Shown piece by piece: positions 1-64,000 of a stretch of DNA of 64,000 bases. A program made the translations under genes and the position numbers. The stretch covers positions 11,163,870 to 11,227,869 of the forward strand of contig NC_049983.1 in NCBI RefSeq assembly GCF_000003815.2. The letters run 5' to 3'. Source of the DNA: Branchiostoma floridae. Lineage: Eukaryota; Chordata; Leptocardii; Amphioxiformes; Branchiostomatidae. A model generated the notes under the pieces. It did not search any database. It was not told the origin of the DNA and saw only the letters and a list, made by a program, of their open reading frames with translations. Position 1 is the stretch's first letter. Every line of letters starts with the position of its first letter.

Positions 1-441
1 CTGGAGTTGGAGTGGTCTGAATTTGCAAGTTGACTGATCCAGACTTGCCGTAGCATACACGTAAATGAGTACATAGCTTTGGCTAGGGCCGTCCCTCGGA
101 TAGGACGTCAAATGGAGGTCCCGTGTTGGGGAGAGCCACGCCCCATGCACGTTAAAGAACCCGCCACATATGCGATGTGAGCAGATCAAACCATTCCGGC
201 CAAAATGGGGTAGGGAATTTCCTGAGCAGCCTCGCAACCCCTGCTTTGCCTATTGAGTCAGTGAAGTCAAGCTTGCCTAAGCTTGATGAGGTGTCTGACT
301 TAGGGAGAAGAGATGCTGCTACAGTTATCGCTATGGGCCGCTCTTCATGTTCATGATGGTAACATCAGGCCGTACGAACCTGATTTATAAAAAAAAGAGA
401 GAGATTGATGTTGAATGAATCACATTCTGATTCCTCTCCAG
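1..441. repeat. Repeat-rich intron 5' of first visible KLHL12 exon
   Basis: This stretch carries no exon I can support. Bases 85-175 contain a phrase (GGACGTCAAATGGAGGTCCC followed by a CACGTTAAAGAACCC box) that I recognise as part of a dispersed repeat common in marine invertebrate genomes. It ends with a polypyrimidine tract and the acceptor CTCTCCAG at 434-441 that opens the first KLHL12 exon in the window. The upstream KLHL12 exon with the initiator codon must lie to the left of the window. Confidence 0.5.
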
Positions 442-3400
442 ATGTCAGAAAAAAGCCAGTCATCAGTGGAGCTGCAGGGCCTGTCTCCACGTGTGATGGA
501 GATCCTGCTGGACTTCGTGTACACGGAGACTGTCAATGTCACAGTGGAGAATGTGCAGGATCTCCTGCCTGCTGCCTGTCTCTTACAACTCAAAGGTAAA
601 TTCATTACTCACTTATGAAATGAATAAAGTAGGAAGCTGTGTAAAAGGTGAGTAGAAACGGTCTCTCGAATTCTTATCCGGATTTCTGTCTGGATAATTT
701 TAATTTTCGGCAATAGCATGTGCATATATATACCATCTGTATATCACACCCATCCCTTTCATTTCCAACAGGGAAAGTGCTCTAGGTGCCTTCACATGCT
801 TTTTGCCGCACGGCTGCGGCCTACCAACCTGTTTTTAATGGGGGTATAACAAAATAAAAAAAAAGAAGGAAAACTAGAATAGAGAGACAATACGTTTTTT
901 CACTGTTTTCATTTTTTTTACATCATTTCAAAGAACATACAAAAGAAGAAGGAAAGAAAAAGGGATGTGTCAAGCTACCCACAACAGATTACTTGTCCGC
1001 TGAGCTCCCACCAATCCACTCCTGCCAGCTTGACACATCCAAATAAAAAAGACATACGAAACGTTCAAGACAGACAGTTTATACCAGTAGACTGATACGA
1101 CTGCAGGGAAGCAGGGGATTAAAAGCGGCCCACCAACCCACCTATTTCGGGCAATGGCAGAACAACCCATCCACCCCTTTCATATCCAACAGAGAAAGTG
1201 CTCTAAAAGCCTTCACATGCATTTTGTGGCACATTTCATCATAGCAGGAACATTTTCATTGATTGAAACCATTGATTTAAATCAGTTTATATATACAGTA
1301 TAAACAACAAAATTCTGTTTGACTTTCAAACAGATTATAAATTTCTACAAAAGACCATTCAATTGAAAGCTTTCAATGAAGAAATAAATTATTCTAATCC
1401 TCAAAGATAGAACTGGTACTGCAAGAAACTGCACAATAACGGTTGCATTTGTCTTGCAAAGCAAAAGTGGTATTCCAAATCCACCTTCAGCACATGCACT
1501 TCCAATTTCTTCTACTGTGGATTTAAACTAAAAATGAGTTTGTAGACCTCACACATGAATGGGCCAACATTTTTGCCTCTTTAAAACATTGTGTTTCTTC
1601 TTTCTCTTCCCCAGGTGTGAAGGAAGCCTGCTGCGACTTCCTGGAGAGTCAGCTCGATCCCTCCAACTCCCTGGGCATCATGAGTTTTGCGGACGCTCAC
1701 ACCTGCCAGTCCCTGAGACGAGCGGCAGAGGTGCACACCCACCGGCACTTCTCAGACGTGGTGCAGCATGAAGAGTTCCTCCTGCTGGAGAGGGATGACG
1801 TGGAAAAACTACTCAAGTGTGACGAGATTCAGGTACAACTTCATTCTTGTACTTGATAATATACAATGTATATATAAGGACACTACTAGTTATTGTGGAA
1901 CTTATCTCTTCTGCTGTACACTCTTCCATGCAAGTGCAGAGATTAAATGGGATACAATACAACGAAATACATACAAATGAGATGTGATACAGAAAAACCT
2001 TCTGTGTGTTATTTCACATTTTGAAAAAAAATCGTAGTCAGATTTCCCACAGCATGAAAAACTATGCATTAATATAGGTCACTTACTGATGGTTATATGT
2101 TCACAAGCATAATAGATTAGAATGAAGAAATAGAAAAAAAATCGCAAAATAAGGCATCAAATCTTTAGCCACATTGTACAGGACTATTGTAGGGATGTCA
2201 ATGTAGCTCAACTGGTAGCAGCCTCGAAGTTGAACTTCTGGTTCCAATCAGGTTGCTAACTGGGATACCCTGGTTTAATCCCAAGAAGGACATCTTGCAA
2301 TTGGGTGGGACTGCTTTGGAAAGGGACATAAAATGGGAGAAGTACGCTATACTTCAAGCATGTTCAATGGGAATGGCTAACAACCCCTACCTGTAAAACT
2401 ATACCCTGCTACTGAAACAGCAAGGAAACTTGCTGCTCTATGTGTCACTAGGCACTCCAAGGTTAACAACCACAAGCTTTCTGTGAAGCACTGTTGCAGA
2501 ATGATATACTATAATACATGTACATACAGGTACCGTCAGAAGAGCCAGTGTTTGAGGCCCTGATGCAGTGGGTGAAACACAGACTGGAGGGCAGGAAGCC
2601 GTACCTGCCTGAGCTGTTAGAGTCTGTCAGACTGCCTCTTCTCACACCCAGATACATCACTGATGTGGTGGACAAGGAGGTACTGCAAATCTTGTCATAT
2701 TTGTGGCGGTTCGCTGCAAACATGTATTTCCAATGGATTACTACAGTGTATTGGGGAATTGTTCAATCGCAAACTTAAAGCACTGTGACTTCTTCTTCTA
2801 CTGTGAAATGTAGATCTCACAAATGTAAATGAATTTACAGTATGATTTTGATCTTGTATGCAAGAGAGCCACATCAAAAGAATGTCTATACAGTACCTTC
2901 AGTGATGCTTTTGTTTAGTTACTATTGATAGCCATGGTTTCATTTATTATCAAAATGGAAGTTATATCATTGTTCACTGTTTAGATGCTGATCAGAAGAA
3001 GCTTGGAGTGTCGAGATCTGGTGGACGTAGCCAAGAGATTCCACCTGAGACCAGAGCTGCGAGCAGAGATGCAGGGACCACAGACCAAGCCCAGAACAGG
3101 TCAGGGGGCTTATAAGTCATACAGGCCGTCATTGTCAGAAGCTACATGATTGCCTGTATTTCCTTGGCTGTGTAAAACATTGTTGACCTATACTTATTCT
3201 ACAAATGATAAGCGTATTGACAGAATGGACGAATAATGCTGTTTATTGCAAATTCTTGCTCAAGGTCTAATTGCAACCAACAAAAAGATAAACAACCATT
3301 AACAGTACTAAGCTACTACTTTAGCCTTAAGTCTAATGCTAAAATGTAACTTATTGGGTTTGACTTCTTTTTCCAAGACGGTGAAAGACAAAGGATTCCA

Positions 3401-6400
3401 CCTTTTCTATTAAGTGTGGGCTCGGTGATGTTAAAAGATTAATAGTTTCTTTTTGTCTGTAAAAGTTGAAAGATATGTGATTTTCTCTGCAGGTGCCAGT
3501 GAAGTGATGTTGGTGATCGGAGGCTTTGGCAGCCAACAGTCTCCTGTTGACACCGTGGAAAAATACAACCCCAAAACTGAGGAGTGGGAGTTTCTTCCTG
3601 TCAGTATGAAGGCTTTTTATACATTTTGCATAATGACACTTGTTTTAACATATTGTGCTTAGTTTACATATTGTTTTTGAATATGGATCTGTTGTATTAA
3701 GAAGGAAAAAAAAATATCACATTGATATTCCAAATAGCAATTACTCAAGCAACTGGATATGATTTTGGAAACGGTCAGATGCTTCAAACAACATCCGTTA
3801 TCTTTTGTTAGCAACACAGATGTTTCCTGAAACATTTGACCGTTTCGAGTAATTATTATTTGGCAACTATTGCTATTTGGTAACTCTCATTACCTGGATG
3901 TCTAACCTTCATTGACATGATACCTTCATCTTCAGAATTCTTCTATGTCTTTGACAGTTTGCATGCATACATAAAGTCTAGTTTGATCAAAACTTTCCTT
4001 GTTATATTGTGTCAAACATTCAACATTTCTGATCAGGCTATAACCAAGAAGAGACGGTATGTTGCGTCCTGTTCCCTGAACGACCGTGTGTACGTGATCG
4101 GAGGTTACGATGGGCGCTCCAGACTCAGCACGGTGGAGTGTCTAGACTACCACATGTTCAGTCGGCATAAGAACGAGACGTGGAGGAACATCTCATCTAT
4201 GACACACAGGAGGGGGCTGGCCTCAGCCTGTGTGATGGGGGGTAAGTGTAACTGTGTACTGTAACAGTAATGTGTATTGTACTGTAATGTGTAATTATGA
4301 ACAGTAGTGTTCATAAAATCATTCAATAATAAAATTATATCTTTGGGAAGATGATCTATAAGATGACCACAAAATGTAGAATATCCATATTAAATATGGA
4401 TATAAAACTCCTGCTAAAATACATAGTTACATTAACAATTGTCTAATGTCTCAAATGAACTTTGAACCAGTATCATAACAAAAATGCTTGTGACTAAACT
4501 TGTCTCTGGTGATATGCAAGTGTTTTTTTTCCTCCTTTAGACCATATCTACGTGGCGGGAGGGTTTGATGGTTCATACCGACACAGCAGTATGGAGAGAT
4601 ACGACCCTCAGATAGACAGATGGACAGTATTAGGGGACATGGAGAATGGTGAGGAGCTGAGGGCATTCACTGCCTTGTTACTTTGCTTTCATACAAACAG
4701 TATTAAGCTCAACTTGGCGTTTGGCAATGTCATTATTCTGTAGTTTGCGATAATGATTTGCAGTGATTTGCAAAAAATGTATTTGGCTTGAAGATTGCTT
4801 CAGCATTTAGTATCGTAAGCTGAAGACATTTACCAATAATACTAGTCCAATGCTCAGGTATCATTTTAAAGGCTTTTGACTACAACTGTTACCTGTATTG
4901 TGTGAACATATTACATTGTACAACATATGATAAGGAACATGATTCCTTTTAGTGAGACATAAGCAGAGTCTAACACAAACAACTTGTTGACCACATATAG
5001 GACGTGAGGGGGCGGGACTCATAGCAGCCAATGGGTCCATCTACTGTATAGGGGGGTATGATGGGCTGCACATCCTCCGGTCAGTGGAGAGATATGACCC
5101 CAACAGTGGACAGTGGACAACACTACCCTCCATGGTCACTAAGAGATCAGGTAATGCTTCTGTCTTTGATGATATGTAAAACTCTTTCAGGTAAACATAC
5201 CTGCACATGAAACCTCACACATGGAATTTGAGGACAATGTATTCAGCACCAGGGACAGGTATGTTAGTGTGTGAATGTTGTTCAGCACCAGGGTCAGGTA
5301 TGTGTCAGGTACGTGTAATGTGTATATTATTAGTTTGTAATATATTGTCAGACCCTAACTCCTCCATTATATGAGTCTTTTTTTTTCTTTCTTTCTTCAA
5401 ATACAATTGAGCTCAATAAAAAGCAGCTGATTTGAGCTTCTCATGAATAAAGACAGGTTTCAAATAATCATACAGTACTGTCTAGTCTAGTCTTGAAATT
5501 GTTAGTCAACAGAGATCGTGGTAGACCAAGGAAATCCTGAATGGAATGTGTTAGGAGGGACCAAAAGGTGTACATGTCTACATGTAACTAGGGTGAGTCT
5601 GCTGGACAGAGTCGAAAGGAAGTGGGGTGTGAAGACTAGCCGACTGCTTCCTACCTGTGTCAGGGATCCCAGCAGCAGTATAATCAGATACTGGATACTA
5701 ATTTCTACTACATTTGTACTTCCACTACTACTTCTAGACTCTTGAATTTCTCTGTTGTACTACTTCCAGGTGCAGGAGTCGGTTTGATAAATGACACCAT
5801 CTACGTGGTGGGAGGGTTTGACGGCAGCACCCACTTAAACTCCGTGGAGTGCTTCAACGTGCGGACCAACCAGTGGACACGGGCAGCCAACATGGTGTCG
5901 GCACGCTGCTATGTAGGAGCCACTGTACTACAGGGGAGACTGTACGCTATAGCAGGGTTAGTAGTGACTTCTTTTGAATGTACATATAGAAAAGACTGCA
6001 CAAATAGAAATGTGAACATACACTGCCCAGTATACAAATACCTGGACCAAATTTTAGACCTTGACTTCTTCTGTCAAATATTTCCAACAATTGCACATGT
6101 TAGAAGGGCTTTATGTTGGTGGGACTTGAAGATTTTGGCCCCTAAATTGAAAGTGTTTTTGCAAACAAAACCTTCATGTAACAGTTACAACCACATTACA
6201 GGATATTTGCACCATTATTTTCTTTTTTTTGGTGTTTGCGAATCGTGCAAGATCAAGCTGCACAAAGTATATGTACGCTTGTATGCTTTTTCCTAGAGTA
6301 GATCAAGCACCTCCTTGGGTAGATGAATCATTCAGTCACACTCCAGGCTAGTTAGACAAAAGAAATGGTAGGAAAATTTACTTTTCTATGTTGTCCTATC

Positions 6401-6681
6401 GTTGAAGAGGTTCATCAGTCACGTATGCAAACAGTTACAACAAATTTTCATCAATCAATGACTAGTCATTGATTGATGAAAATTTGTTGTAACTATGTTG
6501 TCCTAATATTACATATTGGGCCTCTAAAAAAAATGCCGGACATTTTTCCTGCAGGTATGATGGTCAGTCCCTACAGAGCAGTATCGAGGCGTATGACACC
6601 ATCACGGACAGCTGGGAGGTGGTGTCCAACATGGCCACACAGAGATGTGATGTGGGCATAGCCGTAGTGTCAGAGGTGTAA
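442..6681 (+). CDS. KLHL12: KLHL12 ortholog: BTB-BACK-kelch CUL3 adaptor (5' end outside window)
   Basis: Exons: 442-595, 1615-1832, 2530-2679, 2985-3099, 3493-3599, 4037-4241, 4541-4648, 5001-5150, 5770-5956, 6555-6681 (stop TAA 6679-6681). All junctions are GT-AG and the phases close, giving 506 codons here against 568 residues in human KLHL12, so about 60 N-terminal residues (start of the BTB fold) are missing on the left. The first exon ends the BTB domain ([18 protein letters not shown]). Exons 2-4 form BACK ([30 protein letters not shown]). Exons 5-10 carry six kelch blades, each with GG plus a Tyr/Trp pair ([73 protein letters not shown]). Family knowledge: KLHL12 bridges CUL3 to substrates such as SEC31A (large COPII coats) and Dishevelled. 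Near-identity across the kelch repeats makes the assignment firm. Confidence 0.95.
748..1222. repeat. Pair of direct repeats in KLHL12 intron
   Basis: A phrase of about 55 bases (CCAACAGGGAAAGTGCTCTA then CCTTCACATGC) at about 748-802 recurs with small changes at about 1165-1222 (CCAACAGAGAAAGTGCTCTA then CCTTCACATGC). The roughly 400 bases between contain A-rich runs and nothing coding. It could be the terminal repeats of a small degenerate element or a local duplication. Confidence 0.4.
2195..2465 (+). repeat. tRNA-derived SINE in KLHL12 intron
   Basis: An A-box-like segment (GTAGCTCAACTGGTAG, about 2203-2218) is followed about 55 bases later by a B-box-like segment (GGTTTAATCCC, about 2272-2282), then a non-tRNA body. 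Spacing and order match an RNA polymerase III promoter of a tRNA-derived SINE. There is no foldable acceptor stem, so it is not a tRNA gene. It lies in the intron between the exons ending 1832 and starting 2530, in sense orientation. Confidence 0.55.
3735..3860. repeat. Palindromic MITE family (copy in KLHL12 intron)
   Basis: Sequence with inverted ends around ACTCAAGCAACTGGATAT and its degenerate complement near 3850. Related copies lie at about 13060-13210, 13725-13825 and 15115-15195 (CCDC78 introns), and there is a better preserved, differently sized relative at 22955-23090. All contain phrases such as AATGGTCAGACATTTCAGAC and AGTTGCTTGAGTAA. They look like short non-autonomous hairpin elements; the superfamily is unknown. 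Confidence 0.4.
5505..5700 (+). repeat. Degenerate LINE reverse-transcriptase tail in KLHL12 intron
   Basis: Plus-strand reading with tolerated stops gives RGRPRKS(stop)MECVRRD followed downstream by [11 protein letters not shown]. This resembles the extreme C-terminal region of non-LTR retrotransposon polymerases (RGRPrKtW...DvvreDlk...ARdR..Wr). It is in-frame damaged and lies in the intron before the exon at 5770. Tentative relic. Confidence 0.35.
6433..6494. repeat. 62-bp perfect palindrome in last KLHL12 intron
   Basis: Two 31-base arms meet with no spacer at TGACT|AGTCA, starting AGTTACAACAAATTTTCATC and ending in its exact reverse complement. The phrase CTATGTTGTCCTA occurs just before (about 6387) and again just after it (about 6492). 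It lies 60 bases upstream of the final exon. Confidence 0.9.
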
Positions 6682-7046
6682 CTGGTAACAGGGTATCAGA
6701 CAGAAAAGTATTTAAATTGAAGTATTTTGGATTCAATGCAACTTTGGGCTGTTCCATTTGTAAAGTTTAGGAGAGATGGTCTGGACCTTAATTTTTTTTT
6801 TATCTTATAAGATATTTGACCTCAAGCTCCAGCTGTAGGCTGGACAAATTCAATTCAGTTAAAAAAAGAATAGACCCTCTGGCTAGATTTTCAGTACGTT
6901 TTGACATGGAATGTTTATTTTGGAGAAGAGGAAATGTTTTATTTACACTGTATTTTTGCCTTGAAAGTCACTAGTGTTACTTGTTGTCACATATTTATTT
7001 TAATTACACTGGTAATTTTATTGTTTTCAAGGTCACTTTTATTGTG

Positions 7047-7052
7047 AATAAA
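7047..7052 (+). terminator. Candidate KLHL12 poly(A) signal AATAAA
   Basis: First canonical AATAAA downstream of the KLHL12 stop, 366 bases after it, in AT-rich sequence. A second AATAAA follows near 8085. Which one is used cannot be told from sequence. Confidence 0.4.
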
Positions 7053-8262
7053 CATGGCCTTCCCCTCTACTTGCAAATGGAATGGTCTGTTGCTACTCCA
7101 GATACACATATTTATATAGTAGAGTACACTATAAGTATAAGAATAGCCAGTATGTGGGTCAGTATAAATGTAGTATCCAAAGTGTGCCAAGAAATAACTA
7201 AAATTAAATTGTAGATGCTGCTTGCAACTGTGCTTGAATTATGCCAGTAGTGTGGAGCTGCAAAAAGTATTTTCAAAATCTGAAATGCTATAATTCTGAA
7301 ATGAAATTCTATTGAGAAATATGTAAGTGGTTGGCTCGTGAGGTAACTGTCTTCTAAAAGATTCAGTAGAAATCTAAAACAAAACTTTAAAAGCTCTGAT
7401 ATATTACTCCAACACCCTCCAAAAGCCCTTTTTGTATAATTATATATTATTCAAATTGTGAATATACTATCAGAATAGCCATATATTACCTGTGTATAGC
7501 CCCTTGAAATTTGAATCAGAAATTGTCAGCAGTGAGTGCAATGATTCTTTATAATCTACTTATCTGAAGTAGCTTTATCTGGGTGGCTTGCGGATTACCT
7601 GAATATATGACCCTATTTACTATAGATAACAATGTGATTGCTATATCTTGCCTGCCCAATGTATATACTTCAGTTGTATTGTATTGATAGTAATGTATAG
7701 TACATACAATCACAACCATTGTTATTTATGGTCAAATTTTCATTAATAACTGTTTAAGCATGAACTCATAACCGAATCTCATGATCAACAAGTGATAAAT
7801 ACATGTATATGTGTTTGACTTACTACACCAACCTTGATGCAACATTTCTTCTAGTCTTGTAATGTAATATTTCATGTTTTGCCATCTACATTGATGATCT
7901 GTACCTGTTTAGCATGCAGGTAAAATTGTTTCATCTATTCAGAGTTCAAATGCAGGGTTCAAGTTCCTGTTATGTACAGGAGTGACAGTACCAGTATTAT
8001 AATCAGTCAAGCTGTACAAGTAAAATTTATGTTTCCTTCCATTCTTAGTATTACTTTGATTGCAAAGTAAGATATGATGTCACAAAATAAATGTACATGT
8101 ACATGTATGTGAGACAGAATAATGTAAGAGACCCAAAGAGTTTGGTATTTACCTTCAATTTCCTTAAGTTATATAGTACACACCACTGTTTGATATAGTT
8201 TGTTGAAGATATTTTCTCTTCTTCCATTCACAAAAAGGACAAATCCACTCAGTCTGGTATTA

Positions 8263-8268
8263 TTTATT
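8263..8268 (-). terminator. Candidate poly(A) signal of the minus-strand USP gene
   Basis: TTTATT on the plus strand reads AATAAA on the minus strand, about 600 bases downstream of the protease stop codon at 8869. It would leave the convergent KLHL12 and protease transcripts close together or overlapping. Confidence 0.35.
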
Positions 8269-8868
8269 GTATGAACACTCCAGAGCCATGTACTAGTATG
8301 GAATACAAATAAGAAAATGAGACACATGACATGATGTGATATATTAAAGTTTATATTAAAGTATAATTTCTCCCAAAGATGTGGTATTTGTGTGAGCAAC
8401 ATTAACATCATATAACTGTCTATTGAACAGAATTCATCTACTGGTAATATATCTTGCAGAATGAATGACATTAGAAGTTAGAACACCAACACTTTTTAGG
8501 CTAGAGTTAATCAGAGAATTTTCAGTTTAGACTATTCAACAATAGTGATATCACAGTGCAAGTGGCGCATAACAACAAAGCCTATGCATGAACATGATAA
8601 ACTCTTTGGGTTCTTTCAACAACAATATTGTCCAACCAGTATATTGCAATTGGAATTTCATCAACATAGCTCTCAACATTTGTATCCTTTCAGTTTCACA
8701 ATTATAGAAAAATGGCACTTCTTTCTAATAGTGTACAACCATCATCTCCCTTGTTACATCAACATTCAAAAAACAAAGGTTCATGTCCTGTAAGGATAAA
8801 CTAGTGACAAACATTTGTCCATAACTTTTGAGTTTGACAATGGGAACAGGCTGTGCTACTAATCAACA

Positions 8869-11567
8869 TTAACTAGACTTCCTATAGAACAAAATATAAG
8901 CATTTCTTTTGACAATGGCAGACCGTAGCTCACTCTGCATGCTGGTGACAGGCCTAACGTCTTCATCATCAAATTTGTACCACAGTCCGTCATCCAGCAA
9001 AGCGTATGCCACATAGTGTCCACAGTCACGAGTGGTGCCGAGATGCATACAAACTGCATATAAACTGTACACACAGTCATTAGGCAGGCCCTGGTCTGGT
9101 TCTGGCAACATGCTGTCTACATGAAGGCTGTTCAGATTAAGATTGTGAAGGGGGATATTCACAGGCACTTGTGTCTTGGTGGCATAGTTGAACCTCTGTA
9201 GCTGGATGATCAGGCACTCAGGAAGGTAGCGCAGGAGGCACCTACGTTGAGCTGTAGTCTGAGTCTGTAGGTCTTGTTCTGAGTCCCCTGCACCCCCACA
9301 CGTGCAGCGGAAGCCACTCTCTTTCTGCAAGTTCTCAACATTAGCAAGGTTCCCTATGCAGGTCTCCAAGTCGATGGCCATAGAGTTCTGCTCTGGAATG
9401 TGCACAGGGAGCACACTAAACACCTCCATACTAAGGGACAGCTTGCCACACAGGAGACAATGTCTGGCTTCTACCAACTGACCAGTGAAGGATGTATCCA
9501 CCACAGTGTTATTCTGATGGCAGTGTTTGTACCAGGCAACTTCAGACAAAGTTTTCAGCGGCTCTGCATATGTGTCTGGCTTCAGTGAATCTGCATGCTT
9601 GATGAGGGTCACACACTCATCTTCAAGGTCGTACAACTTTCTGGCAGTAAACTTCCCATACTTCAGGTGTAGGGAGTCATCAGCTCGAGGGCTGCTAGTT
9701 CTGATGCCGACTCTCTCCTTTGGACTCCCTATTGGTGAGTAAGGTGGTGTTAAGGGGAAGCTAGTCCTTCCCTGTCTAACTTCTGCACTTAGTGCATCGA
9801 GAAGCCACGTCAAAAACTCAGCTGCATCCTGCTGAGGTTGGATGTGGCTCCACTCTGGCCTCACAATCAATTCAGGTTTCCTCTCAGCAACAACACTTCT
9901 GAAGGCCAAGGGATTGATAACCAAACCCTCCTTGTCTCTGTGCCTCTGACAGTCGGACACAAGCTCCACAAACGTCAGCAGTAATGTGCCTCCCGATTGG
10001 TTGGCAGTCGGTCGCTCCACTGCCATTTGGAGGCCTTGAACCAATACAGGATTGTGTGCTAAACACTGCAGGACAGAGTTCATAAAGCATATGTTTTGGC
10101 CACCATTCTGAAGACCTGGAGGTAGCTGTATGTCCCAAACTGTCTTTTTAACAGGAGAGGGCCTTGCTCTGAGCCCATATTTTGATGGGGAGTAGGTAAC
10201 AGGATTTCGGAAATTTGTACCCGTAGTCAAACCTGTATCACTTGATGATATCCTGGATGTCGTAGGAGGAACTCCTAACCTAGAACTCAGTTCTCTGGCT
10301 GGACTCAGACCAACAGGTGTCACAGAATCAAGTCTCTTTGGCTTTCTAATAAGAATCTTATCATTCTGTACCCGGGAATCTGAACCTGATGGTCGCACAT
10401 TTGTGCTGGGCAGAGACTTGGTAGGGTGCAACAATCTTGTACTTGACAAGGAACTTTTTGTCCTTCTGCTAGTGTTAGGAGCATAATAGGAAGACATGGT
10501 GGACACATCTTCTCCATTGCTGATAGATGAAGAGGTAGACGTTCTCCTCACGGATTGTACTCCCGTTGTTTGTCTCAAACTCCTGAGAGCGTACTGTACT
10601 CTGTCAGACCCTTCCTGTAGGGACTGTTTGGCTATGTGCAGCCAATGATGGGGAAAGAAGATGAAGACGAGAATGGATCCAGTCAGCAGGAGGAGGGTGT
10701 AGGGGACATGTGACCAGAGGAGCAGCACCAGGGTGATCACCGTCAGCAGTCCACCCTCGATGGTCCAGATTCTCGTCTTCTCCTCCTCGGTGCTGCATGA
10801 ATGATACAAACTTCAAAGTTTAAACAAATTGTTTCACAGAAAATCTAACTCATTTTGTGCATATGTCACATTTACTCCATCCATCCATCAGTCCAATAAC
10901 TGATTGGCCATATATAGGACTTAAGGAGCAGTACTAGTATGACACTGTGGGAACACTTCATGTAGCTAGTGTTTGACACTAGCTACATGAAGTGTTCCCA
11001 CTTCTAGCAGTCCTATGTCAGTCTGATTGACTGACCCACTGTCTGTTCCAACCTGACTCTGATGGTGTTACTGTTAATAGAGTTATATAATACTAAATAG
11101 ACCAATCCCAGTTGTCAATCAACAAGTTATCAGTTCTTCTTCTTCTTTGTTAAATTTGCATTAGCTTGTTTGTTTGTAGGTTATGGACCACGTGGGCGGG
11201 GCAATGGGACGATTAAATATAAAGTCCAAAGTACTGTACTACTAACGTTAGTATGAGCCAAAATATAAGACTATTCTTCAACATTAATTCTTCATTAAAT
11301 CATATTCAAGTACATACTATAGCTATATTTCTGGGTCTAAACGCACTCGTCCTATGAAATGACAACAGAGCGTTCCTTATATCTTTTTCTTGATCCACCT
11401 AGTACCTGTAGCCGTTGACATATAAACGGTATGATGGAAGTTAGAACTCACTTGGCGTATTTGAGTTGGTGCTTTGTAAACGTATCAACAACCACAAACA
11501 CAGCTAACTCCAGTGTAAAACAACACAGAGTGCTCCAGATGCTCTGTACAACACTCAGAACATCCAT
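8869..11567 (-). CDS. Membrane-anchored ubiquitin-specific protease (peptidase C19)
   Basis: Two exons on the minus strand: 11567-11452 (ATG in CCATGG) and 10792-8869, joined by donor CAA|GTGAGT and acceptor CATGCAG|C with phase preserved, giving 679 residues. Exon 1 is hydrophobic (about residues 12-33). A second strongly hydrophobic stretch of about 34 residues (52-85, TVITLVLLLW then LLLLTGSILVFIFF) could be one or two membrane spans, so the N terminus is membrane-anchored. A Ser/Arg-rich linker follows (about 100-255). The catalytic domain has the Cys box GLQNGGQNICFMNSVLQCL (nucleophile Cys about 274), QQDAAEFL, zinc-type CLLCGK and CTCGG, the His box CGHYVAYALLDDGLWYKFDD (His about 631) and the terminal AYILFYRK. 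All triad elements are present, so it should be active in removing ubiquitin. I cannot name the vertebrate ortholog; it does not read like USP30. The catalytic region lacks introns, unlike its neighbours. Confidence 0.85.
10947..11001. repeat. Perfect 26-bp-arm hairpin in USP intron
   Basis: The arm at 10947-10972 (GTGGGAACACTTCATGTAGC...) and its exact reverse complement at 10976-11001 are separated by TTG. It lies within the single intron of the protease gene, about 155 bases upstream of its second exon. No coding content; probably a young MITE or snap-back duplication. Confidence 0.9.
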
Positions 11568-11890
11568 GGTTCGTGACGGGCTCTCCTTATGCCTGCTATT
11601 TCATCCAAATCGTCAGTACAGAAAGAAAACATGACCTTTCCGAACTGTGCAAAGATTTTTTTTCAAAACCGTTGAAAACGGTCAAAGGTCATTGCGCAAG
11701 CGCAGTGAACCGGTCTCGTTCCCATGAATGCTCTGCGTACGAGATTTTAGGTCAAAGTTCAGGACATATTTGCCGTCGGGATGGAAACGTTTACATTTTT
11801 GACAGGTGAATTTTCGGTGGATATGGTGCTCTTTCTGTCGAGTCGTCGGTGATCTGTGGCAATTTCTGGGTCAAGACGTAACCAAGAAAG
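11568..11890. promoter_or_regulatory. Shared promoter of USP gene (-) and CCDC78 (+)
   Basis: The protease ATG (11567, minus) and a probable non-coding first exon of CCDC78 (about 11790-11890, plus) diverge from here. The palindromic GCGCAAGCGC within ATTGCGCAAGCGCA (11691-11704) resembles an NRF1 site, a common driver of bidirectional housekeeping promoters. The region is richer in CpG than its surroundings. Inference from position and motif only. Confidence 0.5.
11790..11890 (+). other. Probable CCDC78 5' UTR exon (3' edge defined)
   Basis: A donor ACCAAGAAAG|GTAAAC at 11890/11891 is matched by an acceptor TTTCTTCAG ending at 13256, 23 bases before the CCDC78 ATG. This makes a 1.37 kb 5' UTR intron plausible. 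The 5' edge of the exon is a guess. The intron itself (11891-13256) is AT-rich and holds one palindromic repeat (13060-13210). Confidence 0.4.
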
Positions 11891-13279
11891 GTAAACTAAC
11901 CTTCTGAAGGGTTTAGATGTCTTTAGTGAGCTGAAAAGGTGCGAAATATCACAAACACAACTCTGTTTTGATGGCCTTCATAAATTATACATTGTGAACA
12001 GGTTTCATGAACGGAGAAGAAGCACGCTTTGCACAATGCTAAAAGTATATATTGATGTTTATCAAGTTTGATCTGTCAGATGCTTAAGTTAGAATCATAT
12101 TCATAACAGTAAGAGACGTTCAAAATCGATCCAGAATGTGTCTTTATTCTCAAGCTGACATGTGTTATCAAAGCAACGATTTTATGCAATAACTTAAGTT
12201 TATAAAAGATATGTCATCCTGAATGATACTTAAAGCCCTTTACCCATAGTGTTTTCATCTATGCCATGCTTGTAATAGTTGAACAATAGTTCAGATCAAC
12301 ACAAAGATAGATTCTTGATTTGCATATAGACTAATATATAACAGGTGGATCACAGATTAAACCGTACAGGTTAATGATTAACCAGTGCAGTGCACAAACA
12401 AGGCAATATAGGGCTATTAAGTAAGGCTAAGTGTTTACATTGTTTTATTAGTCTTAAGCTCCTGTTCACAAGTATGAGACAATGGGAGTTTGTAGTTTCA
12501 CTGTGCACGAGTTTGAGGTTTATTAATCATATTTTATGTAGAAATTTATTTCATTCTAAAAAATACGATGTTATGTCCATGATTGTTTTAATGAACAACT
12601 TGCCTTTCCTTTCAAAGGTAGATATTTCATACAAATTGTAAAAAGAAACAATAGAGAATAACTAGGACATACACATACATGTAAGAACAAACTAAACCAC
12701 TAAATTAAAATATGTTTATATATTAGTTTTTTTATTACATGTCATGACTTTGAAGTTTGATTTTGAGAAATGAATACTGAATGTATACAATGTAATATGC
12801 AAATACATAACTGTTATATTGATGATAATTTGTAGCCTCAAATGGAAGATAGAAGAAGTATTGAACTAAGAAATATTTGTTCAATGCACATTTACTCACT
12901 GACAGATCTTATTCTTAGGCATTGAAAGACCAAGTTAAGCTTTCAGATACTAGTATTCAACAGTCATGAATAATTACAGCATCATAAATAGTTGGTACAA
13001 ACTGCATTTCTAGTAAGTCAACGAAGGTTAAACATCCATGATGATATCACGTTAAAAGTTACTTAAGCAACCAGATGATATTTTAAAATGGTCAGACATT
13101 TCAGACAACATCCCATTATTTGCCAGTCACTGATGACAAAAGACAACAATTAGTGTCATCTGAAATGTCTAACCATTTTCTAATTTCTCTAGTTGCTTGA
13201 GTAAGTTATCCTGTGCACATTTTTCTATTACTTGACTCATGTTGTATTTTCTTCAGTAGAGAGAACGCCCACCTGAAGT

Positions 13280-16200
13280 ATGGACATAGAGGTGATAGGA
13301 CGTATCCGCCCATCAGCACGTGGGGAGGGGCATCACTCTCTCAACATCACGGGAAACCACCGCATCACCAGTAACGATGGCCAGTCCTACAGCTTCCAGC
13401 CACTCTTTAGACAGGATGCCACAAACTACGATGTCTACGCTAAGGTGTTGGAACCTCTGCTGGACCTGTTCTTAGCAGGTGAGCAAGTTGGATTGAAGAG
13501 AAGTGTCAAAGTGAAGTAAATGTTGTTTTGTCAATATCCTCCTAAATTTTGAACTCTCAGGAGGAAAAACGGTACAACTAAATACTGTTATTACTTTTGC
13601 ATATTAATTCATAGTTAGGATACAAAAACCTGTTATCCAACCATATCTTCTTTGCATGTCAATTTATCGTTAGGATATATAAACCTGCTCTCCAACAAGA
13701 TTTCCTTAATGACACTGATGAAATCTGCCTGAAACATCTAACTGTTTCCAAAACCACATCCAGTTGCTTGAGTAATTGCTACTAGTATTTGGCATATGTT
13801 ATTGCCTGGATGTCTAACCTTCATTGCAACCTGAAAGCAATGTTGAGTATTGATGTTGTAGACATTGGCCTTTTATTATACTTACTATTTGCTATATATA
13901 TTGACCCCCCCCCCCCTCCGTAATTTTCCAGGATTCAATGTATCCTTATTGCTGTTTGGAGAGACGGGGTCAGGCAAGGCCTACACCATGGCAGGAGACA
14001 GTCTGAACAAGGCTGGGATCGTCCCTCTGGCCATCGATGGCTGCTTCAACAGACTACTGGACCTGCAGGACAAACACAGAGAAGACGGCGGGGTCCGTGA
14101 CACTCAGCGGAGAGGCAAAGATGACGTGGAGCTCAGGATGTCCATGTACGAGATCTACAACGAGATTATCAAGGACTTATTGACTGAGAACCAGCAGCGA
14201 GGAAGCCTTCCTATAAAGGAGACGGCTCAGCTCGGCCCACATCTGCCTGGCTTGAACCAGATCCCGATATTCAATGCAGCGGAGGCCACCAACTACTTCC
14301 GACAGGGCTGGGGGAGGAGGACGGACGTGGTGACGGATTTCGGACCGGCGCTGGGGTACAGTGCAGCTGTGTTCCAGCTGGAGCTGTCCATGGTTACGGG
14401 TGGAAGTCCGCTTCCCAACCGCTCCATCCTGCAGGTGGTGCGACTTCCTGGAGCGGAGAAGCTCGCGGAGGATCCTACCAAGCTGCGCATGAGGGAGGGT
14501 CCGAGCCTCAACAAGTCCCTCACAGCCTTCAGTCAGCTGGTGACAGAGTTGGCCAACACCCGACACGCAGACAGGGTCATCAACTACACCGACTCAAAGC
14601 TCACTCACCTGATGATGGATGCGCTTGGGGCCAACGCCAAAACTCGTGTGCTCTGTCATCTGCCTCCGCACTGCGACCAGTACCGCCTCTCAGTCATGCT
14701 GCGGTCGTGCGCTCAACTGTCGCAAGTCAAGAACTTCCCCATCCTTAACGACCACCTCGCACAGGTACGGAACAATGGAGCTGCTTGTCCTCAGATTTAA
14801 GGTCATTACTCTAGGACGAAATTGCATGCATAATTTATGGCTAAATTCTCTGAACATATAATGTATAGTAATTCTATTATTCACTTTGACAGCAACTGCA
14901 TTTGAACTGCGGGTGTATTCTTGAATTCTGTCCTGTATGGTTGTCTTTCTTCTTTGTATCTAAATTTTGAGATTCTTTGAAAAGGTATTTCCACAAAGGC
15001 TCATTTTCTTAACTGCTTTTTACTGGGATTAGAATTGGTTGCAAAAATGCAGTTTAGAAACTCATCTAAGACATGAAACGTGTTTAATTGACTAAACTGT
15101 TTGTTACACCAAAAAACTAAAGCAAGAAATGGAAATGGTCCAATGTTTCAGACAACCATCCGTCGTCTTTCATCATTGACACTGGAGAGATCTTGGTTGA
15201 GAGTTTTTATATTCTAACTGTGAATTGATATCCAAAATCTACTTCAAGTACAGGTTTATCCTAACTATTATGCAAAAAGGGGAGGAGGACGAATTTTAGT
15301 AGTCCAAAGGAATTAAGGGTAAGACAACTGTTTGTTCCAGGGGCTGTTGTGCCAGTTCCGTGCGCGTGTCCTGAGCCTACAGGAGCAGCTGGGTTACGAG
15401 GAGGGTCACGGGAGGGCGCTGCAGCTGCACGAGATGAGAGACGAGCTGAAGAAACTCACCACAGACAACCTGCAGCTGAGGGACAAGAACGAGAGGCTGT
15501 ACCAGAAGGTTAGTCGTGTACACTCTACAAATATAACCTGTCTATTTTTTATTTGACTGTATGAGTGTATCAACTTTCATACAGCATTAGCAGCTGGACT
15601 AGTGGTAGACAGAATGGCCTGTCACTGTACGCTGAAGAAAAAACTAACTTGAAGTTCACTTCAGTCTGTATCTCTAATATATTAGTAACTATTTTCTCTG
15701 GTATTCTGTTCCGTGGTCTTACTGTTGTTGGAAGGAAAGTTCTCCTTTGTTTGACAGTGTGAGAGTCAGGGATCTCTATAGTGTTCTTGCGCTGGGATGT
15801 AGACTGGCATGACTTACCCGCCGCACCTCTTTGTGTTCGGGACAACGCCATTAACTTGATTAAGCTGGTGCCTCTCCATAGTAAATATGGTAAAAGGGAG
15901 TGAAGGCTCCAACTTTTCTGCAATTTTGACCTATTGACCCGGTTTTATTAAGACGTGCACAGTGCTGTCGCCAGTCTTGATGATTTGATACAATGAGCTA
16001 GATAACATGTACAGGCACCATCACTGCTTTCTTCATTTTCCAACACATCATATTTTACAAAAAATTCATTACAACATTAATATTAGTATAATTGGTTGAA
16101 TTGGCTTGGAAGAAATTATAACTATGGGTGGAATTCCTCCCCTAGCAAATGGCTGTTAAACTGAGAAAATAGAAATTACAAAATAGCCTTAAGTGCAAAC

Positions 16201-19200
16201 AGTTCAGTTCTGAGATTGATGCCGTTTCAGATCAAATCAGAATTTGCTCCTGTCACTGTTCCTGTATGATAGCTTCCTGTAGTTTATGCCTGTCACAACA
16301 TTTAGCATCTGTTACCGTAATACATACTGTCAAGTAAGACGGTCATGACATTTAGATTTAGCCACATATACACATGGGACAAGAAATTGCCAATTCTACA
16401 ATTCTAAAAAGTATTCAATGAAATTTGAAATAACCCTTGTGGTGTTATCGGGTAGGGTGCCCAAAAATAATGAAATAATTCACTTTTCGGATCTAAAATT
16501 GATATTTTTCTTTTTTCATTCAGTAAAAGCTTATGGTGACCACTCAAGGGACTTGAAACACAACTCATGTTCATGTTCCTATTTTGTAACCATGGCTGCA
16601 TGGTTCAAGCACTAGGAATAGCAACGTTAAGCAGGGACTTTGTTACTGCGCTTCTGACTTTAAATGAAAATACTGTACACTGATCCTTTTCAATTGTTGC
16701 CAAGTACTCCCCACCCACCACAATCCTCACATTCCCACAAAGAGAGTGAAATGTAACAGTACTTACCTGAAGGCTTGAAACGTATGGCCGTCTCCCGAGA
16801 GAGTAGCTACAGCGACTGTACTGCATATATACCTGTCAAGGACCTGATAACAATACAGCCCTTAATGAGGTGTGTTACCGGAGAACACACAAGCCAAATT
16901 GCTGCATCGCCAGGTGTTTTTAGAGACACAGCTAGTTTGTTTAGTGGCATGGCAACTCGATAAACGAGTTGGGAGCTACACAGTAGCCATGAGGGAACTA
17001 CCGGAGAGAAAAGGCATGGGAGAATATCACAATAAGGTATTACTTGATCCACTCTGAATGATACTTGTAATGTGTGAGTGTTGCTGAGAGTAAACAAGCA
17101 TTTGAACGAGCAGCTCAAAATTTCTGATGCCCTCTGTGATTACGTACGTGGCTGTTGATAAAGTAGGTAGTTATAAATGGGGTCATGGGCAACAGTTTAG
17201 CATTTCCTATCCACAAGCTAGATTAGAATTACAAATTCCTGAATGATCATTTAGATGCACATGTATCTCTGTTTATCATCACCTGTATTGTGAGGATTGT
17301 TGTTATCTTGCAAGCTGGCTCAAGGTATTGTAAATGGATACAAGGTATTTGTAAACTTCATTAGTGGTGATAAGCACTGGGGGGTATTCTATTGAAGTCT
17401 TGCACAGAAGAGCGAAATGTAATAAGGCCAATTGTTAAGAATGTCAGACTAAAAACTGCTAATCCAGCCAGGACTCTTGATTATTTTTCATGATCACAGT
17501 AATTTAAGGGCTGTCTTTTGTTGAGACAAACAAGGAACTTTCATCTTGATGAAACCTCCTTGAATCAAATCACTTACTCTTTGTTTTGCAAATGCAGATC
17601 CTTATAGTAGCTTATGTTTTTGATACTGTATTACATAAAATATCAGTACTAAACTTCCGGAAATCATGCATTTTTAATACTGATACTTTTGTTCAAGAGG
17701 ATTTTCTTGTAAAACCCATTAACAGAAATACTGCAATGATACTTCTTGTTGCTAGGTGGAGCAGCTGCAGTCCAAGTTGAATCAGATGGCTGGATCACGT
17801 ACTGACCTGTCCTCCAAACTCATCTTCAGTGAGGAGGAGAAACTACAGGTGGGTTCCATATCCCCTACATTTGATGTTGAATTGTATTTGATACCATAGA
17901 ATATGTCAATCTTTATCTTTTATTTAATATACAAGTATGGTATGGTATAAAAGCTTGAGTGACACAGCGATTTTTTTTATCCAAACCTTATTACTGTGTT
18001 TCTATGGCCCGTGTCTTTTTCAATTGTCTTGTGAGTCTGTTTTTTTCCTTATTGCTCATCCAATGAACTGACCTTTGAAGAAATCATAACTAGGTCACAG
18101 CATACTCCAGTCTTTTGCCTGCACTAAGATGTTGATGATGAGATTTCTCTATTCCCCCAGGTGTCTAAGGCATTGGTAGACCTGCAGATAGAGAATAACC
18201 GTATCCAGGAGGACTATGAAGCTGCAAACTTTGAGCTGAAGAACAAGGTCCTCACACTGGAGAATGAGCTTATGGAGGTGAGACTTTGGTTTCAATTTTT
18301 AGACCATTCTTATTTGCTTTTATTCTTTGTCAGTTGTATGTTATAGATTTCAATATTGAATCTTTGAGAGTGTCCAGCAAATTTGCATGTGTATTGGAAG
18401 TCATGAAATTGTTTATCAGTGGGGCTGATGTGACTCCTAATAAAACTGGTGCAATGGCCGAGTGTGTAGAGTGCGCACCTTGCATTAGGTAGGTTGTGAG
18501 TTCGATCCCTGGCCAAGTCATGGCTTAAGAAATGGCATGACTTAAGAAATGGCACATACTGCTTTCTCTGCTTAACTCTCAGCACTAATGAGGAAGATTG
18601 TGAGAGTTAAACGTCACTACTGGCAGACTAACCCCCTGCTGTAGTGGCTTGCACAATTGTGTGGCCCAATTAAGGGCTTAGCTACACCTAAGCAATGTGT
18701 AACAGATGTACTTTAACTTTAAGCTGATGTGACTTGGCTCTTCTTAGATCATTGTGATGATGAAACAAAACAAGAGGTTTATTATTCTAAATTCTGTATG
18801 ATTTCCTTACAGGTGACCTTACAGAAGGACAAGCTGGCCCGGGACCTGAGGAGTACTCACGACCGCCTGCGGACGTCTGAGAAGGACCATAAGGAGTTAG
18901 CTGATGAGTACATCATCCTCAAGACTAACTACCTGGCCTTAACAAAGGTTAGTAACACTGTAACACAAAGATTTAAAAATGATACTTTTCTTGCTTATAG
19001 ATTTTAAATAGTACCCATTCAAGCACATACAATTGGTATTAGCCATAAAAAAAATCTGAGATTTGTAGCTACGTAAGAAAATCTCAAAATTTTTAAAAAG
19101 AATTTTGAAATTTTACAAAAAAAAAACTTTGAGATTAAAAAAAATGCAATTGAAAAAATCTTGTCAGTCCAATTTAATCTGTTGCTGTTACATGTATTTG

Positions 19201-22200
19201 CTACCTCCAATAGAATTTAATATGAAGATTTCAAGCAATTTTTATCAACTAATCTGTAATGTATCACTAAGTTAGTAGAGCTGAAAATTTAAGACCTATG
19301 AAAAGCTTTTATCCAACAAAGGGGATTTGTAACAATCATTACATGTAGTCACATTCAAATCTTCCACATCATAATTATGTCCTGAACAGGAACATGACCG
19401 TGAGAAGGCCAGGAATGAGGAGTTGGGGATGGAGCTGTTGAACCTGGTGAACGCCACGTCCCACGGGCGGCCCGTACAGGGGGAGCTGACGGCAGAGATA
19501 GACAGGCTGAGGCATGTCGTGTCTCGGCTGTCCACACACAAGCCACAAGGTGGGGAGAACACAGTGACTGTCATGTTTGAGGCTTCATACATCACATGTT
19601 TTATTTGTTTTCGATACAGCAGGCTAATGGCCATAATTTTGTCGCTTCTGTTAAAAAATGAACAGATTATATTGGCATTCTGGCATGTTTTGGGGCTTAC
19701 GGGTCCAAGAAAAGAACAAGAGCAAAGTAGAAAAGAGTTTCCCATGGTCAAACTTGGTCTATAACAGAGACAATTAGTGTTATTTGTGCATGAATACCAT
19801 ACCAGGCCCTGTACCTGAATACCCCTAATCACAACTGTAAAGGATTTCATGATAATTGCAAAAAAAATCTAATATAGTCAATGATTTGCATATAGCTTTA
19901 TAATACACATACTAAGTCTAATACATTGAATCATTTGTAGATGCCTACCTGGGTGGTGAGGAGGAGAGACAGCAGATGGAGAAGAACCTGTTTGGTGAGC
20001 GGGAGCGGATGGAGGAGGATCGCAGGAGGATGAAGGCTCAGTATGAGGAGGATCAGGACAAGCTGGAGGGCAAGCTCAAGAAACTCAGGAGAGAGGTAAA
20101 ACTGAAGATAGCTTTTTTTGGTGATTTTTCAATTTTTTTCTCAATTTTTCTTTTAAACTTTGGGACAGACAAGGACAATGTGGCATTGCACTCATTGCAA
20201 CTTATTGTAACAGTTCCACATACAAAGTACAGACAGAATATAAATGTAGTATTTTACCTCCTTCATCCAGGTACCCATTTTTACACTTGGGTGAAGTGAG
20301 GAAGGTCATGTTAAGTGCCTTTCCCAGGGGCACAACATATCAGGACACAGGATATACCTCTATATAGGTTCCGCACCCAACACTCTACCAGTTATGCCAC
20401 ACATGATGCCTTCTTTCACACTTTACGATGTTGAACTATATTTACAATCATGATAATTGTGTAACATTTAGTACCATGCATATGCTAGTGACCTCCAAAC
20501 TGGCACTGGTTCTCAGCTAATTTGGCACGCAACATGTTGATATATTGAATGGTACTCTACAGTTACAAGAGGCCCAGGCTCAGGCCCGTGAGGCCCAGCG
20601 GAAGGCGGGGGAGACAGCTGCCAAACTGATCATGGCAGAAGGCAAGCAGAGACAGCTGGAGATAGAACACAGCAAGGCACAGCAGCAGTTCAAGGACATG
20701 AACGCTGAGTACAGGACTAGACTCATCAGGTCAGGAAGAAAGGTTTTCTCATAATGATCAACATGTCCTATCTTTGTACATCAAAAATGCTGTTTGTGTA
20801 GTCTGTGTAAATTCTGCTGTCCAGGGCTGTAACTCGATGGTTGGTCAGATGTTGGGCGGGCTGCTATAAGCAAGATTAAATCAGGCTACTGTTTGTGGGA
20901 AGTTAAAGAAATTTTTGAGAGAGACAGGACAAGACAGAAAATGCACCAACTTATCAAACTTCATCTCTTTTCAAACTTGTTCTGTTTAAACTTGGAGGGC
21001 CAAATTTCTGTAATCTAACATTCACTTCCAATAGATAGCAAATAGCTTCTACCCAAAGTTTTGTTTGCATGGATTGTTTTCTCATTGGCTTCTGTGCCCT
21101 GTCATCAGGTATGTGCAGGACATTGGGGAGTACATCGACACGTCTGCTGGGACTGCCCCACCTAACCAACAGCAGCTGAAGGACATGAGGCGGTACATTG
21201 ACGCCATGATAGCTGACACTAAACAGGCTTACAAGGTAGGAAACTAAACCTGTGAACCAGTCAGACTTCTGAGATACTGTCATGTCATTACTGATTCTAC
21301 TAAAATGTAAGATTTATGATAGATTTCTTTCTAGGATATATCCCTAGGATAAAAGCTGTTGAAATGTGCATGTTTACTAGAGGTCAGCAAAAGTGCAAAC
21401 CTCTATGCTGGCCAGCCTGAACATGCACTTTAATAAGAAGCTGCAAAGGAAGCTTTGCTCATATTCAATAATTTGAGGGCAAGGTCTATCTATTGGGCGG
21501 AAAGTGATAATTGATTTACACCTCTTGATAAATAGTCTTATCCGTATAACAAGTCAACAAACATACATGCCTTAAGATATCACCTGTTTGGCACCAAGGA
21601 CAGTTCTGTGCCGGTTTGATCACAGCTTTCCTTGTTGTAGGTAGCTAGAAACGTGTGTGATAGCTGTCCAGTACCAAGGACAGTTCTGTACTGGTTCTAT
21701 CACAGCTTTCCTTGATGTAGGTAGCTAGAAATGCGTGTTGTAGCTGTTCAGCACCAAGGACAGGTCTATGCTGGTTCTATCACAGCTTTCCTTGATGTAG
21801 GTAGCTAGAAATGTATGTGATAGGTATCCAGCACCAAGGAAAATTCTGTGCTGGTCCTATCACAGCTTTCCATGATGTAGGTAGCTAGAAATGAGTGTGA
21901 TAGCTGTCTAGCACCAAGGACAGTTCTGTACCAGTTCTATCACAGCTTTCCTTGCTGTAGATAGCTAGAAATATGTGTGATAGCTGTCTAGCACCAAAGA
22001 CAGATCTGTGCTGATTCTATCACAGCTTCCCTTGATGTAGGTAGCTAGAAATGTATATGATAGCTGTCTAGCACAAAGGACAGTTCTGTGCCGGTTCTAT
22101 CAAAAGCTTTCCTTAATGTAGGTAGCTAGAAATGCGTGTTGTAGCTGTTCAGCACCAAGGACAGTTCTATGCCAGTTCTATCACAGCTTTCCTTGATGTA

Positions 22201-24684
22201 GGTAGCTAGAAATGTATGTGATAGCTGTTCAGCACCAAGGACAGTTCTGTGCCAGTTCTATCACAGCTTTCCTTGCTGTGGGTAGCTAGAAATATGTGAG
22301 ATAGCTGTCCAGCACCAAGGACAGTTCTGTACTGGTTCTATCACAGCTTTCCATGATGTACATGTAGGTAGCTAGAAATGCATGTGATAGCTGTCTAGCA
22401 TCAAGGACAGTTCAGTGCTAGTTCTATTATATCTTGCTGATCAGCACCAAGGATAGTTCTGTACCAGTTCTATCATATCTCATCTATTTCTTCTTGTTCT
22501 CAGGCCCGTGAGGAGCAGCTGAGCCAGGCAGCCAAGACGTACAAGAAGCAGGCCAAACAGATGGCCAACAAGCACGAGCAGCTGCTGATAGCCTACAGCC
22601 AGCTGCGGGAACAGGTGCTGGCAGGTGGCAGGAGCCTGGACATCGACCTGGGGCTGTCAGGTGAGGCTGGAAATTCCACTTATATTACAAGCTGGTGGGA
22701 AAGAAATAATGTTTCACATCATGGCTTCATCACATCTGCATGCAAGTGTAGGTAGGGACATTGTATATGTAAGTCCCTCTGTGATCTTACAGTTATGTTC
22801 CTTAATGTTTCCAAATTGTGACATGCTTTGCCAGACTACTCCTAAAAAAACATCCTAAATAGTTAGCTGCATCAAAACTTATGCAAGAACAAACATATAC
22901 TGTTACATTTATGAAGGTTAGACATCCAGGTAAACAATTTTCAAAATGCAATTCAATCTCTACAACTGGCTAGAGATTTACTTCTGGACATTTCGAGTGA
23001 CATCATTGAGTGACGCTGAAGAAGAGTGATGGATGTCACTTGAAACGTCCGGAAGTAATTCTCATTTTTTTTAGCCAGTTGTAGAGATTTTTATTGTGTA
23101 CTGTACAGTTGTAGTCTTACTTACTAAAGTCTTTCACGATGCCTCAGGGGTGAGCCAAATAGTATATTATTGTGATTGTTCATGTCTTTACCCACTTTGA
23201 TTTCAGATGTGGATCTCCAGCTGTCAGATGGTGAGAGAGAGCTGCACGGAGCACAGACGGTGGAGTTGAACCGCCTGCGCCGTGCCCTACAGGACGCTCG
23301 GGCTGAGGCGGAGAGGGCAGAAAGGGCAGCAGCTAGACCTAAAAATGTCACCATACAGGAACCTCCAGGGAAAGGTGGGAAATGTTAGTGTTATAGATTG
23401 CAGTGTCATAGAGGCAGTGTCTTCCAGTGATACTGTACCATGACTACCAATAAAACTGAATATGGTATACAATACAAAGTCAACTTCATGATGCACTGAA
23501 CACTTGAAGTTTATTGTCTGGAAATAGTTTTAAAGCATTCCTCTGTTTTGCACTGCATTGATTTGCTATATTTTTAGATACTATATAGATCTTCTACAGC
23601 CCATTCCTCATATGGAATTGCACTATTCAACAGAACAATGTTTGAAGTCTTGAACATATAATTATTGAACATGTCTATGTTGTACATTTGTATCTATGTA
23701 GTGATTTATAAAGTGATTTCCATCTCCTTCCAGGCCCAACAGACTGGTCCTCAGTGAGGAAACAGTTGCGTGAGTTTGCCCTGAACACTCAGCAGGAGCT
23801 GGAGACTGACAATGCCAGGATGAAAACTAAGGTCAGGATTGGGCATGAAAAATAACTTACATTTGTACCAGCAATAACAGACAGTTCTCAGTCCTGCAAA
23901 CAGTACCTAAACTTGTCTGTAATACAAATGTAATTGTATTTGTTTACTGGTTGCCAGTACCTCTGAGCAATATGTTTGTTGTATAGATTTAATCCTTTTC
24001 CCACCTTGAATTGTATTTGTATTACATTGTACAGTAGCATAAATCAGGTCAGTATATTCTGTGTAAGCCAATGTGTCCAATGATCTCTGTCTCCCTGTAG
24101 GTGTCTGTGTTGGAGTCTCAGCTGTCAGAAGCACAGGACTACATAGACAAACATCTGGTCAGGTAAGAACACCCTTATGATGTTATAATGCTCCATAAAC
24201 TTTTATTTCCTTGCAGGTTCATTTCATTTGTTCTGTTTCACAGCAAGCTCTGCCTTAATATCGTTAAGCGCATTGAAACTGGGACAGAATTTGGCCTGAA
24301 AATTTTTGGAGCGAAAAAGCAGCACTGGTATCTTTGAATTTTACCTGGTTTCTTGGAAACAAATCTTGTTTTTAGCACGAAAGCTCATCTGTGTTGGTAC
24401 AATTCTTGATGGACATTAACAAATTGCTTACCTTGAATTTTCGGTCGCAAATCTGTCTCATGTGATAGCTGTCTAGCACCAAGGACAGTTCTGTGTATCA
24501 TATCTCATCCATGAATCATGTTTTTGTTTGGACCTGCAGGTACAAGCAGGAGATAGTACGTCTGCGCAAACTGCTGGGACAGGAGCCTGCCACCAGACAG
24601 GGCAGTGCAGGACCGTACCTGGACACTGAACCTGAGTTCTCACCCAGACGGAGAGGTCACTACAGAGCCAACACATCCAACTAG
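13280..24684 (+). CDS. CCDC78: CCDC78 ortholog with degenerate kinesin motor plus coiled coils
   Basis: Fifteen exons: 13280-13478, 13932-14764, 15341-15508, 17756-17848, 18161-18277, 18813-18947, 19390-19549, 19941-20095, 20563-20729, 21109-21235, 22504-22660, 23207-23374, 23734-23831, 24101-24162, 24540-24684. They total 2784 bases, 927 residues, all GT-AG with matching phases. Residues 1 to about 324 follow a kinesin motor (VIGRIRPSARGEG; P-loop GETGSGKA 76-83; LNKSLTAF 259-266; YTDSKLT 285-291). However, the P-loop Thr is Ala, the switch I NxxSSRSH motif is absent (about 198-214), and switch II DLAGSE reads RLPGAE (237-242), so ATPase activity is doubtful. The rest is long coiled coil matching CCDC78: LQVSKALVDLQIENNRI, EEQLSQAAKTYKKQAKQ, KHEQLLIAYSQL, DWSSVRKQLREFALNTQ. 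Vertebrate CCDC78 is reported at centrioles/deuterosomes of multiciliated cells and in muscle. Human CCDC78 (438 residues, as I recall it) is about half this length and lacks most of the motor. Confidence 0.88.
18448..18720 (+). repeat. tRNA-derived SINE in CCDC78 intron
   Basis: An A-box-like segment (TGGCCGAGTGTGTAGA, about 18455-18470) and a B-box (GAGTTCGATCCC, about 18498-18509) are 30-40 bases apart, followed by a non-tRNA body ending in an AT-rich TTTAACTTTAAG tail near 18720. This is the architecture of a tRNA-derived SINE. It lies in sense orientation between the exons ending 18277 and starting 18813. Confidence 0.65.
20255..20415 (-). repeat. SINE-like dispersed repeat in CCDC78 intron
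   Basis: Contains GGTACCCATTTTTACACTTG, GGGTGAAGTGAGGAAGGTCA and GTGCCTTTCCCAGGGGCACA. I recognise this run as a common dispersed repeat of marine invertebrate genomes, usually ending in a degenerate tRNA-like segment (here TCTACCAGTTATGCCACA on the plus strand). Orientation minus is inferred from that tRNA-like end. Confidence 0.45.
21585..22480. repeat. 80-bp minisatellite in CCDC78 intron (about 11-12 units)
   Basis: The unit reads about 80 bases: AGCACCAAGGACAGTTCTGT, then a GGTTCTATCACAGCTTTCCT stretch, then GATGTAGGTAGCTAGAAATG and a TGTGATAGCTGTCC link. Starts recur near 21594, 21671, 21751, 21831, 21911, 21991, 22071, 22151, 22231, 22311 and 22399, with a decayed end unit at 22441. 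It fills most of the intron just upstream of the exon at 22504. A lone partial unit lies at 24461-24495, beside the last exon. Confidence 0.93.
22955..23090. repeat. Hairpin MITE in CCDC78 intron
   Basis: Inverted arms of about 50 bases: CTACAACTGGCTAGAGATTT plus CTTCTGGACATTTCGAGTGA on the left, and their near-exact complement (TCACTTGAAACGTCCGGAAG, then AGCCAGTTGTAGAGATTTTT) on the right. The loop is CATTGAGTGACGCTGAAG. Phrases GTTTCG/CGAAAC tie it to the repeats at 31480-31560 and 52095-52351. Confidence 0.75.
24461..24500. repeat. Orphan minisatellite unit before last CCDC78 exon
   Basis: TGATAGCTGTCTAGCACCAA followed by GGACAGTTCTGTG, a partial copy of the 80-bp unit arrayed at 21585-22480, lies 2 kb away and 40 bases upstream of the final CCDC78 exon. 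It is isolated, suggesting dispersal or a relic of a larger array. Confidence 0.85.
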
Positions 24685-25024
24685 TGATGTACAAGTCCTC
24701 ATCTAGGATTGAAGTTGTTTTGAGTTTGTATTGTTTCATTTTGTGGTTTCATTAAGTGCTTCTCACTACATGTAACCCTGTGTAGTTTACCTTTATCAGA
24801 GGAGTACTAGTAACCTATATCCATTGTTATTAAGAACAGGGTATCTAGGGTTTCCAACTGCAAGTTTGAAAAAGTAAACCATTCTCCATTAACTTGATAT
24901 CCCTAAACACCAATTCCAATGGATATAGGTTACCTCATGGATAAAGGTGATCTACATGTACTTCAAGAAATACCCATGTAATGCAAAGGTCCAATACTAA
25001 TACAAATGTACAAATATGGGTTTA

Positions 25025-25605
25025 CGAGGGGCGTTCAATAAGTAATGCCCCTGACCCATTTCCCATAGTAGGAGATTAATGAAACTTGGCACAGTTATTA
25101 GTCTTTCTCTTCATGGGAACCACCCAGAGTTATGCATTTCTCCCATCGTTTGATGCAGCTCTGGACACCGTTTTTGTAGAACACCCCAGGTTGGTCCTCC
25201 AACAGATGCCTGATCAATGGCAGAAGAGGGACGACCAGGTCTTGGAGCTGTTTCCACAGACTTTCGGCCATGTTTGAATTCAGGATGCCAGCGTTTTACA
25301 AGGTCATATGATGGGGCATCATCACCATAAGTTTCTGTCATTTCATCAAAAGTCTCCTTTGGTGTGCGTCCTTTCAAATACAAAAACCGGATCACTGTTC
25401 GACACTCAATTGGCTCTTTTTCACACCTGGTCCATTTCACACCTGACTCAGTTCAAACACCAGTAAATCAGAAACCACAATTAGTTCAGAATTGTTTTTT
25501 GCAACATTAGCTATAGAGATATGAATCATCATTACACATGCAAAATTTCATCTAGATTTGACAACTGGAAGTGGGTCAGGGGCAATACTTATAGAACGCC
25601 CCTCG
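25025..25605 (-). mobile_element. Internally deleted mariner element with TA target duplication
   Basis: Terminal inverted repeats of about 33 bases (CGAGGGGCGTTCAATAAGTA then ATGCCCCTGACCCA; the other end differs at two or three positions) are flanked by TA at 25023-25024 and 25606-25607. The 581-bp body is less than half the usual 1.3 kb. It retains the N-terminal DNA-binding part of a mariner transposase on the minus strand (25440-25111): IECRTVIRFLYLKGRTPKET, then the conserved KRWHPEFKHGR and GRPSSAID phrase. The reading then runs into unrelated sequence where the catalytic domain was deleted. Non-autonomous. It lies in the 3' region of CCDC78. Confidence 0.9.
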
Positions 25606-26347
25606 TAGATACTAAATGTGTCAGTCACACCAGTTGTTGAAGTTTACAACTTTGTGTTATTTTAGTGTTTCATCTGTTGATCCAATTATATACAAAAGCA
25701 TTTGATGCAATTGTCTTCTCTAGTGGAGGCTACTATGTCACTACTGGTAACTGCATGGGCTTGTGTAACTGTCATAGTATTTGTCTTGTTAGAGGAGGAA
25801 AATTTGTGCAGTTGTTTGCAATATTTTAGAAATTAATTTTATACCTGAACAAAGCCTTATCTGGCTGCAATGTGCAATGAACTAAATCAATATTAGTATA
25901 ATAATTGTAAATTTTATGTTTTGCTTTGCATTCTTAAGTGTTGTCATTTGTAGCTTTCTCAAGTGTTGTAAGATTTTATAGCAAAGTTTGAAGTAGCTTG
26001 GCTTTGTACTGTAGTGTATGTGTTTGAAAAATGCTGTTACTTATATGTGTACGATATCAACATGTAACTTAAAATTCAAAATCTATGAAATATGTATCCA
26101 AAGTAAAATTTTAAGAGTTAATGTTATAGGCAAATTGTTTATTTTAGAAGTAATTCTTCTGACTGAATAACTATAATACTTCCAGAATTCCAGTGATTTT
26201 TCTAAAGTCCTTTTGTCTGAGAATTCTACTAATGTGACAGTTTTGTGGTAGCTCTTCCAATAGTTTTTATTGATATCACTTTTCTATTTTTTTGTTAACG
26301 TACATCGTTGTTGTAAAAAATCTGCAAGTTCTTGTACTTCAGTGATC

Positions 26348-26353
26348 TTTATT
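26348..26353 (-). terminator. Candidate IMP4 poly(A) signal
   Basis: TTTATT on the plus strand gives AATAAA on the minus strand, about 260 bases past the IMP4 stop. A second one lies near 26266. Confidence 0.35.
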
Positions 26354-26368
26354 TTCATATAGATCATA

Positions 26369-26372
<4 letters not shown>

Positions 26373-26412
<40 letters not shown>
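26373..26412. repeat. (AT)n microsatellite between CCDC78 and IMP4
   Basis: About 20 uninterrupted AT units in the shared 3' region of CCDC78 (+) and IMP4 (-). Confidence 0.95.
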
Positions 26413-26415
<3 letters not shown>

Positions 26416-26467
26416 GAAAATACAGAAAGAAGTTTGTATGTAGAGATATATTGTAATGAAGAAAGAA

Positions 26468-26473
26468 AATAAA
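26468..26473 (+). terminator. Candidate distal CCDC78 poly(A) signal
   Basis: AATAAA, 1.8 kb past the CCDC78 stop and only 138 bases from the IMP4 stop codon on the other strand. The sequence 24685-26467 is otherwise AT-rich UTR or intergenic DNA plus the mariner remnant. If used, the CCDC78 and IMP4 3' UTRs overlap. Confidence 0.35.
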
Positions 26474-26610
26474 GTGTACAAATTAATCAACAATGCTAAC
26501 ATTATTGTATCAATCTTACACATCCAACCACAAACACAAGACCAGACCCTGGACATTCACAGTGTCTTTGAAAATGATCAGCGTTTCTAGTTGCATAGTA
26601 GGAATATCAC

Positions 26611-29600
26611 TTAGTCACTTAGGAATTTCCTCTTCTTGGCTGTGTTCATGTAAGGCCGTAGTTGCCACTCTGTGTCGGCGGCTGCTACCTGGTCTAGTGT
26701 ACCCAGCTTGATGGAGTACACTGGTGGGAGGGAATAGAACAAAATTTACAAAAGTTTCAAAAAGTTGTAATACAACTTTTTCTTTTAGTGTACTAGACCT
26801 TCAAATATTTTCCTTCATTCAAATCTACATTGTGCATTTTCAAAATGTTTCATTAAAAACCCTTTACACCTTTATACACCAACTACACGTACTTCTTACA
26901 TATAATAACTATGCCACGTTCTAAAACAGAGCAGAATACAAAATGTTCAACACAGTTTATTCAAACTGCTATGAAAAGTCTCAGAAAATGTTATGTTATA
27001 CCAGCATCATGCTATGTGACCACAGCAAGAATAGCCTCTGATGAGGCTAATTGTGGATCAGAATAAACTCAAACTCATCAATACTTACATCTCATTTCAA
27101 ATCTTGGTCCTACTTCTTGCAGCTCAATGTTCCTGTGGTCTGTCTTCTTGTATGTATGATGTCTGGGTTGCAGAGGGTGGAAGTCAGAAATATGTAGGAA
27201 CATATAATGCTACATGTATGTCATAATGATTACGAAAGTCAAAGATACACTGTAGTTCAGTTCTTGGGTTTACATACTAGAATGTCTTAAGGAATGCAAT
27301 GTCTCCTTTAAGATTTCTGACTCACCTGAAGGAGATGAAGTCGTCCTGGTTAGCAAAGGTCATGACCCTGCGACTGTCCTCCTTGGGTACTGGGAACAAG
27401 TACTTCAGGATGCTCTTCACCTACAAAGGAAAGATGAATTCCTGCATCAGATATTTGTCCACAATCGTTATCTCAGAGAGAAAAGTATCATCATTATCTC
27501 AATAGCATAATGTCAAAAAAAATCTGGCAGTCTGACTCTCGTGAGTATGACCATCACTTGATAATTTCATCAAGTGACATAAATAGTACTGCTTACACTC
27601 ATGTACTCTAGCTACCCTGGAAACCAGACTTATAGCCAGCACCAGCAAAGAATCTGTTCGGCAGCCAAAGTAGATCTGCCTGAGGACCTTGAGATAAGCA
27701 CTCGGGGTATTTGTCATGCAGGGAGAGTTTGCCAGCCTGGGGGACACCAGACAGCAAACTCTCCCTGCATGACAAATACCTAAAGTGCTTGTTTTGGGCC
27801 CTCAGGAAGACCTGCCTTGGCTGCTGAACAGATTCTCTGCCAGCCCTGGCAGAGAATCTGTCTGGTTTCTAGGGTAAAAGAAAATGGATTCAGAGAAAAA
27901 GTCTGGCTTCTAGGGTAGGCTCTAGACAACTCAAATTTTCTTTACTCACATACTTCACATTTTCCCAATTCCCACTGACAGAAAAATTTGAAGTAGCCTT
28001 TTTGTTATCATGACACCTTTCTGATACTGTTCAATTTTTCAAATAGGCTGACATTTAGGCTTTGATATTTCTATATCCTTACCAATACCTTTACCCATCA
28101 ATAATTGTCCATAAAAATTGAGGGAATTGTCTTTTCTGTCAAACACAGCAAAGTTTGAATTCTGTCAAAGAGTGATTGAAGGTCTCCTTAGGTAAAAATG
28201 GACCATAAGCACTCACCCTTTCCCCCAGTTTGGATGAGAAGTTGTTGAAGATGAGGTGGGGGTACTGTTCTGACATGGTGCCGATGTTGGGGATGTCGTG
28301 TCTCATAACGGTGTTCATCAGGGTGAAGTATGCCGTGGGTCCATATGGCAAGTGAGAGATGATTATCCCATCTGTTAAAAAACATATAAATCCATGTAAA
28401 AACACAGTTATAAGTTACTGTAAATGTATTTAAGTTTGCGGGGATTTAATTTCGCGGTAGCAGGAAAAAGGACTTTTCGCGGTGGTTTTAATTTCGCGGT
28501 AACACCATACACTGCAGGCTAATACCATAATAGAAAAATGTTCGCGCGAACATTAATCCACCGCGAACATTTCTGCATTTACAGTATACAGGGGTAGGGT
28601 CATGAATGTACAAAAGGATCAGGGCTGTCTCTTTTTTTACGTCCCACTCATGGTTTTGAAGCGCATGTTAGTTTCCGTTACTGAATCTGTCAGTTTAAGC
28701 TAACGAAAATACATTTTCATCAATATCATGTCATGAAGCTAAGATTTTTGGGATGGATGAAGTGATCTTTTTTTCATTCCCTGGGAGCCACCCCTGAATC
28801 CTTAAAGCTATGCTGTAGTGCAGAAACTATCTAATAATTTCCCAAGAAAACATTCTATTTATCTAGCAAAGGATCTTTTGGAATCATCAAGAGTCAATGA
28901 TGTGCTCTAAAACTGTTCTAAGCATGAGCAGGTCTATGACCATCTATCACTTCAAAACAGTACAAATGGCACAAAATCATGTTGATGCATACATCATAAT
29001 ATCAGCCCAGTGGATGATTCCATAGTCCCTTCTGTATCAGATTTGTGAAAATATGTTTACAATATACAGTAATGTCATCAAGCCTTTGATTTCCTTTTAT
29101 CAAAAACATAACCACACCTTCAGCCATATATATTCAGATAGAACAGAAAGAAAAGTAAGTATGGTGCAAGTTGTTAATCCCTTACCTGGCTCTCCCCTGT
29201 GCTCTGTGAGGATGATAAAGTCAGTGACATCATTAGCCCTGCAGGCCTCCACTAGCTGCTCTAGCTCATAATGACCTCTGTTTAACCTCTGGGCATTGGG
29301 GAACACTAGTCTCATTTCCTGCAGGGAGAAAAAGTGACAACAGATTTTAGAAAAAGTAGAAAAGACTGTCATTTGAAATGATTCAAGGACAATGACAACA
29401 GTTCTAACAACTCTGTCAAATATATTTTAATCCAATGGCAATTTCTTTCTCATGTAGCATAAATAAGTATGAATACATAAGTCTACTGGAGTACTGGTTA
29501 GCTTTTATTGTGCCAGATGTGGCTCCAATTCTACAAGTCTGTGTTGGTCAACAATAGTTAACACATAAATTTCATCATGCATTCATAACTACATTTGTAT

Positions 29601-32600
29601 TCATCTTAGACCTTCATAGTAAGTGAATGAGTTAGTGAGAGCAAGCTTAAGTATGAGAAAGACAAGTTTGTGACAGAGTGAGTAGTAAGAGTATGAGAAA
29701 GTGGATGAGTGAATGAGAGATTGAGTGAGAGATTGGGTGAGTGAGTGGGTGGGTTGTTGGGTGAGTGAGTGAGTGAGTGAGTGAGTGAGTGAGTGAGTGA
29801 GTGAGTGAGTGAGTGAGTGAGTGAGTGAGTGAGTGAGTGAGTGAGTGAGTGAGTGAGTGAGTGAGAGCGAGCGAGCGAGCGAGCAATTGAGCATGAGATG
29901 TCGACCTTTCTTGACCATGAGTACCACTTTGCATTGTTGTTACTGACCTTTGCAAATTGTTTGAGCCTGGAGCTGGGATCCCTGGAGGTGGTTAACATGA
30001 CTTTGGGATCCTCCACACCTGCCCACCTGTACTCATCATCCATGTGGTCCTGTTCAGCTGGGGAGGCAGGTGCAGCAGGTGTCGGTTACAACTTCAACAT
30101 ATTTGACTATGTGTACTGACATGGGTGTTGTTCATACTCCATAGACTAAGACTAGTAAGAGTAAATGTATACCTAAACAAGTGTTAAGCACACAAGTTGC
30201 ATCACAATAGAATGTTCATAAAGATGCAACTTATTCTACTTCATCATAACATTGAGCTGACATCAGGTATCTAGCATTACATGTTTCTTAAAATCATAAA
30301 AAGCGTAATTTCACAACTTAAACCTGTACCTTCTGCTCCCAGGTCATCATACTGAAGGGCTTTCTCCAGTTCCTTCACATCCTTCCTCAGCTCTGTAGGG
30401 ATGGGCTTGTTCTCTGTTTCATGGATGAAAGAAAACAATATACATTTTGTACTTTGTTCCTTTGCTACTGACAAAGGCTGAAACCCTACAAAGAGGCTAA
30501 TAACATATACAGTCAAACCTGTCTATAGCGGCCACTCAAGGGACTGGTCAAAATTGGCCACTATAGAGAGGTGGCCACTATAGAGAATATGCTAATTAAT
30601 TGACCACAAGCAATAAGTTACACATGGTTTTAGTACCCACTGATCTTTATTCACATAATACAGTACTGTACATGTACTGCAATGATTTTTACACTATATG
30701 TATTAATCATCTGGTGTATTAAGAAAACAAAAGCTATAAAAAGTTTTAAATGTTCTACAGTTGATATTGTCTGGAGAGACCGGTATCGTCATATTTCTTT
30801 GATCTTTCGTCTTGTATCCTTTGATACTTCGCCGTCCGTGTGTTCCCGCTCGCGTTCACACGTCAGATTCGCCCATTATGCTAATGTGGTACTCACAAGA
30901 AAAGTCTCGTCATTTTAGACTTATCTCTTAATAAATGTAAGAATAAAATCCACCATAGTCTGAAGTTCATATCATTTTGTCTTTGTAACAATTTATTTAG
31001 AAATTTTTGTGATGTAAATTAACCTAAGCGATAGTGTATTAGAACGTAACTTTAACACAATTTACCTCCGTAATATTGGTGTCGTCTATTGACCTTACAT
31101 GACCTCGTTTGTCAGCGGGTATGGGTAGCGCCAGTTTACGAAGTTTTGTTTCGAAAATAAATCAAAGAGGTTTTAAATCCGGCGTAGGGTGACGATACGG
31201 CCGCTGTATATATATGGCCGAACGCGTGCCGAAACATAGATCAGGGGTCCGCGTGGCCGTAATCGGCAGTGTTTTTGTACCTGCGGGACCGGAAATCGTG
31301 TGGCCGTGGCCGCGTTGGGCAGGTGGCCGCTAAGCCTATTTCTTAATCATTACAAATCCAAGGGACCGACAAAAAGTGGCCACTATGGGCAGGTGGCCGC
31401 TATGCAAAGGTGGCCGCTAATACAGGTTTGACTGTATCTGACACGTTTGTGAAGGTTAGACATCCAGGAATCGTTACAATTGAAGACGAATAAATCTTTA
31501 CTTCTGGATACTTTATTTTTATACAGACGTTTCGGAAGGCGTCCGCCTTCCTTCCTCAGTGAAAAGAAATTAACTAATTAATTAATTAATTAATTGACCT
31601 ACGCATATATTCCCACTGCTGTTAACAGCTTCCTTGCATAGCGCAGTGGATACTAGCAAATCGGAGTTAGTAATCACTACTGGTACTAACCGTCAAGCGC
31701 TCTCTTGAGCCGCTGTTTCCTCTCCTGTATTGTTTTCTCCTTATCTTCGATGGACTTCCTGTACAGGTACTCACGGCGTAGGCGGGCCTGGCGGCGTAAC
31801 TGTAACAAGAGAATAGTCACAATTACCAACATTTTAGATACAACCTCAAGAAACACATTGCTAGTACATGTACAAGTACAACTAAGTATAATAGCCTGAG
31901 TCTCTTCTCTCCTCTTCGCAATTACGAACCTATATTACGACTGGATACCAGGCTACAAGTATAACGTTAATTAATACAAGTAACGTTACTCTATAATCTA
32001 TTAGTAATTTTAATAATTGCCTTGATTATTAAAATTATAAAAATTTGATCTACTGTTGCAATCAGAGGACTAGGACAGGACATGTATGGGCTTCAGGTTT
32101 TCTTAGTTCGAAGGTAATAGCTTCCCAAAATTATATAACGTTACCATCCGTTACCATGATATCTTCCGAGTTCTTGGTATATCCAGTACTAGAAGTAGAC
32201 ACAGTGCACGGGGAGGTGGGGTTTACCCAAGCAAAATGTCGGAAAAACATCGGCGCGTGCATGTGGGAATATGATGGTTTTTCGTCGGAATTTACGGTGA
32301 TCTGTCTTGCCCTTTGGATTTTCGTAGGAAAACCGTATTCCAATGTCGATTTTCCAATGATATAACGGCACTTATCCGATGGACTTTTAACTTCCGACAT
32401 TAATCTGATGGCCTTCCGACGACAGTTAATGGTTTCATGTCGGTTTTTTTTCCTACAGAGTTCCGATGCAGGTCACCTAGACAACAAGTTAACAAACGTG
32501 GCAGATGGGATTTCCCCGCTTGGATGTGGCCATGGCAACGCCACTGAGTGATGAATAGCTTCTTTATTGGTTACCATGGCTACTGAATGATTGACATCCG

Positions 32601-35600
32601 TGATCGTCGCGATTTGTTTTGTTTTCTCAGCTGTGGCGTTAAGAATATGAATAATTAAAGAAAAAAGGCAACTTCAGACGATCACTTTGAACCCATTTTT
32701 TTATGTTTTCCCGAAGGGCAAAACACATTGGTTTGACCAAGGAGTTTGTTTTGACTCCACTTTTGTTGGGGTAGACAAACAAAACAAAGCTGGACAGCTC
32801 CCCAAAAGGTATATAGGGTAGGTCCGAAGGCTTCCCCTAGCAGAATGGCGATCCAGGCGACCAAGCCAAGATAGAGCAAACATCACGCTTCAGATATAAC
32901 TTCATCAGCGTGAATGACTGCTAACACTATGCGCTACATGAAGTGATGTGGAACATATAATTCATGCAGCGAGTTGTCTATGCTCGCATACTTTAGAATG
33001 TGGTTTATAAAATGGCCACATTATGTATTTTTCACAAAACTGTTCATAAAAAAACTGATTTAAGTGATTTTGCCAAGAACAATCGCGTATATTTCATGGT
33101 GCGTCAAACCCATTCACAAAACATGTTTATTATTAGAGGAATTCAATAAATAAAAACATTTAATAAATTATGTTAATGAGGTCCTGAAAACTCAAGGATG
33201 TACACACCACTCGTGTACTAAGTTGTCTACGCTTGCATACTTTGAATGTGGTTCTTAGAATAGCCATATATCATAACCTTTTCACAAAACTGTACAAAAA
33301 GAATCTGATTTAAGTGATTTTGACAAGAACAATTGCGTATATTTCATCGTGCGCCAAACCTGTTCACAAACCATGTTTATTATCAGAGCAATTCAATGAA
33401 TACAAACCTTTTGATAAATTATGTTAATGAGGTCCAGTTAATGAGCATTTTCTATTGCTGAGCCGTCAACCCAGTTGCTTATCATAGATAGATGGACCAA
33501 AAAATGAATACCACACTTTCTTGATTAAAGCACCTTTGTTTGGGAAATAAAAATGTTTTCTGACTGATCTGTTATGGACCTCCTACCTTCAACTACTATT
33601 GTACTATGTACATGTGCAACATATCTCTTGCGTATGCGGAAACCTTCTGGCGTCTTTCATACAATTTTTGCAGATGATTGCGGGACGTCCAGAATTTTTT
33701 TTTTAACGTTACGTGTTCTAATTCTGCGGAAGATTGCAGGACGTATTGCGGAAGATGCAAAACGTCGGCAGAAACTTGAAGCGCATTTCATGGCCGTTAC
33801 CGATGACACATCTTTTATAAAATCGTTATGTCATCCACTTGCGTAAAAATATCTTCATGGCTTTCATGGACCCATTTCGACACACAGTATTTTTAAACTA
33901 CGGTGATTCAGAAAAAATACTACCAATTATCGGACAGTGGTTATCTTTTTTTTTATTTACTTAGGATTCACCTGGGTAGATGGGGGGGGGGGGGGGGGAA
34001 GGAGGCCATATGACCGAAGGAGGCCATATATATATATAGGATTCACCGCAAAGGCTCATGGAGCCACTCAAACGTTTTGGGTTATAATACTGTATTGTGA
34101 AAGATGTCTGTTAACCCTTGACTTAATCAATCAAACAATCAAAAATGGTTTATTAGTAAAACAAAGTACTGGCAGCCAGGGGCTGAATTGTGACTTGTTG
34201 TACATTAAAATCTCTGCTTACTTAATATAATTAACATACACAATCAATTTCTAGCACGTGATTGCACTTTAAAACAAATGATCTCGGAGAGAATTGCTGT
34301 TTAAGTGGATAGTTCATTTAACATGAAGAAAAGCATACATAGTTTACAGTTCATAAACATTGTCATTTTTTCTCGTTGAGAAGCCTTAGCATTGATGGTA
34401 CAGGACTGTTGCGGAATCTTGTAGTGCGGAAGGTAGGTACGGTCAGTGTTTGTGAATTCCGCAGGTTACGGCCATGCGTCTGACCACGGGTTTGCGGTAA
34501 CAGGTGTGCAGTTCTTTCTGACTTCTGCATACTGGATGCAAACCTTCGGCAGAGGTTGGTTATTCTTTCCTCCAGTGTTTCAAATCCGCACTATTGCAGG
34601 GCTGATGAGTAGTCAGTGTAGTTACGCCCGAGGATTGTTCGGCAGGCGCGTCTCTGTACAAGTTCCAAGGTTGCGGTCTGTTTGCTTGTAAGACTGTTGT
34701 GGTACACTGGTGCACAATATTCCAGAATAGGCCTGATAAATCCACAGTACACCGGTACCAAGTCAGCCACCGGTAGTCCGAACGTCTTAAACAGTTTCAG
34801 ATTGTACCCATGGGGAAGCAAGTCCGAGGAAGCTTATTCCATAGCGATGTCAGGTTGATCCGTCTTCTACTCGTATGGTCTGGCCAATGCTTGACTTTGT
34901 CTTTTTTATCAAGTGATAATATCCAGTCTATTATCTTGTTAATAACTATAGTCTGTGTGGACTGTCTTTGGCTGAGTTCATGATAACTTTCGAAACGTGT
35001 TAGTTCCTAGATTAGTGTTAGTATTAGAGAGTTAGTGTTAAAGTGACAAAACAAACTTTTTAGAAAAACAGTGAAACATTAATAAATCAACAGGAAATCA
35101 AAGTCAACAGGAACAAGACGGATAAATCAATAGATAATATAAGATAAATCGGTTCTTCCGTGACAGCACATCTCCATCCTCAAACTTTGACGGTATTGAC
35201 AAACCTGAAGAATGGGAATACACGACATTAGTCATGATCAACATAATGCACTGGTCAACTAGCCACCGAAAGTGACAGTGGTTTCAAAAAGTGGGCATCC
35301 TAAAAAAATTGTTAAATTACCCTAGTTAAAAAATGTAACATAAAAGGAAATATGTAATCAACAAAACAGTATCAACTCTGTAGCTCGTTTATTCATATCG
35401 AGATATTCTTACATCGTTCGTGTTGCCGAAACCCATCTCTACANNNNNNNNNNNNNNNNNNNNNNNNNNNNNNNNNNNNNNNNNNNNNNNNNNNNNNNNN
35501 NNNNNNNNNNNNNNNNNNNNNNNNNNNNNNNNNNNNNNNNNNNNNNNNNNNNNNNNNNNNNNNNNNNNNNNNNNNNNNNNNNNNGTCACAGGAACAAGAC

Positions 35601-36309
35601 GGATAAATCAATAGATAATATAAGATAAATCGGTTCTTCCGTGACAGCACATCTCCATCCTCAAACTTTGACGGTATTGACAAACCTGAAGAATGGGAAT
35701 ACACGACATTAGTCATGATCAACATAATGCACTGGTCAACTAGCCACCGAAAGTGACAGTGGTTTCAAAAAGTGGGCATCCTAAAAAAATTGTTAAATTA
35801 CCCTAGTTAAAAAATGTAACATAAAAGGAAATATGTAATCAACAAAACAGTATCAACTCTGTAGCTCGTTTATTCATATCGAGATATTCTTACATTATCC
35901 TGTTAATCGGGGCCTGACGCCTGTCATGACCTCAAGTGACCTCCAGTCGGTGCGTTAAAACCGACACATTTCCAACATCTATTGGGAACGCATCGGAAGA
36001 CTGACGGAAAAACAATGGGCGGGCGCCATTGATTTGGCCTGATTTCTGGATTTCTGTCGGATCCAACATCGGAAAATCTGAATGTGAAAATCCGACACAA
36101 ATCTTACATAATTACGTTACCAACCCATTGACAATCCGACCTCCCCGTGCACTGTGAGACAAGATTTGCCCCCCTCCCCACATGGTCCCGTCTTCTCTGT
36201 TACTAAAAAGTGGATAATTTGAGAACAAAAGAACACGGATACATATTACTAGGTAGTGTATGAATTAGTATTATAATCTATAAGTTCGACTTGTCGTAAC
36301 ACTCACCAT
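26611..36309 (-). CDS. IMP4: IMP4: U3 snoRNP protein, Brix domain
   Basis: Nine minus-strand exons: 36309-36307 (ATG only), 31799-31691, 30413-30330, 30057-29948, 29318-29186, 28371-28217, 27420-27326, 27162-27089, 26720-26611 (stop TAA 26613-26611). Together they give 873 bases, 290 residues, against 291 in human; all phases close. The N terminus is [16 protein letters not shown], then [17 protein letters not shown], then [20 protein letters not shown] opening the Brix fold, then [74 protein letters not shown] and the tail [23 protein letters not shown]. Role (family knowledge): with IMP3 and MPP10 it supports U3 snoRNA base-pairing to pre-rRNA in the nucleolus for 18S maturation. The ATG is assigned to an upstream micro-exon because exon 2 begins at the residue that follows Met in human. 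Intron 1 is 4.5 kb, holds a large transposon and an assembly gap, and makes this the longest gene interruption here. Confidence 0.93.
27613..27876. repeat. Long inverted-repeat MITE in IMP4 intron
   Basis: The ends TACCCTGGAAACCAGA (27613 on) and TCTGGTTTCTAGGGTA (to 27876) are inverted. Inside, 27-base arms match perfectly (27706-27732 against 27754-27780, GGTATTTGTCATGCAGGGAG...). The arms between are imperfectly paired across the whole length, so the element can fold into one hairpin of about 130 bp. It lies between IMP4 exons 27326-27420 and 28217-28371. Confidence 0.8.
28418..28584. mobile_element. TA-flanked MITE rich in TTCGCGG, copy 1
   Basis: The ends CTGTAAATGTATTTAAGTTT and ...ACATTTCTGCATTTACAG are inverted and flanked by TA on both sides, as in Tc1/mariner-type MITEs. 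The interior repeats TTCGCGGT/ACCGCGAA. A longer relative lies at 63174-63388 and a scrap at 63640-63730. Copy 1 is in an IMP4 intron. Confidence 0.8.
29757..29884. repeat. (GAGT)n/(GAGC)n microsatellite in IMP4 intron
   Basis: About 25 GTGA/GAGT tetramers followed by a short run of GAGC units. On the minus strand it produces long spurious open frames reading THSL repeats. Lies between IMP4 exons 29186-29318 and 29948-30057. Confidence 0.97.
30510..31434. mobile_element. Pogo/Tigger-like non-autonomous element, copy 1 (925 bp)
   Basis: Inverted ends CAGTCAAACCTGTCTATAGC and ...GCTAATACAGGTTTGACTG are flanked by TA on each side. The TA duplication and CAGTCAAACCT.. terminus are typical of pogo/Tigger-type members of the Tc1/mariner superfamily. 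GTGGCC(G/A)CTAT motifs recur near both ends. There is no transposase frame. A second, nearly identical copy is at 38521-39416. This copy sits in the IMP4 intron between exons 30330-30413 and 31691-31799. Confidence 0.85.
31445..31600. repeat. Hairpin-family relic and (TTAA)n tract in IMP4 intron
   Basis: GAAGGTTAGACATCCAGGAA and ACGTTTCGGAAGGCGTCCGC phrases match the GTTTCG-bearing palindromic family seen at 22955-23090. An ATTA(ATTA)n run follows at 31565-31595. Confidence 0.5.
32980..33436. repeat. Direct duplication, two diverged copies about 245 bp apart
   Basis: The segment from about 32983 (CTCGCATACTTTAGAATGTG ... TTATGTTAATGAGGTCC at about 33184) recurs from about 33230 (CTTGCATACTTTGAATGTGG ... 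TTATGTTAATGAGGTCC at about 33434). Both include ATTTAAGTGATTTTG and GAACAATYGCGTATATTTCA. There is no coding potential. Inside the putative CACTA-like element. Confidence 0.85.
33979..33999. repeat. Poly-G run
   Basis: An uninterrupted G tract of about 18 bases after ACTGGGTAGAT. A length error in assembly is likely here. Confidence 0.9.
34130..34830 (-). mobile_element. 3' fragment of a CR1-like LINE (reverse transcriptase tail plus 3' UTR)
   Basis: The minus-strand reading from 34821 gives the polymerase thumb/C-terminal phrase [50 protein letters not shown]. After one in-frame TAG near 34590 it continues in the same frame as [33 protein letters not shown] and [14 protein letters not shown], ending at a TGA near 34365. 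The following AT-rich 3' UTR includes CAGCCCCTGGCTGCCAGTAC and an AATAAACCATTT end typical of CR1-type elements. 5'-truncated and dead. Confidence 0.8.
35108..35414. repeat. 307-bp segment, left copy of duplication flanking the gap
   Basis: Bases 35108-35414 (starting CAGGAACAAGACGGATAAAT) reappear without visible difference at 35589-35895, a constant offset of 481. The 141-N gap lies between them. This is either a real repeat that broke assembly or, more likely, the same locus placed twice. Confidence 0.9.
35444..35584. other. Assembly gap (141 N)
   Basis: Run of N in IMP4 intron 1, bordered on both sides by the same 307-bp sequence. Confidence 1.
35589..35895. repeat. 307-bp segment, right copy of duplication flanking the gap
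   Basis: Second copy of the sequence at 35108-35414, ending GAGATATTCTTACAT; sequence diverges directly after (CGTTCG in the left copy, TATCC in the right copy). Confidence 0.9.
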
Positions 36310-36731
36310 GATAACGGTGAACACCGAAAACGTCCAGCTAGAAAACTTTATCACACCACACTGTTCTCACACTGTACCATGTGTTTCACAGAAATATGGC
36401 CACCAATTCGTAAAAACAAAATACGATTTCGTCTTTTTGTCAATATCTAAGCAATCAAAGCAACATCTTTTCTTATGTATCAAATAGCATACAAATGCTG
36501 ATCTATATAATTTGGCATACACCAAATACTGCCTACTTTGCCTATAGATTTGCAAGGAAATATCTGCTATTTTTATCTGCAGCCCGAATCCGAGACCCGA
36601 AATACTTATCTTGCTTTACAGCGGTTGTTTCGACTCTCGAACGTTTGGCTTGCGAAGCGTGATCTCAGAGCGAAGAGAAGAAAGATATTTAATTCGATAT
36701 TATCTGCTGTGCTTGACTCAACAACAGCAAC
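36310..36731. promoter_or_regulatory. Bidirectional promoter between IMP4 (-) and ISY1 (+)
   Basis: Only 422 bases separate the two start codons. Both genes are universal RNA-processing genes. The segment must hold both transcription starts and both 5' UTRs. I see no TATA box in a convincing place. GCGAAGCGTGATCTCAGAGC and CTCTCGAACGTTTGGC near the ISY1 start are the only CpG-containing stretches. Confidence 0.6.
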
Positions 36732-39700
36732 ATGGTGAGTTTCAGAACAAGTTAATGTATTACTGTATCTACCAATGTAGAAATTCGGTCTGTTCTTCTC
36801 GTTAATGTTTTGTCAACCGTAGAAGTGGTAGAGGTGGGAGGGGGGCGAATAAAATTTTGTGAGTGGACTAGAGTAACTTTTGTTCATGGTGAGTGCAGAG
36901 TGCATGCGTTGCTTCAAAACTTTGAAAATTTTATCACAAGAAGGGCTACACATTATAGAAACAAATATCCTATTCTACAAGCAGATGTCACTTTAGATGT
37001 CCTTAATTATGTCCAAGACTAGGCTCAGTGGGTTCACCCCGGTCAGCCTCTTTACCGGAAAACACAGGAAAACACACGAAGGAGTGAATAATCTACTGAA
37101 ATACAGTATGTTTTGATGAGTAAATATGACAGGTCGCTATGTTTTGCCACAGAATAATCTACATATGGCCCTGGAATGAAGAAATTGTCAGAAAAATATG
37201 CATGACACGACGGGCCGGACCGCCGCCGCCACCCGGCGGACTGGACGTGCTGATTGTGCAAAATTATGTAACGTTGACGGCTAGAAGAAGCAAGAAATAC
37301 AGAAAACAGATTCTTATCACAATCCGAGTAGATTCATATATATTATATTTATGCCAATATATAACGGATTTTTGCACTGAAGTTCGGTAGATATCAGCTG
37401 TCTTGTTGTGAAATATCAGACCCCAGAAAACAAACATTATTCTGCAATGANNNNNNNNNNNNNNNNNNNNNNNNNNNNNNNNNNNNNNNNNNNNNNNNNN
37501 NNNNNNNNNNNNNNNNNNNNNNNNNNNNNNNNNNNNNNNNNNNNNNNNNNATGGCTGAGCATGAGATGAGATGGGACAACTATAGTCACATTCGTTGTAC
37601 AGTTTAGGAAGGTTGTCAGAACTTTAATCATTTCCACGGGAATGATCCACTAAGCTAGGAGAGGCAGTCATTCATTACATAGGTAAACATGACATTTTTA
37701 CTGTAATAATAATATACATGTAGTAATTTGTACTTGTGATGAGGGTTCGTATAAGAAAATAAGTTTATAAAGCAAAGTTGCTTTCATCCATGACACCAAT
37801 TCCTCTGCCATTGAAGTCTGAAACTTTTGCTGCTTGATTATAAAGTGCTGCTAATGTCTTGTTATATCTGAACCTTTCTTTTGTCTTGTCAGCTGGTCTG
37901 GGAGAATTTCGGATACGAGACTTGAATGATGAGATCAACAAATTACTGAGAGAGAAGAAGCACTGGGAGGAGAGAATAAGGGAGCTAGGGGGTCCTGACT
38001 ATGAGGTATGAGCTATGACATTTGTGATATCTCTTGGCTACATGATTTTCAGGATCCATCTATCTATTATTAATGTTTTAATGTTGGTTAAAAAATAATG
38101 TGTGGTTTGTTTTTTGTATTGCCTGGAATGTCCTGAATCTATCAAGATACATACTTCACTTCAGAAAAATGGCATATGAAATGTCAGGTTGTATTTTAAA
38201 ATGGAGTGAATTTATTCTTAGCTATAAATGTCAGAGAGCATGAGGAATGAATCCACTTTACTTCATGATCAAGTGAAATATCCAATGAGAATTTTCAGTT
38301 GTATGAAACCTTGAAGGTAACCCTTTTGTTAAATAGTTATTCTTTCTTTTTTCCAGAGAGTTGGACCAAAGATGTTAGACCAGGAGGGCAAAGAAGTCCC
38401 TGGTAATAGAGGATACAAGTAGGTGTCAGTTTGTATATTTGTAACAAAACTCCCAGTGGTAAAAGATTAGTCTAGATAGTTTGTTCTGTTTGTTTCTTCT
38501 ATTGTACCAATCAACCAATACAGTCAAACCTGTCTATAGCGGCCACTCAAGGGACTGCTCAAAATTGGCCACTATATAGAGGTGGCCACTATAGAGAATA
38601 TGCTAATTAATTGACCACAAGCAATACGTTACACATGGTTTTAGTACCCACTGATCTTTATTCACATAATACAGTACTGTACATGTACTGCAATGATTTT
38701 TACACTATATGTATTAAGAAAACAAAACATATAAAAAGTTTTAAATGTTCTACAGTTGATATTGTCTGAAGAGACCGGTATCATATTTCGTTGATCTTTC
38801 GTCTTGTATCCTTTGATACTTCGCCGTCCGTGTGTTCTCGCTCGCGCTCACACGTCAGATTCGCCCATTATGCTAATGTGGTACTCACAAGAAAAGTCAC
38901 GTCATTTTAGACTTATCTCTTAATAAATGTAAGAAAACAATCCACCATAGTCTGAAGTTCATATCATTTTGTCTTTGTAACAATTTATTTAGAATGTTTT
39001 TGTAATGTAAATTAACATCAGCGATAGTGTATACATGTATTAGAACGTAACTTTGCCACAATTTACCTCCGTAATAGTGGTGTCGTCTATTGACCTTATA
39101 TGACCTCGTTTGTCAGCCAGTTTAGGAAGTTTTGTTTTGAAAATAAGTCAAAGAGGTTTTAAATCCGGCGTAGGGTGACGATACGGCCGCTGTATATGGC
39201 CGAACGCGTGCCGAAACATAGATCAGCGGTCCGCGTGGCCGTAATCGGCAGTGTTTTTGTACCTGCGGGACCGGAAATCGTGTGGCCGTGGCCGCGTTGG
39301 ACAGGTGGCCGCTAAGCCTATTTCTTAATCATTACGAATCCAAGGGACCGACAAAAAGTGGCCACTATGGGCAGGTGGCCGTTATGCAAAGGTGGCCGCT
39401 AATACAGGTTTGACTGTATTGCCAAGGAGCTTTTATATTACAAATAGTTGCAAGATAGAGTCCATTCCAAGTCACCATGAGGGTTTTTAGGTGATATTTG
39501 TAATAAGTCTGAATTATTTTGAATAAAAGAATATCTAAACCACAATAATTAAATTATTTTCAAAGAAATGACTAAGAAAATACTCATCTATTTTAATTCC
39601 TTTGAACATTTTAGAAACGTTTTGAAGGTAACTGTGCAGAAATATCTTTATTTAGAATAATTGTGAAACCTCTGTGTGATTCTACAAACTATTAATTATT

Positions 39701-42700
39701 TTTATCATAACTGCTTTATAATCCACAGTGTTCTTCCCTTCATGCTGAAGTTCTGAATGACTTTTAGCACAAGTTCCCATTGTTTTCCTGTAACACATTC
39801 TCTGCTTCCCATTTTGCATCAGATATTTTGGAGCAGCAAAGGACCTTCCAGGAGTAAGGGAACTGTTTGAACAAGAACGTAAGTCATTATATTTCAGCCA
39901 TACCACAGGTATACCACTTCTTCTTTCTCCTTTCTCCTGTCAAATCTTCAAAATGCATTATCTCCATCGTTCCTGGACCGCAAAACTAGAAATTTGGCAC
40001 AAGGGTAGACTGGGCCAATACTCCCAGACTTTTTTTCATTTTTTTCATATCTGCCCCTAAAATGATTTCATTGAGTTTTTTTTTGGTCTTTTTTGGCCTG
40101 TGCCCTGGGATGACCTGAAATTTTGCACAAAGGTGCCTTGATTATATGCCCACACAGATTCAATAACAGTTTTGGCATACAGTACAACAAAATGCTAAAT
40201 TTTGCAATTTTTTGGCCAAAAACTTTTTTTGACAAAAAAAGTACATCTTTGTATCCTGTACCCTGGTTTTACAACTGAATGACCTGAAATTTGGTATAGG
40301 AGTGCCCTGCACAAATGTGCACATGGAATCACACTTTTGGCAATCAGTATAATAAAATGCTTAATTTTGCGATTTTTTGGCCATTTTTTATTTCATTTTT
40401 TTTTTTTTAAGTACATTTTTGTATCCTGTTTTATTTACTACCACTGCCGCACCACGTGGTGAGCTATGTCCAGTATCAGGGTGAAGTGCACGAAGTTAGG
40501 GTGTACGAAGTTGTACGAAGTTGTACTAAGTTACAACCGTTTCCCATTGGCTTTGATGCTATATCGGGAGTCACAGATGACGTCAAAACATTTATTGGAT
40601 GACGTAATCTAACTTCGTACAGTAGGCAGGGTAGGGTGTCAAGTGTACGAAGTTGTCCGAAGTTGTGCAAAGTTACGTGACGTCATCTAACTTCGTACAG
40701 TAGGCAGGGTAGGGTGGCATGTGTGCGAAGTTGTCCTAAGTTGTGCAAAGTTACGTGACGTCATCTAACTTTGGACAGTGGGCAGGGTAGGTCAACAAGT
40801 GTGCGAAGTTGTCCTAAGTTGTGCAAAGATAAGTTACGACATCTAACTTTGGACATTGGGCAGGGTAGGGCGGCATGTGTGCGAAGTTGTCCTAAGTTGT
40901 GCAAAGTTACGTGACGTCATCTAACTTTTGACAGTGGGCAGGGTAGGTCAACAAGTGTGCGAAGTTGTCCTAAGTTGTGCAAAGTTACGTGACGTCATCT
41001 AACTTTGGACATTGGGCAGGGTAGGTCAACAAGTGTGCGAAGTTGTCCTAAGTTGTGCAAAGTTACGTGACGTCATCTAACTTTGGACAGTGGGCAGGGT
41101 AGGTCAACAAGTGTGCGAAGTTGTCCTAAGTTGTGCAAAGTTACGTGACGTCATCTAACTTTGGACAGTGGGCAGGGTAGGTCAACAAGTGTGCAAAGTT
41201 GTCCTAAGTTGTGCAAAGTTACGTGACGTCATCTAACTTTGTACAGTAGGCAGGGTAGGTCAACAAGTTAATTAATACATAGTAAAAACTTATATATGTG
41301 TAAATAAGATACACACCACTCACGCATATAAACAAATAAAATATAGATGCACATTAATCAGCACAAAATCAATGTTCATGCAATGTAAAAAAATTCATTT
41401 ATTTCAATTTTTTGTCTTTTATTTCTCCTCTTAACGTTCGTTTTAACAATGCACACAAAATAATTTAAGTTCACTCTTAATATTATATTTCCCTTTTTTT
41501 ACGTCACTTCTAAATACAAGTACCTGAAAACATCTCCCCTATCTACTTATAAACTACATGTATTGCAGTCATCTTTCACTACTTTGTATCATAAGAAGTA
41601 GTAGAGTCTAGTTGTTATTTTATTCCTTGTAATTTAACAATTAATTGAAGTACTTCCACCATTTAGTACAGAAGTATGCCATTTTCTGCCTGCACGGTCA
41701 CACCCCTTTTACATAGAAAGACTGTTTAAATTGATCTCCTTTTATTGGTTGTCAGAGCAAAGTCGTTGTCATCGTCTGCATCACATAGTGGAGACAGCAG
41801 CGTTGAAGCGGCGCACAGCTTCCTTTTCTCTCCCCCGATCACATCGTTTGCCTCAATGGACTTATTCATGTCTTCTTCTGCTTCGCTGTGTTTTAATTAA
41901 AAAGAAATTGTCACTCACTAATGCCAACGTTAATTGTTGTCGTCGCTATTTATCGTTTCACGATTCATTTAATCATCTCATCAATGCTATCTTTTCGAAG
42001 ACAACGCTAACACTAAACTAAACAAAGCAATAGCAAATAATAAAATCAGGTAAACAACATTAAGTAGCTGGTCATTTTAACTACTTTATATTAAGAATAG
42101 CGTATAATAAATAATCCTTATGGAAACAGATTTCGACGCAAAAATGATCAACATCATCGCAATTCTGTATACATTAAAAAATCAATTTTCCGCTTACCTA
42201 TCATCATTGATCCCCGCTAATAGATGTTTAGAAAGAATAGAACAAATGAAATAAAAGCAGCCGTGGCGCAATACAGAGATTGAAAAACGACACCATTCTA
42301 CGAACGCATTCCGGGTTCGAATTTCAAAAAAACACCTGAGCAAATGACGTAAATGTCTGTTGGTGACATTAAGCAAAAGAATGTTCGACAAGGTATGGTT
42401 CTAGAAATGACGGTTGTAAATTTTGAACATATAACGTTATATCTACATTGAATCAAACGTTTGATTTGAAACAATAAAAAGGTGTTAAGAAGTAAATCTA
42501 CCTGTTGGCAGACAGATGGCTGTCCACAGAAGAACATTTTCCCTCCATTTGGTGTCAGGTGGAGAGACTTGTGCATGGCTTACAGCAAAAGCCGCGACCG
42601 TGATAAGGCTATATAAAACAGCCACCGTTAGCACGCACAAAACAGATGCAACAGCACAACATCCCTGTGAAGAATAAGACAAATCTTAATAAAGATAAGT

Positions 42701-45237
42701 AATCTGCATTCTGATAAAAAAATCTGTTGTTTTGTAAGATGTAACTTCTAAAGAATATAAGATTTATGAATCAAAAGTCAGAACTCAAAACATATCAAGG
42801 TGCGATTAATACGACTAACCCACCTGAACAAATTCTTCCGGAAAATCCTTCCAGTCAAAGTCGACTCTCCAGGACGAATGGAGATCTGTAGCCTTCAACG
42901 ATTTACTGCACGACATGATATGATATAATATTGTTCGTAATTCCCCCGTTAAAAAAATCTATTTCGTCAAAGACACGGACTAAAAAGTAGCCGTGGCGAC
43001 TTCATCGCCACACGGTTTCAAACTGTTAGACTGAAAAACGACACCGTTCGAAGAACGCATTCCGGTTTCGAATTACGAAAACACCTGAGTTAGTGACGTA
43101 AACGTCAGATTGTGACGTCTAAGAAGATGAGAACATTAGAAAAAAGGTTCTAGAAATGACAGTTGAGACATTTGAACGTAACACAGAAAACTTGTAGACG
43201 CGTAGTGAAGTATATGTATCGCCAAAGTCATGCTAGGCGACATCTTCCTAGGAATACGCGACCTGATCAGTACACCCGGCTGACTGTCCAAAGTTTAGAT
43301 GACGTCATGGTTAGCGTGACGTCATAACTTCGGACAAGTTCGTACAACTCCGTACACCACCCGGCTGACTGTCCAAAGTTTAGATGACGTCATGGTTAGC
43401 GTGACGTCATAACTTCGGACAAGTTCGTACAACTCCGTACACCACCCGGCTGACTGTCCAAAGTTTGGATGACGTCATAACTTCGGACAAGTTCGTACAA
43501 CTTTGGACAACTTCAGACATCTAACTTAACTTAGGACAACTTCGTGCATTTCACCCTGATACTGGACATGGGTGCACGTGGTCTGCATGTTTTGTTCAGA
43601 GTATAGAAAGATTAACCATTTGAAAAGTTGTATTTCAAAAATACTTAAGAATGTTGTAAAACTGTCTCCTTTAGCCCCAGCCCCTCCAAGAAGAACTAGG
43701 GCAGAGCTGTACAAGGAGGTTGATGCAGACTATTATGGGTACCGTGATGAAGATGATGGTGTGCTGGTCCCACTGGAACAAGATCTTGAGAAAGAAGGTT
43801 AGATGCCAGGAAGAAGTGTTTTATTCATTTACTCTCCCAATAGTTTGTCCTATTGTATCCTACACGCAGTAAACCTAAACACCCCAAACAACCTCAAACG
43901 GCTTTAATATGTATTGTACATGGGCAACAACCTTGTATGGTGCTCTGAATACATTGTTTATGCATTTGTAAATTTAAAAATGCAGCAAGTCCTAAGTATA
44001 TTAGAGTCATTTGAGGTTGTTTGATGTGTTTAGGCAGACCCTCCTAGAGGCTCCTACACAGATCTTCTATGCAGTAGAGTTGAACGGTGTAAAGAGAAGG
44101 GATGAAAAAGCTGCAAAACATATTATCGGGTACATCTGTCAATAACTCTTTTTTCTAAAATTCAATTGTACAGAATTATTTTCAGGATGATAGTCTAGTG
44201 CCTCTAGTACTGTTAATGAATATTTTGTGACATATTATATGTATATAGATTCTATGTGATATTTCTCTATGTCAGTGGAATATAGAATCCGAACCTTAAA
44301 TGTGATGTGTATTTGTGACTCAGTTGTAGCTGAGACAGTGGCTGAGTGGAAGTCCCAGAAAGAGGCAGGGCTGCTGAAGGATGTGGAGGAGGAGGAGGAC
44401 ATCTATGCTGTGGAGGAGGAGTCAGATGAGGAGGAGACAGGGGAGAGTAAAATGTAGGAAACAGCTAGTTTTTGTTCGTACCATATTATCAATATGTTAA
44501 GTGGTGAAAAGTTTTCAATAATCATAAATCATAATACATTTCTGAAGAGTAGACAAATAGCAAAATGTTTTACAAGGTCCCTGACAGGGCTTTGAATATT
44601 GTTCTACCCCACCCATTGTTTGGGAGCCCATGTTCTTAAATTTCATTTTGATGTACGAAAATACATTGGAATCAATTTCATGAGGTTAAGATTTTTTTGG
44701 ACGGATGGAGCTGATTTTTTTTATCCCAAGATGCAAGTTTTGTTGTCTCAGTACAGTTCTTGAGACATCCCCAATCTCTGAAATTCAAAGAGTGGATACA
44801 TAGGACATGTATATTGATCAATCCATGCCTGCATGCTTCTTCAAAGTTTTCCCATAACAATGTACAGTAGTGCTAGAAGCTGTCTAATTGCACAGCCCTT
44901 TGCCAGTGTATTTCGTGCAATTTTCCAGGTGTTACACCAACGCAAAGTTATCCAGCTGGACTGCACCGGTTTGGGATTTTGGGATTCCATGCAATTGACA
45001 GAAGTGTGTGATAATCCGTTTGCATTGTGCAATTAGCTGACTTCTACTGTACCACTGTCTCTTCACAGGGAGACAGAGGAAGGTCAGCAGCAGTTCATCG
45101 CACACGTACCAGTTCCATCCCAGAAGGAAGTAGAGGAGGCCCTCCTCAGAAGAAAGAAGATGGAACTCCTTCAGAAATATGCCAGCGACTCACTCATGGA
45201 GCAGAGCAAGGAGGCAAAAACTCTCATGGGATTATGA
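36732..45237 (+). CDS. ISY1: ISY1 pre-mRNA splicing factor (second exon region lost in gap)
   Basis: Exons found: 36732-36734 (ATG directly before GTGAGT), 37893-38005, 38357-38418, 39823-39878, 43675-43797, 44330-44453, 45069-45237 (stop TGA). Phases agree from 37893 on. The protein matches human ISY1: [99 protein letters not shown], the acidic [17 protein letters not shown], and [20 protein letters not shown]. About 60 N-terminal residues expected after Met were not found anywhere between 36735 and 37892; that interval contains a 100-N gap (37451-37550). ISY1 belongs to the NTC/XAB2 complex that acts in catalytic spliceosomes. The intron at 39879-43674 carries a 3.1 kb element with its own gene. 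The initial ATG micro-exon is inferred from position and Kozak-like context. Confidence 0.9.
37451..37550. other. Assembly gap (100 N) in ISY1
   Basis: A round 100-N run, usually meaning unknown size, exactly where the ISY1 exon(s) encoding the first 60 or so residues should lie. Confidence 1.
38521..39416. mobile_element. Pogo/Tigger-like non-autonomous element, copy 2 (896 bp)
   Basis: Same inverted ends and TA flanks as the copy at 30510-31434 and the same orientation. Differences are a few substitutions and small indels (for example a missing ATCATCTGG stretch and a missing CGGGTATGGGTAGCGC stretch). It lies in the ISY1 intron between 38418 and 39823. Confidence 0.85.
39950..40440. repeat. 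T-rich degenerate tandem repeat in ISY1 intron
   Basis: Three loosely similar units each contain GACCTGAAATTT(T)G(C/G)(A/T) ... AAGGTGCC or AGTGCCCTG, a CACA-rich phrase, ACAATAAAATGC or ACAACAAAATGC and a long T run. Degenerate direct repeats of about 180 bases. No coding content. Confidence 0.6.
40480..41270. repeat. Left subterminal array, about 78-bp units with TGACGTCA
   Basis: About nine units reading GTGCGAAGTTGTCCTAAGTT, GTGCAAAGTTACGTGACGTC, ATCTAACTTTGGACAGTGGG, CAGGGTAGGTCAACAA. I count eight exact TGACGTCA palindromes (the CREB/ATF consensus), one per unit except a unit near 40835 where it is mutated. Units become more alike away from the terminus, suggesting recent expansion. 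Confidence 0.93.
41619..41624 (-). terminator. Poly(A) signal of the nested gene
   Basis: TTTATT on the plus strand is AATAAA on the minus strand, 102 bases past the nested gene's stop codon. It is the first canonical signal downstream, which supports the gene model. Confidence 0.6.
41726..42916 (-). CDS. Nested four-exon gene in transposon: unknown 144-aa single-pass membrane protein
   Basis: Minus-strand exons: 42916-42824 (ATG; donor CAG|GTGGGT), 42664-42502 (acceptor CTTCACAG; donor ACAG|GTAGAT), 42216-42198 (19 bases; acceptor CTATTAG; donor GATAG|GTAAGC) and 41885-41726 (acceptor AACACAG; stop TAA). Phases 0, 1 and 2 all match, yielding 144 residues. Residues 1-31 are polar with [10 protein letters not shown]. 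Residues about 33-60 are a hydrophobic membrane segment ([20 protein letters not shown]..). Then come [20 protein letters not shown] and an acidic tail with [15 protein letters not shown] and DADDDNDFA, ending in basic KRRS. No family recognised; it does not resemble a transposase. Topology cannot be decided: the segment could be a signal anchor. It is encoded on the strand opposite to ISY1, wholly inside the 3.1 kb element. Hand-built model without transcript support. Confidence 0.6.
42257..42435. repeat. Internal 180-bp module, copy in intron 2 of nested gene
   Basis: GCCGTGGCGCAATACAGAG, TGAAAAACGACACCATTC, GAACGCATTCCGGGTTCGAA, AAACACCTGAG and GGTTCTAGAAATGAC recur in order at 42986-43184. 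The phrases TGGCGCAAT and GGGTTCGAATT have the look of degenerate A and B boxes about 50 bases apart, so the module may be tRNA- or SINE-derived. It covers the 19-base exon's upstream intron, not exons. Confidence 0.75.
42986..43184. repeat. Internal 180-bp module, copy upstream of nested gene
   Basis: Second copy of the module at 42257-42435, located 70-270 bases upstream of the nested gene's ATG, where its promoter should be. It includes GTAGCCGTGGCG, AAAACGACACCGTTCGAAGA, CATTCCGGTTTCGAATTACG and TGACGTAAACGTC. Confidence 0.75.
43265..43530. repeat. Right subterminal array, about 80-bp units with TGACGTCA
   Basis: Two and a half units of CACCCGGCTGACTGTCCAAA, GTTTAGATGACGTCATGG, TTAGCGTGACGTCATAACTT, CGGACAAGTTCGTACAACTC. 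They contain five exact TGACGTCA palindromes. This is the inverted, diverged counterpart of the left array (GTCCAAAGTT against AACTTTGGAC). Confidence 0.92.
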
Positions 45238-47734
45238 ACGCCACAGTCTTCACATATGTATGGGTAGCTTATATGACTGGGACAGATTATTTTGTACATA
45301 ATATTTTTTATACTAGTAATGTGCCCATCATAAAGTAATGATAAATGTGATAACTGTAGTGAACAATAAGCAATATCATTAAGCAAGAAGACCTGAAGTT
45401 GAACACTTTTTTGTGTACATGCCTCTGTGTGTGTAACTTTAAGTATGAAAGCAAACAAATAAGACCTTTGTGACTGAATGACCAGCAAAGTATATGATGA
45501 ATGACTTATGTTAAATATTTTGAGGTTGAAAAACACCAACAGTGTATATTGTGCTGTGGTCAGCACCATTGATATGCTAGTGTTGCAGGTGGATGCATTG
45601 TGACACTTGACAAGAAATGCTTGTACATGTATATGACAGCAGATCTAGATGTACCAATGCTCGACATTCCATTTTTGTATTAGTAGTAGCTGTGTCTTCT
45701 GAATAGTGGTATCAATTCTGTTAACAAGAAAAGAAAATGGTTGTATGTAACTTAACTGTACTAGTGTAGTTAGGTCTACAAGTCATGATTCAACTACAGT
45801 TTGTAGTACAAATGTACAAAACCTTTTTTGTTTTTCATATGGCTGAAAACTTGTTTGATCAATCTTTTCCTTCACATATTAAGCTTTATCTCTTGTACTT
45901 GTTTTTTGTACTCTTCCAAAACAGCTGAACCACTTGTGTGTTGTTTATTTGCCTTACACTTACCCTGCAGATAGCAGAGTCCAAAGTTGCATGTGTAGAA
46001 TCTGACCTTACTAGGTTGCACTTGGTTTGGCCAGTAGGTCACATGTCATTGTGATGTCACCACAAGTTTTCCAAACACAGTATGATTGTTACTAAATACT
46101 TCCAAGAGCCAAATTACTCCAATTATTAGCCTGTAAAGAGAGAACCAGTAAAAGGCCAGAGCTACAAGTTTGGTCTCTTGTTTTGTACATGTGATAAACG
46201 TACCGGTATAGAGAATACAAATAAGGAAGGAATGTATACATACATATGTACTGCCCTTTGCTGGTCTCTATAGTGAAAGTAGAAAAGCTTCAACTCCTAA
46301 ATATGTAGCCATGGAAGGTCCTGAGGACAGGAGCAGCTTGTAAGAGATGAAAATTAATCTAAAATGTTTGTTGTTATCTTACAAAACACATGAAACAAAC
46401 TTTCGGAATTCTGTCGTAAGTCTTTATGACAATGAGCATGAAATTAAGTTTCGAACAGATGATATGATTTCTTTAACGCACTAATTACTGGATGGCGTAA
46501 GCTTAGTAGCATCAAAGATGTACCTAACATGCTGACCTCCCAAATATGAGTGAAGGTCACTTGTAATGATGACCTTTGCAGATGGTTATACTTAGAGCTC
46601 GTGATGCGATTTGAAATGCACTACTTCCAATTATGACTACAATTGAAAGGTTGTATCCATACATGTATTCAGTTGGCTGAGAGCCTGAGACTATAACCCT
46701 AGTGCAGTTTCTCTGTCAGTCTTTGATATAAATGGTTGCCAAGAGAACAGCAATTTCTATGTATGCACACAGTGCAACTTGGACATACATGACATGGCAT
46801 CCTTCCATGACTACACTCCCAGTATGGTTTTATCCTGTTATATAGCATATCACCGGCCTTGGCCTTTGCAAGCTTTGTGGTTTGGCAACCAAAACCTGTA
46901 GTCTATATAGAACATGAGGAGTGCCATTTCGGCTATCTCCATATTCTGACACAGAGGGGCCTTTCCTAGATTTTGGAGGACTGTAGTACGGGCTCGACGA
47001 GTCCCGCGTCACTATTACGTGAAGCTGCCTTACTGTGTTGTGCCATTTCTGTCATCAAAATAGGCAACCGTGTTAACGTCATACCTCTGTCACCTACGTC
47101 ATACTGGATAATAACAGTGGTTATGTCGGTGGCCAAAACAGCCCTGGGGCTGTCGCTGAGTTAGGCTCGGAAGCAGACTGCTGCAGAGCTTAGTCCTTGG
47201 TTTAGTGGAGTCAAAAAAATACTGATTCTGCTTCAGTTGCTTAAATTGAGTATTGATACTGTCATTTGATATTTTTGTATAACGCACTGTTAACACATTA
47301 CTGAAATTGCTGTTCAGGTGGAAGCTAGTTTATCTTGACACCTCTGCGTGCACTGGACTGGTGTAGAGGCTATTAAAGGCAGGATGCCCTAGATCGCACC
47401 CACAAAATCCGTGCGTCACGTCCTGCATGGGCGTAGTCCACGTACTCACGCTCTGATTGGTCAACCTGCTGCGCACACCCCCATCTTTGAACACTCTGAT
47501 TGGTCAGTTTTTGATCGAACTTTAATTTACATTTTCCCGCACATGAAAAGACACAACCAACCACTAGTTACTATTTTGTAGGTTGTAACCAACCAAATTT
47601 GAGGGCAAATATAGATTCTGCTCCGTGATTGGTTTAAATCCAAGAGCTGCGGGTAGACCAACCGGTGACTCGTCTTTCGCAAACTCCGGCGTCCGGCTCG
47701 GTCCAGAGTTGATCACATCTTCGCCGGTGAAAAA
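45238..47734. other. ISY1 3' UTR and intergenic DNA upstream of HDHD5
   Basis: AT-rich and non-coding as far as I can see to about 46900, then CpG-richer sequence leading to the HDHD5 promoter. The short frames here show no known domain or plausible splice context. Confidence 0.6.
47395..47734 (+). promoter_or_regulatory. HDHD5 promoter with three inverted CCAAT boxes
   Basis: ATTGG (inverted CCAAT) occurs at 47456-47460, 47499-47503 and 47628-47632, the first two within the identical phrase CTCTGATTGGTCA. CGTGCGTCACGTCC lies just upstream. The spacing of 43 and 129 bases, and the position 100-280 bases before the ATG, fit a TATA-less NF-Y-type housekeeping promoter. Confidence 0.6.
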
Positions 47735-55953
<8,219 letters not shown>

Positions 55954-58558
55954 CAGAGGCTTGGTGTCTGATGGCTTGAAGTATTTATTTGAAAACTTCA
56001 TATCTATTCCCTATAGTACCGCACCATCTTCCAGTCCAATCAACACTCTTAAGTAGCTAGACCAGGGCTGTCCCCAGCTTTGATTTTTATTTTCTGTCCC
56101 ACTCACTGTTAGGGAGACTGTGAGACTTTTAATCTGTTATTTCAAGCTTACAAAAATACATTTTGCCAATTTCATACTATGTGGTTCAGATTTTTCGGAA
56201 GGACATTGTGCAATTTTTTCCTTTCTAAGAAGCAAATTTCAGTCCCACTATGGAGGGATGGGTCCTGGAGACAGCCCTGGTCCAGGTACAGCTTTTAAAA
56301 GCTGTTCTTTTTGAAGAGTTCACTGAGGGACTGGAATTAAGAAATAATCATTGATATGACATGCAAGCTGCTCAAAATCTGCTAATATCTGGTTACTAAG
56401 TGAGGCAAGCAAAGAAAAGTATTTTTCTGACATTTGTAAAGAAGTAAAAAGTTGTTTTGCATCTCTAAGCAATAAGAAAAACACCGCACAGGCATTCAGT
56501 CTGACAGGTGTCAGTCCTTCGATAGATGCTTTAAATTCTGTATATTCTGTATATGTATAGCTACACTTTAAAGTCAAGTCTTCTGGCTGGTATATGTAAA
56601 GATCTTGTATATTACTAGTGATTACCTTTAAAATGAAGCGCTATCATTGAAAATATTCAGAGAGATCAAGTAGAATAGTGATTTTATGTTTTTGATTTAG
56701 ATTGTCCAGTAGTAGATTCACGACTCACAAACTTGGGCCATAGATGAAAATATTGTAAAATGAGGTGCGTGGGTAATTGATGTTATGTTTTTATGAAGTA
56801 TAAAAAGAAGATTTAGTCCTTGGAAAAAATGTACATCAAGTGATTTTTACAGGTTTTCCTTTGCCTTTTATTAGATTTTATTTTCATCTAATTTATAGCA
56901 GTTTAACAAGAAAGTGAAGAAAGATTTGGGACTCTATGCGTGATATCTTCTATCTCTAATTGTAATGTTGTGGACAGAGATAGAATTATAACATGGAAGG
57001 AGCATGGGTGCCAAATGTGGTGCTATGTTTGTATCATTAACCCTCTCTGTGTCAAAGGTCAAATACAAGGACCTGGAACAAGGAGGGTTACATTTACCAA
57101 CAAAAAGGGCTGCATATTATTTTGAATGAAGTCTGTGTAAATTTGTAATCACAACTTGCCAGTGGTGCTGGGCACCTGACTGTTCATCTGCTGTTTCTGT
57201 TGTCTGTTTTTGTGTTTGCAATATATGAAGTCATATTTCATTTTGATATATGTATTTCAGAGCAAAATCAGAGTAAAATACCTCATCTATCTAAGTGTTA
57301 AGGTAATGTCACCTCGCTATGAGGTGGTTTAGAGTTAAGGAAGAAAAAATGTTATTGTTTGGTATTTTGTGAAACCTTTGGTTTGTAACTTTGTGAAGAT
57401 CAGACTTTATGTAGGTTGTTTCTTGTCTGTTCATGGATTGGTATGTGCCTGTTCGAAAGTAAACGATATTAGTAGAAATATGATGAGTGTGTTTGTGTGT
57501 GTTACTTTGCGGCTCTTGCATTTTTTTCACCTGGATAAAGACCGAAGCTATCATTTACTATAAAAGGCAGATTTTGTTTTGAGTCAGTATCTCAGTTTGC
57601 CTATGAAATAACATTATTTAATCTGTCTTTTGAGTTTTTCTTTTTGGCTAATTTGGCATATTGATCTTCCATTGTTTTCTCATTAATGAATTAAAAAGTA
57701 TGGTAGTTTACTAAATATTAATAGCTGGCCATGAAGGAATTCTAAATATAATTTTTTTTTTTTACAATCAGGATGATGTCATTGAGTTTTAGTGCCCCTA
57801 ATAGATTTTTTTTCTGAGAGAACGTACAGCGCTTTGGTAACATTACATACCACTGCATTGAAACTGCTTTCCATGCAGAATGATCAAATCTAGACATGTA
57901 ACGTTACATTTACACATATTGAATATTCTAGAAGATACATTTGTTTATTGGAAGATATGTGAGAACATACATTTTAGCTTCGATTATCATGCACATGAAT
58001 AACAGTTTCATTGTATTTTTCTCTCAAAAATATAGTAGAGGCAATAAAACTTCATGACATCAGTTATCAATATTGAGTACAATACAAGATTGTAAGTTAC
58101 TTTTATCTATCAAAGTTACCTTTGATGCAGCAGATTATTCACTAATTCTCCACAACTAAAATAACTCATGACATTGCCAACAATCCGGCAAACCTGCTCC
58201 TTATTTTTGTGTGTCAATGGCGTCATCACGCGAGTTGGAAAATAACAACATAAGAATAAAATTCTAAATACCATTTTACATTGATTATTTAAGAGCGACC
58301 CCTAGCAGTCGATGAAATAAATGCCGCAGACTGGTTGTAATGTCAAGTGCAGCTAATGTACCATGATATTCCAGCCTGTCTGCAGCATTTATTTCATCTA
58401 CTGCTAGGGGTCGCTCTTAAATCGATATGCTTGTCGATATGTGTCACGCATGTAAACTAAAATTGCTATTCTTTTATGACCTATGTGGTCTTGTTTCATC
58501 ATGGTGAAATTCTCTCACCTACTTGGTCTTTAGAGGTCATCTTCCGGAGGTCATCAAA
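55954..58558. other. HDHD5 3' UTR and intergenic DNA before FAM136A
   Basis: AT-rich, without supported genes. AATAAA at 58043-58048 is a distant poly(A) candidate for HDHD5. A TTAA-flanked hairpin element lies at 58293-58416. CpG content rises only in the last 100 bases before the FAM136A ATG. Confidence 0.5.
58293..58416. mobile_element. TTAA-flanked hairpin MITE upstream of FAM136A
   Basis: The arms (GAGCGACCCCTAGCAGTCGA then TGAAATAAATGCCGCAGAC, mirrored to 58416) are about 45 bases. TTAA stands at 58289-58292 and 58417-58420. TTAA duplication is typical of piggyBac and Kolobok superfamilies. It lies 143 bases upstream of the FAM136A start codon, so it may sit in the promoter. Confidence 0.75.
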
Positions 58559-61340
58559 ATGGCGGACGCTCAGGCACGTGTGGAAGAGTCGGTCAAAACT
58601 TTGGTCACAGATATCGAGCGCGATTACATCCGAAAGATGCAGTCCAAGATGTTTAAATGTAGTGCAACATGCTGCGACGACAGCAGTGCAAGTATGGACG
58701 ACGTGGGAAGGTGCGATCTCTTTAAAAAAGCCGAAAAACTTTGGATTGGGAGGGGGGCGCCAGATTAGAACTAGTTTTGATGGGATAATTTTTTGCCAAG
58801 ACCGTTTTTAAGTTATTCTTAACTGAAAATATCATAATTAGGAAGGTATTCATCATGCATGGCATATTAAATACCCATAACATTTCTCATAAGTGAAAAG
58901 ATATATAACGATTTGTATTTTTTGGTCGTGGTTGGGGTAGCTTTAAGTGATCATTTGTGACATCCAGTTTAGTTTGAGGGTGGATACTAGTAGGCACAGT
59001 TTACCCAGTCATTCCTGTAGTATCTACTAGTAATAGTCCCACTCCCTTGCCTGCAGGTGTATAGACAGATGTAGCCAGCCCCTGAGCCGGTCCCAGCAGC
59101 TGGTCACCAACGAGCTGAACGAGTTCCAGAGCCGGCTGCAGAGATGTGCCAGGACGTGTCAGGACCAGGTGGGGCAGATTTAGTCTCCAAGCAGAGGTTG
59201 GGTCACGGGGATTAGTGGTTGGGATTTTTTTACCTAACTCGCTCCCCTGAAGCCACTACTTATACCTTGATACCTTGATACTGCATCCAGGAGAGAAGGC
59301 TTCAGTCTGTTGTGTCCTGATCTTTGCTCTTCACATGACATACTTTCGACACTCCCAGTATTTGTCAAGCCTGGCAACTCTTATTCCCCAACCCAACCTC
59401 TGCTTGGAGAATAGGGTCAGATTACTGTAATATTAACATCTAGTATAAACTCTAATATACCCTAATACATTACCGACGTGGTCGCTTATACAAGTTTCAC
59501 TGTATAAGAAACTGTAGAGGTTGAAGGAAAAAATCGTGGCCTTTTCCTATATGCCATCTCTTGCTATCACTCAGTATCAGCTGACAAAAAATAATTATTA
59601 TGATTTTCCCCATCATCCTCTGCTTGGAGAGTAGGGTCAGATTAGTCTCTTTCAGAATCATCTATAACAGTAAATGCCTCTAACTTCATGTAGATTTAGA
59701 CCCCATTCACACTCAGAAAAACGATTCGAATAAAACATGTTATCCGAATAAAACTACCCGATTCGAATAAAACTTAGCAGTATGAACGCTCCCAAATCAC
59801 TTGGATTTCATCGATTCGAATCCCTCGCGATCCACCTTGGGGAGGTAGATAGAACTCCGGGAAGTGGATAAAACTGCGCCGCGGGGAGTCTCGATTCGTA
59901 CAATTCGGCAGTGTGAACGCGCAAGTGGATAGGATTCACTTTAAGTGGATAGGATGCAACTTATCAAAGGTGAGTTTGCTCAATTAGAAGTTTTTCTGCC
60001 AGTCCGAGTCTGAAAATGTTCAAAGCACAATGTTGTTCCACCAATCATGGCTTCGCTCCCGCTCCCAGATCCTTCTATCTGCCGCTCTGGTGGCGTACAT
60101 CTGAGCTGTACTACAACTAGCCCAATATGCAGAAGACTTTGTCAGTGAAACCTTCTCGCGATCAAAGACCGTCGATTGCGTTCCCTTCTACGACTACAGA
60201 ACATTCTCCAGAGGAACAACAGCATCAAAAGTTGGTGGATTCCTGCCATTTTGAGCTGTAAGAAATGGCGCTACCCTTTGACCTCAACCTAATGTTTCAT
60301 TCGGATAAGACTGAGGGCGCACTAATCGGATTGCCGAAGACGAGTGTGAACGCAATTTTGGATCGGATAGAATTTTTTTTTATTCGGATAAATGTTTTAT
60401 CCGAATCGTTTTTCTGAGTGTGAATGGGGTCCTAGTTCAACTGTAGCCTGATTGAATCTCGCTTATAGCAGTCCGCCCAAAATCTGCCGGCCAGTTACAG
60501 TCCTTGACAGCAGAGTTTGTGTTACTAGTTCAACTGTAGGGAGGAAGTGGGGTAATGTGAATGGAAAGAGCCAATAATTTTCGCAATGGTTTTAAGTTTG
60601 CTTTGAAGAAATCACCTTGAGGACTTCAAATGATAAACCACCACAAAACTTTCAATATTTTCAGTATTGTATTAGGTGCAACAAATGATAAACCACCACC
60701 AAACTTTCAACATTTTCAGTATTGTATTAGGTGCAACAATGATCTCCGTCAGCCAGCTAACTCCTGACATACTCTGTACCCAAGAAAGAGGCCTGTAGTT
60801 TTGTGGTTTCAAAACTGTGGGAATATTAGTTTAGGGGAAGAATATCAGATAACAGCAGGCTGATTTGAGCTTATGATCAATAGATAAAGGTTCACACAAA
60901 TGTTTGTTTTTTTCTGAAGTTTTTTTTTTTTAATCTTTGTTTTTTGCTGAAGCCAAAAAGACTATAGATGCCAATAAACAACTGCTATGCTGCTAAAGAA
61001 TTAATCATTACGTAGGGTGTTCAAGCCATTTGCATTTAAAGACCAATCAAACTCCACTACTGAATTTGATTCAAAGATTTCTTGAAGACTCTTCTTCAGT
61101 GTCACCAATGAAGCCAGTTGTTATGAAAGATTTTTAAGACTACAGATATGTCCATATTAAAGATGTGTTGTTTACCTGTCTCAGGTGCAGGACAAGATGA
61201 AGGCAGGTAACACAAACCAGGCGGAGCTGACAGGAATGATGGAGCAGTGTATCGGCAGGTGTGCGGACACACACCTCAGTCTCATACCTGACATCAAGTC
61301 TCGACTAGTTAGGAGTTTACAGGCAGAGATGAATCAATAG
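58559..61340 (+). CDS. FAM136A: FAM136A: mitochondrial CX3C protein
   Basis: Three exons: 58559-58710, 59057-59168, 61185-61340. They give 420 bases, 139 residues; human is 138. The ATG in AAAATGGCG was chosen over an in-frame ATG at 58523 because it aligns with the human start and has better context. Residues read MADAQARVEESVKTLV, IRKMQSKMFKCSATCC, CIDRCSQPLSRSQQLVTNEL, LQRCARTCQDQV, CIGRCADTHLSLIPDIK. Four CX3C motifs (Cys34/38, 52/56, 81/85, 110/114) make two antiparallel helical hairpins, the pattern of intermembrane-space proteins oxidised by the Mia40 pathway. Human FAM136A is mitochondrial and has been linked to familial Meniere disease. Its molecular role is unclear. Intron 2 (2 kb) carries a 733-bp transposon. 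Confidence 0.93.
59699..60431. mobile_element. 733-bp inverted-end transposon in FAM136A intron 2 (Harbinger-like?)
   Basis: GACCCCATTCACACTCAGAA then AAACGATTCGAATAAAACA at the left end is mirrored at the right end (ATGTTTTATCCGAATCGTTT then TTCTGAGTGTGAATGGGGTC). Termini of this type (GG(A/G)CCCCATTCACACT) are often PIF/Harbinger. The expected 3-bp TWA duplication is not clean here (TTA left, CTA right). Inner repeats of TTATCCGAAT/ATTCGGATAA recur. No transposase frame. Confidence 0.8.
60620..60740. repeat. Short tandem duplication in FAM136A intron 2
   Basis: AAATGATAAACCACCA(C)AAAACTTTCAA then CATTTTCAGTATTGTATTAG occurs twice, from about 60627 and 60686, period about 59. No coding role. 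Confidence 0.85.
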
Positions 61341-61735
61341 TCCTTTACCCCCAGAACCTCTGCATACTTGTATAATCATTTACACTTTGCAGTTTATTTG
61401 ATAATTAGAGATGTATTGTGTGAATCTGAAGGTGTGCAGACACACACCTCAGTCTCCTACCTGACATCAAGTCTTGACTAGGTAAGAGTTTACAGGCAGA
61501 GATGAATCAATAGCGAGGTCTCTTTTACCCTCAGAACCTCTGCATACTTATATAATCCTTTACAGGTTTTTTTTTTCATAGAAATGTAGTGTGTGAATGT
61601 GAAAGTGTGCAGACACACACCTCAGTCTTCTTCCTGACATCAAGTCTTGACTAGTTAGGAGTTTGCAGACAGAGATGAATCAGTAGCAAGGTCTCTTTTA
61701 CCCACAGAAGTTGTGCATGCTTGTACAAAATGTAT
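61258..61735 (+). pseudogene. FAM136A 3' end in three tandem copies (two downstream copies decayed)
   Basis: The last half of the final FAM136A exon plus its early 3' UTR (from GTGTGCGGACACACACCTCA at 61259) recurs at about 61431 and 61603, period about 172. Copies 2 and 3 keep CTGACATCAAGTCTTGACTA, where the functional copy reads TCTCGACTA: the arginine CGA has become TGA in both. They also keep the original AGATGAATCA(A/G)TAG end. They lack a splice acceptor and would be part of the 3' UTR. Confidence 0.88.
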
Positions 61736-61737
61736 AA

Positions 61738-62070
61738 CAGGGTTGGACAAGTCCACTAGCCCGATTGTCCAGGCATGTGAAAGTGCTGATTGGGCAAGTA
61801 CATGTTCTATCCCACTTGTCCGATAGGACAAGGAAGATTTTTCCATTGTTACTTTTAACAGTCATGGCATCAAGTCATGGTCAACATAGAAGAATAGAGC
61901 CAATAATGAAAGAATTCTATTTTAGGAAGTGAAAATACATACCTTGGTACCTTGAGGTAGATAAATGCACAGTAAAATTTTCAGGCAAGTGAAAATTTGG
62001 TGGGCAAGTAAATTCTTCATGTACTTGCCCGATAGGACAATTGAATTTTAGAAAACTTGTTAAACCCTGT
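61738..62070. mobile_element. Inverted-end MITE downstream of FAM136A
   Basis: ACAGGGTTGGACAAGTCCAC at the left is mirrored by AACTTGTTAAACCCTGT at the right. Internal phrases GGGCAAGTA and ACTTGTCCGATAGGACAA / ACTTGCCCGATAGGACAA recur. About 333 bases, flanked by TA-containing sequence. No frame of interest. Confidence 0.7.
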
Positions 62071-62442
62071 ATAATTCTTGATAGTTTGTTAGTTGGAGAT
62101 ATAGTGTGTGTGAAACTGAAAGTGTGTTGTGCATACAGATATACAACCAAGTAAGGTAGTGAGTGTATTTGAAGGAACAATAACTACAGAAAAATTAAAT
62201 TAAAAAAAACTAAAAAACTAAATTAATGCAATTTCTGTGAAGTATTTTGTGTAGGTAAGCAATTTTGAGTGAGGTAGCAGGATATAGCAGGTTAGTATAA
62301 AAAATTTTATGTCTCAGGGAAATGAAATGATAAGTGTCAGAGTGGTAATACTTAAAAGTTAGTTTGTATTGGATGCAAACTTAATCTTCTCCCTTCTGGC
62401 TTATCTTGTAACCAATACAGAGAGCCAGTGGACTAACTTAGG

Positions 62443-62768
62443 CCCTGTTTATACTCAAAAATTCTAACTGGTTCAATATTAGTCATTGGCTTATCACTTA
62501 CTTAGGTGTGCTGTACCCATATACGAATGTCATCAAAATCCTGAAAAAAAAGGACAAGTCCGAATCTATCCACTTTGCAATCACACTGCATTGATCAAGC
62601 AAAATAGTTTAACCACAAACTGCTCAAACTACCTCTATGAGGTGGTTTGCAAACAATCTGGATAAGATCTAAGTGGTTTGGTAGAATTCACATTCCGAAA
62701 AGTGAAACGTTTCAAGAACAGATTCGGTTATCAAACAGGTTAGATTATTTGAGTATGAACAGGGTGTG
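62443..62768. mobile_element. Inverted-end MITE, second Harbinger-like type
   Basis: GGCCCTGTTTATACTCAAAA at the left and TTTGAGTATGAACAGGGT at the right are inverted. Bases 62640-62715 (GGTGGTTTGCAAAC, AAGTGGTTTGG) look like internal inverted repeats. About 325 bases. Confidence 0.65.
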
Positions 62769-63173
62769 AGGTGGGAGAAGGTTGAATAGATACGCAAATG
62801 TCCAATACAACATGTGTAACATAACGAGTCAAACTAAGAAAAAATTACTGAGCAACCAACAATGTTTAATCCCTCTTTCTTTAATGTAAACTTCTGCATG
62901 TTACTAAAGAATATGCTTCAAAACTACACATGTACATGTAGTTCTTTGTGACAAATTACACATTGATTTTGATAGGTTTATGATGACAGGGTAAACCAAG
63001 TCAGGACATTAAATACAGTGTACCAATTGAAACCAACTTTCATCATCATTGATATTTGCAAAGACTGATGCTTGTCTGGGAAGAAGGAAATGGAAAAGAA
63101 GGACCCATTGCGACCCGTGAAGACATCTCCGATGTCCACGTTCAAGGTTCAAGGTTGTCTGGGATTCAAAACT

Positions 63174-63388
63174 ACTGTAAATGCAGAAATGTTCGCGGTG
63201 GATTAATGTTCGCAGTCTTCGCGGTGACCACTTCATCGCGAACTTAAATCCACCGCGAACCTTTTTCTATAATTGTATTAGACTGCAGTCTATGGTGTTA
63301 CCGCGAACTTAAATCCACCGCAAAAAGTCCTTTTACCCGCTACCGCGAAATTAAATCTCCGCAAACTTAAATGCATTTACACTACAGT
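63174..63388. mobile_element. TA-flanked MITE rich in TTCGCGG, copy 2
   Basis: CTGTAAATGCAGAAATGTTC then GCGGTGGATTAATGTTCGC, with repeated ACCGCGAA/TTCGCGG, ends near ...AAATGCATTTACACTACAG|TA. Longer relative of 28418-28584. A fragment with GCACCGCGAACTC ... GAATTGCATTTACAG follows at 63650-63724, so this family is active or was recently active at this locus. Confidence 0.75.
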
Positions 63389-64000
63389 ACGTAAATGTAG
63401 TTCATACTTACCGTCTTCTTTCTGCCTCCCCTCTTGTCTACTAGTAGGTCTCAAATGTACCTACTACTAATAGACATTGTATAGTATTATGATATGATGG
63501 CATACATACTTACAAAGCACATAGTGAATACAGACTGATCTTTAAATGTCTAATTCATATTTAACAAGAAGTGTTATGTCCATAAAGGCATCAGGGTACA
63601 GTATTTCACTATAGCGGCAGTATCGATATCACAATTGCAAAAGCACTGGTGCACCGCGAACTCTCCATTTTCTTCCTACTGCCAAATTAAATAATTCCAA
63701 CAAAGTTAGAATTGCATTTACAGTATAGTATAACCAAGGTATTCTTAGGACAATAGATGTATATGGATATTCACATTATAATTGGAGTTGGTTTTTCAAA
63801 ACTTCATTCAATTTTCAAACATCACTGACAGACTGCAGTCAGTGTTATATCATATACACAAAGGAAGTCTCCATCTCTTTCCATTGAACACTAAGGCTTC
63901 TGATGGTATACACATGGAGATTGCTGAAAAAATTAGCATTCGTGACTTCAGTTAGCTGGAGATTCCATGGCTTCGACACCAACGTTGATTAGAAAACGCA
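63389..64000. other. Intergenic DNA to window edge
   Basis: Beyond a MITE scrap at 63650-63724, nothing recognisable: no domain-like frame, no tRNA-like boxes. AT-rich. Confidence 0.5.

Follow-up and report, generated by a model that had tools for sequence, protein, structure and literature searches.

Zisupton elements are reported to make 8-bp duplications, and the same source documents fungal DNA transposons that carry TET/JBP genes as passengers (PMC12730594). DUF3987 domains have been predicted to act as helicases in the replication of mobile elements (PMC5862659). We have analysed a stretch of 64,000 nucleotides from Branchiostoma floridae (the window), together with the genome to which it belongs (513 Mb in 431 contigs), and found that an intron of ISY1 contains a transposon copy with 8-bp duplications and the remains of a DUF3987 gene. 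In our view this copy is probably an internally deleted, non-autonomous derivative of a KDZ-like transposon whose parent encodes a DUF3987 ATPase. To judge from titles and abstracts, none of the open-access papers listed in our searches describes a eukaryotic transposon with a DUF3987 gene, and the parent element may therefore be a new variant; it may also be already catalogued in Repbase or in subscription papers.

The transposon copy in the ISY1 intron and its family

An earlier note on this DNA had read four minus-strand exons (42916-42824, 42664-42502, 42216-42198 and 41885-41726) as a gene for a membrane protein, carried by a transposon and nested antisense in an ISY1 intron. All four exons are in the sequence, every junction has GT-AG borders and the phases claimed, and the 435 nt translate into 144 residues and a stop, followed on the same strand by the AATAAA. 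The surroundings were also described correctly: the ISY1 exons adjoining the element match Pfam Isy1 (E = 1.4e-11), and near-identical inverted ends flank the four exons. The features of the element are as follows.

40453..40460: left target-site duplication, CACGTGGT
40461..43574: whole transposon copy, 3,114 bp, 5'-GAGCTATGTCC...GGACATGGGTG-3', delimited by its ends and the 8-bp duplication
40466..40497, plus strand: left terminal inverted repeat, 32 nt, with 97% complementarity to its right counterpart
40522..41289: left subterminal array of 78-nt repeats
41619..41624, minus strand: AATAAA, 3' of the stop, read from the sequence
41726..41885, minus strand: exon 8, the last of the DUF3987 gene, still present, with the acidic tail and the stop
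42198..42216, minus strand: 19-nt 'micro-exon', a deletion scar in which intron 2 is fused to the end of exon 7
42502..42664, minus strand: exon 2 of the DUF3987 gene, still present, with a hydrophobic stretch and, at its end, the opening half of the Walker A loop
42824..42916, minus strand: exon 1 of the DUF3987 gene, still present
43273..43527: right subterminal array of 85-nt repeats, the third copy 60% alike
43538..43569, minus strand: right terminal inverted repeat, 32 nt
43575..43582: right target-site duplication, CACGTGGT

Within the element, a stretch of 155 nt is directly repeated (window 42277-42431 and 43028-43180, about 77% alike); its first copy contains a tRNA B-box-like motif, GGGTTCGAATT, and the repeat may have arisen by duplication within the element or from an old SINE. 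Elsewhere in the window, at about 37450-37550, there is a run of N (a gap or a masked stretch), which appears as X in translated frames.

The ends of the element are those of a family. A search for the 20-nt end, with up to 3 mismatches, gave 106 forward and 102 reverse matches in the genome, against 20 and 28 for a reversed-pattern control. Among the exact matches listed, which extend into C13, at least 37 pairs of ends converge, over spans of 247-6,225 bp; the longest of these is locus L009, and 34 of the 37 are at most 3.3 kb apart. The duplications recur as well, since 16 of the 21 pairings of ends in the loci read are flanked by 8-bp sequences identical at 8/8 positions and one by a 7/8 match, with four having none; these 21 pairings correspond to 20 elements, L051 having been paired twice, its second pairing being among the four, and leave three elements without a match. 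Of about 20 further left ends, six were examined (L049-L054): five belong to copies with both ends, at distances of 925 to 2,233 bp, and at L053 no right end was found. Some arrangements of ends are unusual: two end sequences lie 7 nt apart at C11:13090426-13090472, an end-to-end pair of 247 bp occupies C10:11575662-11575908, and two facing ends fall within 46 bp at C7:3985096-3985141.

The interior of the element is also repeated, the stretch 41700-42950 having 62 DNA matches in the genome, and the whole of it being present at four places, the window among them. We have read 20 matching regions. In ten copies within them the sequence corresponding to about window 41677-42206 is absent, and hence the last exon. 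Four of the regions (L009, L010, L011 and L012) run on past window 42202 into sequence that the window lacks, and L009, in which both flanks are present, has 2.8 kb between the positions equal to window 42202 and 42207. The 2.8-kb deletion is thus directly observed and, because its break falls inside the 19 nt, the micro-exon is a deletion scar: comparison with L009 assigns its first 9 nt to intron 2, where they precede the genuine acceptor of exon 3, and its last part to the 3' terminus of exon 7 together with the exon 7 donor. The identical scar is found at two more loci, on C19 (L027, the same as L002) and on C17 (L028), while a motif search found none in L026, though this locus aligns on either side of the break. 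What stands of the original gene call is therefore that part of a protein gene rides in a member of a transposon family; its reading as a complete four-exon gene does not.

A larger copy at C12:15823957-15829302 was considered, and 2.1 kb of its middle (L055) proved repeat-like, with no transposase recognised by eye. Beyond the element, L010 and L011 have no likeness of at least 70 nt to the other loci read, and two open frames of L010 have no Pfam match. L009 contains, on the minus strand at 6565-6945, an open frame of 126 residues in element sequence that is absent from the window copy, likewise without a Pfam match.

The DUF3987 gene of the longer copies

In L009 the minus strand has eight exons with GT-AG borders, spanning about 4 kb, and the parent gene has about 590 codons; its exons 1, 2 and 8 are those left in the window. 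The match to the Pfam family DUF3987 (PF13148) was obtained with exons 1-3 of L009 alone (4.6e-10, 39.7 bits), with exons 4-8 of L012 alone (8.4e-7, 28.9 bits) and with the two parts joined (3.8e-21, 76.1 bits), all three scores being above the curated cut-off of 27 bits. In addition, the parent protein matches a PHROG family named 'DNA helicase' (3.4e-12), the exon 2/3 junction of L009 creates PTGAGKST, by eye a Walker A motif, and exon 3 encodes LQIRDE, by eye Walker B-like. The predicted product of the parent gene is a helicase-like P-loop ATPase of the DUF3987 family. The statement that the product resembles no known family is thus not supported, although the 144 residues, taken alone, give a single Pfam match, to DUF7475 with E = 0.09, and none to DUF3987. 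The proposed membrane segment fares no better. Parent residues 47-112, which include the hydrophobic stretch, align to positions 7-72 of the DUF3987 profile, just before the Walker A loop, so that this stretch would be part of the ATPase domain and not a membrane segment.

No intact DUF3987 gene was found among the copies read. Exons 4 and 6 of L009 are shorter than those of L012 by 19 and 33 nt; exons 1-3 are missing from L012, whose exon 5 contains one stop and whose exon 7 shows CTG in place of the CAG acceptor of L009; L010 has a frame shift in exon 6 and no exons 1-3 in the stretch read. A DUF3987 profile search of the genome, in which exons are searched singly, returned nothing at E <= 0.001. 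A degenerate, strongly diverged DUF3987 relative (38-53% identity) is present at C12:14174727-14175767, 32 kb from a CxC5 piece. Outside this genome, no relative of the parent protein was found in viral contigs with six peptide patterns or in phages with the 232-aa middle part as query, and plasmids gave one weak match, a 'Primase 2' of Calothrix (34.9% identity, E = 7e-4). The 590-aa protein has no primase domain according to Pfam and no sequence match among solved structures at E <= 1. The capture of a host gene, which had also been put forward, finds no support here among the listed protein matches in the genome (80 and 24): none looks like an intact host gene, and they are element copies or diverged pieces, most with stops. 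It should be noted that this check covers listed matches, and that few of the diverged places were read.

The exon chain of the window had been regarded as unlikely to close in frame by chance. We found, however, that 153 of 200 dinucleotide shuffles of 41726-42916 also close in frame at 144 residues or more, when GT-AG chains with at most three introns of at least 50 nt, and exons of at least 9 nt before a donor, are allowed; under the same rules the unshuffled strand permits closed chains of up to 215 residues. We accept exons 1, 2 and the last exon as real because they are homologous to those of longer copies, and not on their splice signals alone. The shuffles weigh against the view that the four exons constitute a real small membrane-protein gene, either transposon-specific or captured, as do the origin of the micro-exon and the ten copies that lack the last exon. 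Two observations speak for that view. The deletion keeps the frame, and its scar is shared with the loci on C19 and C17; and exons 1 and 2, compared in 16 copies, are free of deletions, whereas the non-coding columns next to them have 17, and their rate of substitution per site is lower (0.0101 in exon 1 and 0.0065 in exon 2, against 0.0143 in non-coding sequence). However, the synonymous bias that the earlier note proposed to look for among copies did not emerge, since the 24 non-synonymous, 6 synonymous and 2 stop changes in these exons are close to the unconstrained expectation of 0.70/0.26/0.04 and would fit an absence of constraint; these counts are rough because shared changes enter once per copy and insertions are left out. 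Among the insertions is one of 6 nt in exon 2 of L023. Taken together, we consider a real small gene highly improbable. The 144-residue product is most likely a non-functional remnant, as it would lack the second half of Walker A, which is deleted in the window copy, and the rest of the ATPase.

The parent frame shows a different pattern. Between exon 7 and its diverged relative L019 (on C18) there are 13 synonymous changes in 27.8 sites against 11 non-synonymous changes in 92.2 sites (Fisher P = 0.0002), and this difference in rate indicates that the parent frame has been under constraint in this exon.

CxC5-type exons and the candidate transposase

DUF3987 exons were observed in several longer copies, and one of these, L012, also has CxC5-type exons. 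Its left end is the same as that of the family, and a plus-strand open frame at 5073-5489 matches CxC5, which Pfam describes as a 'cysteine cluster associated with KDZ transposases', with E = 5.6e-5 and 23.7 bits against a cut-off of 26.9. This frame is followed by two exons rich in cysteine and histidine (C/H exons), at about 6409-6534, the start being approximate, and from 6836; they have GT-AG borders and are joined in frame. The C/H exons match no Pfam family; we take them to resemble KDZ proteins. Neither the CxC5 nor the C/H exons, nor any transposase, were found in L009, and among the copies read there is none with both the DUF3987 and the CxC5 genes.

Four observations would be expected if the element belonged to another superfamily that makes 8-bp duplications, and if the CxC5 exons of L012 came from a second, inserted element. 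The CxC5 match is under the gathering score; the profile of the KDZ core, PF18758, has 12 matches in the genome, none of them near L012 and, among the end matches listed, none near transposon ends; no right end of L012 is present within the 8.5 kb read; and its CxC5 stretch occurs at no other place in the genome at high identity. Moreover, 8-bp duplications are not specific to KDZ, being also made by the hAT, P and Merlin superfamilies. Against this alternative, a stretch of 325 columns is common to L009 (6295-6619) and L012, where it lies between the CxC5 and the C/H exons. The internal 155-nt repeat, perhaps an old SINE, makes up about the first half of it, and the evidential weight is therefore on the second half; this half (L009 6450-6619) is found, among the matches listed, only at places that have other parts of the element too. 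Also against it, the exon order from CxC5 to C/H is repeated at C13:4893988-4895730, and CxC5 or C/H exons, found at five places (C6, C12:14142242, C12:14352045, C13 and C18:5167835), have DUF3987 sequence no more than about 35 kb away at all of them except C13. This sequence is adjacent at C6, and at distances of 7 to 32 kb in the other three cases (C12:14174727, 32 kb; L010, 25 kb; C18:5160855, 7 kb). These co-locations are support and not proof, because they possibly reflect repeat-rich neighbourhoods and because on C18 the exon 7/8 piece and the C/H exons are on the same strand, unlike the arrangement in L012. On balance we consider membership of another superfamily unlikely, and it seems that a KDZ-like protein and a DUF3987 ATPase are combined in the parent family.

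A putative two-gene parent and its relation to known systems

We propose that a single intact element once contained both genes, the minus strand encoding the eight-exon DUF3987 P-loop ATPase and the plus strand, in divergent orientation, a KDZ/Zisupton-like CxC5 protein. The latter would be the transposase, and would move the short copies in trans via the common ends and subterminal repeats; the window copy keeps the ends and subterminal repeats that such a trans-acting transposase would need. The ATPase would be an accessory factor in moving or replicating the element. As a tentative extension, to which we give clearly less weight than to the derivation of the window copy, an animal KDZ-like lineage might have its own DUF3987 ATPase, with a gene divergent from that of the transposase, and use it to move or replicate the element.

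The DUF3987 gene may instead be an acquired passenger, the transposase alone sufficing and the ATPase having no part in transposition. Consistent with this possibility, most of the listed end pairs (34 of 37 at no more than 3.3 kb) are too short for a gene of about 4 kb, so that the gene would not be needed in cis, and the TET/JBP genes in fungal DNA transposons provide a precedent (PMC12730594). Against this reading, the listed genome matches include no host copy that is intact, and the presence of CxC5-type exons near DUF3987 sequence at several diverged places suggests that the two have long been associated, although neither observation shows a role in transposition. We therefore hold the passenger reading to be possible and yet doubtful.

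In summary, the gene call has been corrected, and would otherwise have entered annotation as a new membrane protein. The analysis points to a family of animal DNA transposons with a gene whose helicase family is known from mobile elements of prokaryotes. Should the ATPase contribute to transposition, the KDZ-like group would gain a second component that can be tested; if the whole proposal is true, an animal DNA transposon would have taken up a helicase family of prokaryotic mobile elements and would operate as a system of two proteins, assisted by the ATPase.

With respect to known systems, the family resembles KDZ/Zisupton elements in its inverted ends, its 8-bp duplications and, as a candidate feature scoring just under the Pfam cut-off, the CxC5 cluster on one long copy, L012; it differs from them in that the KDZ catalytic core was not seen in the stretch of L012 read, and in that it carries a DUF3987 gene. 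The predicted parent protein is like the prokaryotic DUF3987 (PF13148) ATPases of mobile elements in matching the Pfam family over most of the domain and in having, by eye, the Walker A and Walker B-like motifs; unlike those of bacterial and archaeal mobile elements, it is encoded by a spliced eukaryotic gene and is without a primase domain. Finally, with MITE-like non-autonomous derivatives the family shares common ends, internal deletions and short copies (247 to 6,225 bp among the listed pairs), but it is distinguished from them by long subterminal arrays and by the exons that remain of a gene either accessory or passenger in kind.
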